From Syntrophobacterales bacterium (lineage in GTDB: Bacteria > Desulfobacterota > Syntrophobacteria > Syntrophobacterales > Thermodesulforhabdaceae), in NCBI GenBank assembly GCA_026417655.1, contig JAOACS010000008.1:1-64000 (forward strand): a DNA stretch of 64,000 bases. Reading direction: 5' to 3'. A program made the position numbers and the translations under genes. The notes below the pieces were generated by a model. That model did not search any database. It was not told the origin of the DNA and saw only the letters and a list, made by a program, of their open reading frames with translations. This document shows, piece after piece, positions 1 to 64,000 of the stretch (the stretch's first letter is position 1; each line of letters begins with the position of its first letter).

Positions 1-16
1 ATGTGTATAAGAGACA
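1..16. other. Residual Nextera/Tn5 mosaic-end adapter at contig edge
   Basis: The first 16 bases, ATGTGTATAAGAGACA, equal the inner part of the Tn5 mosaic end used in Nextera libraries (AGATGTGTATAAGAGACAG); the next base is C where the mosaic end has G. From base 17 the rpe reading frame is already sensible (Pro-Asn-Ile-Val-Thr-Val-His), so genomic sequence begins at about 17. This is untrimmed library adapter. Confidence 0.93.
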
Positions 17-439
17 CCTAATATCGTAACGGTCCATGTGGAGGCGACGAAACACCTTAATAGAGTTGTGCAGGAGATTCACAGTGCCGGTGCAAAGGTT
101 GGAGTTTCTCTAAATCCAGCCACTTCCGTTTGTGCGATAGACGGCATTTTAGAAGAGATTGACATGGTGCTAGTTATGTCAGTGAACCCTGGTTTTGGTG
201 GTCAGACCTTTATCCCATCGGTAATTTCGAAGATTAAAGCCCTGAAGGAACGGATTGATTCCATTGGGCGTCCTATATTGATAGAGATTGATGGAGGTGT
301 TAATTCCGAAAACATAGCTAAACTAGCGGCTATTGGTGTAAATGTTTTTGTTGCCGGAACGGCTGTTTTCTCCGGGGGGAAATATAAGGAGAATATAGAG
401 CTTCTTAGAAAAAACGCTCGATCTGCTGTGGAATCCTAG
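17..439 (+). CDS. rpe: Ribulose-phosphate 3-epimerase, 5'-truncated
   Basis: C-terminal two thirds of ribulose-5-phosphate 3-epimerase, which interconverts ribulose 5-phosphate and xylulose 5-phosphate in the pentose phosphate pathway. The frame is open from base 17 through His-Val-Glu-Ala to a TAG stop. The family motifs LNPAT, VMSVNPGFGGQ and IDGGV (which includes the second catalytic Asp) are present, followed by VAGTAVF of the phosphate-binding end. The N-terminal 80 or so residues of a usual 215-225-residue enzyme are cut off by the contig edge; the GTG at 38 is internal and not a start. The diaphorase genes follow 18 bp downstream on the same strand. Confidence 0.95.
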   Translation, partial: PNIVTVHVEATKHLNRVVQEIHSAGAKVGVSLNPATSVCAIDGILEEIDMVLVMSVNPGFGGQTFIPSVISKIKALKERIDSIGRPILIEIDGGVNSENIAKLAAIGVNVFVAGTAVFSGGKYKENIELLRKNARSAVES

Positions 440-457
440 AAAAGGGAGAAGAAGGGT

Positions 458-1009
458 ATGGAGGTCTCGGGACAACATATTGGCCATGGGATAAGGGAGG
501 AGGAAGAGCAAGCCATATCTGAAAAGCTTCCCGAGATACTTGGAGAGTTTTCTAGGGAAAGAAGTAGTCTCTTACCTATACTTCAACGAATTCAAGAAGC
601 CTTTAAATTTCTTTCACCAGGCGCTATAAAAGCAGTCGCCGAATACCTCGGGCTTTCTGGAAGTGAAGTCTATGGAGTAGCTACCTTTTACAATCAGTTT
701 CGCTTTCATCCTCCAGGTCGCCATGAGATCAAGATCTGTATGGGGACAGCATGCCATGTAAAAGGGGGGGATGTGATACTTGAAAACTTTGAACGAAGGC
801 TCGGTATAAAGGAAGGAGAAACAACGCCCGACAGAGAATACAGTATTGAACGAGTGGCCTGTGTGGGATGTTGTGCCCTCGCTCCTGTTGCTGTAGTGGA
901 TGATAAAGTTATAGGCTACATGCAACCAAGCAAGGTTGAAGGACTATTTTTACAATTTGAGATTCAACGCAAGATAAGGGAAGGTCAAATCAAGACTGAA
1001 GCTTCTTAG
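458..1009 (+). CDS. NuoE/HoxE-like [2Fe-2S] subunit of an NADH-dependent diaphorase
   Basis: 183-residue thioredoxin-like [2Fe-2S] subunit of the complex I NuoE / HoxE / HydC family. A helical N-terminal part (about 20-75) precedes the thioredoxin-like domain. The four cluster ligands are visible in CMGTACH (Cys-x4-Cys) and CVGCCALAP (Cys-x3-Cys). It should pass electrons between the FMN of the neighbouring NuoF-like subunit and partner centres. It starts with ATG after an AGGGAGAAGAAGG ribosome-binding site and lies 15 bp upstream of the NuoF-like gene. No nuoA-D or nuoH-N membrane genes are present, so it belongs to a soluble diaphorase module and not to complex I. The real partner (hydrogenase, formate dehydrogenase or other) is not in view. 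Confidence 0.92.
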   Translation: MEVSGQHIGHGIREEEEQAISEKLPEILGEFSRERSSLLPILQRIQEAFKFLSPGAIKAVAEYLGLSGSEVYGVATFYNQFRFHPPGRHEIKICMGTACHVKGGDVILENFERRLGIKEGETTPDREYSIERVACVGCCALAPVAVVDDKVIGYMQPSKVEGLFLQFEIQRKIREGQIKTEAS

Positions 1010-1024
1010 AAGGGGAGCATCGAA

Positions 1025-2950
1025 GTGGGAGAGAGAAGCGAAATAGGTGACCGTTACGAGACACTACGGCGTAGGATTAAGGAAGAGCTTGAGAATGAGC
1101 AAAATGGTGTCCCCACTATTCGCATAACCATGTCAACCTGTGCCAGAGCAGCCGGAGCCGAAGAGACTAGGAAGGCCATAGAAGATGCTATAGCTGCCTT
1201 TGGGCTTTCCGCTAAAATTATACCTGTGGGGTGTCTGGGACATTGCTACGCTGAACCTCTTATCATATTAGACTACCCCACCACCGGTCTTCCTCCGATT
1301 TGTTACCATAGCGTAAATGCTGGAAAGGCTAGACTTATAATCCAGTCCTATCTCCAGGAATCCGATCCAGCCTTTGAATATATTATGGGTGCCATGGAGG
1401 AAAATGACCTTATTCCACCAGTTACCACCTTTCCACGTTTCGGTCTTGAGGAACGTATCGTAATGACCCACTGTGGAAGAATAAATCCCTGGGACATAAG
1501 AGAGTATATTGCTAATGATGGTTATAGTGCTTTAGCTGCAGCCCTTACGGACCTACCGGAAAGGATTATCGATGAGGTAGAGAAATCGGGACTTCGGGGT
1601 AGGGGAGGTGCTGGATTTCCAACAGGTCGAAAATGGAGACTAGGAAGAGCTCAGGAATCCAATAGGAAGGTGGTAATCTGTAACGCCGATGAGGGCGATC
1701 CTGGTGCCTATATGGATAGAACTATCATCGAAAGTAATCCTCATCAGCTTCTCGAGGGGATTGCTATCTGTGCTTACGCTGTGGGCGCCGATACGGCTAT
1801 CATCTATATTAGGGCCGAGTATCCTTTAGCGGTTAAAACAATAGAACAGGCTATTAGAGAAGCCAAGGCCTATGGGTTTCTTGGGGAGAGGATTTTAGGA
1901 AGCGACTTTTCTCTCGATGTTAAGATATTTCAAGGATCAGGAGCCTTCGTCTGCGGGGAAGAAACAGCCCTTATTCAATCCATAGAGGGCAGACGTGGTA
2001 TGCCCCAGCACCGTCCGCCCTATCCGGTTGAACGGGGGCTTTGGGGATACCCCACTATAGTAAACAACGTCAAGACCTTTTCCTACGTGCCATCAATCAT
2101 TAACAAGGGTGCCGAATGGTTTCAGTCTATTGGGACCGAAAGAAGTCCTGGAACGGCGATATTTTCAATAGTTGGCAATGTTAAGCATCCTGGTCTCGTA
2201 GAGGTTGCTATGGGAACAACTCTTAGAACTCTTATTTTTGACATCTGTGGGGGTATTGCCAACAAAAAGACATTCAAGGCGGTCCAAATAGGGGGACCCT
2301 CTGGGGGTTGCCTTTCCGAGGTCTTTCTCGACACACCTATAGATTTTGATTCTCTTACCCAGGTCGGTGCCATGATGGGCTCTGGTGGTATGGTTGTGAT
2401 GGATGAAGACAGTTGTATGGTGGATGTAGCAAGATACTTTCTCGATTTTACTCAAAAGGAATCCTGTGGGAAATGCACCTTTTGCCGTATTGGCACTAAA
2501 CACCTTCTCGATATTCTAGATCGAATAACGAGAGGCAAGGGGCAGGAGGAGGATTTGAAAATTCTTGAGGATCTTTCTCGAGATATCAAACAGGGTTCCC
2601 TCTGTGGTCTGGGAAAGACCGCTCCAAATCCGGTTATTACGTCAATAAGATACTTCTTTGATGAATATGTGGCCCATGTAAGGGATAAACGTTGTCCCGC
2701 CCTCAAGTGTCGTTCACTTATCGCTTATTACATAGATCTTGAGAGATGTGCTAGGGGATGTGAAGCCTGTGTCGGTTCCTGTCCCGTGGAAGCTATCTTT
2801 ACTACAAAGGGTAGGAAAAAGGCTATTGATCAAAGTCTGTGTGTAAAGTGTGGAGAGTGTATGGTGGCCTGCCCTAAAGAGTATGATGCGGTTCTGAGAG
2901 TTTCTCCTCCAGAGCTTGCGCCCATAATTGAGAGACCTCCTATGAGATAG
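1025..2950 (+). CDS. NuoF/HydB-like NADH-binding FMN subunit with C-terminal ferredoxin domain
   Basis: 641 residues, GTG start. Domain order: thioredoxin-like N-terminal domain with three cysteines (Cys39, Cys70, Cys74), FMN/NADH-binding Rossmann-like domain (RGRGGAGFPTG at about 191-201, CGEETALI at about 310), SLBB domain, the [4Fe-4S] motif CGKCTFC at 481-487 with Cys527, then a two-cluster ferredoxin tail. This is the architecture of HydB of electron-bifurcating hydrogenases and of NAD-linked formate dehydrogenase diaphorases. The first ferredoxin motif is CARGCEACVGSCP, one residue longer than the usual CxxCxxCxxxCP; the second, CVKCGECMVACP, is normal. It oxidises or reduces NAD(H) in the cytoplasm. 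Spacing to both neighbours is 14-15 bp, so the three genes form one operon. Confidence 0.93.
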   Translation: MGERSEIGDRYETLRRRIKEELENEQNGVPTIRITMSTCARAAGAEETRKAIEDAIAAFGLSAKIIPVGCLGHCYAEPLIILDYPTTGLPPICYHSVNAGKARLIIQSYLQESDPAFEYIMGAMEENDLIPPVTTFPRFGLEERIVMTHCGRINPWDIREYIANDGYSALAAALTDLPERIIDEVEKSGLRGRGGAGFPTGRKWRLGRAQESNRKVVICNADEGDPGAYMDRTIIESNPHQLLEGIAICAYAVGADTAIIYIRAEYPLAVKTIEQAIREAKAYGFLGERILGSDFSLDVKIFQGSGAFVCGEETALIQSIEGRRGMPQHRPPYPVERGLWGYPTIVNNVKTFSYVPSIINKGAEWFQSIGTERSPGTAIFSIVGNVKHPGLVEVAMGTTLRTLIFDICGGIANKKTFKAVQIGGPSGGCLSEVFLDTPIDFDSLTQVGAMMGSGGMVVMDEDSCMVDVARYFLDFTQKESCGKCTFCRIGTKHLLDILDRITRGKGQEEDLKILEDLSRDIKQGSLCGLGKTAPNPVITSIRYFFDEYVAHVRDKRCPALKCRSLIAYYIDLERCARGCEACVGSCPVEAIFTTKGRKKAIDQSLCVKCGECMVACPKEYDAVLRVSPPELAPIIERPPMR

Positions 2951-2964
2951 GGGAGTCAAAGACC

Positions 2965-3636
2965 ATGGTTAAGATTACGGTAGATGGTAAGAAACTGGAG
3001 ACTGAAGAGCATCTTACAGTTCTTGAAGCTTGTCTTCAAAATGGGATTTTCATCCCAAATCTTTGTTTTCTTAAAACTCGTCCTCATCCTCATGCATCCT
3101 GTAGGCTATGTTTTGTAAGCATTGAAGGCTATGATAGACCAATAACGGCTTGCACTGAAAGGGTTCGTGACGGTCTAGTTGTAAAGACCGATACACCGGA
3201 GGTTAGAGCCCTCCAACGCTCTGCCTTTAAGCTTCTTATGTCCCTTCATCCATGTAATGCTAAACTTTGCCCCACTGAAAAACCCTGTCTTCTTATGCGC
3301 ATTGCGAAACATATTGGGGTAGGAATTAACCCAAAGCCCCTAGAGCGGATAAACAGGGGTCTTCCCGATTTTGTCGACTTTGGATCCCTTTATTATGTTC
3401 CCAATCGGTGCGTCCTGTGCGCAAGATGTATTCATACCTGTAGAAGCATTAATAAGAGACCACTTCTTACCTTTGCAAAACGGGGTATTATGACAATGGT
3501 GGCCTATTTCAGTAGTGGAAATGATAGTGAGGTCTGTTCAAACTGCAACGCTTGCGTGGACATTTGCCCTGTTGCTGCATTACTTCCCAAAAGCGCTTTT
3601 ATTAATTTTCTGGAAGCGAAGGAAACCCATGCGTAA
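2965..3636 (+). CDS. HoxU/NuoG-N-like iron-sulfur subunit of the diaphorase
   Basis: 223 residues, matching the N-terminal part of NuoG, i.e. HoxU. A plant-type [2Fe-2S] domain (Cys34, Cys46, Cys49, Cys63) is followed by a His/Cys region and two [4Fe-4S] motifs (Cys149/152/155/159 and Cys191/194/197/201). The His-Cys motif is unusual: His95, Cys97, Cys102, Cys108. The usual spacing is His-x3-Cys-x2-Cys-x5-Cys, so the first Cys is shifted by two residues. No molybdopterin or H-cluster domain follows, so this subunit only relays electrons from the NuoE/F pair to a partner encoded elsewhere. Its stop overlaps the start of the dCMP deaminase gene by 8 bp. Confidence 0.9.
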   Translation: MVKITVDGKKLETEEHLTVLEACLQNGIFIPNLCFLKTRPHPHASCRLCFVSIEGYDRPITACTERVRDGLVVKTDTPEVRALQRSAFKLLMSLHPCNAKLCPTEKPCLLMRIAKHIGVGINPKPLERINRGLPDFVDFGSLYYVPNRCVLCARCIHTCRSINKRPLLTFAKRGIMTMVAYFSSGNDSEVCSNCNACVDICPVAALLPKSAFINFLEAKETHA

Positions 3637-4237
3637 GAGACCTAGCTGGCACGAATATTTCATGCTTATTGCTAAAATAGTGAGCACGAGGTCAACCTGT
3701 AATTCAAGGCGTGTTGGGGCTGTAATAGTAAAGGACAATCACATATTGGCAACCGGCTATAATGGAGCTATGCCTGGAGCTCCTCAATGCATAGATGGGC
3801 CAGACATTGATGGGGACCTCTTTTGCTTTAGGCGATCTATCAGCGTTCCCGACATTGACAAATACAATTTTTGCCGAGCCTCCCACGCAGAAGCCAACGC
3901 CATTGCCCAGGCCGCAAGGTATGGGATCTCGGTTGAAGGCTCTACGCTCTATACTACCCTTGCTCCCTGTTACGTCTGCCTAAAGCTAATCGTCATGGCC
4001 AGAATAAAAAAAATCTACTATGAACATCCCTATGAGTCTTCATCACCTGAGCGGGACAATTTTTGGCGGCAGGCGGTAAAAGAAGCAGGGATAGAGGTCT
4101 TCGAACAACTTGCCGTATCTCCTGAAACTTACGACTATATTCTCTCGGACATAAGGGAGCTTACATCCAGACGTCGCATGCCACCAACACCTATGGGTTT
4201 TGAATTTGAGGAAAAATATGAGAAAGATACCTTTTGA
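3629..4237 (+). CDS. dCMP deaminase, zinc-dependent
   Basis: 202-residue cytidine/deoxycytidylate deaminase family enzyme converting dCMP to dUMP. Zinc ligands and catalytic Glu are in SHAEANAIAQ (His86, Glu88) and LAPCYVC (Cys114, Cys117). The frame stays open upstream to 3515, but those codons lie inside the HoxU-like gene. The ATG at 3629 gives a protein that begins as the family does (RPSWHEYFM), so I chose it. The 8-bp overlap upstream and 20-bp overlap downstream suggest translational coupling. The adjacent thymidylate synthase uses its product dUMP, so the pair forms a short dTMP-supply pathway. Confidence 0.93.
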   Translation: MRKRPSWHEYFMLIAKIVSTRSTCNSRRVGAVIVKDNHILATGYNGAMPGAPQCIDGPDIDGDLFCFRRSISVPDIDKYNFCRASHAEANAIAQAARYGISVEGSTLYTTLAPCYVCLKLIVMARIKKIYYEHPYESSSPERDNFWRQAVKEAGIEVFEQLAVSPETYDYILSDIRELTSRRRMPPTPMGFEFEEKYEKDTF

Positions 4238-5687
4238 ACCGCTCTATTGTGCCGATAGACTCAGAATAATTAACCCCTACGGAACACTTGGAATTATTAC
4301 CCTGTGGTCTAGTGTTGACTATGTAGAACGGATTCTTCTTAAAAGGGGGGTTAACCTTGACCCCCTTACCTCCTCTATTGCAGTAATGGGAACCCTTTAC
4401 GGGAATGGACTTAGGGAGCTTCTACGAAATCTTCTATATAACCCTCAAATAGACACCCTAATTCTCTTTGGCCGAAATAGATCTGGATCGGCCCAGGATC
4501 TTATCGCCTTCTTCGAAAGGGGGGTTGAACCTTTAGCCAATTCACAAGGATGCTCCTATTCATTTGATGGAGCGGAGACGGTAATTATTAGAGGAAGGAA
4601 ACGGATCCTTGATAGCTTGGTAACGCCTGAGATGTTTTACCGTAAGCCAAAGATAGTTTTTGCTGGAGATCCTCAGGATGAGGGAGCAATAGAAAGGGTT
4701 CTAGATCTCCTTGAAAACTACATGCCTGACAGTTCTAAAGAGGCTTGGAGAAGAATTTCAGTGCCCCTTCCATCCTTTTCTGTGAGGCACTATCCCAGTA
4801 ATCCAAGAAATCACACAATATGGGCTAACGATCCCCTTACGGCCTGGAAAGATCTCATTCATAGGCTTTTCTTTTTTGGAAATCCCGTAGAGCTACGTAA
4901 GGGCAGGCGAAGGGAGCTTCAGAATGTAAAGGTGGTGGTGGAACATCCAATGCCTGTCTCTGATAGCGATTTAAACCGCTATGGGTTCGATCCGTCTTAC
5001 GTGAGACGTTACGAGAAGGAGTTTCTTTCCGGAAAGCTTCCAGAAGACACAAGCTACTCCTACGGGCATAGGATGAGAACGTATTTTATTAAAGATCAGA
5101 TTGAGCAGGTAATAACCCGTCTTAGAGAAGATCCTGAGGATCGGCGTAGTTATATTGTCCTTTGGGATCCGAGAAAGGATATGTTTAGGGAAGAAAGTGT
5201 TCCCTGTCTTGTCTCAATATTTTTCAGGCATTATGGTGGTAAACTGACCCTTACTGGAACATTTAGAACTCATAATGCCCTGGACGCATGGCTTGTCAAT
5301 TTTCACGGCCTCATGGCTCTTCAAGGCTATATCGCCTATTCTGTTGGGATGGAACCTGGAGCTATAACAGTTATAAGCCATTCCATAAGTCTCGACGAAG
5401 GAGAATTGGATAGGGCTGGACGGATTGCTTCAGAGAAGGAGTTTCGTTATCGTCTGGATCCAATGGGACACTTTAGGATTTCTATTGATGGAGATGCTAT
5501 TTTGGTGGAGTATTGCCATGGGGATGTTGTATTGAAGACCTATCGTGCCGATAGGGCTTCTCGACTTCAGCATGAGATTGCAAGGGATGAGATAATTTCG
5601 GAGATAAGTCACGCGATCTATCTAGGGAGACAGTTAGAACGTGCCGAGAGGTGTCTTCGCGAGGGCAAAGAGTTTGTTCAGGACTAA
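4218..5687 (+). CDS. Archaeal-type thymidylate synthase with MtrA-like N-terminal domain
   Basis: 489 residues. The C-terminal half (about 200-489) is a ThyA-family thymidylate synthase of the archaeal subtype: Arg-rich segment EDRRSYIVLW, catalytic Cys330 in VPCLVSI, Arg350 and Asn361 in the dUMP-binding stretch FRTHNALDAWLVN, and ISHSISLD. The Asn supports dUMP over dCMP as substrate. The N-terminal part (about 20-110, containing IAVMGTLYGNG and LLYNPQIDTLILFG) resembles MtrA of tetrahydromethanopterin S-methyltransferase, by recall and not by search. Usual ThyA is 215-315 residues, so this is an extended protein. An ATG at 4200 is also in frame, but 4218 has GAGG 6 bp upstream and fits better. 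It overlaps the dCMP deaminase gene by 20 bp. Confidence 0.85.
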   Translation: MRKIPFEPLYCADRLRIINPYGTLGIITLWSSVDYVERILLKRGVNLDPLTSSIAVMGTLYGNGLRELLRNLLYNPQIDTLILFGRNRSGSAQDLIAFFERGVEPLANSQGCSYSFDGAETVIIRGRKRILDSLVTPEMFYRKPKIVFAGDPQDEGAIERVLDLLENYMPDSSKEAWRRISVPLPSFSVRHYPSNPRNHTIWANDPLTAWKDLIHRLFFFGNPVELRKGRRRELQNVKVVVEHPMPVSDSDLNRYGFDPSYVRRYEKEFLSGKLPEDTSYSYGHRMRTYFIKDQIEQVITRLREDPEDRRSYIVLWDPRKDMFREESVPCLVSIFFRHYGGKLTLTGTFRTHNALDAWLVNFHGLMALQGYIAYSVGMEPGAITVISHSISLDEGELDRAGRIASEKEFRYRLDPMGHFRISIDGDAILVEYCHGDVVLKTYRADRASRLQHEIARDEIISEISHAIYLGRQLERAERCLREGKEFVQD

Positions 5688-5696
5688 GGATAAACC

Positions 5697-6383
5697 ATGA
5701 AGGAAGAAGATAGGGCGGTCATCTTTTTCGATATAGGCCATACTCTAGCGGTAGGAGGTGAAATGTCCCCACGACGCCTTATTGGATATCGTTTGGGGCT
5801 TTCAGAGAGGGATATGAAGGCCGTGGGGAAGCTTATCATGACTAGCTCTATAGAAACTCACGAGGAATTATCTTCGCTTATTGAACCCTTTGTGAGGCAT
5901 CTTGGAAGCTCAACTCTTGGTGAGATTGTTAAAGAGATCTGGGAGGAGCAGAAGTATTGTGTGGAACTTCTTCCGGGAGTAGAAGAGATAATTTCAACTC
6001 TTTCGGGAAGGGGTTACGAACTGGGAATTATTTCAAATATCTGGCACCCATTTTACGAAGGGATCAAAGAGAAGGCAGGAACCCTGTGGGACCATTTCAG
6101 GTATGTCGTCCTAAGTTACCGTGTTGGCGTAAAAAAGCCGGAGCGGGAAATTTACAGATTAGCCCGTGATCAGGTCAAAGGTGGGAGCTACTGGATGATT
6201 GGGGACACCTACGAAATGGATATCGCCCCAGCCATGGTGGAAGGGTTTAAAACCGTGTGGTTTCTTATAAGGCCGGAACGGGAGAAGGAGACCCTTGCCA
6301 GGGTGTTACGCCGTGATATTCCACCCCCCCACTTTGCCATATCCGACTTAAGAGAGCTAATTGAAGATCTTAGAATTTTTTAA
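5697..6383 (+). CDS. HAD-superfamily hydrolase with altered nucleophile motif
   Basis: 228-residue haloacid dehalogenase superfamily protein with an inserted helical cap. Motif I is FFDIGHT: the nucleophile Asp is there, but the second Asp expected in phosphatases (DxDxT) is Gly. Motif II is SNIW, motif III the Lys in VGVKKPE, motif IV IGDTYEMD. Loss of the Asp+2 acid/base is seen in dehalogenase-like and some other HAD branches, so a phosphatase call is uncertain. ATG follows AAGGAT. It sits 9 bp after thymidylate synthase, which may hint at nucleotide metabolism, but the substrate cannot be read from sequence. Confidence 0.8.
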   Translation: MKEEDRAVIFFDIGHTLAVGGEMSPRRLIGYRLGLSERDMKAVGKLIMTSSIETHEELSSLIEPFVRHLGSSTLGEIVKEIWEEQKYCVELLPGVEEIISTLSGRGYELGIISNIWHPFYEGIKEKAGTLWDHFRYVVLSYRVGVKKPEREIYRLARDQVKGGSYWMIGDTYEMDIAPAMVEGFKTVWFLIRPEREKETLARVLRRDIPPPHFAISDLRELIEDLRIF

Positions 6384-6412
6384 ACCCGTAACCGAAGAGA
6401 GGTATAGGTGCT

Positions 6413-7270
6413 ATGGAAATATTAGCCATTATTTTAGCCCTGTGGTTTATGGTTCCCTTTATAACCTACACCCTTTACTGGTATGAGGTATCAACGCCCC
6501 CCTGTTCTCATGAAGGGGCAAGAAGCGAAAGGGAAGTGCTAGAAAGACTCCTAAAGGGGGATTTAAGACTTGGAGTTTTTATTGGCCTAATTTCTTCTAT
6601 TGTAACCATCCCCCTACTTGTTTTGCTCTATCCCTTGGGATTTTACTCGAAACTTTGGACCACTAGAAGGGATCAATCCTTGGGAACGGTTATTTTTATC
6701 CATGGCCTCTTTCATAATCCAAGCGGTGCTATACTGTTTAAAAGGGCCTTTGGAAGACGAGGTTTTTCCTTTATTTCTTTGCATTATAATGCTTGGCAGG
6801 AAAATATTTTTGATGTTTTTGAGCGACTCAGGAGTAAACTTGAGGAGGAGATTGAAAGAGTTCCTGAGGATGAACCCCTTGTTATCATAGGGCATAGTTT
6901 AGGTGGACTCTTGGCTGGGCTCCTTGCTAAAGGTCTTTATGAAAAGGGGCGAAGGGTTAAAGGAGTAATATCTATTATGTCCCCCTTCCATGGTAGTAGG
7001 TTGGCGGCTCTAGCTCTTGGTCCTCTTAGTCGTTCCTTAAGATTTGGTTCCCTGGAACTCACCAAGGTGAGGCATCGCCTAGCTTCTCCTTCATTTCCTG
7101 CTGTCCAAATGTGGAGCCCCATTGACAACATGGTCCTTCCTGTTTCTTCACTTTATGAAATTCCAGCGGGCTGGGATCGAATCGCCTTACCCCCATTTTG
7201 CCATTCAGGCATTGTTTTGTGGCCAGGACTGGTTAAGAGGATAGTAAAGATTGTTGAAGAGTGGAAATAA
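6413..7270 (+). CDS. Membrane-anchored alpha/beta hydrolase (lipase/esterase fold)
   Basis: 285 residues. Two hydrophobic segments at about 3-25 and 52-76 suggest membrane anchoring. The rest is an alpha/beta hydrolase: oxyanion-type IHGLFHN at about 95, nucleophile elbow GHSLGG at about 160, a likely acid in SPIDN and a likely catalytic His in PFCHSGIV near the end. The substrate is not identifiable; a lipase, esterase or thioesterase role is possible. It is the last gene of the rightward group, and a hairpin follows immediately after its stop. Confidence 0.78.
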   Translation: MEILAIILALWFMVPFITYTLYWYEVSTPPCSHEGARSEREVLERLLKGDLRLGVFIGLISSIVTIPLLVLLYPLGFYSKLWTTRRDQSLGTVIFIHGLFHNPSGAILFKRAFGRRGFSFISLHYNAWQENIFDVFERLRSKLEEEIERVPEDEPLVIIGHSLGGLLAGLLAKGLYEKGRRVKGVISIMSPFHGSRLAALALGPLSRSLRFGSLELTKVRHRLASPSFPAVQMWSPIDNMVLPVSSLYEIPAGWDRIALPPFCHSGIVLWPGLVKRIVKIVEEWK

Positions 7271-7273
7271 ATT

Positions 7274-7295
7274 AGCCAGGCTTTTCGACCTGGCT
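7274..7295. terminator. Hairpin between convergent hydrolase gene and tRNA-Leu
   Basis: Perfect 7-bp inverted repeat AGCCAGG / CCTGGCT with an 8-base loop, placed 3 bp after the hydrolase stop and 22 bp past the tRNA CCA end on the other strand. A T-rich run (CTTTTT near 7302-7307) lies on the plus side and an AT-rich stretch on the minus side, so it may end transcription from both directions. No perfect U-tract abuts the stem. Confidence 0.55.
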
Positions 7296-7317
7296 GATCT
7301 ATCTTTTTCCAACTTTA

Positions 7318-7403
7318 TGGTGCCGAAGGCCGGACTCGAACCGGCACGGGTCGCCCCGCCACCCCCTCAAGATGGTGTGTCTACCAAATTCCACCACTTC
7401 GGC
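7318..7403 (-). tRNA. tRNA-Leu (anticodon GAG), CCA encoded
   Basis: Class II tRNA of 86 bases on the minus strand. The 7-bp acceptor stem is GCCGAAG/CTTCGGC with discriminator A and encoded CCA. The D-arm contains GGTAGACAC, the anticodon stem is CCATC/GGTGG with loop TTGAGGG (anticodon GAG), the variable arm is short (GGG/CCC), and the T-arm is GCCGG-TTCGAGT-CCGGC. Anticodon GAG with this body is leucine. It follows secG, a common place for a tRNA-Leu in Proteobacteria-like genomes. Confidence 0.96.
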
Positions 7404-7415
7404 AACCGGCGATTT

Positions 7416-7445
7416 TTTATATACACATTTAGATAAAAATTTCAA
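7416..7445 (-). promoter_or_regulatory. Sigma-70-type promoter for tRNA-Leu
   Basis: On the minus strand a TTGAAA -35 box (7440-7445) and a TATAAA -10 box (7416-7421) are separated by 18 bases, and the tRNA 5' end is 12 bases past the -10. The tRNA can therefore be transcribed independently of the glycolytic operon upstream. Confidence 0.65.
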
Positions 7446-7454
7446 GTAGTTTTT

Positions 7455-7823
7455 CTATTTCGTCTGGGATGTTGGAGAATTCTGCTTCTCCTGGCCTTTA
7501 CCTTCTTGAGCTTCATTAGGTTGCACAGGTTTAGCTTCTGGAAGAACTGTCATAGGAGCGCTCTGTTGGGGTTTATCCATTATCGATTTTACATGGGGTC
7601 TTTCCGAATATCGAGTCAACACAATACTTGTTAGCATAAATAGGATGGCTACAGCGGCGGTGATTTTCCCCATAACGGTTGGAGCACCGGAAGCGCCGAA
7701 TAAAGTTCTAGATGCTCCGCCAAAGGCTGCTCCTATTTCGGCTCCTCGACTTGTTTGAAGAAGCACTACAGCTATTAGAAATATACATAACAACACATGA
7801 AAAATAATAAGTATCGTTTCCAT
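7455..7823 (-). CDS. secG: Preprotein translocase subunit SecG
   Basis: 122 residues with the two hydrophobic helices of SecG (about 3-21 and 50-72). The conserved linker VVLLQTSRGAEIGAAFGG and the FG-rich turn that follows are family hallmarks. The C-terminal tail is polar and rich in Gln, Pro, Lys and Glu. SecG sits in the inner membrane with SecYE and helps SecA-driven protein export. It is 26 bp downstream of tpiA, the usual deltaproteobacterial position. Confidence 0.95.
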   Translation of the reverse strand: METILIIFHVLLCIFLIAVVLLQTSRGAEIGAAFGGASRTLFGASGAPTVMGKITAAVAILFMLTSIVLTRYSERPHVKSIMDKPQQSAPMTVLPEAKPVQPNEAQEGKGQEKQNSPTSQTK

Positions 7824-7849
7824 CCTTAAAGTGCCACTCCTTTCTCCCG

Positions 7850-8611
7850 TTAAACTCTGTAGGAGACGATCCTACAAAAGGAATCGACCTCCAAACTTGC
7901 ACCTCCCACAAGAAGTCCATCAATATCGGGCTCTGCCATAAGTTCGTCCACATTATCAGGTTTAACCGATCCTCCATACAACACTTGCACGGAACTTGCA
8001 AGTCCATTGTCATAGAGCTCTGATAGCATACCTCTAATGAAGGCGTGAACTTCTTGGGCCTGATAGGGCTTAGCCGTTCGGCCCGTTCCAATAGCCCAAA
8101 CTGGCTCATAAGCAATGACTACTCTATCGGCCTCTTTCCGCCCAACACCCTTTAGTCCCTCCTTCAGTTGACGGCTTACCACATTGAAGGTTTCTCCCAC
8201 TTCCCGCTCCTCGAGTTTTTCTCCCACACATAGAATAGGTCTTAGCCCCTTTCCTAAAACAGCTTTAACCTTCCTATTTACCATCTCATCGGTTTCCCCA
8301 AATATATGCCTCCGTTCTGAATGGCCTATTATGGCGAACTGACACCCCACATCGTAGAGCATAAGAGGGGAGACTTCACCAGTAAAGGGCCCTTTGTCTT
8401 CCCAATGGCAGTTCTGGGCTCCAAGCCATATATCGTTCCTCCTTATTGCTGAACGGACAGCGATAAGTGCTGTAAAGGGAGGGGCTATCATCACGTTCCG
8501 ATCTTCTCGAAAAGGAAGCCTTTCCTGGAGATCCTTTACAAAAGTTACAGCCTCTTCCACCGTTTTGTGCATCTTCCAGTTTGCAGCGATAAGAGTTTTT
8601 CTCGCTTTCAT
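7850..8611 (-). CDS. tpiA: Triosephosphate isomerase
   Basis: 253 residues from the second of two adjacent ATGs. GGGAG lies 7 bases before it and only 4 before the ATG at 8614. It interconverts dihydroxyacetone phosphate and glyceraldehyde 3-phosphate. Visible motifs are AANWKMH (catalytic Lys), IGHSERR (catalytic His), AYEPVWAIGTG (catalytic Glu and the phosphate loop) and LYGGSVKP. Length is normal. Encoded between pgk and secG in one leftward operon. Confidence 0.97.
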   Translation of the reverse strand: MKARKTLIAANWKMHKTVEEAVTFVKDLQERLPFREDRNVMIAPPFTALIAVRSAIRRNDIWLGAQNCHWEDKGPFTGEVSPLMLYDVGCQFAIIGHSERRHIFGETDEMVNRKVKAVLGKGLRPILCVGEKLEEREVGETFNVVSRQLKEGLKGVGRKEADRVVIAYEPVWAIGTGRTAKPYQAQEVHAFIRGMLSELYDNGLASSVQVLYGGSVKPDNVDELMAEPDIDGLLVGGASLEVDSFCRIVSYRV

Positions 8612-8622
8612 CATAAAACTCC

Positions 8623-9825
8623 CTATTGACTAAAGCCCTTACCACAGTCCTTCAAAGCGGCTACTCCGGGAAGCTCTCTTCCTTCTAGCATCTCCAAAAA
8701 GGCTCCACCTCCGGTAGAGACGTAACTCATCTTATCGTAAGTCCCTGCTTGATGAAGAGCTGAAACCGTATCACCCCCTCCTGCCACCGTAAGAGTTTTA
8801 AGACTTGAAATAAATCTGGCAAGGTCCATAGTGCCCTTGGAAAATTGAGGTTTTTCAAACATTCCGACAGGACCATTCCAAACAATGGTTTTACATCTAG
8901 AAAGGGCTTCGCGCCACTTAGCTATAGTTGCCTCTCCTACATCGAATATCATTACATCATTTGGGACATTATCGACCGCTACCTTACGACACGCCTCTGG
9001 TTCCGCTTCTTCTGATGGAGCAACAACAACGTCTTCAGGAAGAAGTATCTCCACACCTCTTGCCTTTGCCTTTTCAAGAAAACTCTTGGCCGTATCAATA
9101 TACTCTTCCTCTATCATTGATCTCCCAACAGGTTTTCCAAGTGCCTTCAGGAAGGTATTTGCCATCGCTCCTCCAATGATCATAAGATCGCATCTTGGAA
9201 GAAGATTTTCCAAAACCCCAATCTTGGTGGAAACCTTAGCCCCTCCTATTACGAAGCCCATGGGACGTTGAGGATCTTCCATGGTTCTGTGGTAGTAATC
9301 GAGTTCTTGCTGAAGTTGATACCCTGCAACGCACACCGGCACAAACCTCACAATAGCATGAACCGATGCATGAGCTCGATGGGATACGGCAAAGGCATCA
9401 TTTACATAGATATCTATACCCCTTGCTAGAGCCTTAGCAAAACTAGGGTCGTTTTTCTCCTCCTCTGGATGAAATCTAAGGTTTTCCAGCATAAGTAGTT
9501 CACCTTCTTTCAAAGCTTCTACCATCCCATAGGTCTCGTCTCCGATACAGTCAGGAGCCAAAGGCACAGCTCTTGAAAGTAGATTCGATAGGGCCTTCGC
9601 CACAGGAAGGAGAGAAAATTCAGGACTGGCTTTACCCTTAGGACGACCTAGATGGGATGCTACTACTAGGCATCCGCCATCTTTTAAAATCTTTTGGATC
9701 GTAGGTAGGGTAGCCCTTATTCTCGTATCGTCAGTAACGTTACCCTCTTTGTCTATTGGAACGTTAAAATCTGCCCTGAGAAAGACCTTTTTGCCGGAAA
9801 AATTTACTTCCTCAAGTCTTTTCAT
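8623..9825 (-). CDS. pgk: Phosphoglycerate kinase
   Basis: 400-residue cytoplasmic phosphoglycerate kinase, transferring phosphate between 1,3-bisphosphoglycerate and ADP. Motifs: LRADFNVP near the N-terminus, ASHLGRPKG, ENLRFHPEE, a central VIGGAKVSTKI and the nucleotide-binding GGGDTVSA near the C-terminus. The length equals the bacterial norm and all landmarks look intact. ATG follows GGGGAAGAA. Spacing to tpiA is 11 bp, and gap lies 66 bp upstream, so co-transcription is likely. Confidence 0.97.
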   Translation of the reverse strand: MKRLEEVNFSGKKVFLRADFNVPIDKEGNVTDDTRIRATLPTIQKILKDGGCLVVASHLGRPKGKASPEFSLLPVAKALSNLLSRAVPLAPDCIGDETYGMVEALKEGELLMLENLRFHPEEEKNDPSFAKALARGIDIYVNDAFAVSHRAHASVHAIVRFVPVCVAGYQLQQELDYYHRTMEDPQRPMGFVIGGAKVSTKIGVLENLLPRCDLMIIGGAMANTFLKALGKPVGRSMIEEEYIDTAKSFLEKAKARGVEILLPEDVVVAPSEEAEPEACRKVAVDNVPNDVMIFDVGEATIAKWREALSRCKTIVWNGPVGMFEKPQFSKGTMDLARFISSLKTLTVAGGGDTVSALHQAGTYDKMSYVSTGGGAFLEMLEGRELPGVAALKDCGKGFSQ

Positions 9826-9891
9826 TTCTTCCCCCCTGTTCGTTGTAAGGGGAAGGTAATCTTTACCTTCCCAAGGTCTCCTTTTAATCTT

Positions 9892-10899
9892 CTAGAGTCT
9901 TTCTCCCATGTAAATTGCAAGATCTATCATGCGATTTGAATAACCAAACTCGTTATCATACCAGCTCATGACCTTAACAAGCTGTCCGTCAATGACTCTG
10001 GTGAGTTGGGCATCAACTATAGAAGAGTAGGTTGAATGGTTAAAGTCGCAGGAGACCAATTCTTCCTTCTCTACCAATAAAATTCCCTTGAGATAATCGG
10101 AAGCGGCTTCCTCCAGAGCGGAGTTGACATCCTCTACCAACACGTTTTTTGAAACTCGACATACGAAATCCACAATAGATACATTAGGTGTGGGAACACG
10201 TATGGCGAGTCCGTCGAGTTTACCCTTAAGTTCTGGAATGACCTCACTTACAGCAACGGCTGCTCCTGTAGTGGTGGGGACCATGGAAAGGGCTGCTGCC
10301 CTAGCTCTTCGCTTGTCCTTATGGATCGCATCGAGAAGTCTTTGATCCATCGTGTATGAATGAACTGTGGTCATAAGACCATGTTCTATAAGGAATCGAT
10401 CGTGGAGAACCTTAACTATAGGAGCAAGACAGTTAGTTGTGCATGATGCGTTTGAGACTACATGATGGTTTCTTGGATCATATTGCTCATGGTTTACACC
10501 AAATACGAAGGTGGCATCCGCCTTCTTTGCTGGGGCTCCGATTATGACCTTTTTGGCTCCTGCTTCAATATGTTTTTGGGCCTGACTTCTTTCTGTAAAA
10601 CGACCGCTTACCTCAAGAACTATGTCAACTTCCAATTCCCGCCATGGAGCTTCTGCAGGATCGGCCGTCTTGGAGCATCGGTATCTTTTACCATTAACTA
10701 TAATTGAATCTGGATCGAAGGAAACCTCTGCGTTAAAACGACCGTGGACGGAGTCATACTTCAAAAGATAGGCCAAATCAGCGGAACTTCCAATATCGTT
10801 TATTGCAACGATTTCAATGGGCTCTCCCCGGTCAATATTTGCTCGAAATATCATTCGACCAATTCTTCCAAAGCCGTTAATGGCTACTTTAATGCTCAT
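9892..10899 (-). CDS. gap: Glyceraldehyde-3-phosphate dehydrogenase, classical type
   Basis: 335 residues, phosphorylating NAD(P)-dependent GAPDH. The Rossmann motif INGFGRIGR is at the N-terminus, the catalytic Cys is in SNASCTTNCLAP, the catalytic His in TTVHSYTMDQ, and the C-terminal signature is SWYDNEFGYSNR. An AAGGAGGT ribosome-binding site precedes the ATG. It is the ordinary glycolytic/gluconeogenic enzyme of this operon and is followed by pgk. A second, divergent GAPDH is encoded immediately upstream. Confidence 0.97.
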   Translation of the reverse strand: MSIKVAINGFGRIGRMIFRANIDRGEPIEIVAINDIGSSADLAYLLKYDSVHGRFNAEVSFDPDSIIVNGKRYRCSKTADPAEAPWRELEVDIVLEVSGRFTERSQAQKHIEAGAKKVIIGAPAKKADATFVFGVNHEQYDPRNHHVVSNASCTTNCLAPIVKVLHDRFLIEHGLMTTVHSYTMDQRLLDAIHKDKRRARAAALSMVPTTTGAAVAVSEVIPELKGKLDGLAIRVPTPNVSIVDFVCRVSKNVLVEDVNSALEEAASDYLKGILLVEKEELVSCDFNHSTYSSIVDAQLTRVIDGQLVKVMSWYDNEFGYSNRMIDLAIYMGERL

Positions 10900-10917
10900 G
10901 GCTACCTCCTTCTTTGG

Positions 10918-12240
10918 TTATTGTCTCATTCTGCGAGCGATCATAACTGTAAGGTCTCCCAACATATTAGTATAGCTACCAAGCTCGTTATCGTACCATC
11001 CGTAGATAACAGCCTGAGTTACAGGAATTTGAAGAACCCTCTTGCCTTTGTCCACAATAATTGAGGCGGAAAGAGATTGAGTCTCTTCCTCCGACTGGGG
11101 GGGTATCTCAAGGCCTAGAGTGGTGGAATCGGTCCTCAGGATACCGTCTAATTCGAATCTTACGGCGGCTGTTCTTGTGTGGGTTTCGGTTCCCTCGATG
11201 ATGGCTGCTGCTCGTGGAGTGCCTATAATGTCGGAAGAGACGTTTTGTTCTTCCGAATAGATTAGATAACCTTCAGGATAGCGTTTTTCCGCCTCCTTAT
11301 AGATGTTGTTTATAACTTCGCGATTTACCGGATTAGCAAAACTCTCATCCTGAATAAGAACTACAAGGATAATTAAAGATCCGGTCGTTGTGGGGATGCG
11401 GACAGACTCCGCTATGAAACCGATATTTCTCATTTCGGGAATTACGAAGGCCAAGGCTTTAGCTGCTCCGGTTGTAGTTAGGATAATGTTGTTTGCAACG
11501 GATCGATTTTTTCTTAGATCGGTTGTTCCAGCTTTAGGAAGTTTGTCTAGCACAGGCTGGGAACTAGTTTGGGCATGAACAGTTGCCATAGAAGCTGCGA
11601 GAATGCGCTGAGCTCCAAAATAGTCTATAAGAGGTTTTACCATGTAGGCAAGACATGTAGTGGTGCAGGATGCTGCGGAGATTAGAGAATGCTTTTTGTG
11701 ATCGTAGGCATAGTCGTTGATACCCATGACGGTCGTTATTGTGTCTTCTGGAAAGGATTTACTTTTATCCTTTATTTTAAAGGGAGCCGATAGAATGACC
11801 TTTTTAGCTCCTGAGGCAAGGTGTCCCCTTAGCGATCCCTTTGAATCTTCCGATGGGATAGTTGGATCTAGAAAGGCACCCGTTGCATCAACAACAAGTT
11901 CAACATTATGGTCCCGCCATCCAATGTCCGCAGGGTTTCTATGTTTTCGAAGTATTTTGACCCTTACACCGTTTATTCTCATTGTGCCTTCTCGATCGTT
12001 TATTTCCTCAATTACCCTTTTTGCACGACATCCGTAGAGGAAGGTATGAAGATAGCCATAGGTTGAGTCCTTCTCGAGGTATTGAGCGATATCTTCTAGA
12101 CTAGTCCCCACCTCCCGTCCTACGTTTACTACCAGTTCTGAAAAGTATTGTCTTTCTACATGATGCCATACCGATAGCTTTCCTATTCTACCTAAACCGT
12201 TTATTCCAAGACTCTGTGGGACAAATTTTTCATCGCTCAT
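10918..12240 (-). CDS. Second, divergent long-form glyceraldehyde-3-phosphate dehydrogenase
   Basis: 440 residues, about 100 more than classical GAPDH, with extra residues at the N-terminus and within the NAD domain. It has INGLGRIGK, the active-site stretch SAASCTTTCLAY (Thr where most enzymes have Asn before the second Cys), TVHAQTSSQ with the catalytic His, and WYDNELGSYTN. I chose the ATG at 12240 because AAAAGGAGGAAGGAG lies just upstream; the frame extends to 12297, overlapping the preceding gene. Similar long GapB-like paralogues occur in other proteobacteria. The two tandem GAPDHs may split glycolytic and gluconeogenic work, which is inference. Confidence 0.88.
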   Translation of the reverse strand: MSDEKFVPQSLGINGLGRIGKLSVWHHVERQYFSELVVNVGREVGTSLEDIAQYLEKDSTYGYLHTFLYGCRAKRVIEEINDREGTMRINGVRVKILRKHRNPADIGWRDHNVELVVDATGAFLDPTIPSEDSKGSLRGHLASGAKKVILSAPFKIKDKSKSFPEDTITTVMGINDYAYDHKKHSLISAASCTTTCLAYMVKPLIDYFGAQRILAASMATVHAQTSSQPVLDKLPKAGTTDLRKNRSVANNIILTTTGAAKALAFVIPEMRNIGFIAESVRIPTTTGSLIILVVLIQDESFANPVNREVINNIYKEAEKRYPEGYLIYSEEQNVSSDIIGTPRAAAIIEGTETHTRTAAVRFELDGILRTDSTTLGLEIPPQSEEETQSLSASIIVDKGKRVLQIPVTQAVIYGWYDNELGSYTNMLGDLTVMIARRMRQ

Positions 12241-12269
12241 AACTCCTTCCTCCTTTTCCCCAGGTATTA

Positions 12270-15200
12270 TCACCCTGCAATGATCTCGTCTTCCCATTTG
12301 GTTTCGTGGAATCCTTCGTAGATAGCTCCGCTTCTACCATCAAGGCTTATTATGTCGCCAGTTCTGAACACACGACCGTTGATAGAACAAAAATGCTCCT
12401 GTTCCCATACCGTCATCTTACTACAGCCAACAACGCAGGTTTTACCTAAACGATGGGCAACTATGGCGGCGTGAGATGTTGCTCCACCCTTCCCTGTTAA
12501 AATACCATCGGCCGATGAGATCTCCTTAATATCGTCCGGAACCGTGTCCGGTCTAATAAATATAATTGGATCGCCGGGGAATTCCTTCCGAAGGTGGTCT
12601 ATGGAGTCAAGATCGAAGGCGATCCTTCCTGAAAGGGCTTCACCACTTACCCCAATTCCGCTTGCAAGATAGCTTTCTACTAACTTAGGGGTCGGAACAA
12701 ATACACGATAGCGACGAGTTATTCTCGGTGTCATGTTTCTGCTTTGGAGAATGTAAAGATTTTCCCCACTGCTACCTTGGAAAGTGAACTCAATCTCTTG
12801 AGGTCCCCAGTGCTGTCTATAGACGAGTTCTTCAGCTATCTCTACTAGTTTTTTGTAAACATCGGGGAAGAGCTTCTCTAAAGAGGTCTCCCTAGGTTCT
12901 GCTTCTCTTAGTCGCTGTTTTTCCGATATGGGGAGGGTCTTTACCAATCCACCAACTACATCCTCTCCCTGATTTCCAAGGGTAAAGTCTCCATTAGGAT
13001 CGATATCTTCTTCAGCAGCCCAGGTGTTATGGGTAAACATGACACCAGCTCCAGAGTTTTGGTCCAAATTTCCAAAAACCATTGCCTGAACCGTTACAGC
13101 GGTTCCCCAATTGTCGGAGATGCCCATAATTTCTCGATAGGTTTTAGCCTTAGGAGCATTCCAGGACTCAATAACTTGGTTAATAGATATCAGAAGCTGT
13201 TCCCACGGGTCGTCAGATATCATCACCCCAAATCGTTCAAGTGCACGGCGGTAATCTCTTGCCACTTCTCGCATTTCTTCAGGTGTAAACTCACGCTTAA
13301 ATTTTCTTCCACGTCTTTCTTTATGGGTTTTCATTATGATATCGAATTCATTTCTAGGGATTCCAAAAGACATACCCCAAGATTGAAGGAATCGACGGTA
13401 ATTATCCCAAGCGAACCAGGCCTCTCCTGTCTGTTTGATAAGACCTTCCACTATTTCTTCGTTGATGCCCACATTTAAAAAGGTGGTCATCATACCGGGC
13501 ATAGACATGGTCGCTCCACTTCTTACGGAAAGAAGAAGTGTATTTGTAGGACACCCAAAGCATCGATCTGTTTCCGCCTCAAGTTTAGAAAGAAACCTCC
13601 TTAACTTAGTATGAAAATCCCTTTTGGCCTCCGAAAAGTGGTCAATTACTTTCCTACAGCGAAAATATTCTGTGGTGATAATGAAGCCTGGGGGAACGTT
13701 TATTCCCAGTTCATGAAGGGTTACTAGGTTATAACCCTTGTTACCTAAATGGATAGCGTCATAGAGGGAGGGAGGGGGATGGTAGATAGGGGTTATGGTC
13801 TTCTGAGGTTCATAACTTAGGAGAAGATCCAGAGATTGGGGGCTGAATAGGGATTTTTGGTGGGATAGGGTGTTAAGAATACGAGTGACAAAGTTATCAA
13901 AATACTGAAGTCCAAAGGTTCTTGCGACAAAGTCCCTTAGAACTGTTTCCGAGAGTTTCTGAAGCCTTTCGCCCCCAGTTATACCAGAGGTGCTTCTATA
14001 TTTGGGAAGGAGCTCATAGTCCTTTAATCTTGGAATTATCCGGTTTAGGTTGTGTTCATGAACAATATGGTAGTATAGGGTTATGATTTGCCTTGTAGCC
14101 TCTGAGAAACCACGAAAGATGTCCATGTATTGAGAATGGGAGAACCTCCTGACCTCAAGAGCCTTCTCGAATAATTCATAGTAGCGTTCTAATTGGGTGG
14201 ATCTTATGCCCTCTATCTCAAGAGCTCTTATAAAGAGGGGAAACACTTTAAGGATCTCAGAGAAGGTTGCCCTGGTTATAAAGCTTAGATCAAAGGACTG
14301 GAGTAGTTCTTCAAAGAGGACATTAGCCAAATTCTCGAGCCTGAAGGTTAAGCCAAGGGCATCGAATTTCTTTTCGTTATAAGATCCATACATGGAGGGA
14401 ATATCAACGGCGATATGACGTTTGATGTAGATGTTTTCCTGAGCTTTCATTTCCGATGGTTCTATTATAAGATTTTTAAGCTTTGAAAGATAGTCTAGAA
14501 TATTTTCAAGCTTTACTATTATATTACTCTCATCTTGCAGGGACTTAATCAGATTAGATGGGTTAGGAAGTCCAAGTTGAGCACCCCTTTGGAGGTGTTC
14601 AACAATCTCCTTCGGATCTAAATTATATTTTTCGTAAAGAAGCTGATAGAACTTAACCATCAAGGCAACTCTTTGCTTTTCTCTATAGGGTACCTCCTTT
14701 ATGCGATCGAAAACCGTCTTAAGGGTCTCCTCGTTTATATCAAGAAGATCCTCAATCCTGTTGACGATGGTTTCGTCGAATAGGGCTTTGATAAGTCTGT
14801 GGGGATACATCACAAAGGGGCTAGAGATATCGATGGTGCTATAAATTTCGTTGGGAAGAAATGGCTTAATATGGGAAGGGTCAAGAGAATACCAGAACTT
14901 AAAAATAGCTTCTATGAATGGCACCGTAAGGTTATTACTTTCTACGTGGCTCTGTTTTCTTAGAAAATGAACCAGCGGATCACCTCGGCCGTGAATCTCA
15001 TCCACCTCTGTGGAAACACTCCTCAGGAGACCTTCTGCACCTATCTCGTTGAAATACACTGGGAAGAGTCTAGCTAGCTGCTTTACTAAATTATATACTG
15101 GCCCTATAGGAGCGTGCAGCAAGGCACTTACATCTCGTTGGAAGAGATCTGTATCCCGGATGCATGTTCCTGTAAGTGAAATATACACGATAAGTGCAGA

Positions 15201-16538
15201 AAGAAGAGGCTTTGTAAGTTGGGGGTTACATTTTATGATGTCCAGCCATACACGCACATTTAATATATGGGCATTGTTTACCTGCACCTGCCAGTAGGTG
15301 TTCACGCCCTTTACTTGAGCTGTCTGAAAACCTAAAGAGATTATTCTATCCATAAAGAGGTCGATTAGTTTCTTGTTGCCTCCCGATACGATTTCAATTC
15401 CGAAGGTTCTAACGCAACGTAGCACCGGTTCTGGATAGGAGGTTATGCTGGTTTTTAGAATTTCCATTACGGTGTCTATAGTTTCAGCAAGAGTTTCCTC
15501 GGTTTGATTTTTTAGCCAGAGTGAGAGCTCCCGATTTACTCGATTTAACATTTCTTCTTGAATGATCTCTAGCCCCTTAGTTTGAGAAATCTTCAAACGA
15601 ACAATCATTCTGACTCTAGAAGTATCTCGAATTGGATAGAGATGGAGTTCTTCAGGAAACTTTTCGTAGGCTCTTACGATATCTCTATAATCAGGAAGTT
15701 CTATAAGAATGCTCAGAGCCTTTAGATGATCTTCAATCCCTCGAGTCTCCAGGAGTTGCTTTTCGTAGGATGCCATCTTCGAAGCCCCTATGGGAAGAGA
15801 GTCTTTGAGGGCTTCTATCTCTTTTTCTGATTCTAGGTATGGTCTCAACCAGTCGAAGGGATCTTCTTGGCTAAGCCAGTAGTTATAAGTTGTCTTGAGT
15901 ATCCGGTAGAGAAGCTCTCTAAGTAGTTTCAAAAATTCCTCGTTATGGGACCAGAGTATAGAGAGCTTCCTGATAAGAGGTTTAAGGGAATAGAAGCTAT
16001 TTAGCAGTATGAAGAAATGCTCTTCCTCTAGAGATAAGAGTTTATTAAGAAAGAATCCGATAATGTTTCCTTGTAACTCGTCAACCATAAGGGCGTCTTC
16101 AATCTCAAGGTTCCTATTTGGAATTTCCGAAATGAGAGGAACAAGGGTTTTGGAATCAACAATCCTATTCAAAAACACAATAAACTCATCGATTGCTACT
16201 GATTTTACTTGAGGTTGGGTGGTTTGAAGAAAGGCGTCTAGAATGATTTTACCTAGCAAAAAGATTATCCTACCCCTTAAGGGATGTTTTTCCCAGAAAC
16301 GCTGATTTGAAATAACATATCTTTTAGTCTCGTCTAGAACAACCTGCCAGTTTTTATAACGATGGTGGTATTCTTTAAGCAGGGTCTCAGCTTGTTGCTC
16401 CAAGCCTCGAGCTCCATTCACGACTTCCTTTAGTAACATGAAGAGGGGATCAATTTCTATGGGAGCCTTTCTCGTAAGCTGCATGTGAATTTCTAAGGCA
16501 TCGGAATATAGTTTTACATCTGAAAGGCTACGGTTCAT
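12270..16538 (-). CDS. PPDK-like protein: large helical N-terminus, ATP-grasp and phospho-His domains, no TIM barrel
   Basis: 1422 residues. Residues 1 to about 910 are mostly helical with no family I recognise. About 920-1290 is a pyruvate,phosphate-dikinase-type ATP-grasp domain (LGNKGYNL, VRSGATMSMPGMM, NWGTAVTVQAMVFGN, NQGEDVVGG). About 1300-1420 is the swivelling phosphohistidine domain with the PPDK motif GKGGATSHAAIVAHRLG (His1356, preceded by the Thr that PPDK regulatory proteins phosphorylate). The protein ends there: the PEP/pyruvate-binding TIM barrel that follows in real PPDK is missing. ATP could charge His1356, but the acceptor must differ or be bound by the N-terminal part. It is the first gene of the glycolytic operon, 29 bp from the long GAPDH start. 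Confidence 0.85.
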   Translation of the reverse strand: MNRSLSDVKLYSDALEIHMQLTRKAPIEIDPLFMLLKEVVNGARGLEQQAETLLKEYHHRYKNWQVVLDETKRYVISNQRFWEKHPLRGRIIFLLGKIILDAFLQTTQPQVKSVAIDEFIVFLNRIVDSKTLVPLISEIPNRNLEIEDALMVDELQGNIIGFFLNKLLSLEEEHFFILLNSFYSLKPLIRKLSILWSHNEEFLKLLRELLYRILKTTYNYWLSQEDPFDWLRPYLESEKEIEALKDSLPIGASKMASYEKQLLETRGIEDHLKALSILIELPDYRDIVRAYEKFPEELHLYPIRDTSRVRMIVRLKISQTKGLEIIQEEMLNRVNRELSLWLKNQTEETLAETIDTVMEILKTSITSYPEPVLRCVRTFGIEIVSGGNKKLIDLFMDRIISLGFQTAQVKGVNTYWQVQVNNAHILNVRVWLDIIKCNPQLTKPLLSALIVYISLTGTCIRDTDLFQRDVSALLHAPIGPVYNLVKQLARLFPVYFNEIGAEGLLRSVSTEVDEIHGRGDPLVHFLRKQSHVESNNLTVPFIEAIFKFWYSLDPSHIKPFLPNEIYSTIDISSPFVMYPHRLIKALFDETIVNRIEDLLDINEETLKTVFDRIKEVPYREKQRVALMVKFYQLLYEKYNLDPKEIVEHLQRGAQLGLPNPSNLIKSLQDESNIIVKLENILDYLSKLKNLIIEPSEMKAQENIYIKRHIAVDIPSMYGSYNEKKFDALGLTFRLENLANVLFEELLQSFDLSFITRATFSEILKVFPLFIRALEIEGIRSTQLERYYELFEKALEVRRFSHSQYMDIFRGFSEATRQIITLYYHIVHEHNLNRIIPRLKDYELLPKYRSTSGITGGERLQKLSETVLRDFVARTFGLQYFDNFVTRILNTLSHQKSLFSPQSLDLLLSYEPQKTITPIYHPPPSLYDAIHLGNKGYNLVTLHELGINVPPGFIITTEYFRCRKVIDHFSEAKRDFHTKLRRFLSKLEAETDRCFGCPTNTLLLSVRSGATMSMPGMMTTFLNVGINEEIVEGLIKQTGEAWFAWDNYRRFLQSWGMSFGIPRNEFDIIMKTHKERRGRKFKREFTPEEMREVARDYRRALERFGVMISDDPWEQLLISINQVIESWNAPKAKTYREIMGISDNWGTAVTVQAMVFGNLDQNSGAGVMFTHNTWAAEEDIDPNGDFTLGNQGEDVVGGLVKTLPISEKQRLREAEPRETSLEKLFPDVYKKLVEIAEELVYRQHWGPQEIEFTFQGSSGENLYILQSRNMTPRITRRYRVFVPTPKLVESYLASGIGVSGEALSGRIAFDLDSIDHLRKEFPGDPIIFIRPDTVPDDIKEISSADGILTGKGGATSHAAIVAHRLGKTCVVGCSKMTVWEQEHFCSINGRVFRTGDIISLDGRSGAIYEGFHETKWEDEIIAG

Positions 16539-16661
16539 AGCTACTCCTTCTGTTTCTCGTAAGGTCTTCTGATTGTGCCTTTAGTAGACTTTTTATTTTA
16601 ACTTCGAAAACCCTTTGAGCAAAGAGATATAAGATATAACAGGCGAAATAACACAAAAGGT

Positions 16662-16689
16662 TTGCAAAACTTCGAATTTTTACTATAAA
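16662..16689 (+). promoter_or_regulatory. Probable sigma-70 promoter for hisC-cmk
   Basis: TTGCAA (16662-16667) and TATAAA (16684-16689) are 16 bases apart, 45 bases before the hisC start, in the 196-bp divergent gap between the PPDK-like gene and hisC. I could not find an equally good promoter on the opposite strand. Confidence 0.5.
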
Positions 16690-16734
16690 ACCGGTTTCGA
16701 AAAATCTTCTTGGAGAAAGGGGCTTACATTTAAG

Positions 16735-17826
16735 ATGATCGTCTCGGATCATATTCGGCAGATTATCCCTTATCCTCCTGGGAAACCACTTGAAGAATTG
16801 GAGAGGGAATACGGGATAAGGAACGCTATTAAATTGGCAAGTAATGAGAATCCCTTGGGGACGTCACCAAAGGCGATAGAAGCTATAAAGAGGGTCCTTG
16901 GAAACCTCCATCGTTACCCCGACGGAGGGAGTTTCTATCTTAAGCAGAAGCTTTCGGAAAAGTTCAATGTTCCCTTCAAGGGTATTGTCCTAGGTAACGG
17001 ATCTAATGAAATCATAGAGATGGTTTCCAGAGCTTTTCTACAAAGAGGTGACGAGATAGTAGTGCCTGAGCCTTCCTTTCTTATGTATCGCATCATTGCT
17101 CAGGTAGTAGGGGCGAAGGTAGTCTCGGTTCCTCTCTTAGACTATAGGTTAGATCTAGAGGGTATGGCGTCCTCTGTGACGGACCGAACTAGAGTGGTTA
17201 TTGTAAATAATCCTAACAACCCTACCGGCACGGTAGTGTCTAAGGATGAATGGGAGGCCTTTCTGAAGAAACTTCCAGGCGATACCATTGTAGTTGTTGA
17301 CGAAGCCTATATAGAGTTTGTAAGGGATGGTAGTTCATTTGGAGCGATTGATTATATTTCACTGAAGGGGCCCTATGTAGTAGCTTTAAGAACCTTTTCC
17401 AAAGCATACGGACTGGCAGGTCTTAGAATTGGGTATGGTTTTGCCGATCCTGAGGTGGCCGATTACTTAGATAGAGTCAGGCAACCTTTTAATATAAATA
17501 TGCTCGCCCAAGTGGGAGCCCTTGCAGCCCTTGACGATGACGAATTCCTCGAAAAAACTAGACAAACGATCTGGAAAGGGCTCGATTATCTTTATGAAAA
17601 GATAGATGAAATGGGGCTTAAATACGTTCCCTCCCAGGCCAATTTTTTCCTCATAGAACTTCCTGTCTCAGCCCGTTCTGTTTATCAAGCGTTACTTCGG
17701 AGGGGAGTTATTGTTAGAGCGATGGACTCCTATGGGCTTGAGAGATTCATTAGAGTGACGGTAGGTCTTCCGGAGGAGAATGAACGTTTCATCTCAGCTT
17801 TAAGGGAAGTTCTACAAGAGGTTTAG
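16735..17826 (+). CDS. hisC: Histidinol-phosphate aminotransferase
   Basis: 363-residue fold-type I PLP aminotransferase of the HisC branch, making histidinol phosphate from imidazole acetol phosphate and glutamate. Motifs: IPYPPGKPLEEL at the start, KLASNENPLG, NNPNNPTG, VVDEAY, and the PLP lysine in TFSKAYGLAGLRIGY. The length is typical. No other his genes are nearby; HisC is often encoded alone next to cmk in this group. It could also act on aromatic amino acids. The cmk start lies 2 bp after the stop. Confidence 0.93.
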   Translation: MIVSDHIRQIIPYPPGKPLEELEREYGIRNAIKLASNENPLGTSPKAIEAIKRVLGNLHRYPDGGSFYLKQKLSEKFNVPFKGIVLGNGSNEIIEMVSRAFLQRGDEIVVPEPSFLMYRIIAQVVGAKVVSVPLLDYRLDLEGMASSVTDRTRVVIVNNPNNPTGTVVSKDEWEAFLKKLPGDTIVVVDEAYIEFVRDGSSFGAIDYISLKGPYVVALRTFSKAYGLAGLRIGYGFADPEVADYLDRVRQPFNINMLAQVGALAALDDDEFLEKTRQTIWKGLDYLYEKIDEMGLKYVPSQANFFLIELPVSARSVYQALLRRGVIVRAMDSYGLERFIRVTVGLPEENERFISALREVLQEV

Positions 17827-17828
17827 CT

Positions 17829-18518
17829 GTGGAGAGCCAGTTAGAGCCGAAGGTTATAGCGGTTGATGGACCAGCTGGTTCTGGAAAGACTACTGTCTGT
17901 GCAGAGTTAGCTAAACGGCTTGGATTTGCCTTCCTAAGTAGTGGTGCCATTTATAGAGCCTTTGCCTGGGCCTTCAAACATGTTGACCAAGAAAGGAACC
18001 TAGAGGAATTCGTTAAAAGAATCCCTTCGCTACCCTTCAATTTCGACCTTCTAGGGGATCGCTTCGTTATCAAATACGAACAGAGACTTATGGAAGAAGA
18101 ACTCAAGGATCCTGAGATAGCCAGGATAGCCTCTTACGTTGCTAGAGTTCCTGAAGTTAGGGAGTTTGCAAATTCTATCCAGAGGTCCCTTTCGAAAGAG
18201 ACTTCCCTTGTAGTCGAAGGTCGTGATGTAACTACAGTAGTGTTTCCCGATGCCTTTTTGAAGATTTTTCTTACGGCTCTACCTGAGGAAAGGGCGAAGA
18301 GGAGGTGGAGGGAGCTTATCTCGAAGGGTTTAGAGGTTGATTTCGATGAGGTGTTGAAGGCTGTCATTGAGCGGGATAGGGCCGATAGCGAAAGAAAACT
18401 AGCTCCCTTGATAAGGGATACCGATGCGGTGTTGATAGATTCTACTAATATGGGAGTAAAGGAGATTGTCGACTACATTGTTGAGCTCTATCTTAGACGA
18501 TGTCATTCTTCAAGTTAG
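17829..18518 (+). CDS. cmk: Cytidylate kinase
   Basis: 229 residues, GTG start 2 bp after hisC. It phosphorylates CMP and dCMP with ATP. The P-loop is GPAGSGKTT, the CMP-binding motif is LSSGAIYRA, and the segment VVEGRDVTTVVFPDA corresponds to the conserved GRDIGTVVFP. A LID-like Arg-rich stretch (RRWRELISKG) follows. The order cmk-rpsA is widely conserved in bacteria and holds here. Confidence 0.95.
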   Translation: MESQLEPKVIAVDGPAGSGKTTVCAELAKRLGFAFLSSGAIYRAFAWAFKHVDQERNLEEFVKRIPSLPFNFDLLGDRFVIKYEQRLMEEELKDPEIARIASYVARVPEVREFANSIQRSLSKETSLVVEGRDVTTVVFPDAFLKIFLTALPEERAKRRWRELISKGLEVDFDEVLKAVIERDRADSERKLAPLIRDTDAVLIDSTNMGVKEIVDYIVELYLRRCHSSS

Positions 18519-18525
18519 AAAAGAG

Positions 18526-18554
18526 TTGTAAAGGTTTAAGCCTTTTGCTATGAG
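18526..18554 (+). promoter_or_regulatory. Candidate rpsA promoter and leader hairpin region
   Basis: TTGTAA (18526-18531) and TATGAG (18549-18554) are spaced by 17 bases in the 105-bp gap after cmk. The predicted leader of about 60 bases contains a perfect GGCTTC-TTT-GAAGCC hairpin at 18576-18590, ahead of the rpsA ribosome-binding site. E. coli rpsA is autoregulated through its leader; whether this hairpin does that is unknown. Confidence 0.45.
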
Positions 18555-18623
18555 AATCACATCTTTTTTACTCATGGCTTCTTTGAAGCCGAATTCTTTA
18601 GGGCAAGGGGGTCAAGGAATATT

Positions 18624-20369
18624 ATGACAGCAAGAGAAGGAATGGAGAATGGACAAGAAATATTTCACACAAGATCCGTAATTAGAAGTATAGGCGATGA
18701 TGAAGGGGACGGAACCGGCAAAGAAAGCCTCGAGGACTTATACGAGCAAAGTTTTCAGAGCTTTCAGGAAGGCGAGGTTGTTCGAGGAAGAGTAGTTCAT
18801 GTAACGAACGATTATGTTGTTGTGGACATTGGATACAAATCGGAAGGTGTGATTCCGACAAGTGAATTCCGAGATGAACGGGGAAATATAACCGTAAAGA
18901 TAGGCGATGAAGTAGATGTTCTTCTCGAATATCACGACGACGATGAAGGAGTAGTATATCTTTCCAAGGAAAAGGCAGCCAAGATAAAGGTGTGGGACGA
19001 AATCAGTCGAGTTTTTGAAGAGGACGGGATTATTGAAGGAAAAGTCGTTGCCAAGGTCAAGGGAGGCCTATCGGTCGATATTGGAATTCCTGCATTCTTA
19101 CCGGGTTCCCAGGTAGATATAAGACCTGTAAAGGATCTTGATGTCTTAGTTGGAAGGACTATGACTTTCAAAATTCTCAAATATAATCGCCGTCGTCGCA
19201 ACGTTGTCCTTTCCCGAAGGGTCATTCTGGAGAAGGAAAGAGAGGCTAGGAGAGCAGAAACCCTTGCCAAAATCGAGGAGGGTAGGGTTGTCCAGGGTAT
19301 TGTAAAGAATATAACCGACTACGGTATATTTGTAGATCTCGGGGGAGTTGACGGCTTGCTTCACATCACCGATATGAGCTGGGGAAGGGTTGGTCATCCT
19401 TCTGAGATGTTCCAGATTGGAGATTCAATAACCGTTAAAATACTCCATTACGACCGTGAAAATGAGCGAGTATCTCTTGGGCTGAAACAGCTTACACCTG
19501 ATCCCTGGAATGATGTAGATCAAAAATACCCTGAAGGAGCTAGGGTAAAAGGACGTGTGGTAAGCATCACCGACTATGGAGCCTTTGTTGAACTGGAAAA
19601 GGGTGTAGAGGGGTTAATTCACGTCTCGGAAATGTCTTGGACAGAGAAGATTCGCCACCCATCTAAGATTGTAAATGTCGGTGATGTGGTGGAGGCCGTT
19701 GTGCTAAGCATCGACAAAGAAAGGCGAAGGATTTCCCTAGGCCTTAAACAGCTTGAACCGAACCCATGGGACTTGGTTGCGGAACGTTATCCAATTGGCA
19801 CAATCATAGAGGGCAAGATAAAGAATATTACCGACTTTGGTATATTTGTTGGGATTGATGAAGGGATTGATGGCCTTATTCATATCTCTGATATATCATG
19901 GACGAAACGTATTAAACATCCCTCCGAGGTTTTTCAAAAAGGACAAACCGTTAGGGCAAAGGTTCTCTATATAGATAAAAACGATAGGAAGTTCTCCCTT
20001 GGTATAAAACAATTAGAGCCTGATCCATGGGAAACGATAGGTGAACGCTATCCCATCAATTCCGTTGTCAGTGGAAAGATTTCGAATATTACTGATTTTG
20101 GACTTTTTGTGGAGATAGAGGAGGGTATTGAGGGACTAGTTCACGTCTCTGAGATAGGGGATCAGCAAAAGCCTAATGTTCTTCAAAGTTACCAACTTGG
20201 TGAGACTGTAGAAGCGAAAGTTATAAACGTTTCTCCTCAGGAGAGAAAGATAGGTCTTTCAATTAAACGGTTGATAGAAGACAGAGAAAGGGAAGAGATT
20301 GAAAGGTTTAAGGCTTCTCAGAAGACCGATGAGTCTCCTAAGTTGGGTGATCTATTGCAGAATAAATGA
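18624..20369 (+). CDS. rpsA: 30S ribosomal protein S1
   Basis: 581 residues with six successive S1 RNA-binding (OB-fold) repeats from about residue 50 to 560; each contains a version of G-x-V-x-x-(I/V)-T-D-Y/F-G followed by G-L-(I/L)-H. S1 docks mRNA on the small ribosomal subunit. A short acidic N-terminal extension of about 40 residues precedes the first repeat. The start could also be the Met at codon 7; the first ATG has AAGG about 8 bases upstream. Length and repeat number match typical six-domain S1. Confidence 0.95.
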   Translation: MTAREGMENGQEIFHTRSVIRSIGDDEGDGTGKESLEDLYEQSFQSFQEGEVVRGRVVHVTNDYVVVDIGYKSEGVIPTSEFRDERGNITVKIGDEVDVLLEYHDDDEGVVYLSKEKAAKIKVWDEISRVFEEDGIIEGKVVAKVKGGLSVDIGIPAFLPGSQVDIRPVKDLDVLVGRTMTFKILKYNRRRRNVVLSRRVILEKEREARRAETLAKIEEGRVVQGIVKNITDYGIFVDLGGVDGLLHITDMSWGRVGHPSEMFQIGDSITVKILHYDRENERVSLGLKQLTPDPWNDVDQKYPEGARVKGRVVSITDYGAFVELEKGVEGLIHVSEMSWTEKIRHPSKIVNVGDVVEAVVLSIDKERRRISLGLKQLEPNPWDLVAERYPIGTIIEGKIKNITDFGIFVGIDEGIDGLIHISDISWTKRIKHPSEVFQKGQTVRAKVLYIDKNDRKFSLGIKQLEPDPWETIGERYPINSVVSGKISNITDFGLFVEIEEGIEGLVHVSEIGDQQKPNVLQSYQLGETVEAKVINVSPQERKIGLSIKRLIEDREREEIERFKASQKTDESPKLGDLLQNK

Positions 20370-20390
20370 TGGTCGGTTTTAACGAGAGGT

Positions 20391-20429
20391 AGCCTGGGGA
20401 TGGCAACACATCTTCAGGCTCCTCCATTT
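20391..20429 (+). terminator. Hairpin between rpsA and sppA
   Basis: AGCCTGGGGATG and CATCTTCAGGCT pair over 12 positions (two G-U pairs) with a 6-base loop at 20391-20420, followed by TCCATTTTA. It may terminate or attenuate rpsA transcripts. The T-run is weak, so read-through into sppA is plausible. Confidence 0.5.
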
Positions 20430-20443
20430 TACGGTGAGTTGTC

Positions 20444-21319
20444 ATGAAGGGACTTTTTAAGGTACTTTTATGGATATTTTTTATCATTTTTGTTTTGGTG
20501 CCAGCCATTATTGCCGCCTTTTATTTCTTCTGGGAGAAACGGGAAGATCTCAAAACGGGTCCCCAAATTGGAGTTATATGGGTAAAGGGGATAATTTCAG
20601 ACTCTAAAGATTACATCGAAGGCCTCAAAAACTTTAGAGAGAACAGTAGAGTTAAGGCCATAATTTTGCGAGTCGATTCCCCAGGAGGAGGGGTAAGTGC
20701 TTCTCAGGAGATATATAGAGAGGTAGAAAGGACAAAAGAGGTAAAACCGGTGGTGGCCTCTCTTGGCAGTATGGCAACCTCGGGAGGCTATTATATAGCC
20801 TGTATTGCTAACAAGGTTATATCAAATCCTGGAACCGTCACAGGAAGCATTGGAACTATTGCGGTATTTCCTAATTTCGAAAGGCTCTTTGAAAAAATTG
20901 GTTACACTACCGTTGTCATCAAGAGTGGTGCCTTTAAGGATGTTGGAAATCCAGCCCGTTCTATGACCTCAGAGGAGGAATCTCTTATTCGGGATACGAT
21001 ATTAGAAGTGCATGATCAATTTGTAAAGGATGTGGTGAAGGCCAGAGGCTTGGAGGAATCGGTTGTTCGTCAGATAGCCGATGGGAGGATATTGACAGGA
21101 GCAAAGGCAAAATCTTTGGGATTGGTGGATGAACTTGGCAATTTACAGGATGCGATCGAAGTAGCTAGAAACCTTGCCCGTATTGAAGGAAAACCAGAGA
21201 TAATCTATTATGAAAAGAGGAAAAAACTACTTGATTTGCTGCTGGGTGAGGAAGTAACTGGTAAGATTAAGGAGCCGTTTTTTAATACAACAAACCTCCT
21301 TCAATGGCGATTTCCTTGA
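20444..21319 (+). CDS. sppA: Signal peptide peptidase SppA, short form
   Basis: 291-residue S49 protease with one N-terminal transmembrane helix (about 6-30) and a catalytic domain outside the membrane. The Ser/Lys dyad is visible: Ser113 in MATSGGYYIA and Lys165 in SGAFKDVG. DSPGGG provides the oxyanion loop. It degrades cleaved signal peptides. The size fits the single-domain SppA of Gram-positives, archaea and Deltaproteobacteria and not the 600-residue E. coli form. Its last 38 bp overlap the 3' end of the opposing ATP-grasp-like gene. Confidence 0.93.
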   Translation: MKGLFKVLLWIFFIIFVLVPAIIAAFYFFWEKREDLKTGPQIGVIWVKGIISDSKDYIEGLKNFRENSRVKAIILRVDSPGGGVSASQEIYREVERTKEVKPVVASLGSMATSGGYYIACIANKVISNPGTVTGSIGTIAVFPNFERLFEKIGYTTVVIKSGAFKDVGNPARSMTSEEESLIRDTILEVHDQFVKDVVKARGLEESVVRQIADGRILTGAKAKSLGLVDELGNLQDAIEVARNLARIEGKPEIIYYEKRKKLLDLLLGEEVTGKIKEPFFNTTNLLQWRFP

Positions 21320-22064
21320 TTCGGTCGCAAAGGAAGCCCCTTCGATCAATTAAACTGTAGTCATCTGTATAAAAAGTCCCTGGAGAAAAACCCATTCCCC
21401 CAAACAACCAACCCTCTTCTGTCAGGACCCACCTGATTGAGATGTCATCAAGATGGGCTTTTCTGGTAATATTATGGGATAGCTCTATTATCGCCTCGGG
21501 GATTTTCGTCTCTAAAGGCTCTCCTTTAAATCCTGCATATTCGTAGAAGATAAACACCAGCGTAACACTGGCTATAATATTTTGGATCTCCTGTACAAGG
21601 ACCATATGGGGGACTGATTTAAGAATGGTTTCAAGATCCCTCTCGGTTTTGGCAACAATTCCCTGATGGAGATTGTTTGTAGGTTTTAGTATTCTTAAGG
21701 GGAGAGAAAAGGTCTCCAGTATAGTTTTTGCCAACGTATGCCTTTTATAGCATCTAGTCTTTAGTCGAGGTAGATTAAAGTAAGAAGCCAGAGTCCATTG
21801 CAGGAAGGGTTTCCTTTTAAAATAATAGGAGTAGGAAGAGGGAAAAGTCGGTTTCCCTACTGCCTGAAATAGGGGTATATATTTCCCTGTGGGAAAGAAG
21901 ACGATAGGCGAGCTCCTTATGAGATTTTGTTCTTCCTGAGAATATAGGGAAAACTGAGGGCGCACCCCCAGGGTAGTAAGATAAGGGCAGTTCTTAAGAT
22001 ACATCCCCAGGGCTACGAAGGTCTTTTTCGGTACCAGGAGGTTATCTAGCTTGGGCGACCTCAT
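21282..22064 (-). CDS. RimK-like ATP-grasp protein, apparently degenerate
   Basis: 260 residues. I recognise a RimK-type layout: a pre-ATP-grasp part ending FFPTGKYIPLFQAVGKPTF, a PSS-type stretch, a helix ending in FNLPRLKT (compare GIPVPRT), a central strand with Lys (LPLRILKP), QGIVAKTERDLETIL (compare QGIGVVLAET) and HMVLVQEI. The final motif, normally E-V-N-x-SPG with the Mg ligands, reads GGMGFSPGT, so the acidic and Asn ligands are lost. No transmembrane segment. The start overlaps the helicase 3' end by 23 bp with no clear ribosome-binding site, suggesting translational coupling. A substrate cannot be named. Confidence 0.65.
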   Translation of the reverse strand: MRSPKLDNLLVPKKTFVALGMYLKNCPYLTTLGVRPQFSLYSQEEQNLIRSSPIVFFPTGKYIPLFQAVGKPTFPSSYSYYFKRKPFLQWTLASYFNLPRLKTRCYKRHTLAKTILETFSLPLRILKPTNNLHQGIVAKTERDLETILKSVPHMVLVQEIQNIIASVTLVFIFYEYAGFKGEPLETKIPEAIIELSHNITRKAHLDDISIRWVLTEEGWLFGGMGFSPGTFYTDDYSLIDRRGFLCDRIKEIAIEGGLLY

Positions 22065-23520
22065 CGGATTGCTTTAAAATTACGTCGGGAGGAAAGCCAT
22101 AGTTATATGCTCTCATTCGGAAATAGTTTGTCAAGAGCCCAATGCTTGTATCAACATAATCAAAGATTTTAATCCTTCCAGTGCGGACAGTTTGGGTCTC
22201 CTCCGTTGAGTATCCATCCCTTGAGGAGGTGATTGTCCTTAGGGCCTGCAAGAGGGGGTTCGAAAAATACAAAGGCACAGCAAGAAATAGGCTTTTTACA
22301 GCTCTTAGATAGGGATAGCAATGAACTAGGGTTCTAGAAGTAAGAACCAAAATGTCGTATTTCTCAGGCAGTATTGGGGATGATTCGGAAAGGGAGGCTG
22401 GTTCTGCTTCATCCTGGGCTTCTAAGAGTTCGTAAGGGATAGAGACTCTGTGAACAGAGTATCCACGTTCGGATAGAATACGGTAGAAGATCTCTTCCTG
22501 AATAGGCCCTCCCGTTACAATGACAACCGCCCCATCTCCTCTTTTTAAGGTTTCCTCTACATCCTTTATTATTAATTCCGTCCTGATAGGATCCTCCATT
22601 AGCTGTTGGAACATACTAAGGTAGTCAGCCCTCGATCTGTAGGGATATGTAAAGTTTGTCGGCTTTGCTATAATTTCAGCTTTTATTACTCCACAGCCCT
22701 CGCGAGCACTTTTTGGGTCTATAGTGTAAACGGGTTCTCCGATATAGAAACGGATAATCTGAGAGTGTTTATCATTGGGGCTAAATTCGTGGCATAGGGC
22801 TAGCATATACATCGAATCAAAGCGGGGAATAATCTGGGTTATAATCCTAGTTGGACATCGATGGGCATCATCTAAGATGACATATCCGAACTGATCGGCA
22901 AGCTCTTCCCAATGTTTCATAACTTCACTGGTGTGGGCGATCGTTACTCGATTCCCTATTGTTTTCTTACTCTGAACGTAAAGACCTATCTCCCTCTCAG
23001 GGATTTGAAGAAAGATTTGGAGTTTTTTGTGCCAGCTATCTAAAAGCTCTAATTTCGGTATCATAATGAGAGTAGGTTGCTTTCTTTCGCTTATGGTATA
23101 AAGGGCTATAACCGTTTTGCCAGTCTTATATCCCCCTACTATGGTTGCAAAATCTCTTTCCAGAATAGCTTCTGCTGCCTGCTGCTGATATTCCTTAAGG
23201 TAACCGTGAAAATCGACTTCAATGGTTGGAAAGGATCTTCTGATATCTATGACTTTATATGGCTGCCGTAGTTTTTGACAAATACTCACTAGTTCGGGAA
23301 AGAAACCTCGAGGTATAATATAGGACCCTCGGGTTTTTCGGATACAGGAGATGGTCGGTGGTATATTCCCAATCCAAAGGCCTGCATTGTGGCGATGTTC
23401 ATATTCGGGATTAGTAAAAACAAGTTTTTCATGGAGTTTTCGTTCAAACGGCGCAGGAAGTCCTCGTGAAGGGATCTTTATCATCTCGCCGAGTTGGATA
23501 GGGATAGCTCTTGACTGCAT
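22042..23520 (-). CDS. Divergent SF2 helicase of the COG1061/TOTE type, motifs III and VI eroded
   Basis: 492 residues from the ATG at 23520, which has GGAGG 10 bases upstream; the ATG at 23529 sits too close to that site. The N-terminal 80 residues (LPAPFERKLHEKLVFTNPEY, later IPRGFF) match the segment preceding helicases of TOTE-type systems. RecA1 has Walker A GGYKTGKT (about 129-136) and motif II LDDAH (about 217-220). The motif III position reads LALCHEFS where TATP is expected, and motif VI, normally QxxGRxxR, reads LQALRTIT after KSLFLAVP. The end (IFDYVDTSIGLL) again matches the family. ATP binding looks possible, but coupled unwinding doubtful. It is followed by the ATP-grasp-like gene. 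Confidence 0.8.
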   Translation of the reverse strand: MQSRAIPIQLGEMIKIPSRGLPAPFERKLHEKLVFTNPEYEHRHNAGLWIGNIPPTISCIRKTRGSYIIPRGFFPELVSICQKLRQPYKVIDIRRSFPTIEVDFHGYLKEYQQQAAEAILERDFATIVGGYKTGKTVIALYTISERKQPTLIMIPKLELLDSWHKKLQIFLQIPEREIGLYVQSKKTIGNRVTIAHTSEVMKHWEELADQFGYVILDDAHRCPTRIITQIIPRFDSMYMLALCHEFSPNDKHSQIIRFYIGEPVYTIDPKSAREGCGVIKAEIIAKPTNFTYPYRSRADYLSMFQQLMEDPIRTELIIKDVEETLKRGDGAVVIVTGGPIQEEIFYRILSERGYSVHRVSIPYELLEAQDEAEPASLSESSPILPEKYDILVLTSRTLVHCYPYLRAVKSLFLAVPLYFSNPLLQALRTITSSRDGYSTEETQTVRTGRIKIFDYVDTSIGLLTNYFRMRAYNYGFPPDVILKQSDEVAQAR

Positions 23521-23725
23521 AGTATGCATTCCTCCAGTAGTTCAAGTATGAACCTGTCATCTTAGATCATCCACATTGTAACACGGTCAATGGGGATTAC
23601 AAAGGCAATTAAGAATCGAAAAAAGGATAAAAAAATGATGTAAAAAGAAAATACCAAAGATTAGACTTCCAATCCCTTGCGTTTATGTTTAACAAGCCTT
23701 AACCCTGTCTTATGAAACTCGAGCA

Positions 23726-23755
23726 TTGTTTTTTATCCATCCGTAACGTTATGAT
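23726..23755 (+). promoter_or_regulatory. Sigma-70-type promoter for rtcB
   Basis: TTGTTT (23726-23731) and TATGAT (23750-23755) are 18 bases apart, 48 bases before the rtcB start, in an AT-rich 283-bp intergenic stretch that otherwise shows no gene. I looked for, and did not find, the GG/GC -24/-12 pattern of the sigma-54 promoter that drives rtcB in E. coli. Confidence 0.6.
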
Positions 23756-23803
23756 AGAAAATAAGGGGTAGAATGAAACTATAAGTAATCAGGAGGGAGT
23801 CCT

Positions 23804-25252
23804 ATGGGAAAGATTAGGTGTGTTGCTATAGATCCATGGAGATGGAAGATTCCAAAGGAAGGCCAAATGAGAACTGATGGGCTTATCTATGCCTCCGAAG
23901 ATATGTTAAGTCTTATCATGCAAGATCAGAGTGCTCAGCAGGTAGCCAATGTGGCCACTCTTCCTGGTATTGTGGGGTATTCCATGGCGATGCCAGATAT
24001 TCACCAAGGGTATGGTTTTCCCATAGGTGGAGTTGCCGCCTTTGATTTAAAGGAGGGCGTAGTTTCTCCAGGAGGAGTTGGCTATGACATAAATTGTGGT
24101 GTAAGGCTTATGACTACTCATCTTACTAGGAAGGATCTTTCCGAGGAAAAGATCAAGGCGCTTGTGGATGCTCTTTTCGAAAATGTTCCTTCAGGGGTTG
24201 GTTCTTCTCGAAAGGATTTTTCTCTTTCCCAAGGCGAGTTAAAGAATGTTTTAGCAGAGGGGGCTCGCTGGGCGGTTCAAAAAGGTTTTGGAAAAGAACA
24301 AGACCTTGATCATATAGAGGAAGGGGGACGTATCCCCTGGGCAGATCCAGATAAAGTCTCATCTAAGGCTCTGGAAAGGGGTAAGTCTCAGTTAGGGACC
24401 CTAGGATCGGGGAATCACTTTATAGAGTTAGGATTTGTAGAAGAGATCTACGATGAAAAAGTTGCTAAGATTTTCGGACTTTTTCCGGATCAACTCACCG
24501 TTTTCGTCCATACAGGATCACGTGGTCTTGGACACCAGGTATGTGACGACTTCATTGCTATCTTACTTAAGAGTATACAAAAATATGGTATTGATCTACC
24601 TGATCGACAGCTATGTTGTGCCCCCATCTCGTCTCCTGAGGGAAAGGCTTACCTTGGAGCTATGGGAGCTGCTGCAAACTTTGCCTTCGCAAACCGTCAG
24701 ATGATTTCACATTGGGTTACCGAAACCTTTGAAAAGTTTTTTAAAATACCGGCAGAACGCCTGGGACTATCCCTACTCTACGATATTGCCCATAACATCG
24801 CCAAAATTGAACATCACCTTGTAGGTGATAAGGAGATTGAGGTATGCGTTCATCGTAAGGGAGCGACTCGATCCTTTGGTCCAGGCCGTGAGGAGATCCC
24901 TGCCGTCTACCGATCCGTTGGACAACCGGTCCTAATCCCTGGTGATATGGGAAGATATAGCTATGTGTTGGTAGGCACGGACAGAGCCATGAAAGAAACC
25001 TTTGGGAGCACCTGCCATGGAGCGGGGCGAGTTTTAAGTCGCCACCAGGCCATTAAGGCTTCAAAGGGACGGTCAATCTCACAGGAACTTGCCCAACATG
25101 GTATCTACGTTCGTGGAGCTAGCAAGGAAACAATAAAGGAAGAAATGCCTGAAGCCTATAAGGATGTGAGCAAGGTAGTAGAAGTTGTTCATAATGCGGG
25201 AATTAGCCGCAAAGTAGCTAGGCTTAGACCTGTAGGGGTTATGAAGGGTTAA
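23804..25252 (+). CDS. rtcB: RNA-splicing/repair ligase RtcB
   Basis: 482-residue RtcB, which joins 2',3'-cyclic phosphate (or 3'-phosphate) and 5'-OH RNA ends with GTP and Mn2+. Family motifs: MPDIHQGYGFPIGG, SPGGVGYDINCGVRL (metal-binding Cys), SGNHFIEL, HTGSRGLGHQV, and the C-terminal HGAGR with the guanylylated His. Strong AGGAGGGAG ribosome-binding site. No archease, RtcA or RtcR gene is adjacent. It is followed by a terminator and then by an rpoH-like sigma factor and the CCA-adding enzyme, a neighbourhood of RNA repair and stress functions. Confidence 0.96.
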   Translation: MGKIRCVAIDPWRWKIPKEGQMRTDGLIYASEDMLSLIMQDQSAQQVANVATLPGIVGYSMAMPDIHQGYGFPIGGVAAFDLKEGVVSPGGVGYDINCGVRLMTTHLTRKDLSEEKIKALVDALFENVPSGVGSSRKDFSLSQGELKNVLAEGARWAVQKGFGKEQDLDHIEEGGRIPWADPDKVSSKALERGKSQLGTLGSGNHFIELGFVEEIYDEKVAKIFGLFPDQLTVFVHTGSRGLGHQVCDDFIAILLKSIQKYGIDLPDRQLCCAPISSPEGKAYLGAMGAAANFAFANRQMISHWVTETFEKFFKIPAERLGLSLLYDIAHNIAKIEHHLVGDKEIEVCVHRKGATRSFGPGREEIPAVYRSVGQPVLIPGDMGRYSYVLVGTDRAMKETFGSTCHGAGRVLSRHQAIKASKGRSISQELAQHGIYVRGASKETIKEEMPEAYKDVSKVVEVVHNAGISRKVARLRPVGVMKG

Positions 25253-25275
25253 GGAGAATGATTATTCACTATGGT

Positions 25276-25322
25276 AGGCTGTTCGAGGATCTATCGCCTC
25301 GAATAGCCTTTCTCTTCTGTTT
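25276..25322 (+). terminator. Rho-independent terminator after rtcB
   Basis: Thirteen-base-pair stem AGGCTGTTCGAGG / CCTCGAATAGCCT (one G-U pair), 8-base loop, followed by TTCTCTTCTGTTT. It lies 24 bp past the rtcB stop and separates rtcB from the sigma-factor gene. Confidence 0.8.
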
Positions 25323-25412
25323 GCCATTCAATTGTTTTTATGCTATTCAAACCATCCTTAGATAAAATCTAACTTATTCACAATTTCTGTAATGTAAAAA
25401 AGGGAGACCCCT

Positions 25413-26465
25413 ATGAGAGGTAAGAGAGAACTCCAGAAAGGAGAGAAAGAACCTTTGCCCGAGTTTAGCGAGGAGTTGGAACAGGACCTCCTTCCTGCTG
25501 AGTTAATTGAGGAAGGGACGGCGGATCTACTATCTGTCGAAGATGATCAGATGTTACCTGCTCTTCCAGACTTACCGGATATAGTTGTCGATGAAAAGAC
25601 TGCTCTCGATCCACTTTACCTATATCTACAAGAGATTAAAAAATATCCGCTTCTGAGTAGAGAGGAGGAGATAGATCTTGCCAAAAGATACCGAGAAGAA
25701 GGCGATATTCAAGCTGCCTATAAACTCGTAACGTCGAATCTTCGGTTGGTAGTAAAGATCGCCCTAGAGTTCCAGAAATACTGGATGCAGAATCTGCTGG
25801 ATCTAATACAGGAAGGTAATGTAGGGCTTATGCAGGCAGTGAAGAAATTCGACCCCTATAGGGGATATAAGTTTTCCTACTACGCCTCCTTTTGGATAAA
25901 GGCTTACATAATAAAGTTCATAATGGATAACTGGAACTTAGTAAAAATAGGCACCACTCAGGCTCAAAGGAAGCTCTTTTTTAATCTCAAAAAAGAAAAA
26001 GAACGCCTAGAACGACAGGGTATAGAAGCTACACCAACTCTTCTTAGTAAAAAACTCCACGTTAAAGAATCGGAAGTAATTGAAATGGATCAAAGACTAA
26101 GTGGTTCAGAGGTCTCTCTCGATAGTCCTCTCTCCTCTGATTCTGAAGATACTCATATCGCCTTTCTCGCCGATAGCACACCCCTTGCTGATGATCAAAT
26201 AGCCGACCAGGAAGCGAGGGCTATTCTCCATGAAAAGCTTATGAATTTCAGAAGACATCTTAAGGGAAAGGAGGCTGTCATTTTTGACACCCGCCTCGTT
26301 GCTGACGAGCCTTTAACTCTACAGGAGATTGGCGATCAGTTTGGGATAAGTCGAGAACGTGTTCGACAGATAGAAAATCGCCTCAAACAAAAGCTAAAGG
26401 CTTATCTTGAAGAAGAGATAGATGATTTAGGGCTCCTTAAGGAGAGTTTAATAGAAGCGGATTAG
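25413..26465 (+). CDS. rpoH: RNA polymerase sigma-32-like factor (RpoH)
   Basis: 350 residues. An acidic N-terminal extension of about 65 residues precedes sigma region 1.2/2 (DPLYLYLQEIKKYPLLSREE). The core-binding segment is LLDLIQEGNVGLMQAVKKFD, region 2.4 reads FSYYASFWIKAYIIKFI, followed by NLVKIGTTQAQRKLFFNL, which is typical of RpoH. Region 4 ends in the helix-turn-helix TLQEIGDQFGISRERVRQIE. It directs polymerase to heat-shock promoters. The start follows AAAAAAGGGAG. It lies 7 bp before cca and is probably co-transcribed with it. Confidence 0.88.
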   Translation: MRGKRELQKGEKEPLPEFSEELEQDLLPAELIEEGTADLLSVEDDQMLPALPDLPDIVVDEKTALDPLYLYLQEIKKYPLLSREEEIDLAKRYREEGDIQAAYKLVTSNLRLVVKIALEFQKYWMQNLLDLIQEGNVGLMQAVKKFDPYRGYKFSYYASFWIKAYIIKFIMDNWNLVKIGTTQAQRKLFFNLKKEKERLERQGIEATPTLLSKKLHVKESEVIEMDQRLSGSEVSLDSPLSSDSEDTHIAFLADSTPLADDQIADQEARAILHEKLMNFRRHLKGKEAVIFDTRLVADEPLTLQEIGDQFGISRERVRQIENRLKQKLKAYLEEEIDDLGLLKESLIEAD

Positions 26466-26472
26466 GGCTAGT

Positions 26473-27819
26473 ATGAAGACATCGATTGACGTGTGTTTAC
26501 CACCAGCTTTGGAAGAATTTTTGTGTTGGCTTGTAGAAAAGGGTTTTTCTGCCTGGATTATTGGAGGAGCCGTTAGAAACGCCCTTCTGGGTATTCCTCC
26601 CCGAGATTGGGACGTTGTTACGGATGCCCCCCAAGAAGTTATTGTGGCCTCCCCATTTAAAGTGATCCCTCTGGGAGCTCGATTTGGCGTTATCCTGATC
26701 GTTCTCGATGGGATGCCTGTAGAAGTGGCTTCCATAAGAGAAACTACCCCCCAGGGGACCCTAGAAGCCGATATGGCCAGAAGAGATTTCACCATAAATG
26801 CTATTGCTCTCTCCTATAGAACTGGTGAAGTGATAGATCTATTTGGTGGCATGAAAGATCTGAAGCGAGGCATAATAAAGGGTGTGGTGGATCCAGAGGC
26901 TAGATTTCTTGAAGATCCTCTAAGAGTTATTCGGGCTGCCCGGTTTTTATCGGAGTATAGATTCACTATAGAACGAAAGACTTATCTTGCTATGAAGAAA
27001 ACTGCCCACCTTCTGGAAGGGGTAGCGATTGAAAGAACAAGGGACGAATTTTTTAAACTCCTTCTAGGAGATTATGTTAAAGATGGGTTGGAGGTTCTCA
27101 GAAAAACGGGAGCTTTCAAAGTCTTTCTTCCGGAGATTCTCGAGGGATGGATGAAGAAGCAAAACAATTTCCACTCCTTTCACATATATCGTCACATAAT
27201 TGAGACTGTGGCCTATACACCTCCTAGACTTAGACTTCGTCTTGGGGCCCTATTTCATGATATAGCTAAGCCTAGGGTGCGACAAAAGATTGGAGAAAGA
27301 TTTAGATTCTTTGGACACGAAAAGCTAAGTGCAAACATGGCCGAAGAGATACTTACCAGATGGAAGGCAAGTCGATCCCTTGTGGAAGAGGTTGTTACCC
27401 TTGTTAAGAATCACATGGTTCACAGGGTGCATGAATGGTCTGACAGTGCCATACGGCGGCTTATAAACCGTGTGGGAGATGAGCTATTGGAGGATTTCTT
27501 GTGTCTTTTAAGAGCCGATCGGATAGCCCATGGTGTTGATCCTGTTGATACCTCTGAGGTAGACCTTCTTGAGAGGCGGATTGAACAACTCAAGGGTCAC
27601 TATCCTCATTCGGTAAGAGAGCTTGCGGTTAATGGCCATGATGTTATGGAAATACTTAAAATAGGGCCAGGTCCCCAGGTGGGAAAAGTGCTTAGTGCCC
27701 TGTATCGGCACGTAATCAACCACCCGGAGGACAATGAAAGACAGAGCTTGCTAGAGATTATCCCCCTTTTGTGGGAGTCTATTACCAGGAAGAATATAGA
27801 TATTTCGAGGTTGGTTTGA
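26473..27819 (+). CDS. CCA-adding enzyme / polyA polymerase family nucleotidyltransferase with HD domain
   Basis: 448 residues of the class II tRNA nucleotidyltransferase family. The catalytic head is IIGGAVRNALLG followed by DWD (two metal-binding Asp), then DFTINAIAL and the RNA-binding region (EDPLRVIRAARF). An HD domain follows (HIYRHIIETV, LGALFHDIAKP), as in CCA enzymes with added phosphohydrolase activity. It maintains or adds the tRNA 3'-CCA. The tRNA-Leu in this window encodes its CCA, which would make repair the main role for that tRNA. The stop overlaps the pyruvate kinase start by one base. Confidence 0.9.
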   Translation: MKTSIDVCLPPALEEFLCWLVEKGFSAWIIGGAVRNALLGIPPRDWDVVTDAPQEVIVASPFKVIPLGARFGVILIVLDGMPVEVASIRETTPQGTLEADMARRDFTINAIALSYRTGEVIDLFGGMKDLKRGIIKGVVDPEARFLEDPLRVIRAARFLSEYRFTIERKTYLAMKKTAHLLEGVAIERTRDEFFKLLLGDYVKDGLEVLRKTGAFKVFLPEILEGWMKKQNNFHSFHIYRHIIETVAYTPPRLRLRLGALFHDIAKPRVRQKIGERFRFFGHEKLSANMAEEILTRWKASRSLVEEVVTLVKNHMVHRVHEWSDSAIRRLINRVGDELLEDFLCLLRADRIAHGVDPVDTSEVDLLERRIEQLKGHYPHSVRELAVNGHDVMEILKIGPGPQVGKVLSALYRHVINHPEDNERQSLLEIIPLLWESITRKNIDISRLV

Positions 27820-29279
27820 TGGTGGAAAGTAAATGGCAGAGGAAAACAAAGATTGTTGCGACCCTTGGTCCTACTTCAAGAAGTCCCGAAATGATAAGGG
27901 AACTTATAAGGGCAGGAGTTGATGTATTCCGATTGAATTTTTCCCACGGCAGTAGATCCGAACATGAAGCATCAATTTCTTGGATCAGAAAAATCGCAAA
28001 AGACGAGAATACCTGCGTGGGGATACTGCAAGATCTCAGAGGTCCTAAGATTCGACTTGGAGAACTTTACGAAGAGTCATTAGAGCTTACAGCGGGATCA
28101 AGGGTCTATCTTGTGCCTATCGATAAAGCGAGAAAAGATCCAACTGTCCTCCCAATCGACTATCACTATCTTGTGGAGGATGTGAAGGAGGGTGATCGTA
28201 TTCTCCTTGCAGATGGAACGATGGAACTGATGGTTGAAAAGGTTCTAGAAGATTCTGTCCTTGCGGAAGTTATAGTGGGAGGAGTGGTGAGATCCCATAA
28301 GGGTGTGAACCTCCCTTCTAGTGCATTGAGAATACCAGCTTTTACGGAAAAAGATCGGGAAGATTTGGAGCTTGGACTCTCTCTCGGCGTGGACTTTGTT
28401 GCCCTTTCCTTTATACGGCATGAAAATGACGTAAAGCCTCTTCGAGAGATGATTCAACCTATGACGGATCCCCCTATGATTATTGGTAAGATAGAGAAAC
28501 CTCAGGCAGTGGCAAGACTTGATGAAATCTTAGATGTTGTCGATGGGGTGATGGTTGCAAGGGGTGATCTTGGAGTGGAGATGAAGCTTGAGGATGTTCC
28601 TATTATTCAAAAGCGCATAATTAACGCCGCAAGACGCCGTTCTAAACCAGTTATAACGGCAACCCAGATGCTTCTTTCCATGGTTAATAATCCTAGACCC
28701 ACAAGGGCTGAGACCTCGGATGTTGCAAATGCCATTATCGATGGGGCGGACGCTGTAATGCTTTCTGAGGAGACAGCAACGGGGAGTTATCCCCTTGAGG
28801 CTGTGAAGGTGCTAAATAGGGTTGCCTGCGCAACGGAAAAGGTTTTGGAGTATTTCCTTAGGGACTCTCTTCTAGAAAACGTTGAAGTTTCCATTGAGAA
28901 TGCCATAAGTCGGTCAGCCTGGGAGATCGCAAAGGAACTTAAGGCCTCAGCCATTGTAGCATCGACGGCCTCAGGAAAAACAGCACGACTTGTATCAAGG
29001 TTCCGACCCTCCATCCCCGTGGTTGCGGTAACACATAAGGAAAAAACCTTTAGGCAGTTAAGTCTTTCTTGGGGAATTGTTCCTACCCTTACTAAGCCAT
29101 TTGCAAGCACAGATGAGATGTTTCGCGAGGCAGAACAATGGGTTGTAGAGCATAAAATTGCTAACTCGGGAGATAAAATAATCGTCACCGCCGGTATACC
29201 TGTAGGACAGATGGGAACGACGAATCTTATAAGGGTTATAGAGGTGGGGAGAGATGAAAGGGCTAGGTCGTCATCCTAG
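27819..29279 (+). CDS. pyk: Pyruvate kinase
   Basis: 486 residues. It converts PEP and ADP to pyruvate and ATP. Motifs: KIVATLGPTS at the start, FRLNFSHG, QDLRGPKIR, the catalytic MIIGKIEKPQAV, MVARGDLGVE, TATQMLLSM and LSEETATGSYP, then the C-terminal regulatory domain ending ITAGIPVG. The frame extends upstream to 27771 inside cca, but the ATG at 27819 overlaps the cca stop as TGATG, has CGAGG 8 bases upstream, and gives the usual N-terminus. Its last 17 bp overlap the end of the opposing histidine kinase gene. Confidence 0.96.
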   Translation: MVESKWQRKTKIVATLGPTSRSPEMIRELIRAGVDVFRLNFSHGSRSEHEASISWIRKIAKDENTCVGILQDLRGPKIRLGELYEESLELTAGSRVYLVPIDKARKDPTVLPIDYHYLVEDVKEGDRILLADGTMELMVEKVLEDSVLAEVIVGGVVRSHKGVNLPSSALRIPAFTEKDREDLELGLSLGVDFVALSFIRHENDVKPLREMIQPMTDPPMIIGKIEKPQAVARLDEILDVVDGVMVARGDLGVEMKLEDVPIIQKRIINAARRRSKPVITATQMLLSMVNNPRPTRAETSDVANAIIDGADAVMLSEETATGSYPLEAVKVLNRVACATEKVLEYFLRDSLLENVEVSIENAISRSAWEIAKELKASAIVASTASGKTARLVSRFRPSIPVVAVTHKEKTFRQLSLSWGIVPTLTKPFASTDEMFREAEQWVVEHKIANSGDKIIVTAGIPVGQMGTTNLIRVIEVGRDERARSSS

Positions 29280-32265
29280 TCATGACCTCTTTAATCTTAT
29301 TCTGGAGCTCCTTTACGGTAAAAGGTTTTTGGAGAAAAACCACATCCTGCTCCAAAATCCCATGGTGAGCAATTACATTGTCGGTGTAACCGGACATGTA
29401 GATTATTTTCACCTCGGGGTGGATATGTTGGATCCGTTTCGCAAGTTCTTTACCACTCATGCCAGGCATTATGACATCGGTAATAACAATATCAGGCTTT
29501 AGACCCTTTTCTTCGATAATAGAGATAGCTTCGTCTCCACTTCCAGCAAGTGTAACTTTATAGTCTAGATTAGAAAGAAGAACACCAAAAACATTTCTTA
29601 AGGCTTCATCGTCTTCAACAACCATAATATGCTTTCCACTAGAAGGTGTGACTAGTAACTCAACCTCTTCCTCTCCTTTTTCCTCTGTAACGACCTGAGC
29701 TTTGGGAAGATAGATTTTAAAGGTCGTGCCCTTTCCAGGCTCAGAATAAACCTGAATGTTTCCTCCTGACTGTTTTACGAATCCATAGACAGTAGCAAGT
29801 CCCAAACCGGTCCCTTTTCCCTTTTCCTTGGTGGTAAAGAAGGGATCGAATATCTTCGGTAAGATCTCCTTGTCCATCCCCACCCCGGTGTCTGTGACGG
29901 ATATAAGAACATATTCGCCTGGCGAGACGCCTAAATGGGACGAAGTATAGCTTTCGTCAAGCTCGACATTAGTAGTTTCAATTATGATTGTTCCACCTTC
30001 AGGCATGGCATCCCTTGCATTTACCACAAGGTTTACTATTGATTGTTCAAATAGTCCCCTGTCTAGCATAACTGGATAGATTTCTTCAGAAAGAATGAGC
30101 TTCATAGAAATATCTTCACCTATTAGGCGTATTAGCATCTTCTCAAGATCTTCTAAGACCTTGTTTATGTTGAGCACTTCAGGCTGAAGCACATGTTTTC
30201 GGCTGAAAACGAGAAGTTGTTGAGTAAGATAGGCGGATCGCTTGGCCGCTTTAACAACCTCCTCAACCATCTCTCTAAAGGGGTCCTCCGGAGGAAGCCT
30301 TTCTAACATAAGGTCTCCATAACCAAGGATTACTACAAGCATATTGTTGAAATCATGGGCAACTCCGCTAGCAAGCCTTCCAAGAGATTCTAGTTTTTGA
30401 GCTTGAAGGATTTGGTTCCTTAGATTTTCCATTTCTGCCTGAGCTTCTTTCTTTTCAGTTAGATCTCTAGCGATGGAAATCATATACCTTTGACCTCTGT
30501 AACTAAAAAGGCGAGCAGAGACCTCTAGGGGAATACTTTTTCCGCTCTTCGATACATAGGCTGTTTCAAAGACGTCGGTTCCCTCCGCGATGAGAGCTTC
30601 TATAGCCTTTTGATGATATTCCTTCATGGATGGATCTAAGATGTCCTCTATCCTCATATTTATCAACTCATCTCTTTCGTAGCCTAATATACGACAGGCT
30701 GAATCATTCACCTCCGTGATAATTCCCCATTCTCCATTAGCAGTACTTACAATGATCGCATCGCTAGCAGTTGAAAATAAAAGGGCTAGTTTCTCCTGGC
30801 TCTCTTTTATCCTGATTTCTGCTTCTTTCTGAATTGTCCGATCTTCAAAGATCGCTACTACTTCTCCAGAGGGAATTTTGAATAAGTGGTTTTCATACCA
30901 TCTCCTCTCTAGCTTTGAATCAGAATAAGGCAAAATGGGAAAATACTCCTCCTTTCCACTAGAGTAGACCCTCTGAAAAACCTCCAAAAGACCCATTTCC
31001 CTTACGCCGGGGAAGGCTTCAGTCACCTTCTTACCAACCACATCTTCTTTTTTACTTTCGGTAAGAATAGTGGCTGTCTTGTTGATCTCCTTTATAATAA
31101 AATCCTCTCCTCCATTAAATGGTTCGTAAATCACAATACCGGTAAAGGGATTTTCAAAGATCTCGTGGTAGAGCTGCTCACGTTTACGAAGGGCTTCCTC
31201 GGTCTTCTCTCTTAATTTCATCTCATTGTGGATAGAGTTAGAAATTGTCCTAGCATGGTATAGGCCGGTTATAAGGGCGAGGATAATACCTCCTATCATA
31301 CCAAGGAGGGTGACTAACTGGTATCTTGAAGATTCCCTAAGGGCTTCACCTATAATTGTTTTTGTAGTTACTTGACTTAATTCTTCAAGTTCTTTTATAG
31401 CTGCCTGCAATTCAAATTGCTTAGCTCTCAATTCTTCCATCCCAATGTCTGTCATTGTTTGGTAGAGTTCGGAGCTCCTTCTAGCAATATCAAGAATGGT
31501 CATAAAATACTTGAAAGTTGCTTCGGCTGATGGCTTAACTTCATCTTTATATATCGATATAACGTTGGAGATGCTACCATCACCTACTGAAGCTTCCCTG
31601 ATTTTCCCAAGAGCTTGATGGAAGGATCTATGATGGGCCTTCATATTCTCAACTATGGCCTTTAGCTCCTTATTATCACTCTGAAAGGCTTCAAGCCATA
31701 TGCTAAACTCACATTTGGAAATATCGTCTGTCCACTGGGGATCTTCTTTTTTGAGCAGGATTAAATCGAAGAGTTTCACCATATTTAGATAGTGAAGTTT
31801 TTCGAATCGCTCTACATCCCGTTCGAAGACTAGTGGATTCGTAATACCTGAAAGTTCGACTTCCTTCGACAGATTGATAAAATGATCTGCCAATAGAAAG
31901 TACTCCCCTTGTTTTTCCTTAACTTTGGAGACGATTTCTTCCATTTTTTTCGATTTTACCGAGATCTCTTCAAGCCTTCGGAGAGTTCCTTCTATCTCCC
32001 CCCGATTATTAGATAGGTTATCGTATTGCCTTTTTCTTATTTCGTTAGAAAGGGAAGGATTCATTAGGGTTCTTATAGCTACGCGGAAGGATTCATTAGC
32101 TCTTATTAATCTTCCTGTATAATATTCTATTGGAAGAACCGTCCCCACTATGTTGCTGATTTTTTCTACTAACTTCGAAGTCGTTACATACCCCGTAAGA
32201 CCAACTAAAACGGTAATAGCAGAAACCGATAGGAATCCCATTACAAATTTCAACGAAAATCCCAT
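29263..32265 (-). CDS. Hybrid sensor histidine kinase: CZB-like sensor, two PAS, HisKA-HATPase, receiver
   Basis: 1000 residues. A transmembrane helix at about 8-28 and another at about 316-337 flank a helical domain. Inside it the residues His158, Cys185 (KCEFSIW) and His211/212/216 resemble the zinc-binding CZB domain of chemoreceptors. PAS domains lie at about 362-480 and 490-605. The kinase core has the H-box GVAHDFNN (His637), DTGVGM and GLGLATVYG. A receiver domain ends the protein (VVEDDEA, phospho-acceptor Asp930, Lys980). It autophosphorylates and probably passes phosphate internally. It lies 44 bp downstream of a chemoreceptor gene, which suggests shared sensing. Its end overlaps pyk by 17 bp in opposite orientation. 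Confidence 0.92.
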   Translation of the reverse strand: MGFSLKFVMGFLSVSAITVLVGLTGYVTTSKLVEKISNIVGTVLPIEYYTGRLIRANESFRVAIRTLMNPSLSNEIRKRQYDNLSNNRGEIEGTLRRLEEISVKSKKMEEIVSKVKEKQGEYFLLADHFINLSKEVELSGITNPLVFERDVERFEKLHYLNMVKLFDLILLKKEDPQWTDDISKCEFSIWLEAFQSDNKELKAIVENMKAHHRSFHQALGKIREASVGDGSISNVISIYKDEVKPSAEATFKYFMTILDIARRSSELYQTMTDIGMEELRAKQFELQAAIKELEELSQVTTKTIIGEALRESSRYQLVTLLGMIGGIILALITGLYHARTISNSIHNEMKLREKTEEALRKREQLYHEIFENPFTGIVIYEPFNGGEDFIIKEINKTATILTESKKEDVVGKKVTEAFPGVREMGLLEVFQRVYSSGKEEYFPILPYSDSKLERRWYENHLFKIPSGEVVAIFEDRTIQKEAEIRIKESQEKLALLFSTASDAIIVSTANGEWGIITEVNDSACRILGYERDELINMRIEDILDPSMKEYHQKAIEALIAEGTDVFETAYVSKSGKSIPLEVSARLFSYRGQRYMISIARDLTEKKEAQAEMENLRNQILQAQKLESLGRLASGVAHDFNNMLVVILGYGDLMLERLPPEDPFREMVEEVVKAAKRSAYLTQQLLVFSRKHVLQPEVLNINKVLEDLEKMLIRLIGEDISMKLILSEEIYPVMLDRGLFEQSIVNLVVNARDAMPEGGTIIIETTNVELDESYTSSHLGVSPGEYVLISVTDTGVGMDKEILPKIFDPFFTTKEKGKGTGLGLATVYGFVKQSGGNIQVYSEPGKGTTFKIYLPKAQVVTEEKGEEEVELLVTPSSGKHIMVVEDDEALRNVFGVLLSNLDYKVTLAGSGDEAISIIEEKGLKPDIVITDVIMPGMSGKELAKRIQHIHPEVKIIYMSGYTDNVIAHHGILEQDVVFLQKPFTVKELQNKIKEVMTRMTT

Positions 32266-32309
32266 GTTAACCTTTTTCTCCCCCTATAGTCTCGGTTATA
32301 AAAACCTCT

Positions 32310-34325
32310 TTAAAAGTCTTTGAAACCCTTTTCGTCATCAAAAGGGATTACCTTATCTGGAGCTATTTCTTTTTCTCTTCCTCCTGGCTTTAGGGGAAGG
32401 CCAGAGGCAGTCTCCTTAGTTTTTTTGGAAGCTTCCTTTAACTTTAGGGCAGTTAGGGATTTTAGGATTTTCGGCTTAGTGGAAGCTTCCCTCTTGACAC
32501 CATAGCCTGTCTCCTTTTGGTTACTCCCGCCCACAAGCTCAATAAGAAGGTTTACACAATGCTTGAGTTGAGCGGATTGGGAACTTAATTCTTCGGCGGC
32601 TCCGGCAGACTCTTCTGCACTTGCAGCGGTCTGTTGAACCACCTTATCCATCTCAGATATGGCCGTGCTTATCTGGTTGATACCCTCACTCTGTTCTCGA
32701 GATGCGGCAGCGATTTCCCCCACAAGTTCGACCACCTTTAAAACGCTCCCATAAACCTCTCCAAAGGCATTATTCGTTTCCCGTGTCACATTTGAACCTT
32801 CCCGAATCTTCTTTATGGTCTCTTCTATAAGGGCTGCTGTATTTTTCGCTGCCTCTGCAGCTCTCATAGCAAGGGCTCTTACTTCGTCGGCAACAACGGC
32901 AAAACCTGCTCCTGCTTCCCCTGCTCTTGCAGCCTCTACGGCAGCATTTAGAGCGAGAAGGTTCGTCTGAAAAGCGATTTCATCTATGGTTTTTACAATC
33001 TTTTGGGTTTCTTCACTGGAGTGTACTATATCCTCCATCTGCTGAAGAAGCTTATTCATAGCATTTTTCGCATCCTGAGCACTTTTGGCGGCCTGCTTTG
33101 CTAATGTGTTCGCCTGATCGGCATTGTCAGCATTCTGCTTAGTCATGGAAGCCATCTCTTCAATAGCTGAAGAGCTTTCTTCAATGCCTGCCGCCTGCTG
33201 GGATGCACCTTCGGCAAGTGACTGACTCGCCGATGAGACCTGTTCAGCTGCCGAGGCGACCTGTTCTGCACTTTCTTTTAGCTCATTTACAGATTCTCGT
33301 AAAACAAGGGTTATACTTCGAGTTATAAAGAAGGCTATACATATAGAAAGGATCAAGACCCCAATGGATCCTATAAGTAAGATCCTTGAGGTCCTTGATA
33401 GTTCAAGGACGCTTTTGTTGGTTAACTCAGAGATTTTTTCTATAGCATGTTTATATACCTCATCTGCTGCGTTCATAACCTGATCACCAGAGATCCTACG
33501 TTTTTTTGCAACCTCTTCTAGTGAATTCCAGTTCTTTATAAGATCGTCAATAGCTTTTTTGTAGGTTGCCGCGCTCTCCTTAATCCTTTCGATTTGCTTA
33601 ATATTTACATCTTGGTAGGTAATCTTTCGGATATCTTCTAACTTCTTTTCTATGGCATCGAAATTCTTCATTCCTTCTCGAAGGATTTCGAAATTACGTA
33701 GGGCCTGAGCTTTAAAATTAGCAATAATTATAGCATTACCTAGATCGATAACCTCATTCATCCACATAATTTTATTCATTCTTTCTTTAAGTTTTTCAGG
33801 GGATATCCCCTTGTTAACCTCCTCCTCAAGGATTCTATATTGATTTGACAAGAAAAGGAGAATTTGATTTAAGAATACTCTTTCCGCTTCTTCCATGGAC
33901 CTTCGGTTTTGAGCTATAGCCTCATTAAATTGGACAGTTTGGGAAAGTAGGCTTTCGTATTCTTTTACCGATTTTTCCGCTAAACTTACACCTTCTTTCA
34001 ATTTAGTAAGCGATGGGTATTTGTCGGATAGGTTCTTTGCTTCAGTGATACCCCTATTTAGGACCTCTAGGTGCTTACGTCCCTTTTCTAGATACTCCCC
34101 TTCGCCAGTAAGTGAATAGCCCCGGATCTCTAGCATAGTTTTAAGGGAATTCTGTAACACCTCATCGGCTACCTTCACCTGGGAAACATACTCCTTGTCA
34201 ATCCTCAAGGCCTTAGTCACCGCCTCTTTCATACCCCATATGGCAAAAGCTCCAAGTATAATAGTAATCATACACACTAAGGTAAAACCTACGGTTAATC
34301 TTTTCCCTACTGTCCAGTTTTTCAT
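32310..34325 (-). CDS. Methyl-accepting chemotaxis protein with long helical ligand domain
   Basis: 671 residues. Transmembrane helices lie at about 10-32 and 313-333. The roughly 280-residue helical sensor between them is longer than a 4-helix bundle and fits a helical bimodular (HBM) type. The cytoplasmic coiled coil has the conserved tip [20 protein letters not shown] (449 onward), which binds CheA and CheW. The C-terminal tail is basic and has no NWETF-type tether. I moved the start from 34370 to the ATG at 34325, because AAGGAGGT lies just upstream and the longer form would overlap the preceding gene. It sits between the Fe-S protein and the hybrid kinase. Confidence 0.93.
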
Positions 34326-34350
34326 GGTTAACCTCCTTAGTTTAGGGTCT

Positions 34351-35595
34351 CTATACGATGAGTTCGACAACGTGTTTTACTACCCTATCGCTTTTTACTC
34401 TGTCCAATATATTAGAGAGCTGAATAATACAGGCTGGGCAAGTTGTTGTGATCACATCGGCTCCGCTTCCTATCGCATTATGGACCTTTCGTAATCCAAG
34501 CTGTTCGGATAAGTTTTTGTATGTTACTCCAAAACTTCCTCCAAAACCACAGCAACTGTCAGCATCTACCATTTCTACGAATTGGTAATCTCTTAGAGAA
34601 CTAAGAAGTTTTCTTGGTTCTCTCCATAGGCCAAGAGACTTTCTTAGATGACATGGATCATGGTAAGTGACTTTTTTTCCATTATGGGAACTAGTCTTAC
34701 GGACTTCAGCAAGTCGCCCATATCTTACCAGAAACTCGGTTACATCGATTATTTTAGTGGACATACCTTTAGTTCTTTCTATTAGATCCTTCGATTCCCC
34801 TGAAATCATGGATGGCCATATTTTCCGTATTACTGCAGTACAGGTAGCGCAGGCCGTTACGAGAAAGTCATACTTAGTGGTAGTAAATATCTCGACGTTT
34901 CTTCTAACTAGGCTTAAGAAGGATTTCCTATCTCCGAGAGAAAGGGCAGGAATGCCGCAGCAAGCCTGACCGTCAGGTAGGTATATGCCAAAACCTAGTT
35001 TTTCCAGAATTTTTAGTACTGATTCAGCGATTGAGGGAAAGAATTTATCAATGAGACACCCAACAAAGATTGAAACCGTTGGTCCCTTGGAGGTGGACCT
35101 ATAGAAGTGGGGAACTTTTTTATGAAATGGAACTTGACTCAAGGGGGTTTTATATGGGTGTTGAAGGTTAAAGTCGGGGTGGCTTCTTCTTAAAATAAGA
35201 TTTTGACAGGAGGCTAGTAGGTCCATAGTCTTATGAAATCTTGATGGAGTAGTAAGAATTTTACGTAGGAGAAGGCGTTTTAAGGGTGAAGGATCTTCAC
35301 ATTCAGAAATTATGGATCGAGCCTTTAGAAAGATTTCTATAGTTTTTACCCCACTAGGACACTGAGCCTCACAGGCTCCGCAAAGAAGACACCGATAGAG
35401 CCTTTTGGCCGTTCCCTTAGAGTTCTCAAAGATGGACCTTCTTAATCCCTCTAAGATAGCGAGCTTACCCCTAGCCACATCGGTCTCAAGCCTTGTTTCC
35501 TTATAGAGGGGGCATACGGACTGGCACATACCACAACGGGCACAGGTTTTGATATCCCTTTCCAGACTCTCCAGCATAGAAACTATTGAAGCCAT
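34351..35595 (-). CDS. GlcF/HdrD-like Fe-S oxidoreductase subunit (two [4Fe-4S], two CCG domains)
   Basis: 414 residues. Two [4Fe-4S] motifs lie near the N-terminus: [12 protein letters not shown] (Cys18/21/24/28) and [12 protein letters not shown]. Two CCG domains follow, the first with QACCGIPA and CATCT, the second with [19 protein letters not shown] and TTCPACI. This layout is shared by glycolate oxidase GlcF, lactate utilisation LldE-type proteins and heterodisulfide reductase HdrD. No GlcD flavoprotein is adjacent. The neighbour 53 bp upstream is a DsrE-like selenoprotein, so a thiol/disulfide or persulfide role is as likely as glycolate oxidation. Cytoplasmic: no signal peptide or transmembrane segment. 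Confidence 0.88.
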
Positions 35596-35648
35596 CTTCT
35601 ATTCACTTAACCATATGAAATTGGAAAAGAAAAATCTTAAAAGTTCCT

Positions 35649-35960
35649 CTAAAATGTGAGTATCTTATCCGATTCCTTTATTATCTCATACAGGTCATCC
35701 ATCCACCCAAGGGGACAATCCTTAGAGGGCACGAGCCCGTGCACCTTCATACACACACCTCAAAGGTAAAAATCTCCTTGGAAGGCCTGAACCTGCCCCT
35801 TTACGTCAAACTCTTCCGTTGAAATCTGTTCGTAGAGAACGCCCTTTCCAAGCATGAACACACTCACCTCATCACCCTTTTTAAGGGCAAGGTTTGCAAG
35901 TCTCATTGCGTTATAAACCGTTTCGGCATCGTTTGTAGAAATGATAATTAGAAGTTTCAT
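35649..35960 (-). CDS. DsrE-family selenoprotein (in-frame TGA = selenocysteine, UxxC motif)
   Basis: 103 residues if the TGA at 35760-35762 (codon 67) is read as selenocysteine. The first 66 residues (MKLLIIISTNDAETVYNAMR, FMLGKGV) are clearly DsrE-like. Beyond the TGA the same frame continues GVCMKVHGL, DCPLGWMDDLY and ends ESDKILTF at a TAG. In Cys-containing relatives this place reads CGTC or similar and the tail ends in DKVVTF, so U-G-V-C replaces C-x-x-C exactly. A SECIS-like hairpin starts 17 bases after the TGA. ATG is preceded by GGGAGG. DsrE-like proteins handle sulfur or persulfide; the GlcF/HdrD-like gene lies 53 bp downstream. Not a pseudogene, because the homology spans the stop. 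Confidence 0.86.
35725..35746 (-). promoter_or_regulatory. Bacterial SECIS element
   Basis: On the minus strand, just after the in-frame TGA, GGTGCACG-GGCT-CGTGCCC forms a hairpin: 5-bp upper stem GCACG/CGTGC, 4-base apical loop GGCU (35734-35737), an unpaired U below the upper stem and further G-C pairs. The loop begins 22 bases past the UGA. This parallels the E. coli fdhF SECIS, which has an unpaired U, a short stem and apical loop GGUC about 18 bases past its UGA. Confidence 0.75.
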
Positions 35961-35997
35961 AGGTTTGCATCCTCCCTTGTTTGAGTTCTCAAGATCA

Positions 35998-36026
35998 TGT
36001 ATATAGAATTTTCCGTAAACTTTAAA
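35998..36026 (-). promoter_or_regulatory. Candidate promoter for the dsrE-like/glcF-like operon
   Basis: On the minus strand TTTAAA (36021-36026) and TATACA (35998-36003) are spaced by 17 bases, 38 bases before the start codon. Downstream of the -10, at 35981-35992, lies the inverted repeat TTGAG-NN-CTCAA, which might be an operator; this is speculative. Confidence 0.4.
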
Positions 36027-36098
36027 TCGGAATTTACTTTTCTTTTGTCTTGCACGGTAGATTTCCAGGTTGTTAAATAGCCAACCACTGGTCTATTT

Positions 36099-36107
36099 TG
36101 CTATAAT
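36099..36107 (+). promoter_or_regulatory. Extended -10 promoter for the efflux operon
   Basis: TGC-TATAAT: a perfect TATAAT hexamer (36102-36107) preceded by the TG of an extended -10, 35 bases before the tolC-like start. No good -35 box lies at 16-18 bases, which an extended -10 can offset. It lies in the 182-bp divergent gap with the dsrE-like gene. Confidence 0.6.
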
Positions 36108-36142
36108 AAAAAATTTAGGGCATAAGCTAGGAGAGTGATTAG

Positions 36143-37420
36143 ATGAAGAAACTTTTAGCTTTACTCCTTCTTTACACTTCTTCTTTATGGGCGAAGGATT
36201 TGGCTTTAACAGTAAAATCCGGTGAAGTCCTAGACCTTAATCAATGCATTGAGATAGCCCTTAGACACCATCCAGACATAAGAGCGGCTCGCTACAACAT
36301 ACAGATTGCTGAAAGCAAAGTTGGACAAGCCAAGGCAGCCTATTATCCTCAACTTACTGCAACTACTGGCTATAGCAATTCTAAGGAGATGTCTACTCCC
36401 GATGTTACGGGAAAATCCTTTAACGACTATATTGGCCAAACAACACTGAAGCAAACCCTTTTTGATTTTGGCCGGACTCCCGCTCAGGTTGATGTCCAAA
36501 GAAAGGGGGCTCAGTCTTCCGTCTTTGATGCTGAAAATATCGTTGTGCAGACGGTTTTTAATGTGAAAAGGGCCTATTACTCTCTTCTCAGGGCGAAGAA
36601 AAACCGTGATGTTGCAGCTGAGGTTCTGAAGCAATATGAATTTCATCTAACGCAAGCCAAAGCTCTTTATGAAGTAGGCGCAAAACCTAAAGTCGATGTA
36701 ACCAAAGCCGAAGTAGACCTAACCAATGCTAAACTTAATCTTATGAAGGCTGAAAATGTCGTAAAAGTTGCTAAGGCGAACCTTGACAATGCCATGGGAG
36801 TTCCCCAAGCTCCTGATTATGATATTAAGGATAGTCTTAGTGTTGAAAAACTATCTATCACCTTTGAAGAGGCCTTGCAAAGGGCCTATGAGGAGCGTTC
36901 AGATCTTAAGAGTATTAAAGCCAAGGTGGAAGCAGCGAAGCGGTCGGTTGATTTAGCAAGAAAGGATTTTTATCCTGTGCTTGCAACCAAAATTACCTAT
37001 AGCATTCCGAGGAATGGGGATTTTTCTGGGGACGATTGGGATGTGGGGCTAAGCTTTTCGGTACCTCTATTTAGTGGGTTTTCTACGGTGTATAAGATTC
37101 AGGAGTCGAGGGCGAACTTGGGATTTTTGCAGGCCAATGAAGATGCACTAAAGCAGAGAATTTATTTGGAGGTTAAAGAATCCTATGTCAATATGACGGA
37201 AGCGAAGGAAAGGATCGAGGCGGCGAGCTTGGCTGCTAGGCAATCCAAGGAGAACCTTGAGTTGGCCCGAGGACGTTATGGAGTTGGAGCAGGCAGCTCC
37301 ATAGAGGTGACTGACGCTTTAGTAGCCTATGCCCGCTCTCAGGCAGAATATATTCAGGCCCTCTATGATTATAAAATTGCAGAGGCGAGTCTTTTAATGG
37401 CGATGGGGTTATTGAAATGA
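36143..37420 (+). CDS. TolC-family outer membrane efflux protein
   Basis: 425 residues with a cleavable signal peptide (MKKLLALLLLYTSSLWAKD). Two outer-membrane-efflux repeats follow, each with the helical pattern of TolC: LNQCIEIALRHHPDIRAARY opens the first, and VEKLSITFEEALQRAYEERS the second. It would form the trimeric outer membrane and periplasmic duct for the MacA/MacB-like genes that follow in the same direction (31 bp gap). This also shows that the organism has an outer membrane. Confidence 0.92.
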   Translation: MKKLLALLLLYTSSLWAKDLALTVKSGEVLDLNQCIEIALRHHPDIRAARYNIQIAESKVGQAKAAYYPQLTATTGYSNSKEMSTPDVTGKSFNDYIGQTTLKQTLFDFGRTPAQVDVQRKGAQSSVFDAENIVVQTVFNVKRAYYSLLRAKKNRDVAAEVLKQYEFHLTQAKALYEVGAKPKVDVTKAEVDLTNAKLNLMKAENVVKVAKANLDNAMGVPQAPDYDIKDSLSVEKLSITFEEALQRAYEERSDLKSIKAKVEAAKRSVDLARKDFYPVLATKITYSIPRNGDFSGDDWDVGLSFSVPLFSGFSTVYKIQESRANLGFLQANEDALKQRIYLEVKESYVNMTEAKERIEAASLAARQSKENLELARGRYGVGAGSSIEVTDALVAYARSQAEYIQALYDYKIAEASLLMAMGLLK

Positions 37421-37451
37421 CGGACTATGCTTGGTGACCAAGGATGGGTAG

Positions 37452-38630
37452 ATGGCTAAAGGGAGATTATTTGCGATTTTTGGATCTGTGGTTTTAATTT
37501 TTGTGGGTTATTGGGGTATTGGCAAACTATTTCAAGGTGGCCATGGAGGAGAAAATTTTTCCACAGCCAAAGTGACAAGAGGTGACATTGTGAAAATAGT
37601 GTCGGCTACGGGAACAGTAAACCCTGTGGCGATGGTTCTTATAGGTACTCAGGTTTCTGGAACCATCAAGCATATTTATGTGGATTTTAATTCACCCGTT
37701 AAGAAGGGAGAGATGATTGCGGAGATTGATCCTTCGCTTTTTGAGGCTCAGGTAGAACAAGCAAGGGCTAATGTTCTCGCTGCTCGGGCGAATTTAAAGA
37801 AAGCCGAAGCAACTCTTACCGATGCAGGGAGGACGCTAGAACGTAACAAGACCCTTTTTGGTAAGGACCTTATTGCAAGAAGTGAGCTTGAGGCGGCAGA
37901 GACCAATTACCAGATGGCCCTTGCTAATGTTCTCGCTGCTCGGGCTCAATTGAGTCAGGCGGAGGCTGCTCTTAAAAGTGCAGAGACGAACCTTCGATAT
38001 ACTAGGATAATCTCTCCCGTAGATGGGGTAGTAATTTCTAGGAACGTAGATGTTGGCCAAACCGTTGCTGCGAGTTTTCAAACTCCCACGCTCTTTACGA
38101 TTGCTAGAGATTTGACCAAAATGCAAATCAATACGAATGTTGCGGAGGCCGATATAGGTAAGATCTCTGTTGGTCAATTGGTTGAATTTACTGTGGATGC
38201 TTACCCTGAAGAGATCTTTCGGGGGAAGGTTTCCCAGGTTAGGCTTGCACCCATAAATATTCAAAATGTTGTTACCTATGATGTGGTAATTCTTGTAGAT
38301 AATCCCGATCTTAAGTTAAAACCTGGTATGACAGCGAATGTTTCTATTATTACAGCCGAGAAACGAGGGGTTTTGAGAATTCCTAATGCGGCTTTGAGGG
38401 TTACATTGACAAGGGTTGCCGCGGAGGGACAAAACAAACCGACTGAAGGTTCTGGGGTCTGGGTTTTGGAAAAGGGAAAACCTAAATTTGCAACCCTTAA
38501 GTTAGGCATAAGTGATGGTATCCACACAGAGGTTGTATCAGGCCTTGAAGAAGGTCAGGAGGTCATTGTGGAGACCAGAAGTAAACCAACTACCAAATCT
38601 GGTAGCACTCTTCTTAGGTTTTTCCGTTAA
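37452..38630 (+). CDS. MacA-like periplasmic adaptor (membrane fusion protein)
   Basis: 392 residues. An N-terminal membrane anchor (about 5-23) is followed by a biotinyl-lipoyl-like half (GTQVSGTIKHIYVDFNSPVK), a long coiled-coil hairpin with the Ala-rich repeat ANVLAARANLKKAEATL, the second lipoyl half (IISPVDGVVISRNVDVGQTV), a beta-barrel and a membrane-proximal domain. It links the MacB permease in the inner membrane to the TolC duct. Its stop codon overlaps the ABC ATPase start. Confidence 0.92.
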   Translation: MAKGRLFAIFGSVVLIFVGYWGIGKLFQGGHGGENFSTAKVTRGDIVKIVSATGTVNPVAMVLIGTQVSGTIKHIYVDFNSPVKKGEMIAEIDPSLFEAQVEQARANVLAARANLKKAEATLTDAGRTLERNKTLFGKDLIARSELEAAETNYQMALANVLAARAQLSQAEAALKSAETNLRYTRIISPVDGVVISRNVDVGQTVAASFQTPTLFTIARDLTKMQINTNVAEADIGKISVGQLVEFTVDAYPEEIFRGKVSQVRLAPINIQNVVTYDVVILVDNPDLKLKPGMTANVSIITAEKRGVLRIPNAALRVTLTRVAAEGQNKPTEGSGVWVLEKGKPKFATLKLGISDGIHTEVVSGLEEGQEVIVETRSKPTTKSGSTLLRFFR

Positions 38631-39322
38631 TGGCTTTGATTGAGGTTTCCAACATAACCAAGGTTTACAGGGTAGGCGATTTAGAACACTGGGTTCTTAA
38701 AGGCATTAGTCTATCCATTGAAAGAGGTGAATTTGTTGTGATAATGGGTCCCTCCGGTTCGGGAAAATCTACCTTTATGAATATCCTCGGATGCCTTGAT
38801 ACTCCCACATCTGGGACATATAGGCTAGAGGGGATGAACATAGGGGGGCTTGGGCGTGATGAGCTTTCGGAGATTCGAAACAAAAAGATCGGGTTTGTCT
38901 TCCAAAATTTTAATCTCATTCCCAGAATGAATGCTCTTGAAAATGTAGAGCTTCCCCTTCTCTACAATGGTGTCACAAAGAGGAATAGACGTGAAAGAGC
39001 GAAGAGGGCCCTAGAACTTGTAGGACTTAAAGACCGGGAGAGCCATTATCCCAATCAGCTTTCTGGAGGGCAGCAGCCAAGGGTTGCTATAGCGAGAGCC
39101 CTTGTTAACAATCCAGCCATAATCCTTGCCGACGAGCCGACGGGAAATCTAGACACGGCGTCAAGCGAAGACATTATGGCTCTTTTTAGTCGGTTAAATG
39201 CTGGGGGGATTACCATTATTATTGTGACCCATGAGCCCGATGTGGCACTTTATGGCCGTAGAGTTATAAGGTTTAGAGATGGTATGGTTATAGCAGACGA
39301 GAGGCGATCTCCTTCAATTTAG
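38630..39322 (+). CDS. MacB/LolD-type ABC transporter ATPase with Q-to-P change in the signature
   Basis: 230 residues. Walker A is GPSGSGKST, the Q-loop region [12 protein letters not shown], Walker [12 protein letters not shown] and the switch His lies in VTHEP. The signature, usually LSGGQQQRVAIARA, reads [14 protein letters not shown]: the core LSGGQ is intact and the third Gln is Pro. In E. coli MacB the ATPase and permease are one chain; here they are separate, as in the LolCD and YbbA-like systems. It overlaps the adaptor gene by one base and lies 14 bp before the permease. Confidence 0.94.
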
Positions 39323-39336
39323 GGGAAAAAGGGTAT

Positions 39337-40566
39337 ATGGTCCATTTAGGAGCCACTATTCAAATTGCTATTAGATCCCTTAGGGCAAATAAGATAAGGT
39401 CAGGGCTAACAACTCTTGGTATTATAATCGGTGTTGCTGCAGTAATCGCTATGGTTGCTGTGGGAAGTGGAGCAAGTCTTCAACTCTCAAATCAGATCGC
39501 TACCATGGGAAGTAATATTCTCATAGTTCTTCCTGGAGCTACAACGGTTGGTGGTATAAGAGCGGGAACGGGGACCCAGTCGTCCCTTACAATTGACGAT
39601 GCGGAGGCCATAAGGAGGGAATGTTCCGCCGTTTTAGACGTGGCACCCTTTTCTACGGGGAGTGCTCAGGTTGTTTACGGAAACCAGAATTGGTTTACAG
39701 CCGTTGTGGGCACGACGCCTTCAATGTTTTCCATTCGGGATTGGAATCTCACATCTGGCCGTTCATTTACCGATCAGGAAGTTAAGAATATGGCCAAGGT
39801 CTGCCTTCTTGGGCAGACTGTTGTGGAAAACATCTTTGGACAAGAGGAACCTCTAGGAAAAATCCTTCGTATAAAAAATGTCCCCTTTGTAGTCATTGGC
39901 GTTCTCGAAAAAAAGGGGCAAACGCCCACTGGGCAGGATCAGGATGATACGGTTTTTGTGCCTATTACAGTAGCTCAAAAGATGCTCTTTGGAACTAATC
40001 TCCCTGGAACGGTCAAGATGATAATGATAAAGGCAAAGAGCGCAGAAGAGCTTCCATTAGCGGAAAAACAGGTAAACGATCTTCTAAGGCAGCGCCATCG
40101 TATAGGACCAAAACAGGATCCCGATTTTACAATAAGAAATCTTACTAAAATTCTTGAAACGGCTAGGGAATCAGTTCGGGTTATGTCTTTTCTACTTGGA
40201 ACCATCGCTTCCATCTCTCTTGTGGTTGGAGGCATTGGGATTATGAACATTATGCTTGTCTCAGTAACGGAACGCACCAAAGAAATAGGAATAAGGATGG
40301 CGGTTGGGGCGAAAACGTGGGACATTCGGCTTCAGTTTCTCATGGAATCCTTGATTCTTTCCCTTATTGGAGGAGTTCTAGGGATTGTTTTAGGGATTGT
40401 AGTTTCTAAGTCGATCTCCTCCTTAGCTGGATGGCCAACCGTTATATCACCCTTTGGTATTTTGCTATCTTTTAGCTTTTCAGGCTTTGTGGGAATCTTC
40501 TTTGGATTTTATCCAGCCTATAAGGCTTCAATGCTAAATCCTATTGAAGCCCTTCGCTATGAATAG
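39337..40566 (+). CDS. MacB-like ABC transporter permease
   Basis: 409 residues. One transmembrane helix near the N-terminus (about 23-46), a large periplasmic MacB_PCD domain, then three helices in the C-terminal FtsX domain (about 285-310, 330-365, 370-395) containing TERTKEIGIRMAVGAKTWDI and YPAYKASMLNPIEALRYE. Together with the ATPase, adaptor and TolC-like protein it completes a tripartite exporter. The substrate (antibiotic, lipopeptide, siderophore or other) cannot be read from sequence. Confidence 0.93.
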   Translation: MVHLGATIQIAIRSLRANKIRSGLTTLGIIIGVAAVIAMVAVGSGASLQLSNQIATMGSNILIVLPGATTVGGIRAGTGTQSSLTIDDAEAIRRECSAVLDVAPFSTGSAQVVYGNQNWFTAVVGTTPSMFSIRDWNLTSGRSFTDQEVKNMAKVCLLGQTVVENIFGQEEPLGKILRIKNVPFVVIGVLEKKGQTPTGQDQDDTVFVPITVAQKMLFGTNLPGTVKMIMIKAKSAEELPLAEKQVNDLLRQRHRIGPKQDPDFTIRNLTKILETARESVRVMSFLLGTIASISLVVGGIGIMNIMLVSVTERTKEIGIRMAVGAKTWDIRLQFLMESLILSLIGGVLGIVLGIVVSKSISSLAGWPTVISPFGILLSFSFSGFVGIFFGFYPAYKASMLNPIEALRYE

Positions 40567-40574
40567 AAGTCCTG

Positions 40575-41282
40575 CTATAGTCCTATTGCTTCGGGTTCTT
40601 CGGGTCGAAATAGAGAAAGAATAGCTTTTCTTTCATCGCTAGATACTTCCGCTTTATCCGCTGCATCGCTTTCCCACATGACCACGTTTTTACCCTTCTT
40701 CTTCGCCTTAAGGAGAAGTTGGTCAGCAGCATCTAGGACCATTTCCGTGTTACCAAAAAAGGAATAGGCGTTCGTGATTGTGAAAACTCCTAAACTTGCT
40801 GTAATCGAAATACATATGTTGTTACTACAGATATGCCTTGACTCTATGGATTTCCTTATACGTTCAGCAACCTTTATGGCATCATCAAGTCTTGTATGGG
40901 ATAGGATTATCACAAACTCTTCACCTCCATAGCGAAAGGCCCTATCGGATGCTCTAACGGAGGATTTTATAATTCTTGCAACCTCCTTTAAGACCATATC
41001 GCCTACGATGTGGCCGTAGGTATCATTTACTTTCTTGAAATCATCAAGATCTATCATAATAACCGAGGTGGGCTCACCGGTTCTGGCGGTCTTTTTTATT
41101 TCATTCGCTAGAGTCTCTAGCATAGACCGGACATTGTATAGGCCTGTCATTGGATCTAGGGAAAGGAGTTCCCGAAGCTTTTTATTTTCATATTTCAAGC
41201 GGTTGAAACGCCTTAATATAATACAACTAGACTTTAATTTACATCCTTTACATCTTGGAGCTAACCGTTCGTGATGTGGCAT
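40575..41282 (-). CDS. Diguanylate cyclase (GGDEF domain) with Cys-rich N-terminus
   Basis: 235 residues. A short N-terminal stretch CKGCKLKSSC could bind a metal or be redox-sensitive; a helix precedes the GGDEF domain (DPMTGLYNVRSM at the start). The active-site loop is RYGGEEF, consistent with making c-di-GMP from GTP. The inhibitory I-site RxxD is present as RASD, five residues before GGEEF, so product inhibition is expected. No transmembrane segment. It converges with the permease gene (8-bp gap) without a visible terminator. An HD-GYP phosphodiesterase is encoded 2.2 kb away. Confidence 0.93.
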   Translation of the reverse strand: MPHHERLAPRCKGCKLKSSCIILRRFNRLKYENKKLRELLSLDPMTGLYNVRSMLETLANEIKKTARTGEPTSVIMIDLDDFKKVNDTYGHIVGDMVLKEVARIIKSSVRASDRAFRYGGEEFVIILSHTRLDDAIKVAERIRKSIESRHICSNNICISITASLGVFTITNAYSFFGNTEMVLDAADQLLLKAKKKGKNVVMWESDAADKAEVSSDERKAILSLFRPEEPEAIGL

Positions 41283-41301
41283 ATTAGATTCCTACAAATA
41301 G

Positions 41302-41333
41302 AAAAAACACCCGGAGAGGAAGATTCCGGGTGT
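41302..41333 (-). terminator. Rho-independent terminator after the 43-residue basic protein
   Basis: On the minus strand ACACCCGGA and TCCGGGTGT form a perfect 9-bp stem with a 9-base loop, followed directly by a run of six T. It lies 8 bp past the stop of the small basic protein gene and ends that transcript before the diguanylate cyclase gene. Confidence 0.85.
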
Positions 41334-41341
41334 CTTTAAGC

Positions 41342-41473
41342 TTAAGATAGAGTCAGTTTTTCCAAGATTTCCAAGTTCTTGGCAATACGTTTCACCTCTT
41401 TCTTAAGATTTTTCCTGTTAGGACGGTCCTTGTTTTTACGCCGTCTTCTGGTGCGAGTCGTGTTGGATGTCAT
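41342..41473 (-). CDS. Small, very basic 43-residue protein, function unknown
   Basis: ATG after a strong AAGGAGGG site, 43 codons, TAA, then a clear terminator 8 bp on. The N-terminal half is rich in Arg, Lys and Asn (RTRRRRKNKDR); the second half looks like an amphipathic helix (KKEVKRIAKNLEILEKL). The charge suggests nucleic acid or ribosome binding, comparable in style to bTHX or other small ribosome-associated proteins, but I do not recognise a family. The ribosome-binding site, the codon pattern and the dedicated terminator make it a likely real gene. It lies downstream of the AmgK-like gene on the same strand. Confidence 0.7.
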   Translation of the reverse strand: MTSNTTRTRRRRKNKDRPNRKNLKKEVKRIAKNLEILEKLTLS

Positions 41474-41544
41474 CTTACCCTCCTTAGGATATAATCACCT
41501 CAATGAAATAGCATTACATTAAATCAAACCTTCTGTCTATCATC

Positions 41545-42597
41545 TTATGTGGGTGACCAACTCCGAATTTTATCTTCCGCAAGATCTAACCAGTGGGAAA
41601 GCCTAGAAAGTCTAAGGCACCAAAGGGTTGATCGCCTTCCTTTAAGCTCTTTCCACGCCCTCGGTAGGAAACCAAGAAAAAAGGTTTTTCCTCTTTGCTT
41701 TCCAAGGAAGGAAAATGCAGCAATAATCTGGAGGTTTCTACATAAGGAGACCGCTTCGTAGCGGGATGGAGAAAAGCCTTTTCCCAATCTAGCGTAGAGT
41801 CTAATCAGAGTCCGTCGTTCCCTAAGGGGTAGATCGACATAGGGATCTATTACTAAGGCGGCAAGGTCATACTCACCGGGACCATAACGCATGCCCTGGT
41901 AATCTATAAGACGAAGTTTACCATCCTTTATCATAATGTTTCTACTTTGGAAGTCCCTGTGGATACAGGATGTTGTTTCGTGGGTTCCTGCAAGTTCGGA
42001 TAATCTGAAGAAATCGTCCTTGAGATCACCCCAAGATACAGGAAGTCCCAAAAAGTCGCAAAGAAAGGACCGTCTAAAATATTCTAGCTCCTTTTCCAAG
42101 ACAAAGGAGGGATTATAGGATTCACCATCAATAAAGAAACGAGCTTCCACCCCATTGGTTGCTCTGATTTGGAACTTGACTAAAAGTTCTACAGCCTTTC
42201 GGTAGGCGATCTGTCTTGACTGGGGATTTTTTAGGGTATAGGTGTGTAAACTAAGATCTCCCAAGTCTTCCATAAGAAAGATTCCTTTGGAAGGGTTTGA
42301 AAAGTAAATCTCTGGGACAGGGATACGGTGAGAGGCTAGATAAGCCGAGAGATAGGAAAAGGCTAAGTTTTCTCGAAGTCGTAATGGATTATCCGAAGGA
42401 GCATACATGAGAACAAAGGTTTTAGTTTTTAATTTTACTCTAAAAAAACGTCTATCCGATCCGTCACCAGCAATGGGAAAAAGTAGAAGGTCCTCTGACT
42501 CAGGATAGAGGGTTCTAAGGATTTCTCTAATGATTGCCGGTAGTTTAGAATTTCCAGACTCTTTCTGGTGTAATGATTTCTCTATAATGGTTTCCAT
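41545..42597 (-). CDS. AmgK-like sugar kinase (aminoglycoside phosphotransferase fold)
   Basis: 350 residues, COG3178-type phosphotransferase. The catalytic loop is CIHRDFQSRNIM (His-x-Asp...Asn) and the metal-binding motif is IDYQGMRYGPGEYDLA (Asp-Tyr-Gln). In Pseudomonas the homologue AmgK phosphorylates MurNAc and GlcNAc at the anomeric position in peptidoglycan recycling and is encoded next to the uridylyltransferase MurU. The same pairing is seen here, with a 53-bp overlap, so a wall-sugar salvage role is likely though not proven. The gene starts inside the upstream nucleotidyltransferase gene. Confidence 0.8.
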   Translation of the reverse strand: METIIEKSLHQKESGNSKLPAIIREILRTLYPESEDLLLFPIAGDGSDRRFFRVKLKTKTFVLMYAPSDNPLRLRENLAFSYLSAYLASHRIPVPEIYFSNPSKGIFLMEDLGDLSLHTYTLKNPQSRQIAYRKAVELLVKFQIRATNGVEARFFIDGESYNPSFVLEKELEYFRRSFLCDFLGLPVSWGDLKDDFFRLSELAGTHETTSCIHRDFQSRNIMIKDGKLRLIDYQGMRYGPGEYDLAALVIDPYVDLPLRERRTLIRLYARLGKGFSPSRYEAVSLCRNLQIIAAFSFLGKQRGKTFFLGFLPRAWKELKGRRSTLWCLRLSRLSHWLDLAEDKIRSWSPT

Positions 42598-43471
42598 CTA
42601 CCACCACTCCATCGGTCACAATACAGGTATCGAGACTACTTCCAGCCTTGACTCGAACGCTATCCCATAGAACACTAGATTTAACAAAAGCCTTCGATTC
42701 CAAAATAGTATTTCTCCCAAGCAGGGAATCCTTGGATAGGACCCTACAGAGTCTCAAATATCTATCCACGGTTCCTACGTCAAACCATGTCACATCGCTT
42801 AACTCAATATACCTTATGGGAATACCCCTCTCAATCATGAGACTATAGATGTCCATAACGTCCATGTAGGGAATCCCCTTTAAGACGTTATTAATACCCT
42901 TCATGGAAATTAGGCCGTAGTGATACATTAGAGAGGAATGGAAGATCTGGATACCCACATAAGCGAGGAGTCTATAGCCTTTGGATAACTCATCCTCCTT
43001 TAGGGTAGTTCGCCTTATCCTTTTTACGTATCCCTCGGAATCCACAAGGACATTATTAAAAGTGGGCTCGTCTTTTAATACCAGGTAGATTGATGGCTCC
43101 TTTAGGATAATTTTTTCCAGGATTCCATCTAGTGGAGAAGAGAGAAAAGAATCTCCATTAATAGCAAGGATCCATCTATCGGGATAATTGGAGGAGATCC
43201 TAAAGAGTGAACCTCCCGATCCAAGAATTTTAGATTCATAGATGGGAGACAGGAAAGGATATTGATGGGATATAACCTTTAGGTATTCAGAAAGGATCGG
43301 ATTTAGGGCGTGGAGATTTACGAATACTTTTGAAAAACTTGCCAATTTTGATAGCCATAATTCTAAGAGGGTTTTCTTTCCTACGGGCATTAGCACCTTG
43401 GGACGTAATAGAGTCAGAGGTCTAAGGCGAGTTCCCCAACCAGCAGAAAGGATATAAGCATAGTCTAGCAT
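42545..43471 (-). CDS. MurU-like NDP-sugar nucleotidyltransferase
   Basis: 308 residues. The nucleotide-binding motif SAGWGTRLRPLTLLRPKVLMPV opens the protein (consensus GxGTRxxPxT...PKP), followed by the sugar-phosphate site LAINGDSF. The C-terminus (VLWDSVRVKAGSSLDTCIV) has left-handed beta-helix hexad character. With the AmgK-like kinase next to it, the most likely reaction is MurNAc-1-phosphate plus UTP to UDP-MurNAc. Other COG1208 pyrophosphorylases (mannose- or glucose-1-phosphate) look alike, so specificity is inference from context. Confidence 0.8.
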   Translation of the reverse strand: MLDYAYILSAGWGTRLRPLTLLRPKVLMPVGKKTLLELWLSKLASFSKVFVNLHALNPILSEYLKVISHQYPFLSPIYESKILGSGGSLFRISSNYPDRWILAINGDSFLSSPLDGILEKIILKEPSIYLVLKDEPTFNNVLVDSEGYVKRIRRTTLKEDELSKGYRLLAYVGIQIFHSSLMYHYGLISMKGINNVLKGIPYMDVMDIYSLMIERGIPIRYIELSDVTWFDVGTVDRYLRLCRVLSKDSLLGRNTILESKAFVKSSVLWDSVRVKAGSSLDTCIVTDGVVVDGNHYREIITPERVWKF

Positions 43472-43477
43472 ATCTAT

Positions 43478-44518
43478 TCAGTATCCCAAAAACACTATAA
43501 AGAGCTCTAGTAGTCTCGTATTAAATGTCCATTTCATCTCTAAAACCATCTTTCTTAAGGCTTCAAAGGGCTTTATGGCAGCTTTGTAGGCTTTCTGAGT
43601 TGTGAGAGAATCATAACAGTCAATGATTCTAACAATCTGAGCCATGGGGGAGATTTCATCTATTGTAAGGCCCTGGGGATATCCACTTCCGTCGGCATTT
43701 TCATGATGTTGTAGAACTATCTCTATAACCTCTTTTTCTATACCGTTATACTGCTCTAGGATTTTTACGCCCATTTCGGGATGTTTTTTGATTATCGAGA
43801 ATTCTTCTTCTGATAGCTTTTCTTCCTTCAAAAGTATCTCCTGGGGGATGTCGATCTTTCCAATATCGTGAAGAAGCGCTCCGGTGCTACATATAAAGAT
43901 CTCCCGTTGATCCTTCTTTAGGAACCTACAAAAGATGGCACTTAAAAGGGATACCTGGATACAATGGCTAAAGAGCTCGTAGTTTTTAGAAAATAATCGA
44001 GCTATCATAGAGGCGGTCACTTCGTTCTTTGCGATATAAGTGGAGAGGGTATCTGCAAGGTCGATCCCCATTTGGATATTTTTTCCTGATCGAGGGTTAT
44101 CGAGAATTCTTTGCATTACGTAGGAGGCATTTCTATAGAGGATCTCGTGTTTTTTATCTCTAGAAAGGTATGGGTTTTCGAGAGTCTTTATGAGCCTACT
44201 GTTTAGGTATTTGATATAAAGGTCAAACTCGTTTACATGGACGTAAGCATGTTCTATATTGTTTTCTCGAAAGATGGTTTTCCATCGGGAGTTAAAGAAG
44301 CTTCCTGCTTCAACGATTTTTTTAAATACGATGGGTTCTTTTTCGCCTGCGAAGGGAAAATATATTGAAAAGGGAAGTAAATCTTGGCTAGAAATATCTT
44401 GAATCTCAATGGGAATGAAATCTTTCTGGAGCCGAGCATCCTCCAGATCAATTTTTCTAACTGCGATCGCTTTTCTAAATTCCTGAATGGACTCAGTAGT
44501 TATTTCAACTTTGCCCAT
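43478..44518 (-). CDS. HD-GYP domain phosphodiesterase
   Basis: 346 residues from the ATG at 44518 (a GTG two codons earlier is also possible). An N-terminal region of about 130 residues resembles the regulatory part of other HD-GYP proteins (DUF3391-like). The catalytic domain has HDIGK, KKHPEMG, LQHHENADGSGYPQGL (the GYP motif) and DCYDSLT. It should hydrolyse c-di-GMP, opposing the diguanylate cyclase at 40575. It lies 6 bp before the MurU-like gene in the same direction and is divergent from korD. Confidence 0.9.
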   Translation of the reverse strand: MGKVEITTESIQEFRKAIAVRKIDLEDARLQKDFIPIEIQDISSQDLLPFSIYFPFAGEKEPIVFKKIVEAGSFFNSRWKTIFRENNIEHAYVHVNEFDLYIKYLNSRLIKTLENPYLSRDKKHEILYRNASYVMQRILDNPRSGKNIQMGIDLADTLSTYIAKNEVTASMIARLFSKNYELFSHCIQVSLLSAIFCRFLKKDQREIFICSTGALLHDIGKIDIPQEILLKEEKLSEEEFSIIKKHPEMGVKILEQYNGIEKEVIEIVLQHHENADGSGYPQGLTIDEISPMAQIVRIIDCYDSLTTQKAYKAAIKPFEALRKMVLEMKWTFNTRLLELFIVFLGY

Positions 44519-44613
44519 GTTCACTCGCTTATAAAAAAAAATATTCTAGGTAGGGTTAAGGGAAATGTTAGCTAAATATCATGGTTGGTGCAACAGAAAA
44601 AAGGGAGGTTGGT

Positions 44614-44886
44614 TTGGACACGCAGAATGTAATAGAAGTGGCAACTACCGAAAAAGGTTTTGTTAACAAGAAGAGTTTTAAGATCGATATTTTTCGGGGT
44701 TGGTGCAAATCTTGTGGTATATGTGCTGCCCTTTGTCCTAGAAAGTGTATTGAGATAGGCGACGATGGAAGCCCGGTTGTCACTTCTGAGGCTAAGTGCA
44801 CAGGCTGCGGATGGTGTGAAACCCATTGTCCCGATTTTGCAATAAGCGTTCGAGAGATAAAGGTCTCACCAAAGGATGAATTTTAA
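44614..44886 (+). CDS. korD: 2-oxoacid:ferredoxin oxidoreductase, ferredoxin (delta) subunit
   Basis: 90 residues with two [4Fe-4S] motifs, CKSCGICAALCP and CTGCGWCETHCP, of the KorD/VorD type that carries electrons from the thiamine site to ferredoxin. An ATG at 44581 is in frame but has no ribosome-binding site at normal distance. The TTG at 44614 follows AAGGGAGG by 5-6 bases, so I chose it. It is the first gene of korDABC and is divergent from the HD-GYP gene. Confidence 0.9.
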   Translation: MDTQNVIEVATTEKGFVNKKSFKIDIFRGWCKSCGICAALCPRKCIEIGDDGSPVVTSEAKCTGCGWCETHCPDFAISVREIKVSPKDEF

Positions 44887-44901
44887 TAGGGGGTGTTAGC
44901 A

Positions 44902-46050
44902 GTGAGTAATGGTAAAGCTTCTCATGGGCGGGTATTGGTGCTTCAGGGTAATGAGGCGGTCGTTGAGGGAGCTGTAGCTGCGGGATGTAGGTTCTTTGCC
45001 GGTTATCCTATTACTCCTGCGACGGAGATAAGTGAGGCGATGGCCCAAAGACTTCCTGCCATAGGAGGGACCTTTATTCAGATGGAGGACGAGATAGCCA
45101 GCCTTGGAGCGGTAATAGGAGCTTCTCTTGCTGGGGTCAAGGCTATGACAGCTACGAGTGGCCCTGGTTTTTCTCTCATGCAGGAAAACATAGGTTTTGC
45201 TTGCGTTGCAGAGGTTCCATGTGTAATTGTGAATGTTATGAGAGGTGGGCCAAGTACGGGGCTTCCCACCAGAGTAAGCCAAGGAGATGTAATGCAGGCA
45301 AGATGGGGAACCCATGGTGATCACCCCATAATTGTTCTTGCCGTGTCCACGACAAGAGAGTGTTTTGACATAACTGTTCGAGCCTTCAATCTTTCCGAAA
45401 AATACAGAACCCCCGTAATTATTCTTTCCGACGAAGTAGTTGCCCATACTCGAGAAAAGATCCAACTACCTCACCCGGAAGAGATTGAAGTCTTCGACCG
45501 TATAAAACCTAACATGCCTCCAGAGTGGTATATCCCTTACGAGGATACTCCTAGGGGAGTGCCACCAATGGCGGCCTTCGGGGATGGTTACCGGTATCAT
45601 GTAACGGGTCTTATCCACGACGTTAGAGGGTTTCCAACGGAGCGAGCTGAAGAGATCCAAGCCTTTCTTACAAGAATTCATCGGAAAATTTATAACAACT
45701 TTCACGATATCATGATGGTTAAAGAGGAATTGGTTGAAGATGCTGAGATTCTTGTTATAGCCTACGGATCGGTAGCTCGGTCTGCTCGAAGGGCGGTGAA
45801 GGAGGCAAGAGAACGGGGTGTGAAGGTTGGTCTTATACAACTTGTAACGATATGGCCCTTTCCTCGTCAATACATAGAGCCTCTACTTCGGCGTGTTCGC
45901 GCTGTACTAGTTCCTGAACTTAACTTTGGCCAGATTTCCAGGGAGGTTAAACGGATCAACCAGGGAAGGACAAGGGTTGAAAAACTAAATCGGATAGATG
46001 GTCAACTCATAACTCCAGATGAGATCCTTTCACGACTCCTTAAGCTCTAA
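44902..46050 (+). CDS. korA: 2-oxoglutarate:ferredoxin oxidoreductase, alpha subunit
   Basis: 382 residues. The pyrimidine-binding half of the thiamine site has GYPITPATEISE and MEDEIASLGAVIGAS; GPGFSLMQENIGFA and RGGPSTGLPT are typical of KorA. The C-terminal domain II begins at about 290. GTG at 44902 has AGGGGGTG just upstream, while GTG at 44893 lies inside that site, so 44902 is preferred. With KorB it oxidises 2-oxoglutarate (possibly also branched-chain 2-oxoacids) to the acyl-CoA, reducing ferredoxin. In anaerobes it often runs reductively to supply 2-oxoglutarate for biosynthesis. Confidence 0.93.
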   Translation: MSNGKASHGRVLVLQGNEAVVEGAVAAGCRFFAGYPITPATEISEAMAQRLPAIGGTFIQMEDEIASLGAVIGASLAGVKAMTATSGPGFSLMQENIGFACVAEVPCVIVNVMRGGPSTGLPTRVSQGDVMQARWGTHGDHPIIVLAVSTTRECFDITVRAFNLSEKYRTPVIILSDEVVAHTREKIQLPHPEEIEVFDRIKPNMPPEWYIPYEDTPRGVPPMAAFGDGYRYHVTGLIHDVRGFPTERAEEIQAFLTRIHRKIYNNFHDIMMVKEELVEDAEILVIAYGSVARSARRAVKEARERGVKVGLIQLVTIWPFPRQYIEPLLRRVRAVLVPELNFGQISREVKRINQGRTRVEKLNRIDGQLITPDEILSRLLKL

Positions 46051-46067
46051 GGCATAGGAGAAGAGCT

Positions 46068-46919
46068 ATGGCGGAAATAACTAAACTTATCCATAAATAC
46101 CTTAGGCATGACAAAAAATTTCCTCACGTATGGTGTCCAGGGTGTGGGAATGGTATTTTACTTGGCTCTCTTATCCGAGCGATAGATAAGCTGGGCCTTG
46201 AAAAGGACGAGGTGGTGCTGGTTTCTGGTATTGGATGTTCAAGCCGTCTTCCGGTGTATGTTGATTTCAACACTCTTCATACCACCCATGGGAGAGCTTT
46301 AACCTTTGCAACAGGCATAAAACTAGCAAAGCCAAGTTTAAATGTTATAGTTATTATGGGTGACGGTGACGCTGTATCGATTGGGGGTAACCACTTCATT
46401 CATGCTGCCCGTAGAAACCTTAACCTTACCGCAATAATTATTAACAATAATGTTTACGGCATGACAGGAGGGCAATTTTCCCCAACAACGCCCTATGGAG
46501 CCTATACTACTACCTCACCACTTGGTCATATCGAGCATCCCTTCGCTATCTCAGAACTCGCCGTCACAGCGGGGGCAAGCTTTGTTGCACGGGGCACTGT
46601 CTATCATACTCATGTACTCGATGAGGTCATAGAAAAGGCGATCCTAAAGAGGGGCTTTGCCGTTGTAGAAGTCATCAGTAATTGTCATACCCAGTATGGT
46701 CGTAAGAACAAAATGGGAAGTGCTGTTGATATGCTTCTTTGGATGAAAAAAGTTGCAGTAAGCGTTGAGAAAGCGGACAAGATGTCTCCTGAGGAGCGGG
46801 AAGGAAAGATCACTATAGGGGTTCTCGTAGATCGAGATCTTCCTATATTTACTCAGGAGTATCAACGAATACGTGAGGAGGCTAGGAAAAGATGGGCTAC
46901 CGTTACGAAGTCCGCCTAA
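46068..46919 (+). CDS. korB: 2-oxoglutarate:ferredoxin oxidoreductase, beta subunit (TPP-binding)
   Basis: 283 residues. Thiamine pyrophosphate site: GDGDAVSIGGNHF through INNNVYGMTGGQ (the GDG...N motif). CPGCGNG and the Cys in GIGCSSR are the cluster-associated cysteines of KorB. VVEVISNCHTQYGR near residue 205 is typical of the 2-oxoglutarate branch. ATG follows GGAGAAGAG. The korC start lies 28 bp inside this gene. Confidence 0.94.
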   Translation: MAEITKLIHKYLRHDKKFPHVWCPGCGNGILLGSLIRAIDKLGLEKDEVVLVSGIGCSSRLPVYVDFNTLHTTHGRALTFATGIKLAKPSLNVIVIMGDGDAVSIGGNHFIHAARRNLNLTAIIINNNVYGMTGGQFSPTTPYGAYTTTSPLGHIEHPFAISELAVTAGASFVARGTVYHTHVLDEVIEKAILKRGFAVVEVISNCHTQYGRKNKMGSAVDMLLWMKKVAVSVEKADKMSPEEREGKITIGVLVDRDLPIFTQEYQRIREEARKRWATVTKSA

Positions 46920-47431
46920 GTGGCTCTGGTGGACAGGGACTAATTCTTGCTGGTATCATTCTTGCCGAAGCCGCAGGTATTTATGATGGTAAGTATGTCT
47001 GTCAGAGTCAGAGCTACGGGCCCGAAGCAAGAGGTGGCGCTAGTAAATCTGAGGTGATTATAAGCGACGAGGAAATAGATTACCCGAAGGCTTTGAAGCC
47101 TGATGTTCTCCTTGCCATGAATCAGAGTTCCTGTGATCTTTATTTCTTTGATCTTAAACCAAATGGAACCTTCATTGTTGACTCGACCTTTGTTAGGCAA
47201 GTTCCTACTACGAAGGTAATCTCCATACCCTTTACGGCTATGGCTAGGAAGGAACTCGGTAAGGAGGTGGTCGCCAATGTGGTGGCCCTCGGGAGCCTCG
47301 TCTATATTACAGGGGTAGTATCCCTTAAAAGCCTTGAGTCGGCTCTAATTAACAGAGCCCCATCGGGAACGGAAGAATTAAATCTCAGGGCCATGGAGTT
47401 GGGAGTCCAATTGGCTAAAGCATATCAGTAG
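46892..47431 (+). CDS. korC: 2-oxoglutarate:ferredoxin oxidoreductase, gamma subunit
   Basis: 179 residues of the POR/KOR gamma family. The Gly-rich segment SGSGGQGLILAGIILAEA and the conserved YGPEARGGASKSEVIIS are both present. This subunit completes the CoA and substrate channel. It overlaps korB by 28 bp, so the two are probably translationally coupled. Order D-A-B-C, as in many anaerobes. Confidence 0.94.
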   Translation: MGYRYEVRLSGSGGQGLILAGIILAEAAGIYDGKYVCQSQSYGPEARGGASKSEVIISDEEIDYPKALKPDVLLAMNQSSCDLYFFDLKPNGTFIVDSTFVRQVPTTKVISIPFTAMARKELGKEVVANVVALGSLVYITGVVSLKSLESALINRAPSGTEELNLRAMELGVQLAKAYQ

Positions 47432-47456
47432 CGAGGAGGAGGTAGGCAGGTTAGGT

Positions 47457-48254
47457 ATGCGCATTCTCATTACAAATGACGATGGAATCTACGCAAAGGG
47501 CATTGAGGTGCTCTATCAGATTCTTTCGAAGGAACATGATGTTTACGTTGTAGCGCCCGAAACAGAGCAAAGCGCTGTAGGACATGCCATAACCTTTCTT
47601 GATCCTCTACGGGTCAAGGAGGTTAAGCGAAATGGAGTGTTTTTCGGCTATGCTGTAAATGGCACACCAGCCGATTGTGTAAAGCTTGCTATTCGGGAAC
47701 TAATGAAGCCCCTTCCCGATCTAGTTGTTTCTGGAATAAACCACGGGGCTAACGTAGGAGAAAACGTCATATATTCCGGCACGGTATCGGCAGCCACAGA
47801 GGCGGCTATGTTGGGATTTCCCTCCATCGCCGTCTCCATTGATGCCTACCCTGCAAGGGATTATAGTGCACCCATAAGGTTTCTTCCAAGAATTTTAAAA
47901 CTTATAGAAGGCCGCACCTTCCCCAAGGGAGTATCTCTTAATATAAACTTCCCTCATTGTCCTGCCGAGGAGATTCGAGGAATAAAGGTAGCGAGACAGG
48001 GGCATCTGAAATATGCTGAAACCTACGATAGAAGAGTAGATCCTAGGAATCGAGTCTATTACTGGCTCTGCAGTCAAACCGCCGAATATGATCCCGATGA
48101 GGATACCGATTCCTATTCTATCCAACAGCGATATATTGCCATAACACCGATCCATTATGATCTTACTCACTATCCTAGCTTGGATCTTCTTAAAGGATGG
48201 TTTTACGAGGAAGTAGCTCTCGAGTGTAAGGGAAAACAATGGGCTGGAGCCTAA
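47457..48254 (+). CDS. surE: 5'/3'-nucleotidase SurE
   Basis: 265 residues. N-terminal metal site ILITNDDGI, then VVAPETEQSAVGHAIT and SGINHGANVGENVIYSGTV, all SurE hallmarks (Asp8/Asp9, Ser39 region, Asn of the third motif). It removes phosphate from nucleoside 5'- and 3'-monophosphates, with a stationary-phase or stress role in E. coli. A GGAGGAGG site precedes the ATG. It lies between korC and xerC in the long rightward run. Confidence 0.96.
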   Translation: MRILITNDDGIYAKGIEVLYQILSKEHDVYVVAPETEQSAVGHAITFLDPLRVKEVKRNGVFFGYAVNGTPADCVKLAIRELMKPLPDLVVSGINHGANVGENVIYSGTVSAATEAAMLGFPSIAVSIDAYPARDYSAPIRFLPRILKLIEGRTFPKGVSLNINFPHCPAEEIRGIKVARQGHLKYAETYDRRVDPRNRVYYWLCSQTAEYDPDEDTDSYSIQQRYIAITPIHYDLTHYPSLDLLKGWFYEEVALECKGKQWAGA

Positions 48255-48257
48255 AAG

Positions 48258-49190
48258 ATGGATCTCAGTGAAGCTGTGGGGTTATTCATTGACTACCTCA
48301 AAGGGGAGAGAAGAGCTAGCCCAGAGACGGTTCGAGCCTATGAAAGCGACCTTTATCAGTGGGTTGAATGGATTTCGAAAAAGCTTGGAAAAACCGCTCC
48401 ATCAACCTCTGATGGCACACATCATGACATTTTGGAATTTTTCGGAACCCTTTCAATCCGTAGGAGTTCGCAGGCAAGAAAGCTCTCGGCCCTAAGGGCA
48501 TTTTATAAATTTTTAGAGGAACGTTTTGGAGAAACCCATAACCCTGCCGACCCCGTCTTAAGACCTAAGGTTCCTATTAAGACACCTCCCTATATGGATG
48601 TAGATGAAATCTGTTCCTTTCTAGATTATCTGAAGGAGAAAGCTCTTAAACCTTTGGCTCCTTGGCGTTATGTGAGAAACTGGGCTATATATGAAACCAT
48701 CTATTCCACGGGAGTCCGGGTTAGTGAAGTGGTAGTCCTTCGGGAAACTGATTTGGATGTATTTGAGGGGTTTATTAGGGTGATGGGAAAAGGGGGAAAG
48801 GAACGGGTCGTTCCCATAGGTAAAACCGCTATTTCAGCTATTGAGGCTTATCTTAATTCCCTCTCTTCTCAGGAACCACATCTTCGTTCAGTTTCAAATG
48901 CACTTTTTAAAAATAATCGGGGACATCGGTTAACCACAAGGGCTATCCATACCATACTTCAAAAGGAGCTTATGGAAGCGGGAGCCTCGAGGTTTATGGG
49001 ACCTCACGGCATTCGACATAGCTTTGCAACTCACCTTTTGAGTGCTGGGGCTGACATTCGCTCTCTTCAAGAGCTCCTTGGACATGCAAGCCTTTCAACT
49101 ACCGAACGCTACACCCACATTGATCTAGGACGTTTGACCGATGTATACGATAGATTCCACTTAAGAAGCAAAAAGGATGGTAAGGATTGA
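48258..49190 (+). CDS. xerC: Tyrosine recombinase XerC/XerD
   Basis: 310 residues. An N-terminal SAM-like core-binding domain (about 1-90) is followed by the catalytic domain with all six active residues: Arg154, Lys178, His250, Arg253, His276 and nucleophile Tyr285. It resolves chromosome dimers at dif with a partner recombinase. Its place between surE and hslVU, with no attachment-site or phage genes nearby, supports a housekeeping Xer over a phage integrase. XerC versus XerD cannot be settled from sequence alone, but xerC-hslVU is a common order. Confidence 0.92.
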
Positions 49191-49191
49191 T

Positions 49192-49740
49192 ATGAATAGG
49201 GAAAGGATTTTAAAGGGTACAACAATCTTAGCTATTCGGCATCAAGGTCGAGTGGTTATGGCGGGGGACGGACAGGTTACCTTGGGAGATACAGTAATCA
49301 AGCAGGGAGCGAAGAAGGTTCGTCGCATGCACCATGGGAAGGTGCTCACCGGCTTTGCAGGAGCAACGGCCGATGCTTTTACACTTTTTGAGCGACTTGA
49401 AGCAAAACTTGAACAATACAATGGCAGCCTCAGGCGAGCAGCTGTTGAGCTTGCTAAAGATTGGCGGACGGATAAGGTGCTTAGGCGTCTTGAGGCCATG
49501 CTTGTAGCTGCCGACAAAAATGAATGTCTGATTATTACCGGAAGTGGAGACGTAATTGAGCCTGACGATGGCATTGCAGCCGTAGGCTCTGGAGCTCCCT
49601 ATGCTTTGGCCGCCGCCAGAGCCCTTATCAAACACTCAACCCTCTCGCCCAGACAGATAGTTGAAGAGGCGATGAAGATTGCGTCCTCCATCTGTATCTA
49701 TACTAACAGCGAATTTCTCATTGAGGAGCTTGAGGGATGA
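49192..49740 (+). CDS. hslV: ATP-dependent protease peptidase subunit HslV
   Basis: 182 residues from the ATG at 49192, which has AAGGA 5 bases upstream; an in-frame ATG at 49177 overlaps xerC. The 9-residue leader ends in Gly before the catalytic Thr ([11 protein letters not shown]), which is exposed by self-cleavage. [11 protein letters not shown] and [15 protein letters not shown] are family motifs. It forms the double-hexamer proteolytic core of HslUV in the cytoplasm. Stop and hslU start overlap as ATGA. Confidence 0.96.
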
Positions 49741-51119
49741 ATAGACCACTTACACCGGCAGAGATCGTTAAGGAGCTAGATAAATACATTATCGGCCAAC
49801 ATGAAGCTAAAAGGATGGTCGCCATAGCTCTCAGAAACCGATGGCGTAGACAACAGGTACCTGAACACCTTCGGGATGAGATAGCCCCAAAAAATATTAT
49901 AATGATAGGCCCCACCGGTGTTGGAAAAACTGAAATCGCCCGGCGCCTAGCAAAGCTTGCTCAATCACCTTTTCTCAAGGTCGAAGCTACAAAATTTACT
50001 GAGGTAGGCTACGTTGGGCGAGATGTAGAGTCGATGATACGAGACTTAACTGACATCGCTGTGAACATGGTTCGACAGGAAGAATTAGAAAGAGTTCGGG
50101 AAAAGGCGGCTCAGATCGCCGAGGAAAAACTTCTGGACATTCTTCTCCCTTCCTCACGTAGGAAGGGACGAGGGACTAAGCGAAATGTGGAATTTAACCA
50201 TGTATCCGAAGATGATGTGGTAACTGATATGCAAACCGTTGATGCGACTAGAGAGAAACTTCGGGAGCTTCTTAAAGAGGGAAAACTTGATGATCGCTAT
50301 GTGGAGGTAGAGGTATCCGATAGGTCCAGTCCAGTAATGGAGATATTTACTGCCTCTGGCTTCGAAGAGATTGATTACAGTGTAAGAGAGATGCTTAGCT
50401 CTATGATGCCTCGAAGAACTAAGCGGCGTAAGGTGAAAATTCCCGAAGCTCGGGATATCCTCACAGAGGAGGAAGCTCAGAAGCTTGTTGACATGGATAA
50501 GGTGATTAGGACAGCTATCGATAGAGTTCAGCAGTCTGGCATAATCTTCATAGACGAGATTGATAAGATCGTTGGAAGGGAGGCGACGGGAGGCCCCGAT
50601 GTGTCTCGAGAGGGGGTTCAGAGAGATCTTTTACCTATAGTAGAAGGTTCAACAGTTATGACGAAATATGGCATGGTTAAAACCGACCATATTCTGTTTA
50701 TTGCTTCTGGGGCCTTTCACATGGCAAAGCCCTCGGACCTTATTCCAGAACTTCAGGGGCGGTTCCCAATTAGAGTGGAGCTGAAACCCCTCACCAAAGA
50801 AGACTTCGTAAGGATTCTGACGGAGCCGGAAAACGCCTTGACCATACAGTATAGGGCCCTTTTACAGACGGAGAATATAGATCTTATCTTTGAACCCGAT
50901 GCTATCGAGGCCATAGCTGAAATAGCCTATGAGGTCAACAGCAGGACGGAAAATATCGGAGCAAGAAGGCTTCACACAATCATGGAAAAACTTCTTTCCG
51001 ATATTTCCTTTAACGCACCGGATCTTCAGGGACAAACTATTAGGATTACTCGACAGTATGTCCTTGATACCTTAAGAGATATTGTGGAGGATCAGGACCT
51101 GAGTCGATACATCCTATAA
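49737..51119 (+). CDS. hslU: HslU ATPase/unfoldase
   Basis: 460 residues of AAA+ unfoldase. The N-domain opens with [21 protein letters not shown], Walker A is GPTGVGKTE, the pore loop lies in GYVGRDVES, an inserted I-domain spans about 110-240, Walker B is IIFIDEIDK, and the C-terminus DLSRYIL inserts into HslV. It unfolds substrates and opens the HslV chamber. Overlaps hslV by 4 bp, so production is likely coupled. Confidence 0.97.
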
Positions 51120-51130
51120 AGGAGTCATTG

Positions 51131-52024
51131 ATGGAGCAAATATCGACTACTTCCGATCGGGCACAAGTTCTAAGTGAAGCTCTTCCCTACATTCGTACCT
51201 TTTCGGGAAGGACTATTGTTATCAAATATGGTGGCCACGCGATGGTTGAGGAACAGCTCAAGGATTCTTTCGCTCAAGATATTGTTCTTCTCAAATACAT
51301 TGGAATAAACCCCGTTGTGGTTCATGGGGGTGGTCCTCAGATTGGTCAAATGCTAAAGAAAATAGGAAAGGAAAGCCTTTTTCGAGAGGGTATGCGGGTT
51401 ACTGACGAAGAGACAATGGATATTGTGGAGATGGTTCTTGCGGGTAAGGTCAATAAGGACATTGTAAAGCTCATAAATAGCCACGGTGGTAAGGCGGTTG
51501 GGCTTAGTGGGAAAGATGCTGGTCTTATAGAGGCTACTAAGATGCACATCTATAAATACCAAGGAGATGATCAGCCACCAGAGATAATTGATATCGGTCT
51601 TGTAGGTGAAGTGAGGCGAATTAACGGAGAAATTATTCGGATTCTAGAAAAGAGCCAGATCATACCGGTTATCGCTCCTGTAGGGTTTGGGCCCCATGGA
51701 GAGACCTTTAACATCAATGCGGATCTAGTAGCCGGCGCAATAGCGGCTGAACTCAAGGCTGCTAAACTGATTCTTATGACTGATGTGCCTGGCGTTTTAG
51801 ACAAGGAAGGTCGGCTTATTTCCAGCCTTACCATGGTAGAGGCTCTAGAGCTTATTGAGACGGAGGCTGTAAAGGGGGGTATGATACCGAAACTTCGCTG
51901 CGCTGTAGATGCTCTTAACGAGGGCGTCTCTAAGGTTCATATTATCGACGGAAGGCTGCCCCATGCTGTCCTTCTTGAAATATTTACCGATTCCGGTATA
52001 GGAACTGAGATTGTGAAAGGATAG
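51131..52024 (+). CDS. argB: Acetylglutamate kinase
   Basis: 297 residues from the ATG at 51131 (AAAGGAG 6 bases upstream; TTG at 51128 is the alternative). It phosphorylates N-acetylglutamate in arginine synthesis. Motifs: [18 protein letters not shown] and GGMIPKL. The N-terminal helix of about 25 residues before KYGG is the feature of hexameric, arginine-inhibited NAGKs, so feedback control by arginine is expected. argA/argJ and argC are not in this window. Confidence 0.96.
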
Positions 52025-52030
52025 GGGACC

Positions 52031-53218
52031 ATGGAGACTGACATAACTAAACTTTGCGATTCTACTATATGCCGCACCTACGCTCGCTTGCCGGTGGTGT
52101 TTACTAGGGGTAGGGGATGTCGTCTGTGGGATGACAAAGGTAAGGAATACCGAGATTTTCTAGCGGGAATAGCCGTATGTAATCTTGGCCATTGTCCGGA
52201 AAATCTTACAAAGGTTATATGTGAGCAAGCGGAGAGACTTGTCCACGTATCGAATCTCTTTTATACGGAACCACAAGTTCTTCTTGCCTTAGAATTAGTA
52301 AAACTTTCCTTTGGCGATCGGGTATTTTTTTGTAACAGTGGGGCTGAGGCTAACGAAGCAGCCATAAAGCTTGCTAGGAAATACAGTCTCACCCATTATG
52401 GATCTGGCCGTTATGAGATCATCACAATGAGGGGCTCCTTCCATGGAAGGACCCTTGCGACACTTTCTGCCACAGGTCAGGAAAAGGTCCAAAGAGGCTT
52501 TGAACCTCTGGTGGATGGATTTACTCATGTGGAGTTTGGCTCTGTTGAGGCTGTAAAAGGGGCTATAACGGAAAAGACTTGCGCGATCATGGTGGAACCT
52601 ATTCAGGGTGAGGGAGGCGTGAGAATTCCTCCAGTAGGTTACTTGAAGGAGCTAAGAGCTATATGTGATGAAAGGGGGTTACTTCTCATATTTGACGAAG
52701 TTCAGGTTGGTATGGGACGAACCGGTAAGCTCTTCGCCTATGAGCATGAGGGTGTAACGCCCCATATTATGACTCTTGCCAAGGCTCTAGCGAACGGTCT
52801 TCCAATGGGCGCTATGATAGCGACGGAGGAGGTAGCGAAGGTTTTCGATCCGGGAAGTCACGCTAGCACTTTTGGTGGAACCCCGCTTGTGAGTGCTGTA
52901 GCGCTGGAGACTCTTAGGACTATAGCTAATCCACACTTTCTTATCGAGGTTCAGCGAAAGGGAGAGTATTTTATAGAGAGGTTACGGGAGCTTCAGAAGA
53001 AGTATGGAGTAGTAAAGGATGTTAGGGGTCGAGGGTTGATCCTTGCAATGGAACTCGACAGACCTGGAAAAATTATTGTTGATAAGTGCCTTGAAAGGGG
53101 AGCTATCATTAACTGCACTCAGGATGCGGTGCTAAGGTTTCTCCCACCCCTTGTAGTTTCCCTCGAAGATATTGACTGGCTTATGGATCAACTTGATGAA
53201 TTGTTAAAGGAGTTTTAA
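52031..53218 (+). CDS. argD: Acetylornithine aminotransferase
   Basis: 395-residue class III PLP aminotransferase. FFCNSGAEANEAAIKLARK, FDEVQVGMGRTG (PLP-contacting Asp) and LAKALANGLPMGA (Schiff-base Lys) are visible. It converts N-acetylglutamate semialdehyde to N-acetylornithine with glutamate, and some homologues also serve succinyl-DAP transamination. Here DapL makes the latter role unnecessary. Its stop codon overlaps the argF start (TAATG). Confidence 0.95.
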   Translation: METDITKLCDSTICRTYARLPVVFTRGRGCRLWDDKGKEYRDFLAGIAVCNLGHCPENLTKVICEQAERLVHVSNLFYTEPQVLLALELVKLSFGDRVFFCNSGAEANEAAIKLARKYSLTHYGSGRYEIITMRGSFHGRTLATLSATGQEKVQRGFEPLVDGFTHVEFGSVEAVKGAITEKTCAIMVEPIQGEGGVRIPPVGYLKELRAICDERGLLLIFDEVQVGMGRTGKLFAYEHEGVTPHIMTLAKALANGLPMGAMIATEEVAKVFDPGSHASTFGGTPLVSAVALETLRTIANPHFLIEVQRKGEYFIERLRELQKKYGVVKDVRGRGLILAMELDRPGKIIVDKCLERGAIINCTQDAVLRFLPPLVVSLEDIDWLMDQLDELLKEF

Positions 53219-54147
53219 TGGCAAGACATTTCTTAACCGTTTGGGATCTTACCGAAGAGGAGATATGGGCTATCATTGAGAGAGCTCAGATGCTCAAAAA
53301 GGCTCTGCGGGAAGGAACTCTTGTAAAGACACTTCATGGTAAAGTATTGGGGCTCCTTTTTATGAAGCCCTCTACTAGAACCAGAGTTTCTTTCGAAGCA
53401 GGGATGTATTATCTTGGAGGAAACTGTATTTTTATGACCTCTAAGGAGACCCAGCTTTCGAGACAGGAGCCTCTTTCGGACACCGCAAGGGTGCTTTCAC
53501 GATACATTGATGCCCTTGTGGTAAGAACATACTCTCACCAGGAGGTTGAAGAGCTTGCCCGTTACTCTTCAATCCCGGTTATAAATGGTCTTACAGATTT
53601 ACATCATCCCTGTCAGGTTCTGGGGGATTTACTTACGGTATGGGAGAGAAAAGGCTCTTTTAATTTTCCGATAGCCTGGGTAGGAGATGGGAATAATGTG
53701 TGCCATTCCTGGATAGAGGCCGCAGCAAGATTGGGACTTACACTTCGTATCGCAGCACCGGAGGGTTTTGAACCTAACCCCAACATTATTGCCAAGGCCC
53801 GTAGTGAGAAAGAGGGAGGACACGGAAGTATTGAACTCTTTCGGGATCCTTTAGAGGCGGTTCGTGATGTCCAGGTCATTAACACTGATGTATGGACCAG
53901 TATGGGACAGGAAGGGGAAGAGGCTAAAAGAAAAGAGGTCTTCAGACCTTACCAGGTTAATGAAAGGCTACTTTCTTACGCCCATCCTAGTGCTATTGTG
54001 CTCCATTGCCTTCCTGCTCATAGGGGTGAAGAGATCACCGATGATGTGATAGAGGGACCTCAATCGGCGGTGTTCGATCAGGCAGAAAACAGAATGTTTG
54101 TTCAGATGGCATTGCTTGAATGGTTGATTATTAGCGGATTACCTTAA
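53218..54147 (+). CDS. argF: Ornithine carbamoyltransferase
   Basis: 309 residues. Carbamoyl-phosphate site KPSTRTRVSFEAGM, HHPCQVLGDLLT, ornithine motif WTSMGQEGE (family consensus SMG) and HCLPAHRGEEI. It makes citrulline from ornithine and carbamoyl phosphate. Placed between argD and argG, one base overlapping argD, so anabolic OTCase is the sound call. Confidence 0.96.
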   Translation: MARHFLTVWDLTEEEIWAIIERAQMLKKALREGTLVKTLHGKVLGLLFMKPSTRTRVSFEAGMYYLGGNCIFMTSKETQLSRQEPLSDTARVLSRYIDALVVRTYSHQEVEELARYSSIPVINGLTDLHHPCQVLGDLLTVWERKGSFNFPIAWVGDGNNVCHSWIEAAARLGLTLRIAAPEGFEPNPNIIAKARSEKEGGHGSIELFRDPLEAVRDVQVINTDVWTSMGQEGEEAKRKEVFRPYQVNERLLSYAHPSAIVLHCLPAHRGEEITDDVIEGPQSAVFDQAENRMFVQMALLEWLIISGLP

Positions 54148-54185
54148 TTGGTAGGCTTAAAGGGCTTAAGAAATAGGAGTTGACA

Positions 54186-55397
54186 ATGGGGGGGGTTAAT
54201 AAGGTCGTTCTTGCCTACTCGGGTGGTCTTGATACGTCGGTCATTTTAAGATGGCTTATTGAAACATACCAGTGCGAGGTGATCGCCTTTTCGGCTGACA
54301 TAGGCCAGGGTGAAGAACTTGCCGGTTTGGAGGAGAAGGCTCTTTGCACAGGAGCCAGTAAAGTTAGGATTGAGGATCTAAAGGAGGAGTTTGTAAGAGA
54401 CTTTGTTTTTCCTATGTTTCGAGCTAACGCTATCTATGAAAATCAGTATCTTCTTGGAACATCTATTGCTAGACCCTTAATTGCAAAAAGGCAGGTTGAA
54501 ATAGCCCATGAGGAGGGGGCTGATGCTGTAAGTCATGGCGCTACAGGAAAAGGTAATGATCAGGTTAGGTTCGAGTTAACCTACATGGCTCTTGATCCAT
54601 CCCTTACTATAATTGCTCCATGGCGTGAATGGGATTTGAAATCCCGGACAGCCCTTATAGAGTTTGCGAAAAGGCATGGCATACCTATTCCTGTAACAAA
54701 GGAAAGGCCCTACAGCTCTGATAGAAACCTTCTTCATATAAGCTACGAGGGAGGTATTCTTGAGGATCCGTGGGCTGAACCTCCCGAAGATATGTTCCTC
54801 CTCACTGTTAGTCCCGAGCGAGCAAGCAACGAACCAGAGATTATAGAGATCGATTTTGAGCGGGGTGATGCTGTGGCGGTGAATGGTGTTAGGATGTCTC
54901 CCGCTACTTTGTTGGAACACCTCAACAAGCTTGGTGGGAAACATGGCATTGGCCGTGCGGATATTGTTGAAAACCGTTTTGTTGGTATGAAATCTCGTGG
55001 GGTTTACGAAACACCGGGGGGAACTATCCTTAGAGTGGCCCATCAGGCGATTGAGTCAATCACTATGGATAGAGAAGTAATGCATATAAGAAACAGCCTT
55101 ATTCCTGACTATTCAAGACTTGTTTATTACGGTTTCTGGTTCTCACCGGAGCGAAAGCTTCTTCAAAGGCTTATGGATACAGCTCAAGAAAACGTCTGGG
55201 GAACTGTGAGGCTTAAATTATACAAGGGAAATGTTATAGTCCTTGGGAGAAAATCGGATAGATCCCTCTATAGACCGGACCTTGCAACATTTGAAGAGGA
55301 CAGGGAGTATCAACAGGCCGATGCAACTGGCTTCATTCGGCTTCAGGGACTCAGGCTAAAAATTGATTCAATGATTAAAAAGGTCGCAAAGGAATAG
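54186..55397 (+). CDS. argG: Argininosuccinate synthase
   Basis: 403 residues. The ATP pyrophosphatase loop [10 protein letters not shown] is at the N-terminus; [15 protein letters not shown] and [17 protein letters not shown] are typical of the short (ArgG type 1) synthases. It joins citrulline and aspartate. I chose the ATG at 54186 with AATAGGAG 6 bases upstream over TTG at 54180. Confidence 0.97.
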
Positions 55398-55399
55398 TC

Positions 55400-56824
55400 G
55401 TGGAACTGAAAAAGCCGTGGCAAGGACGTTTCGAGAAACCTACGCTTGGCGAGGTTGAGCAATATACAGAATCTCTTAGTTTCGATTGGAGGCTATATCG
55501 CTACGACATTTTGGGAAGTGTTGCCCATTGTAAAATGCTTGCCGAGTGTGGAATCATAACCCATGAAGAGGCCTCGCAAATTATCGAAGCTCTAGGGGAG
55601 GTTCAAAGGGAGATAGAACGGGGAGAGTTTACCCTGGATCCTTCCTTCGAAGACATTCACATGGCCATAGAGCATCGTCTTATCCAAAAGATAGGCGATG
55701 TGGGAGGAAAGTTACACACGGCAAGAAGCCGAAACGATCAAATAGCCCTCGATATGAGGCTCTATTTAAGGGATGTGATACTTTCGGTCAGAGAAGGCCT
55801 TTTGAATGTCATAGAGGCTCTACTTAAGCTGGCGAAGAGGTTTTTTCATGTGGTTATGCCGGGCTATACCCATCTTCAGCATGCCCAACCGGTAGCCTTT
55901 AGTCATCATCTAATGGCCTACTGTGAGATGTTTCGTAGAGATGAAGAACGCTTCTGTGATTGTCTAAAGCGTGTAAACATCATGCCTCTAGGTAGCGCTG
56001 CCCTTGCGGGAACGAGCTTTCCCATAGATATGAGCTTCACGGCAAGATATCTAAAGTTTGATTCAATAACAAGAAATAGTATGGATTCGGTAAGCGACAG
56101 GGACTACCTTTTAGAATTCCTTTCCGCATCGGCAATAACCATGATGCATGTGAGCCGCCTGGCGGAAGAGATTATTCTATGGTCGAGCTCTGAATTTGGC
56201 TTTATCGAGTTAAGTGATGCATTCTGTACCGGCTCAAGCATAATGCCTCAGAAGAAGAATCCGGATGTGGCGGAACTTATGCGAGGAAAGACGGGAAGGG
56301 TCTATGGGAATCTCATGGCGCTATTGACGATACTGAAGGCTTTGCCTCTTACTTATAATAGAGACCTTCAGGAGGACAAAATACCTGTCTTTGATACAGC
56401 CGATACGCTCCTTAGCACATTGAAACTTCTTTCTATGATGCTCTTAGAGATCAAGGTGAAGGAAGAAAGAATGGAGGAAGCAGCAAAGACAGGATGGATT
56501 CTTGCAACGGAGCTTGCAGATTATTTAGTAACCAAAGGTGTGCCATTTCGTAAAGCCCACCACATTGTGGGACAGATTGTTAAATTCTGCATGGAAGAAG
56601 GAAAGGACTTTGAAGACCTAACAATTGAGGAATTCAGAAGGTTTCACCGAGCCTTCGATGAAACCGTTTTTAATGTGTTAGATCTTCGAAAAGCCGTTGA
56701 CAGGCGTAAATCCCAGGGAGGCACTTCCTGGTCTAGAATTAAAGAGGTCTTAGAGATTACCGAAGACTACCTGAAAGAGGTTAGGCATAATCTTCTTAAT
56801 GAGAAAAGTCGTTATGGACTTTAG
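55400..56824 (+). CDS. argH: Argininosuccinate lyase
   Basis: 474 residues, GTG start 2 bp after argG. Fumarase/aspartase superfamily; the signature GSSIMPQKKNPDVAE holds the catalytic Ser, and TARSRNDQ and HLQHAQP line the active site. It releases arginine and fumarate. It ends the arginine block, and an inverted-repeat region follows before the lipoprotein gene. Confidence 0.97.
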   Translation: MELKKPWQGRFEKPTLGEVEQYTESLSFDWRLYRYDILGSVAHCKMLAECGIITHEEASQIIEALGEVQREIERGEFTLDPSFEDIHMAIEHRLIQKIGDVGGKLHTARSRNDQIALDMRLYLRDVILSVREGLLNVIEALLKLAKRFFHVVMPGYTHLQHAQPVAFSHHLMAYCEMFRRDEERFCDCLKRVNIMPLGSAALAGTSFPIDMSFTARYLKFDSITRNSMDSVSDRDYLLEFLSASAITMMHVSRLAEEIILWSSSEFGFIELSDAFCTGSSIMPQKKNPDVAELMRGKTGRVYGNLMALLTILKALPLTYNRDLQEDKIPVFDTADTLLSTLKLLSMMLLEIKVKEERMEEAAKTGWILATELADYLVTKGVPFRKAHHIVGQIVKFCMEEGKDFEDLTIEEFRRFHRAFDETVFNVLDLRKAVDRRKSQGGTSWSRIKEVLEITEDYLKEVRHNLLNEKSRYGL

Positions 56825-56843
56825 CGATCCATTCAATCTAAAT

Positions 56844-56887
56844 GGTTCATGGGAATGAACCCCTTCGGTATTTTCTAACGGGTTCAT
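56844..56887 (+). terminator. Mutually exclusive hairpins between argH and the lipoprotein gene
   Basis: GGTTCAT-GGGA-ATGAACC (56844-56861) is a perfect 7-bp stem with a 4-base loop. The right arm ATGAACCC (56855-56862) can instead pair with a second GGGTTCAT at 56880-56887. Three repeat units thus allow two alternative folds. A run TATTTTC follows the first hairpin. It could be a weak terminator or an attenuator before the lysine block. No leader peptide was identified. Confidence 0.45.
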
Positions 56888-56913
56888 TGAGAAATCCAGA
56901 GAGGACTTAGGAT

Positions 56914-58002
56914 ATGACCATAAGTCGTAGTAAAGTTAATTTCATGAAGTCTTTCGCTCTTCTTTTCGCCCTTATCGGTCTAGCTGGTTGTGGTAAAAAG
57001 GGTTTTCCTGTTCCTTCTTCGGTAGAGAAGGGGCCTTCGCGGGTTGATAGGATTACTGCAAATATTTATCCCGATGGTATAGAAATCTCCTGGGAGATCC
57101 CACGATCAGGAAGGGATTTTTCCAAGTATCCCTATTGCTTCATTGTGGAGAGGGCCGAAATAGATTGGAAGGGATTGAGTTGTAAAGATTGTCCTGACCT
57201 TCCATGGCAAAAGTCCCAATGTTTTCATCCAGCCTATCCTGATCCTGCTAGGGTTGAAGCGGATAGGATGGTATGGAGGGATTCTAAAATAACAGCAGGC
57301 CGTGCCTATAGGTATCGCGTTACGGTTAACGAGCGGGATAGTCAAAGGGTTGTTACGGCGTCAGAGCCTTTGGATGTAAGGGTTTACCCGCCTATTGAAT
57401 TGATAAGGCGTATTTTAGCTAGATCTACTGACAAGGGGATCATTGTAGAATGGCAAATTTGTCCCGATCAATGTAGAGAAGTGGGAGATTCTCTTGGTTT
57501 TAAAGTAGAAAGGAGGAGCGGTTCTGAGGGATGGAAGGTAATATCGGAGAGTAATTACAAGAAGACAAGTTACCTTGATACCGAGTTGGAGGGCGGGAAG
57601 GCATACGATTATCGTGTAACACCTTACTATATAAGGGATGGTATAACAGTTTGGGGAAAACCTTTCTTTGTAAGCAAAGTTAGAGCAAAAACAAAGATAC
57701 TTCCTCCCCCTCCTGAAAGTGTATGGGTTGTACCAGGAAAGGATGGTCTTGAGATTCACTGGCTTGAGCCAAAGGGTAAAATTGCTGGTTATAACGTCTA
57801 TCGAAAACAGTCGGATGGAAACATTGTTAGGCTCAATGATAAACCCGTTGCCCATTCTCCCTTTGTTGACAGAACGGCCTTGCCAAATCAAATATACGGC
57901 TATGCCGTATCTTCTGTAGCTTCGGATCCTTCTAATACCGAGGGGGTTACTTCCTCTTGGATTGAGATTCGCAATATTTTTATGAAGGAGAAAAATAAAT
58001 AA
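56914..58002 (+). CDS. Lipoprotein with fibronectin type III-like domains
   Basis: 362 residues. Signal peptide with lipobox LAGC at about residues 24-27 (the alternative start at 56944 would shorten the leader). The sequence right after the lipid Cys, GCGKKGFPVPS, resembles the small lipoprotein LptM (YifL; GCGQKGPL), whose gene commonly precedes lysA-dapF in proteobacteria. Two or three FnIII-like units follow (for example KGIIVEWQI and DGLEIHWLEPKGKIAGYNVY). Predicted to be anchored in the outer membrane or inner membrane outer leaflet. No enzymatic motif. It is encoded 24 bp upstream of lysA. Confidence 0.82.
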   Translation: MTISRSKVNFMKSFALLFALIGLAGCGKKGFPVPSSVEKGPSRVDRITANIYPDGIEISWEIPRSGRDFSKYPYCFIVERAEIDWKGLSCKDCPDLPWQKSQCFHPAYPDPARVEADRMVWRDSKITAGRAYRYRVTVNERDSQRVVTASEPLDVRVYPPIELIRRILARSTDKGIIVEWQICPDQCREVGDSLGFKVERRSGSEGWKVISESNYKKTSYLDTELEGGKAYDYRVTPYYIRDGITVWGKPFFVSKVRAKTKILPPPPESVWVVPGKDGLEIHWLEPKGKIAGYNVYRKQSDGNIVRLNDKPVAHSPFVDRTALPNQIYGYAVSSVASDPSNTEGVTSSWIEIRNIFMKEKNK

Positions 58003-58026
58003 CTAGTTTACAAGAGGTTATAAGGT

Positions 58027-59289
58027 ATGCATCATTTCCATTATGTATCTCATACACTCTTTTGCGAAGAAGTTCCCCTTAGCAAGATTGCTGAAGAAGT
58101 GGGAACACCCTGTTATGTTTACAGCCATGCTACCCTCGTTCATCACTTTAGAGTATTTGACGGCGCCTTTAGCTCTGTTGAACATCATACCTGTTTTGCC
58201 GTCAAAGCTAATTCTAATATTGCCATATTGAGTCTTTTCGGCTCTATGGGAGCTGGAATGGATATTGTCTCTGGAGGTGAGCTATACCGTGCTAGAAAGG
58301 CTGGTATTCCCGCCAAAAAGATTGTCTACTCCGGTGTAGGTAAAAGTATTCAGGAGATAGATTATGCCCTTTCGGAAGGGATTTTGATGTTTAATATTGA
58401 ATCCTTCGAGGAATTAGAGCGAATTAATGAAAGGGCCAGGGAGCTCGGCCTTCGAGCACCCATAGCACTCAGGGTTAATCCCGATGTCGATCCAAAGACT
58501 CATCCCTACATTTCGACGGGGATGAAGAAGAATAAGTTCGGCATTGATATGAAGTTTGCCCTCGAAGCCTATGAAGTAGCGAAGAAATTGGACTACATTG
58601 AAATAGTAGGAGTTGATTGCCATATTGGGAGCCAGCTTACCGACGTGGCCCCCTTTGTGGAGGCTATAGGAAAAATTAGAGAGCTTGTTAATGAGCTCCG
58701 TCGCCGAAACATCGATATTCGCTACGTGGATATTGGAGGAGGACTTGGTATTACCTACGACAGGGAAGAACCACCCCATCCTATGGAATATGCGGAAGCC
58801 GTTTTGAATGCTATGCGGGGCCTAAATTGTTGCTTTATTCTAGAGCCGGGAAGAGTCATAGTGGGAAACGCAGGAATCCTCCTTACAAAAGTGCTCTACA
58901 CAAAAAAAACCCCAACCAAAAAGTTTGTGATTGTTGATGCTGCAATGAATGACCTAATTCGCCCAAGTCTCTATAATGCCTTTCATGCTATCTGGCCCGT
59001 TCACCTAGATCCTTCCAAGGAGGAAGAGGTGGTGGATGTGGTGGGCCCGATATGTGAGTCGGGGGATTTTTTAGCAAGGGAGCGTCCACTCCAGATTCAA
59101 GCCTATGGCGATCTTTTGGCGGTTATGAGTGCTGGAGCCTATGGATTTTCTATGTCTTCTAACTACAACTCCCGTCCTAGAGCAGCCGAGGTGCTTGTGA
59201 GAGGAAGAGATTACGAGATAATTCGGGAACGTGAGAGTTGGAAGGACTTGATTCAGCTGGAAAGAATACCTAAATGGATCAACCTATAG
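58027..59289 (+). CDS. lysA: Diaminopimelate decarboxylase
   Basis: 420 residues, fold-type III PLP enzyme that decarboxylates meso-diaminopimelate to lysine. PLP Lys60 is in CFAVKANSN; HIGSQLTDV, GGGLGITYD and EPGRVIVGNAG hold cofactor contacts, and the second-subunit Cys is in GPICESGDFLA. Length is normal. Encoded just before dapF. Confidence 0.97.
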   Translation: MHHFHYVSHTLFCEEVPLSKIAEEVGTPCYVYSHATLVHHFRVFDGAFSSVEHHTCFAVKANSNIAILSLFGSMGAGMDIVSGGELYRARKAGIPAKKIVYSGVGKSIQEIDYALSEGILMFNIESFEELERINERARELGLRAPIALRVNPDVDPKTHPYISTGMKKNKFGIDMKFALEAYEVAKKLDYIEIVGVDCHIGSQLTDVAPFVEAIGKIRELVNELRRRNIDIRYVDIGGGLGITYDREEPPHPMEYAEAVLNAMRGLNCCFILEPGRVIVGNAGILLTKVLYTKKTPTKKFVIVDAAMNDLIRPSLYNAFHAIWPVHLDPSKEEEVVDVVGPICESGDFLARERPLQIQAYGDLLAVMSAGAYGFSMSSNYNSRPRAAEVLVRGRDYEIIRERESWKDLIQLERIPKWINL

Positions 59290-59305
59290 GGATAAGGTGT
59301 GGATT

Positions 59306-60205
59306 ATGGGAGTTAAAATCCCTTTCATTAAAATGACCGGTAGCGGTAACGATTTTATACTGGTTGATAACCGTAAGGGTTTGATTGATGCTGAGAGGGC
59401 TCCTGATGTTGCAAGAAAGGCCTGTAGACACAAACTCTCTGTTGGATCCGACGGTCTCATCCTTATTGAAGATGATTCTGAAGCGGACTTTTCCTGGCGC
59501 TTTTTTAACGCCGACGGTAGTGAAGCCGAGATGTGTGGAAACGGTGCTCGCTGTGCTGCAAGGTTTGCTGTAATTCAGGGCATTGTAAATAGACCATCAA
59601 TGGTCTTCAGAACTGGAGCAGGGCTTATTCGGGCGGAACTTACGGGACCTTCTAAGGTTAAGGTTCAGATTCCCGGTGTAAGGGATCTAAGACTCCATCT
59701 TCATGTTCCCATCAGCGGATTGGAAGACTTGACTCCAGCCTCTATCCCCTCCCTGAGTAAAACAGGAGATAGTCTAGATGTTCACTACATTAATACCGGT
59801 GTTCCTCATGTGGTGGTCCCTTGTGAAACTCGAGATAAGTTTGATGCCGTTGATGTTGTAAGACTGGGGCGTTTCATAAGATTTCATTCTCTCTTCTCAC
59901 CTCGTGGGACTAACGTTAATTTTGTTTGGGTAAGCGAAGAGGGTGAAATATTCAACAGAACCTACGAAAGAGGTGTTGAAGATGAAACCTTAGCTTGTGG
60001 GACCGGATCAATCGCCTCAGCGATTATTTCTGCGGCCTTAGGTAAGGTCCATTCTCCTGTAGCAGTTCATACTAGAGGTGGAGAGATCCTTCGCGTTTTC
60101 TTCGATCAAAGGGAGAGCGATTTTTCGGAGGTTTTTCTGGAGGGGCAGGCTCTTATTGTGTATGAGGGTCTGCTGTGGGACGAGACGTTAGAAGGATCCC
60201 TATAA
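59306..60205 (+). CDS. dapF: Diaminopimelate epimerase
   Basis: 299 residues from the ATG at 59306 (AAGG 8 bases upstream; GTG at 59297 is possible). It interconverts LL- and meso-diaminopimelate with two cysteines, seen in AEMCGNGARCAARF and TLACGTGSIAS. FIKMTGSGNDFILVDN opens the protein. Meso-DAP is needed for both lysine and peptidoglycan. About 25 residues longer than E. coli DapF. Confidence 0.96.
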   Translation: MGVKIPFIKMTGSGNDFILVDNRKGLIDAERAPDVARKACRHKLSVGSDGLILIEDDSEADFSWRFFNADGSEAEMCGNGARCAARFAVIQGIVNRPSMVFRTGAGLIRAELTGPSKVKVQIPGVRDLRLHLHVPISGLEDLTPASIPSLSKTGDSLDVHYINTGVPHVVVPCETRDKFDAVDVVRLGRFIRFHSLFSPRGTNVNFVWVSEEGEIFNRTYERGVEDETLACGTGSIASAIISAALGKVHSPVAVHTRGGEILRVFFDQRESDFSEVFLEGQALIVYEGLLWDETLEGSL

Positions 60206-60223
60206 CCAAAAGGAGGAGGCACC

Positions 60224-61102
60224 ATGTTTAAGGGAGCTTTTGTCGCTATTGTGACACCCTTTCTTGATGGTAAAGTGGATGAGGAGACTCTAAGGCAACT
60301 TATAGAGTTTCAAATAGCTGAAGGGACCAATGGGATTGTGCCCTGTGGAACAACAGGAGAGTCGGCCACACTTTCCTTTGAAGAACATGAAAGGGTTGTA
60401 GAGATAACGATAGAGCAGGTTAATAAGCGTGTGCCCGTAATCGCAGGGACCGGATCCAATAACACCGCTGAGGCCATAAGACTTACACGCCACGCCTATA
60501 AGGCCGGAGCCGATGCGGTGCTCATGATAAGCCCCTACTACAATAAACCTACTCAGGAGGGTTTATATCGACATTTTGCTAAGGTGGCTGCAGAAGTTGA
60601 CATACCGATTATCCTCTATAACATCCCAGGTAGAACAGCTGTCAATATGGAACCTGAAACAATTGAAAGACTCTCAAGGATTCCTAACATCGTTGGCATT
60701 AAAGAGGCCTCTGGTTCTATGAAACAGATTATGGACATTGTAGCCAGATGTGGAGATGATTTTTCTGTGCTTTCTGGAGAGGATTATCTTACCTTTCCTC
60801 TTATGAGTGTTGGAGGTAAAGGGGTGATTTCTGTTGTATCGAACATCGCCCCGAAGGATATGTCAGAAATGTGTAGACTAGCTCTTGAAGGGAAATGGGA
60901 TGAAGCTAGAAGCCTTAATTACAAACTGCTTCCTCTTTGCCACATCCTCTTTTGTGAAACAAACCCAGCTCCAGTAAAGGCTGCCCTTGCTATGATGAAA
61001 AGGATTCCGAGCGAAGAGGTCCGCCTTCCTCTTGCTCCTATTTCCGAAACCAACAGGGCAAAGCTTCTTGATGTGTTAAAAAAGTATGGACTCCTTCAAT
61101 AG
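60224..61102 (+). CDS. dapA: 4-hydroxy-tetrahydrodipicolinate synthase
   Basis: 292-residue class I aldolase of the DapA family. The pyruvate-binding loop is CGTTGESATL, the general acid Tyr lies in LYNIPGRTAVN, and the Schiff-base Lys is in VGIKEASGSM. It condenses pyruvate with aspartate semialdehyde. A strong AAAAGGAGGAGG site precedes the ATG. First committed enzyme of DAP synthesis, encoded between dapF and dapB. Confidence 0.97.
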   Translation: MFKGAFVAIVTPFLDGKVDEETLRQLIEFQIAEGTNGIVPCGTTGESATLSFEEHERVVEITIEQVNKRVPVIAGTGSNNTAEAIRLTRHAYKAGADAVLMISPYYNKPTQEGLYRHFAKVAAEVDIPIILYNIPGRTAVNMEPETIERLSRIPNIVGIKEASGSMKQIMDIVARCGDDFSVLSGEDYLTFPLMSVGGKGVISVVSNIAPKDMSEMCRLALEGKWDEARSLNYKLLPLCHILFCETNPAPVKAALAMMKRIPSEEVRLPLAPISETNRAKLLDVLKKYGLLQ

Positions 61103-61116
61103 ACGGGAGAAAAACC

Positions 61117-61923
61117 ATGATAACCGTTGCAGTAGCAGGTGTTGCGGGGCGCATGGGAAGCCGGATCGCCCAGCTCGTGTGTGAAGCGGAAGATATGGAC
61201 CTTGTTGGTGGTTGGGAGCGTCCCGACCATAGTGCCATTGGAAAACCTCTAAGGCAGTTTATTCCATCGGCGAAGGATGGCCTCATTGTGTCCCAAGAGC
61301 CTTCCGATATTATACAGCAGGCCAAGGTGGTCATTGATTTTACAACATCGGAGGCAACAGTTGAACATTGCAAAGTCTGTGCTTCCTATGGTGTTCCAAT
61401 CGTTATTGGGACTACGGGACTATCGATGGAACAGAGTCAGATAATACGATCCTGTGGGGACAGGATCCCAATAGTCATATCTCCCAATATGAGTGTTGGG
61501 GTAAATGTTTTGTTTAAATTGATAGAGTATGCCACAAAACTTCTTGGCCCCGATTTCGATGTGGAAATAGTAGAGGCCCATCATCGCTTTAAAAAGGATG
61601 CTCCAAGCGGAACGGCTATAAAGCTTGGTCAAATTATTGCTGAGGCACGATCTCTTGAGTGGAGCAAAGTGGCTAGATTTGCCCGTGAGGGGATTATTGG
61701 AGAGAGGGGAAGGGAGGAGATAGGTATCCAAACCCTTCGAGCAGGGGATATAGTGGGAGAACATACGGTTATATTTGGCAGCCTTGGAGAACGGATAGAA
61801 ATTACTCATAGGGCTCATAGCCGGGATAACTTTGCCCGTGGAGCTATAAGGGCAGCAAGATGGGTTATTGTTCAAAATCCTGGTATCTATGACATGCAAG
61901 ATGTTCTTGGACTTAGAGCATAG
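61117..61923 (+). CDS. dapB: 4-hydroxy-tetrahydrodipicolinate reductase
   Basis: 268 residues. Nucleotide-binding loop [26 protein letters not shown], and the substrate motif [15 protein letters not shown] with the catalytic His/Lys. It reduces the DapA product to tetrahydrodipicolinate using NAD(P)H. Encoded 14 bp after dapA. Confidence 0.97.
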
Positions 61924-61937
61924 GAGGTGTAAACCTA

Positions 61938-63107
61938 ATGGGCTTCGAGAGATCAAACCGACTCAAAGAACTTCCACCCTATCTTTTTCAGGAGTTGGAT
62001 CGCCTAAAGGTCGAAGTGCAGTCTAGAGGGATTGATGTAATTGATTTGGGAGTTGGAGATCCTGATCTACCAACGCCGTCCCACATTGTGGAAGCACTTC
62101 GAGAGGCGGTGAAGGATCCCTCCACCCATCGTTATCCATCCTATTCGGGTATGAATGACTTTAGAGATTGTGTAGCGAGGTGGTATGAAAAACGCTTTGG
62201 TGTCCAGCTTAATCCTTCTAAAGAAGTAATTACCCTTATTGGTTCAAAGGAAGGGATTGCCCATATCCATCTTGCCTTCGTAAATCCTGGCGATGTGGTA
62301 CTTGTTCCGTCACCTGCCTATCCGGTCTACCATTCAGGGACTGTGCTGGCAGGTGGAAAGTCCTATTTTATGCCTCTTAAGGCCGAGAACAACTTTTTGC
62401 CTGACCTTGACTCTATCCCACCATCGGTTGCTAGTCAGGCAAAGATGATGTTCATAAATTACCCTAACAATCCAACAGGGGCGACAGCAGAAGGGGATTT
62501 CTTCGAGAAGGTGGTAGCCTTTGCCAAGAAGTATGAGATTATTGTTTGCCATGATGCTGCCTATTCGGAGATGAGCTTTGATGGTTATCGTCCCATGAGT
62601 TTTCTTGAGATAAAGGGAGCGAAGGATGTAGGGATTGAATTTCATTCCCTTTCCAAAACCTATAATATGACCGGCTGGCGTATTGGCTTCGCCGTGGGGC
62701 ATTCGGAAGTGATAGGTGGTCTTGGGCAGGTTAAGAGTAATATAGACTCGGGTGCCTTCAATGCCATCCAAAGGGCCGCAATTGTAGCTCTCGAAGGTGA
62801 TCAATCCTGTGTGAAAGAAATGCAGTACATTTACCAGGAACGTCGCGATGTACTGGTAGAGGGTCTTAAATCTGTTGGGTTAAATCCCTATGTTCCAAAG
62901 GCAACATTTTACGTATGGTGTCCTGTTCCGGAAGGGACAACATCGACGGGCTTCGCAATGACACTTCTTAGGGAAGCTGGTATTGTAACGACGCCTGGAA
63001 ATGGTTTTGGGGAGCCGGGAGAGGGTTATATCCGTATGGCCCTTACCGTTTCTAAGGAAAGGGTTGCTGAGGCGGTCGAGCGTATTAGAAGGTTGTTCCG
63101 AAATTAG
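61938..63107 (+). CDS. dapL: LL-diaminopimelate aminotransferase
   Basis: 389-residue fold-type I aminotransferase. The opening [17 protein letters not shown] and [12 protein letters not shown] match DapL, and the PLP Lys is in [16 protein letters not shown]. It converts tetrahydrodipicolinate directly to LL-DAP with glutamate, bypassing the acyl intermediates of DapD/C/E. Placement right after dapA-dapB supports this over a general aspartate aminotransferase. An AGGAGGTG site precedes the ATG. Confidence 0.93.
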
Positions 63108-63116
63108 GAGAGGAAG

Positions 63117-63626
63117 TTGGTTTTGGAAGAGGTAATTCTAGGTCTTGGAAGCAACATGGGAGACGGGGTGGCCAATTGCGAAGAAGCCGTTAGACTTTTG
63201 AGTGAACGTTGTGTTGTGACTATTACGGCCCTATCGTCTTGGTATGCGACGGAGCCCCAGGGGTATAGGGATCAGAACTGGTTCATAAATGGGGCACTCT
63301 GCGGTAAAACCTCCCTTTCACCAGAGGGACTTCTTTTCGAAGTGAAAAAGATAGAGTCCTATATGGGACGGGAGGAGACCTTCCGCTGGGGTCCCAGGAT
63401 TATAGATATTGACATTTTGTTCTACGGCCATAACGGCGAGACCTGTGTTTGGGGAGAGGATTTGCAAATCCCCCACAAAATGCTTCATAGGAGGCGTTTT
63501 GTCCTGATTCCCCTAGTAGAAATAGCCCCCTCTCTCGTCCACCCTGTTTATCGCCAGAACGTAAAGACATTATTGAGAGGGCTTCCCAGGGATGGTCAGA
63601 TAGTAAAAAGGGTAAAAAAGCAATGA
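63117..63626 (+). CDS. folK: 6-hydroxymethyl-7,8-dihydropterin pyrophosphokinase
   Basis: 169 residues. HPPK motifs: LGLGSNMGD, SSWYATEPQGYRDQNWFINGA, GRIID-type stretch reading WGPRIIDIDILFYG and QIPHKMLHRRRFVLIPL. It pyrophosphorylates the pterin for folate synthesis. The start is a TTG at 63117 or 63123; AGGAGAGGAAG serves either. It overlaps the next small gene by 4 bp. Confidence 0.93.
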   Translation: MVLEEVILGLGSNMGDGVANCEEAVRLLSERCVVTITALSSWYATEPQGYRDQNWFINGALCGKTSLSPEGLLFEVKKIESYMGREETFRWGPRIIDIDILFYGHNGETCVWGEDLQIPHKMLHRRRFVLIPLVEIAPSLVHPVYRQNVKTLLRGLPRDGQIVKRVKKQ

Positions 63627-63901
63627 CACGTTTTATTCTCTTTCTACTACTTATCTACTGTGGATATCTTTTGTGGCGATACGTTAAGAAAAAATTTCTG
63701 ATGCTCGATCGAAGCGACGATACCACTTTTCGTAAGGAACCTTCATCAATTGCTGAGCTGGTGCAGGATCCTCAGTGTGGTGTTTATATAGTTAAGGATA
63801 AGGCTATAAAGGTCAATATTGATGGAAGGGAGGTTTATTTCTGTAGTGAAGCATGCAGGGGTAAATATCTTGAGAGAAAGGAAGGGGAGCGAAAGTCATG
63901 A
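63623..63901 (+). CDS. Small membrane protein with YHS/TRASH-like metal-binding motif
   Basis: 92 residues. One N-terminal transmembrane helix (about 3-18) is followed by a basic linker and a domain with DPQCGVYI and [13 protein letters not shown], the cysteine pattern of PP0621/YHS-TRASH-like metal-binding modules. The metal and role are not known. It is coupled by ATGA overlaps to folK upstream and to the transaldolase-like gene downstream. Confidence 0.75.
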
Positions 63902-64000
63902 AGTTTTTTATAGACACTGCTAACTTGAATGAGATTAGGGCTGCCTATGAACTTGGAATCCTCGATGGTGTAACTACAAATCCTTCTCTGATAGCAAAGG
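63898..64000 (+). CDS. Transaldolase / fructose-6-phosphate aldolase family, 3'-truncated
   Basis: First 34 codons of a short-type (FSA/TalC-like) transaldolase: [20 protein letters not shown] followed by [10 protein letters not shown]. It acts in the non-oxidative pentose phosphate pathway or cleaves fructose 6-phosphate; the deciding residues lie past the window edge. Overlaps the preceding gene by 4 bp. Confidence 0.92.

Follow-up and report, generated by a model that had tools for sequence, protein, structure and literature searches.

A predicted DsrE-family UxxC selenoprotein with a bacterial SECIS element in a Syntrophobacterales bacterium

The window analyzed here, i.e., the whole stretch of 64,000 nucleotides from a Syntrophobacterales bacterium, almost certainly contains a gene for a DsrE-family selenoprotein, in which an in-frame UGA followed by a SECIS element is predicted to be recoded as the selenocysteine (Sec) of a UxxC motif. 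Its minus-strand frame is interrupted by a single TGA, after which 36 sense codons follow (Table 1), and with TGA translated as Sec the product is MKLLIIISTNDAETVYNAMRLANLALKKGDEVSVFMLGKGVLYEQISTEEFDVKGQVQAFQGDFYL-U-GVCMKVHGLVPSKDCPLGWMDDLYEIIKESDKILTF. The read-through frame matched the Pfam DsrE model (PF02635) at 41.5 bits (cut-off 22.7) over residues 1-103; the gathering score was thus exceeded along the whole domain, and the homology crosses the TGA. A first-pass annotation of this DNA had proposed such a selenoprotein with a SECIS, including the DsrE-like continuation of 36 codons past the TGA, and its coordinates and frame were confirmed; the overall reading is now supported by conservation, the hairpin, the selenocysteine machinery and the modelled fold. 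It had also anticipated that standard gene callers would produce a truncated product, with which we agree: a gene caller halting at the TGA reports a meaningless 66-residue protein in place of the full read-through of 103 residues.

Table 1. Features of the selenoprotein locus and its neighbor, with positions in the window.
Feature	Position	Strand	Evidence
DsrE-like selenoprotein gene, 103 aa, Sec67-Gly-Val-Cys70	35649..35960 (ATG 35960, TAG 35649)	minus	TGA=U translation, Pfam DsrE, TGA-bearing orthologues
In-frame TGA read as Sec, residue 67	35760..35762	minus	aligned with TGA in relatives and TGC/TGT in Cys homologues
Shine-Dalgarno-like AGGGAGG, 5' of the ATG	35970..35980 (approximate)	minus	read from sequence
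Bacterial SECIS hairpin, 7 bp, bulged U 35743, loop GGCU 35734-35737	35727..35745	minus	folding, covariation, covariance model
GlcF/HdrD/LdhH-type Fe-S (CCG domain) protein, 414 aa	34351..35595	minus	domain matches; adjacency in this genome only

A TGA is present at the same codon in approximately 30 genomes. Tblastn-type searches found TGA-bearing orthologues in genomes of the same genus, family, order and class, and also in named Desulfobacteraceae, Desulfobulbaceae and Nitrospirae MAGs; the alignment of this UGVC/UGTC clade (A2) comprises 29 distinct sequences, and seven further TGA-bearing sequences come from a second Sec clade, UG[ST]C, that is more remote. In all of the intact close relatives found in the Desulfobacterota the TGA aligned with the residue-67 codon. 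Homologues from Patescibacteria (L053-L056, with the motif CGTC) and from a haloarchaeal plasmid have Cys at this position, encoded by TGC or TGT, i.e., the TGA coincides with the first Cys of CGxC, as is the pattern for Sec decoding and just where the first-pass annotation had placed it. Purifying selection is equally strong on either side of the TGA, with pN/pS values of 0.176 before and 0.201 after it (20 ungapped full-length orthologues, 190 sequence pairs), and the sequence after the TGA is homologous among the relatives; had it been unrelated, this would have counted against the proposal. These data bear directly on the possibility that translation really ends at the TGA, with only the 66-residue product, or a decayed gene, to account for. 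TGA is indeed a stop in translation table 11, and one relative (L028 in G008) has a copy that appears decayed, as its frame changes and it contains additional stops, but we find this reading scarcely credible in view of the equal selection before and after the TGA, of the intact homologues, which never have TAA, TAG or a non-Cys sense codon there, and of the DsrE fold, which would lose its last helices and strand (two helices and one strand in the model described below). G039 (L033/L040) is the second relative with a frame-broken copy; the additional stops or frame shift in these two copies reflect decay or assembly errors.

The hairpin downstream of the TGA, GG-U(bulge)-GCACG-[GGCU]-CGUGC-CC (35745-35727), has a folding energy of -8.8 kcal/mol and a loop that begins 22 nt past the UGA. 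Its layout is similar to that of the E. coli fdhF element. Published rules for bacterial SECIS elements call for a loop of 3-9 nt with a G within the first two positions, a stem of 4-16 bp, a spacing of 16-37 nt and an MFE <= -7.5 (PMC13188914), and the 4-nt loop, the 7 bp plus one bulge, the spacing and the energy all fall within them, in keeping with the original description of a hairpin with an unpaired U and a GG-starting loop at the right distance. The relatives have other hairpin sequences with the same structure (e.g., AUCCCAC-GGUCUG-GUGGGAU): 88.7% of the cells in the hairpin alignment are paired, and two-sided changes occur in 16 cells vs. 4.4 expected. The covariation score was 0.296 vs. 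0.162 expected and was reached in 0 of 500 shuffles, a test that overstates significance for related sequences; in a slide control, which preserves relatedness, the signal collapsed when the partner was moved by one to three columns, and the real score exceeded every slid control. A covariance model built from 28 other sequences, with that of the window excluded, found the minus-strand site at 27.7 bits (E 5e-7). The next-best match scored 8.1 bits within the window and 12.0 bits across the 2.3-Mb genome, making this the sole significant match genome-wide. A scan of the window with Rfam at gathering thresholds gave no match, and at that threshold Rfam does not cover the hairpin.

For isolated RNA from UGA+1 onward a different fold wins and the probability of the SECIS is at most 0.06, but with at least the first 8 nt after the UGA masked, the pair probability of the upper SECIS stem is 0.74-1.0. 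The SECIS hairpin therefore depends on ribosome masking, because the full local RNA prefers another fold, and the alternative free-RNA fold, which masking accounts for, does not count as a refutation.

An open frame and a hairpin are, by themselves, insufficient as proof of recoding. Among 1978 TGA triplets examined in the window, a rough background only, as it counts TGA in every frame and not just at ORF ends, 210 have at least 36 open codons after them, and 11 have such a frame plus a rule-conforming hairpin; hairpins of this kind are found at approximately 5% of random positions. Chance is excluded because homology and conservation continue across the TGA. When the window was screened for frames broken by a single TGA and without gene overlap, the DsrE-like locus and one adjacent in-frame gene pair were the only results, and as so little else is left, TGA is judged, within the window, to be a normal stop elsewhere. 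This argues against the TGA being read as an amino acid other than Sec (through TGA=W/G recoding or near-cognate read-through), as do the Cys at residue 67 in homologues and the presence of both the SECIS and the full Sec machinery, and we attach almost no probability to it.

That machinery consists of tRNA-Sec (contig C18, 75.9 bits, cut-off 47), SelB (C3, 403.6 bits, cut-off 242), SelA (C4, 627.9 bits, cut-off 268) and SelD (C11, 370 bits, cut-off 125). All four of selA, selB, selC and selD are thus in the genome, and the loss of selB or selC, which the first-pass annotation had regarded as fatal to its proposal, is not the case. SelB scored over the cut-off in three of the four same-family genomes, the fourth having partial matches on separate contigs. 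A strict-filter search of the sister species (G001) did not detect tRNA-Sec, a miss that carries little weight because the genome is ~95% complete; SelB in the same genome is full length. Two other loci were noted in the genome of the window. The selD gene (L066:754-2541, on C11) is itself interrupted by a TGA (AGUAAKIGPG), i.e., it is a selenoprotein gene, and comes after a YedF-type SirA-DsrE gene with CGTC. A second locus (L005, C1:18946-19033) scored just over the tRNA-Sec gathering score at 51.8 bits and is probably of the tRNA-Ser/Leu type.

AlphaFold modelled the full read-through protein as a complete alpha/beta fold (pLDDT 95.9, pTM 0.88), with Sec67 where a strand ends and a helix begins. 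The top matches of this model by Foldseek and VIA-align were all DsrE-family structures (3mc3, YchN 1jx7, 3pnx, DsrEFH 2hy5 and TusBCD 2d1p; Z 15.5-12), which places it within the DsrE fold. A sequence-profile search of solved structures produced a single match, E. coli YchN (1jx7), which is the closest solved structure by that measure as well as being among the top folds, and in which CKTC aligns with UGVC; YchN has Cys where the window protein has Sec. In DsrE and TusD, Cys78 carries a persulfide and has been proposed as the superfamily's active site (PMC3397948). By family analogy, Sec67 would occupy the place of this sulfur-carrying Cys and would be the nucleophile, and Cys70 would be the resolving residue.

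The near-certainty expressed at the outset belongs to the selenoprotein assignment only, with the decoding that it entails. As the ribosome arrives at the UGA, the downstream mRNA would form the SECIS hairpin, which would become the dominant fold once the ribosome covers at least the first 8 nt past the UGA. SelB would bind the SECIS with GTP and Sec-tRNA(Sec), and the insertion of selenocysteine would lead to the 103-residue protein rather than the 66-residue fragment. For the substrate and reaction, we infer that the Sec67 selenolate could then attack a disulfide, a persulfide or a thiol-reactive metalloid substrate, and Cys70 would resolve the selenenylsulfide. By this chemistry, proposed by analogy and in our estimation about evenly poised between right and wrong, the protein may be a fast thiol/persulfide oxidoreductase or a sulfur carrier. 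No conserved neighbor pointing to a substrate was found in the window's own family.

Selenoproteins of this kind are already known, and the recoding mechanism is a standard one. DsrE-like (PF02635) UxxC selenoproteins were described in 2005 for the Sargasso Sea (PMC1088965) and a year later for Desulfovibrio vulgaris (2006, PMC1794560), and reviews of 2022 and 2026 list them (the tables of PMC13188914 among these); the 2026 review describes the functions of such selenoproteins as largely unknown. The remark in the first-pass annotation that they had appeared in metagenomic surveys agrees with this literature. The gene in the window is a well-supported further case, sharing with this family of Zhang and co-workers the Pfam family, the UxxC (Sec67-G-V-Cys70 against the published tables), a bacterial SECIS and hosts in the Deltaproteobacteria/Desulfobacterota, a likeness judged on the published family and motif; the D. 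vulgaris protein may fall in either the UGVC or the UG[ST]C clade. Neither of these clades is covered by a model in NCBIfam 20.0. What is added is an unannotated member, along with ~30 relatives, to a selenoprotein family with very few named members.

Other systems with the same domain differ in instructive ways. DsrE of DsrEFH and TusD of TusBCD have the same fold and, by family analogy, share the position of the sulfur-carrying Cys78, but the window gene stands alone without F/H or B/C partners and has a second Cys (CxxC-type) along with Sec. Membership of a DsrEFH/TusBCD complex was rejected, as three paralogous subunits were not found together and no second DsrE-family gene adjoins; the remaining DsrE matches of this genome lie elsewhere, on contigs 15 and 3. 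The YedF protein adjoining selD in the same genome has a DsrE domain, a CGTC motif (CGxC) and a selenium context in common with the window protein, but it is a two-domain, Cys-containing protein linked to selD.

As to biological role, the recurrent neighbors of the gene in other relatives are a hint from genomic context, and may point toward a function in metalloid or sulfur stress. TsoR (an ArsR/SmtB-type regulator, NF045707) lies 0.8-2.8 kb from the DsrE selenoprotein gene in six of the eight genomes with both. Several members, most of them in the UG[ST]C clade, have ArsM-like methyltransferase genes at their flanks. The loci with TsoR, ArsM-like or other SAM methyltransferase neighbors are L015, L024, L029, L030, L035, L038, L044 and L049. 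The protein may thus belong to a TsoR-controlled set of selenoproteins for metalloid or sulfur stress, a tentative reading that we place below even and that may fail for the window gene itself, in whose own family there was neither a TsoR over the cut-off nor any TsoR or ArsM-like neighbor. With similar reserve, it is possible that the two Sec clades of the Desulfobacterota, UGVC and UG[ST]C, belong to TsoR/ArsM-type selenoprotein clusters, handling thiol-reactive metalloids or persulfides and not sulfur oxidation, and that the window gene lost or left its cluster.

The neighbor in the window itself is a GlcF/HdrD-like gene, and the first-pass annotation had thought the pairing notable. CCG-domain proteins handle disulfides, and with the two genes on the same strand and 53 nt apart, the selenoprotein could be imagined to act as a redox partner dedicated to the Fe-S protein. 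The relatives make this improbable. GlcF/HdrD-like orthologues are present in 20 of the 20 relatives examined, but adjoin the DsrE gene at none of their DsrE-bearing loci: in four same-family genomes (G001-G004) they are on contigs other than that of the DsrE gene, and in the one-contig genome G012 the two orthologues are 485 kb apart. As there is no linkage in relatives, the pairing is local, and a functional unit with the GlcF/HdrD-like protein was rejected for want of conserved adjacency.

Several minor observations concern more distant or unusual copies. Phage records gave no match, and a phage origin was set aside. One genome (G041) has, besides a normal UGVC copy, a divergent DsrE-like copy (L038:1501-1815) with a TGA but without the resolving Cys (U-G-K-L), and upstream of it are TsoX-like and ArsM-like sequences in one frame. 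A search of a plasmid collection found haloarchaeal homologues only; the one examined has Cys. A Natronorubrum daqingense plasmid (L069) encodes a CGTC Cys homologue from the subfamily of the window protein that adjoins a SAM methyltransferase and is near YeeE/YedE and TauE-type transporters.
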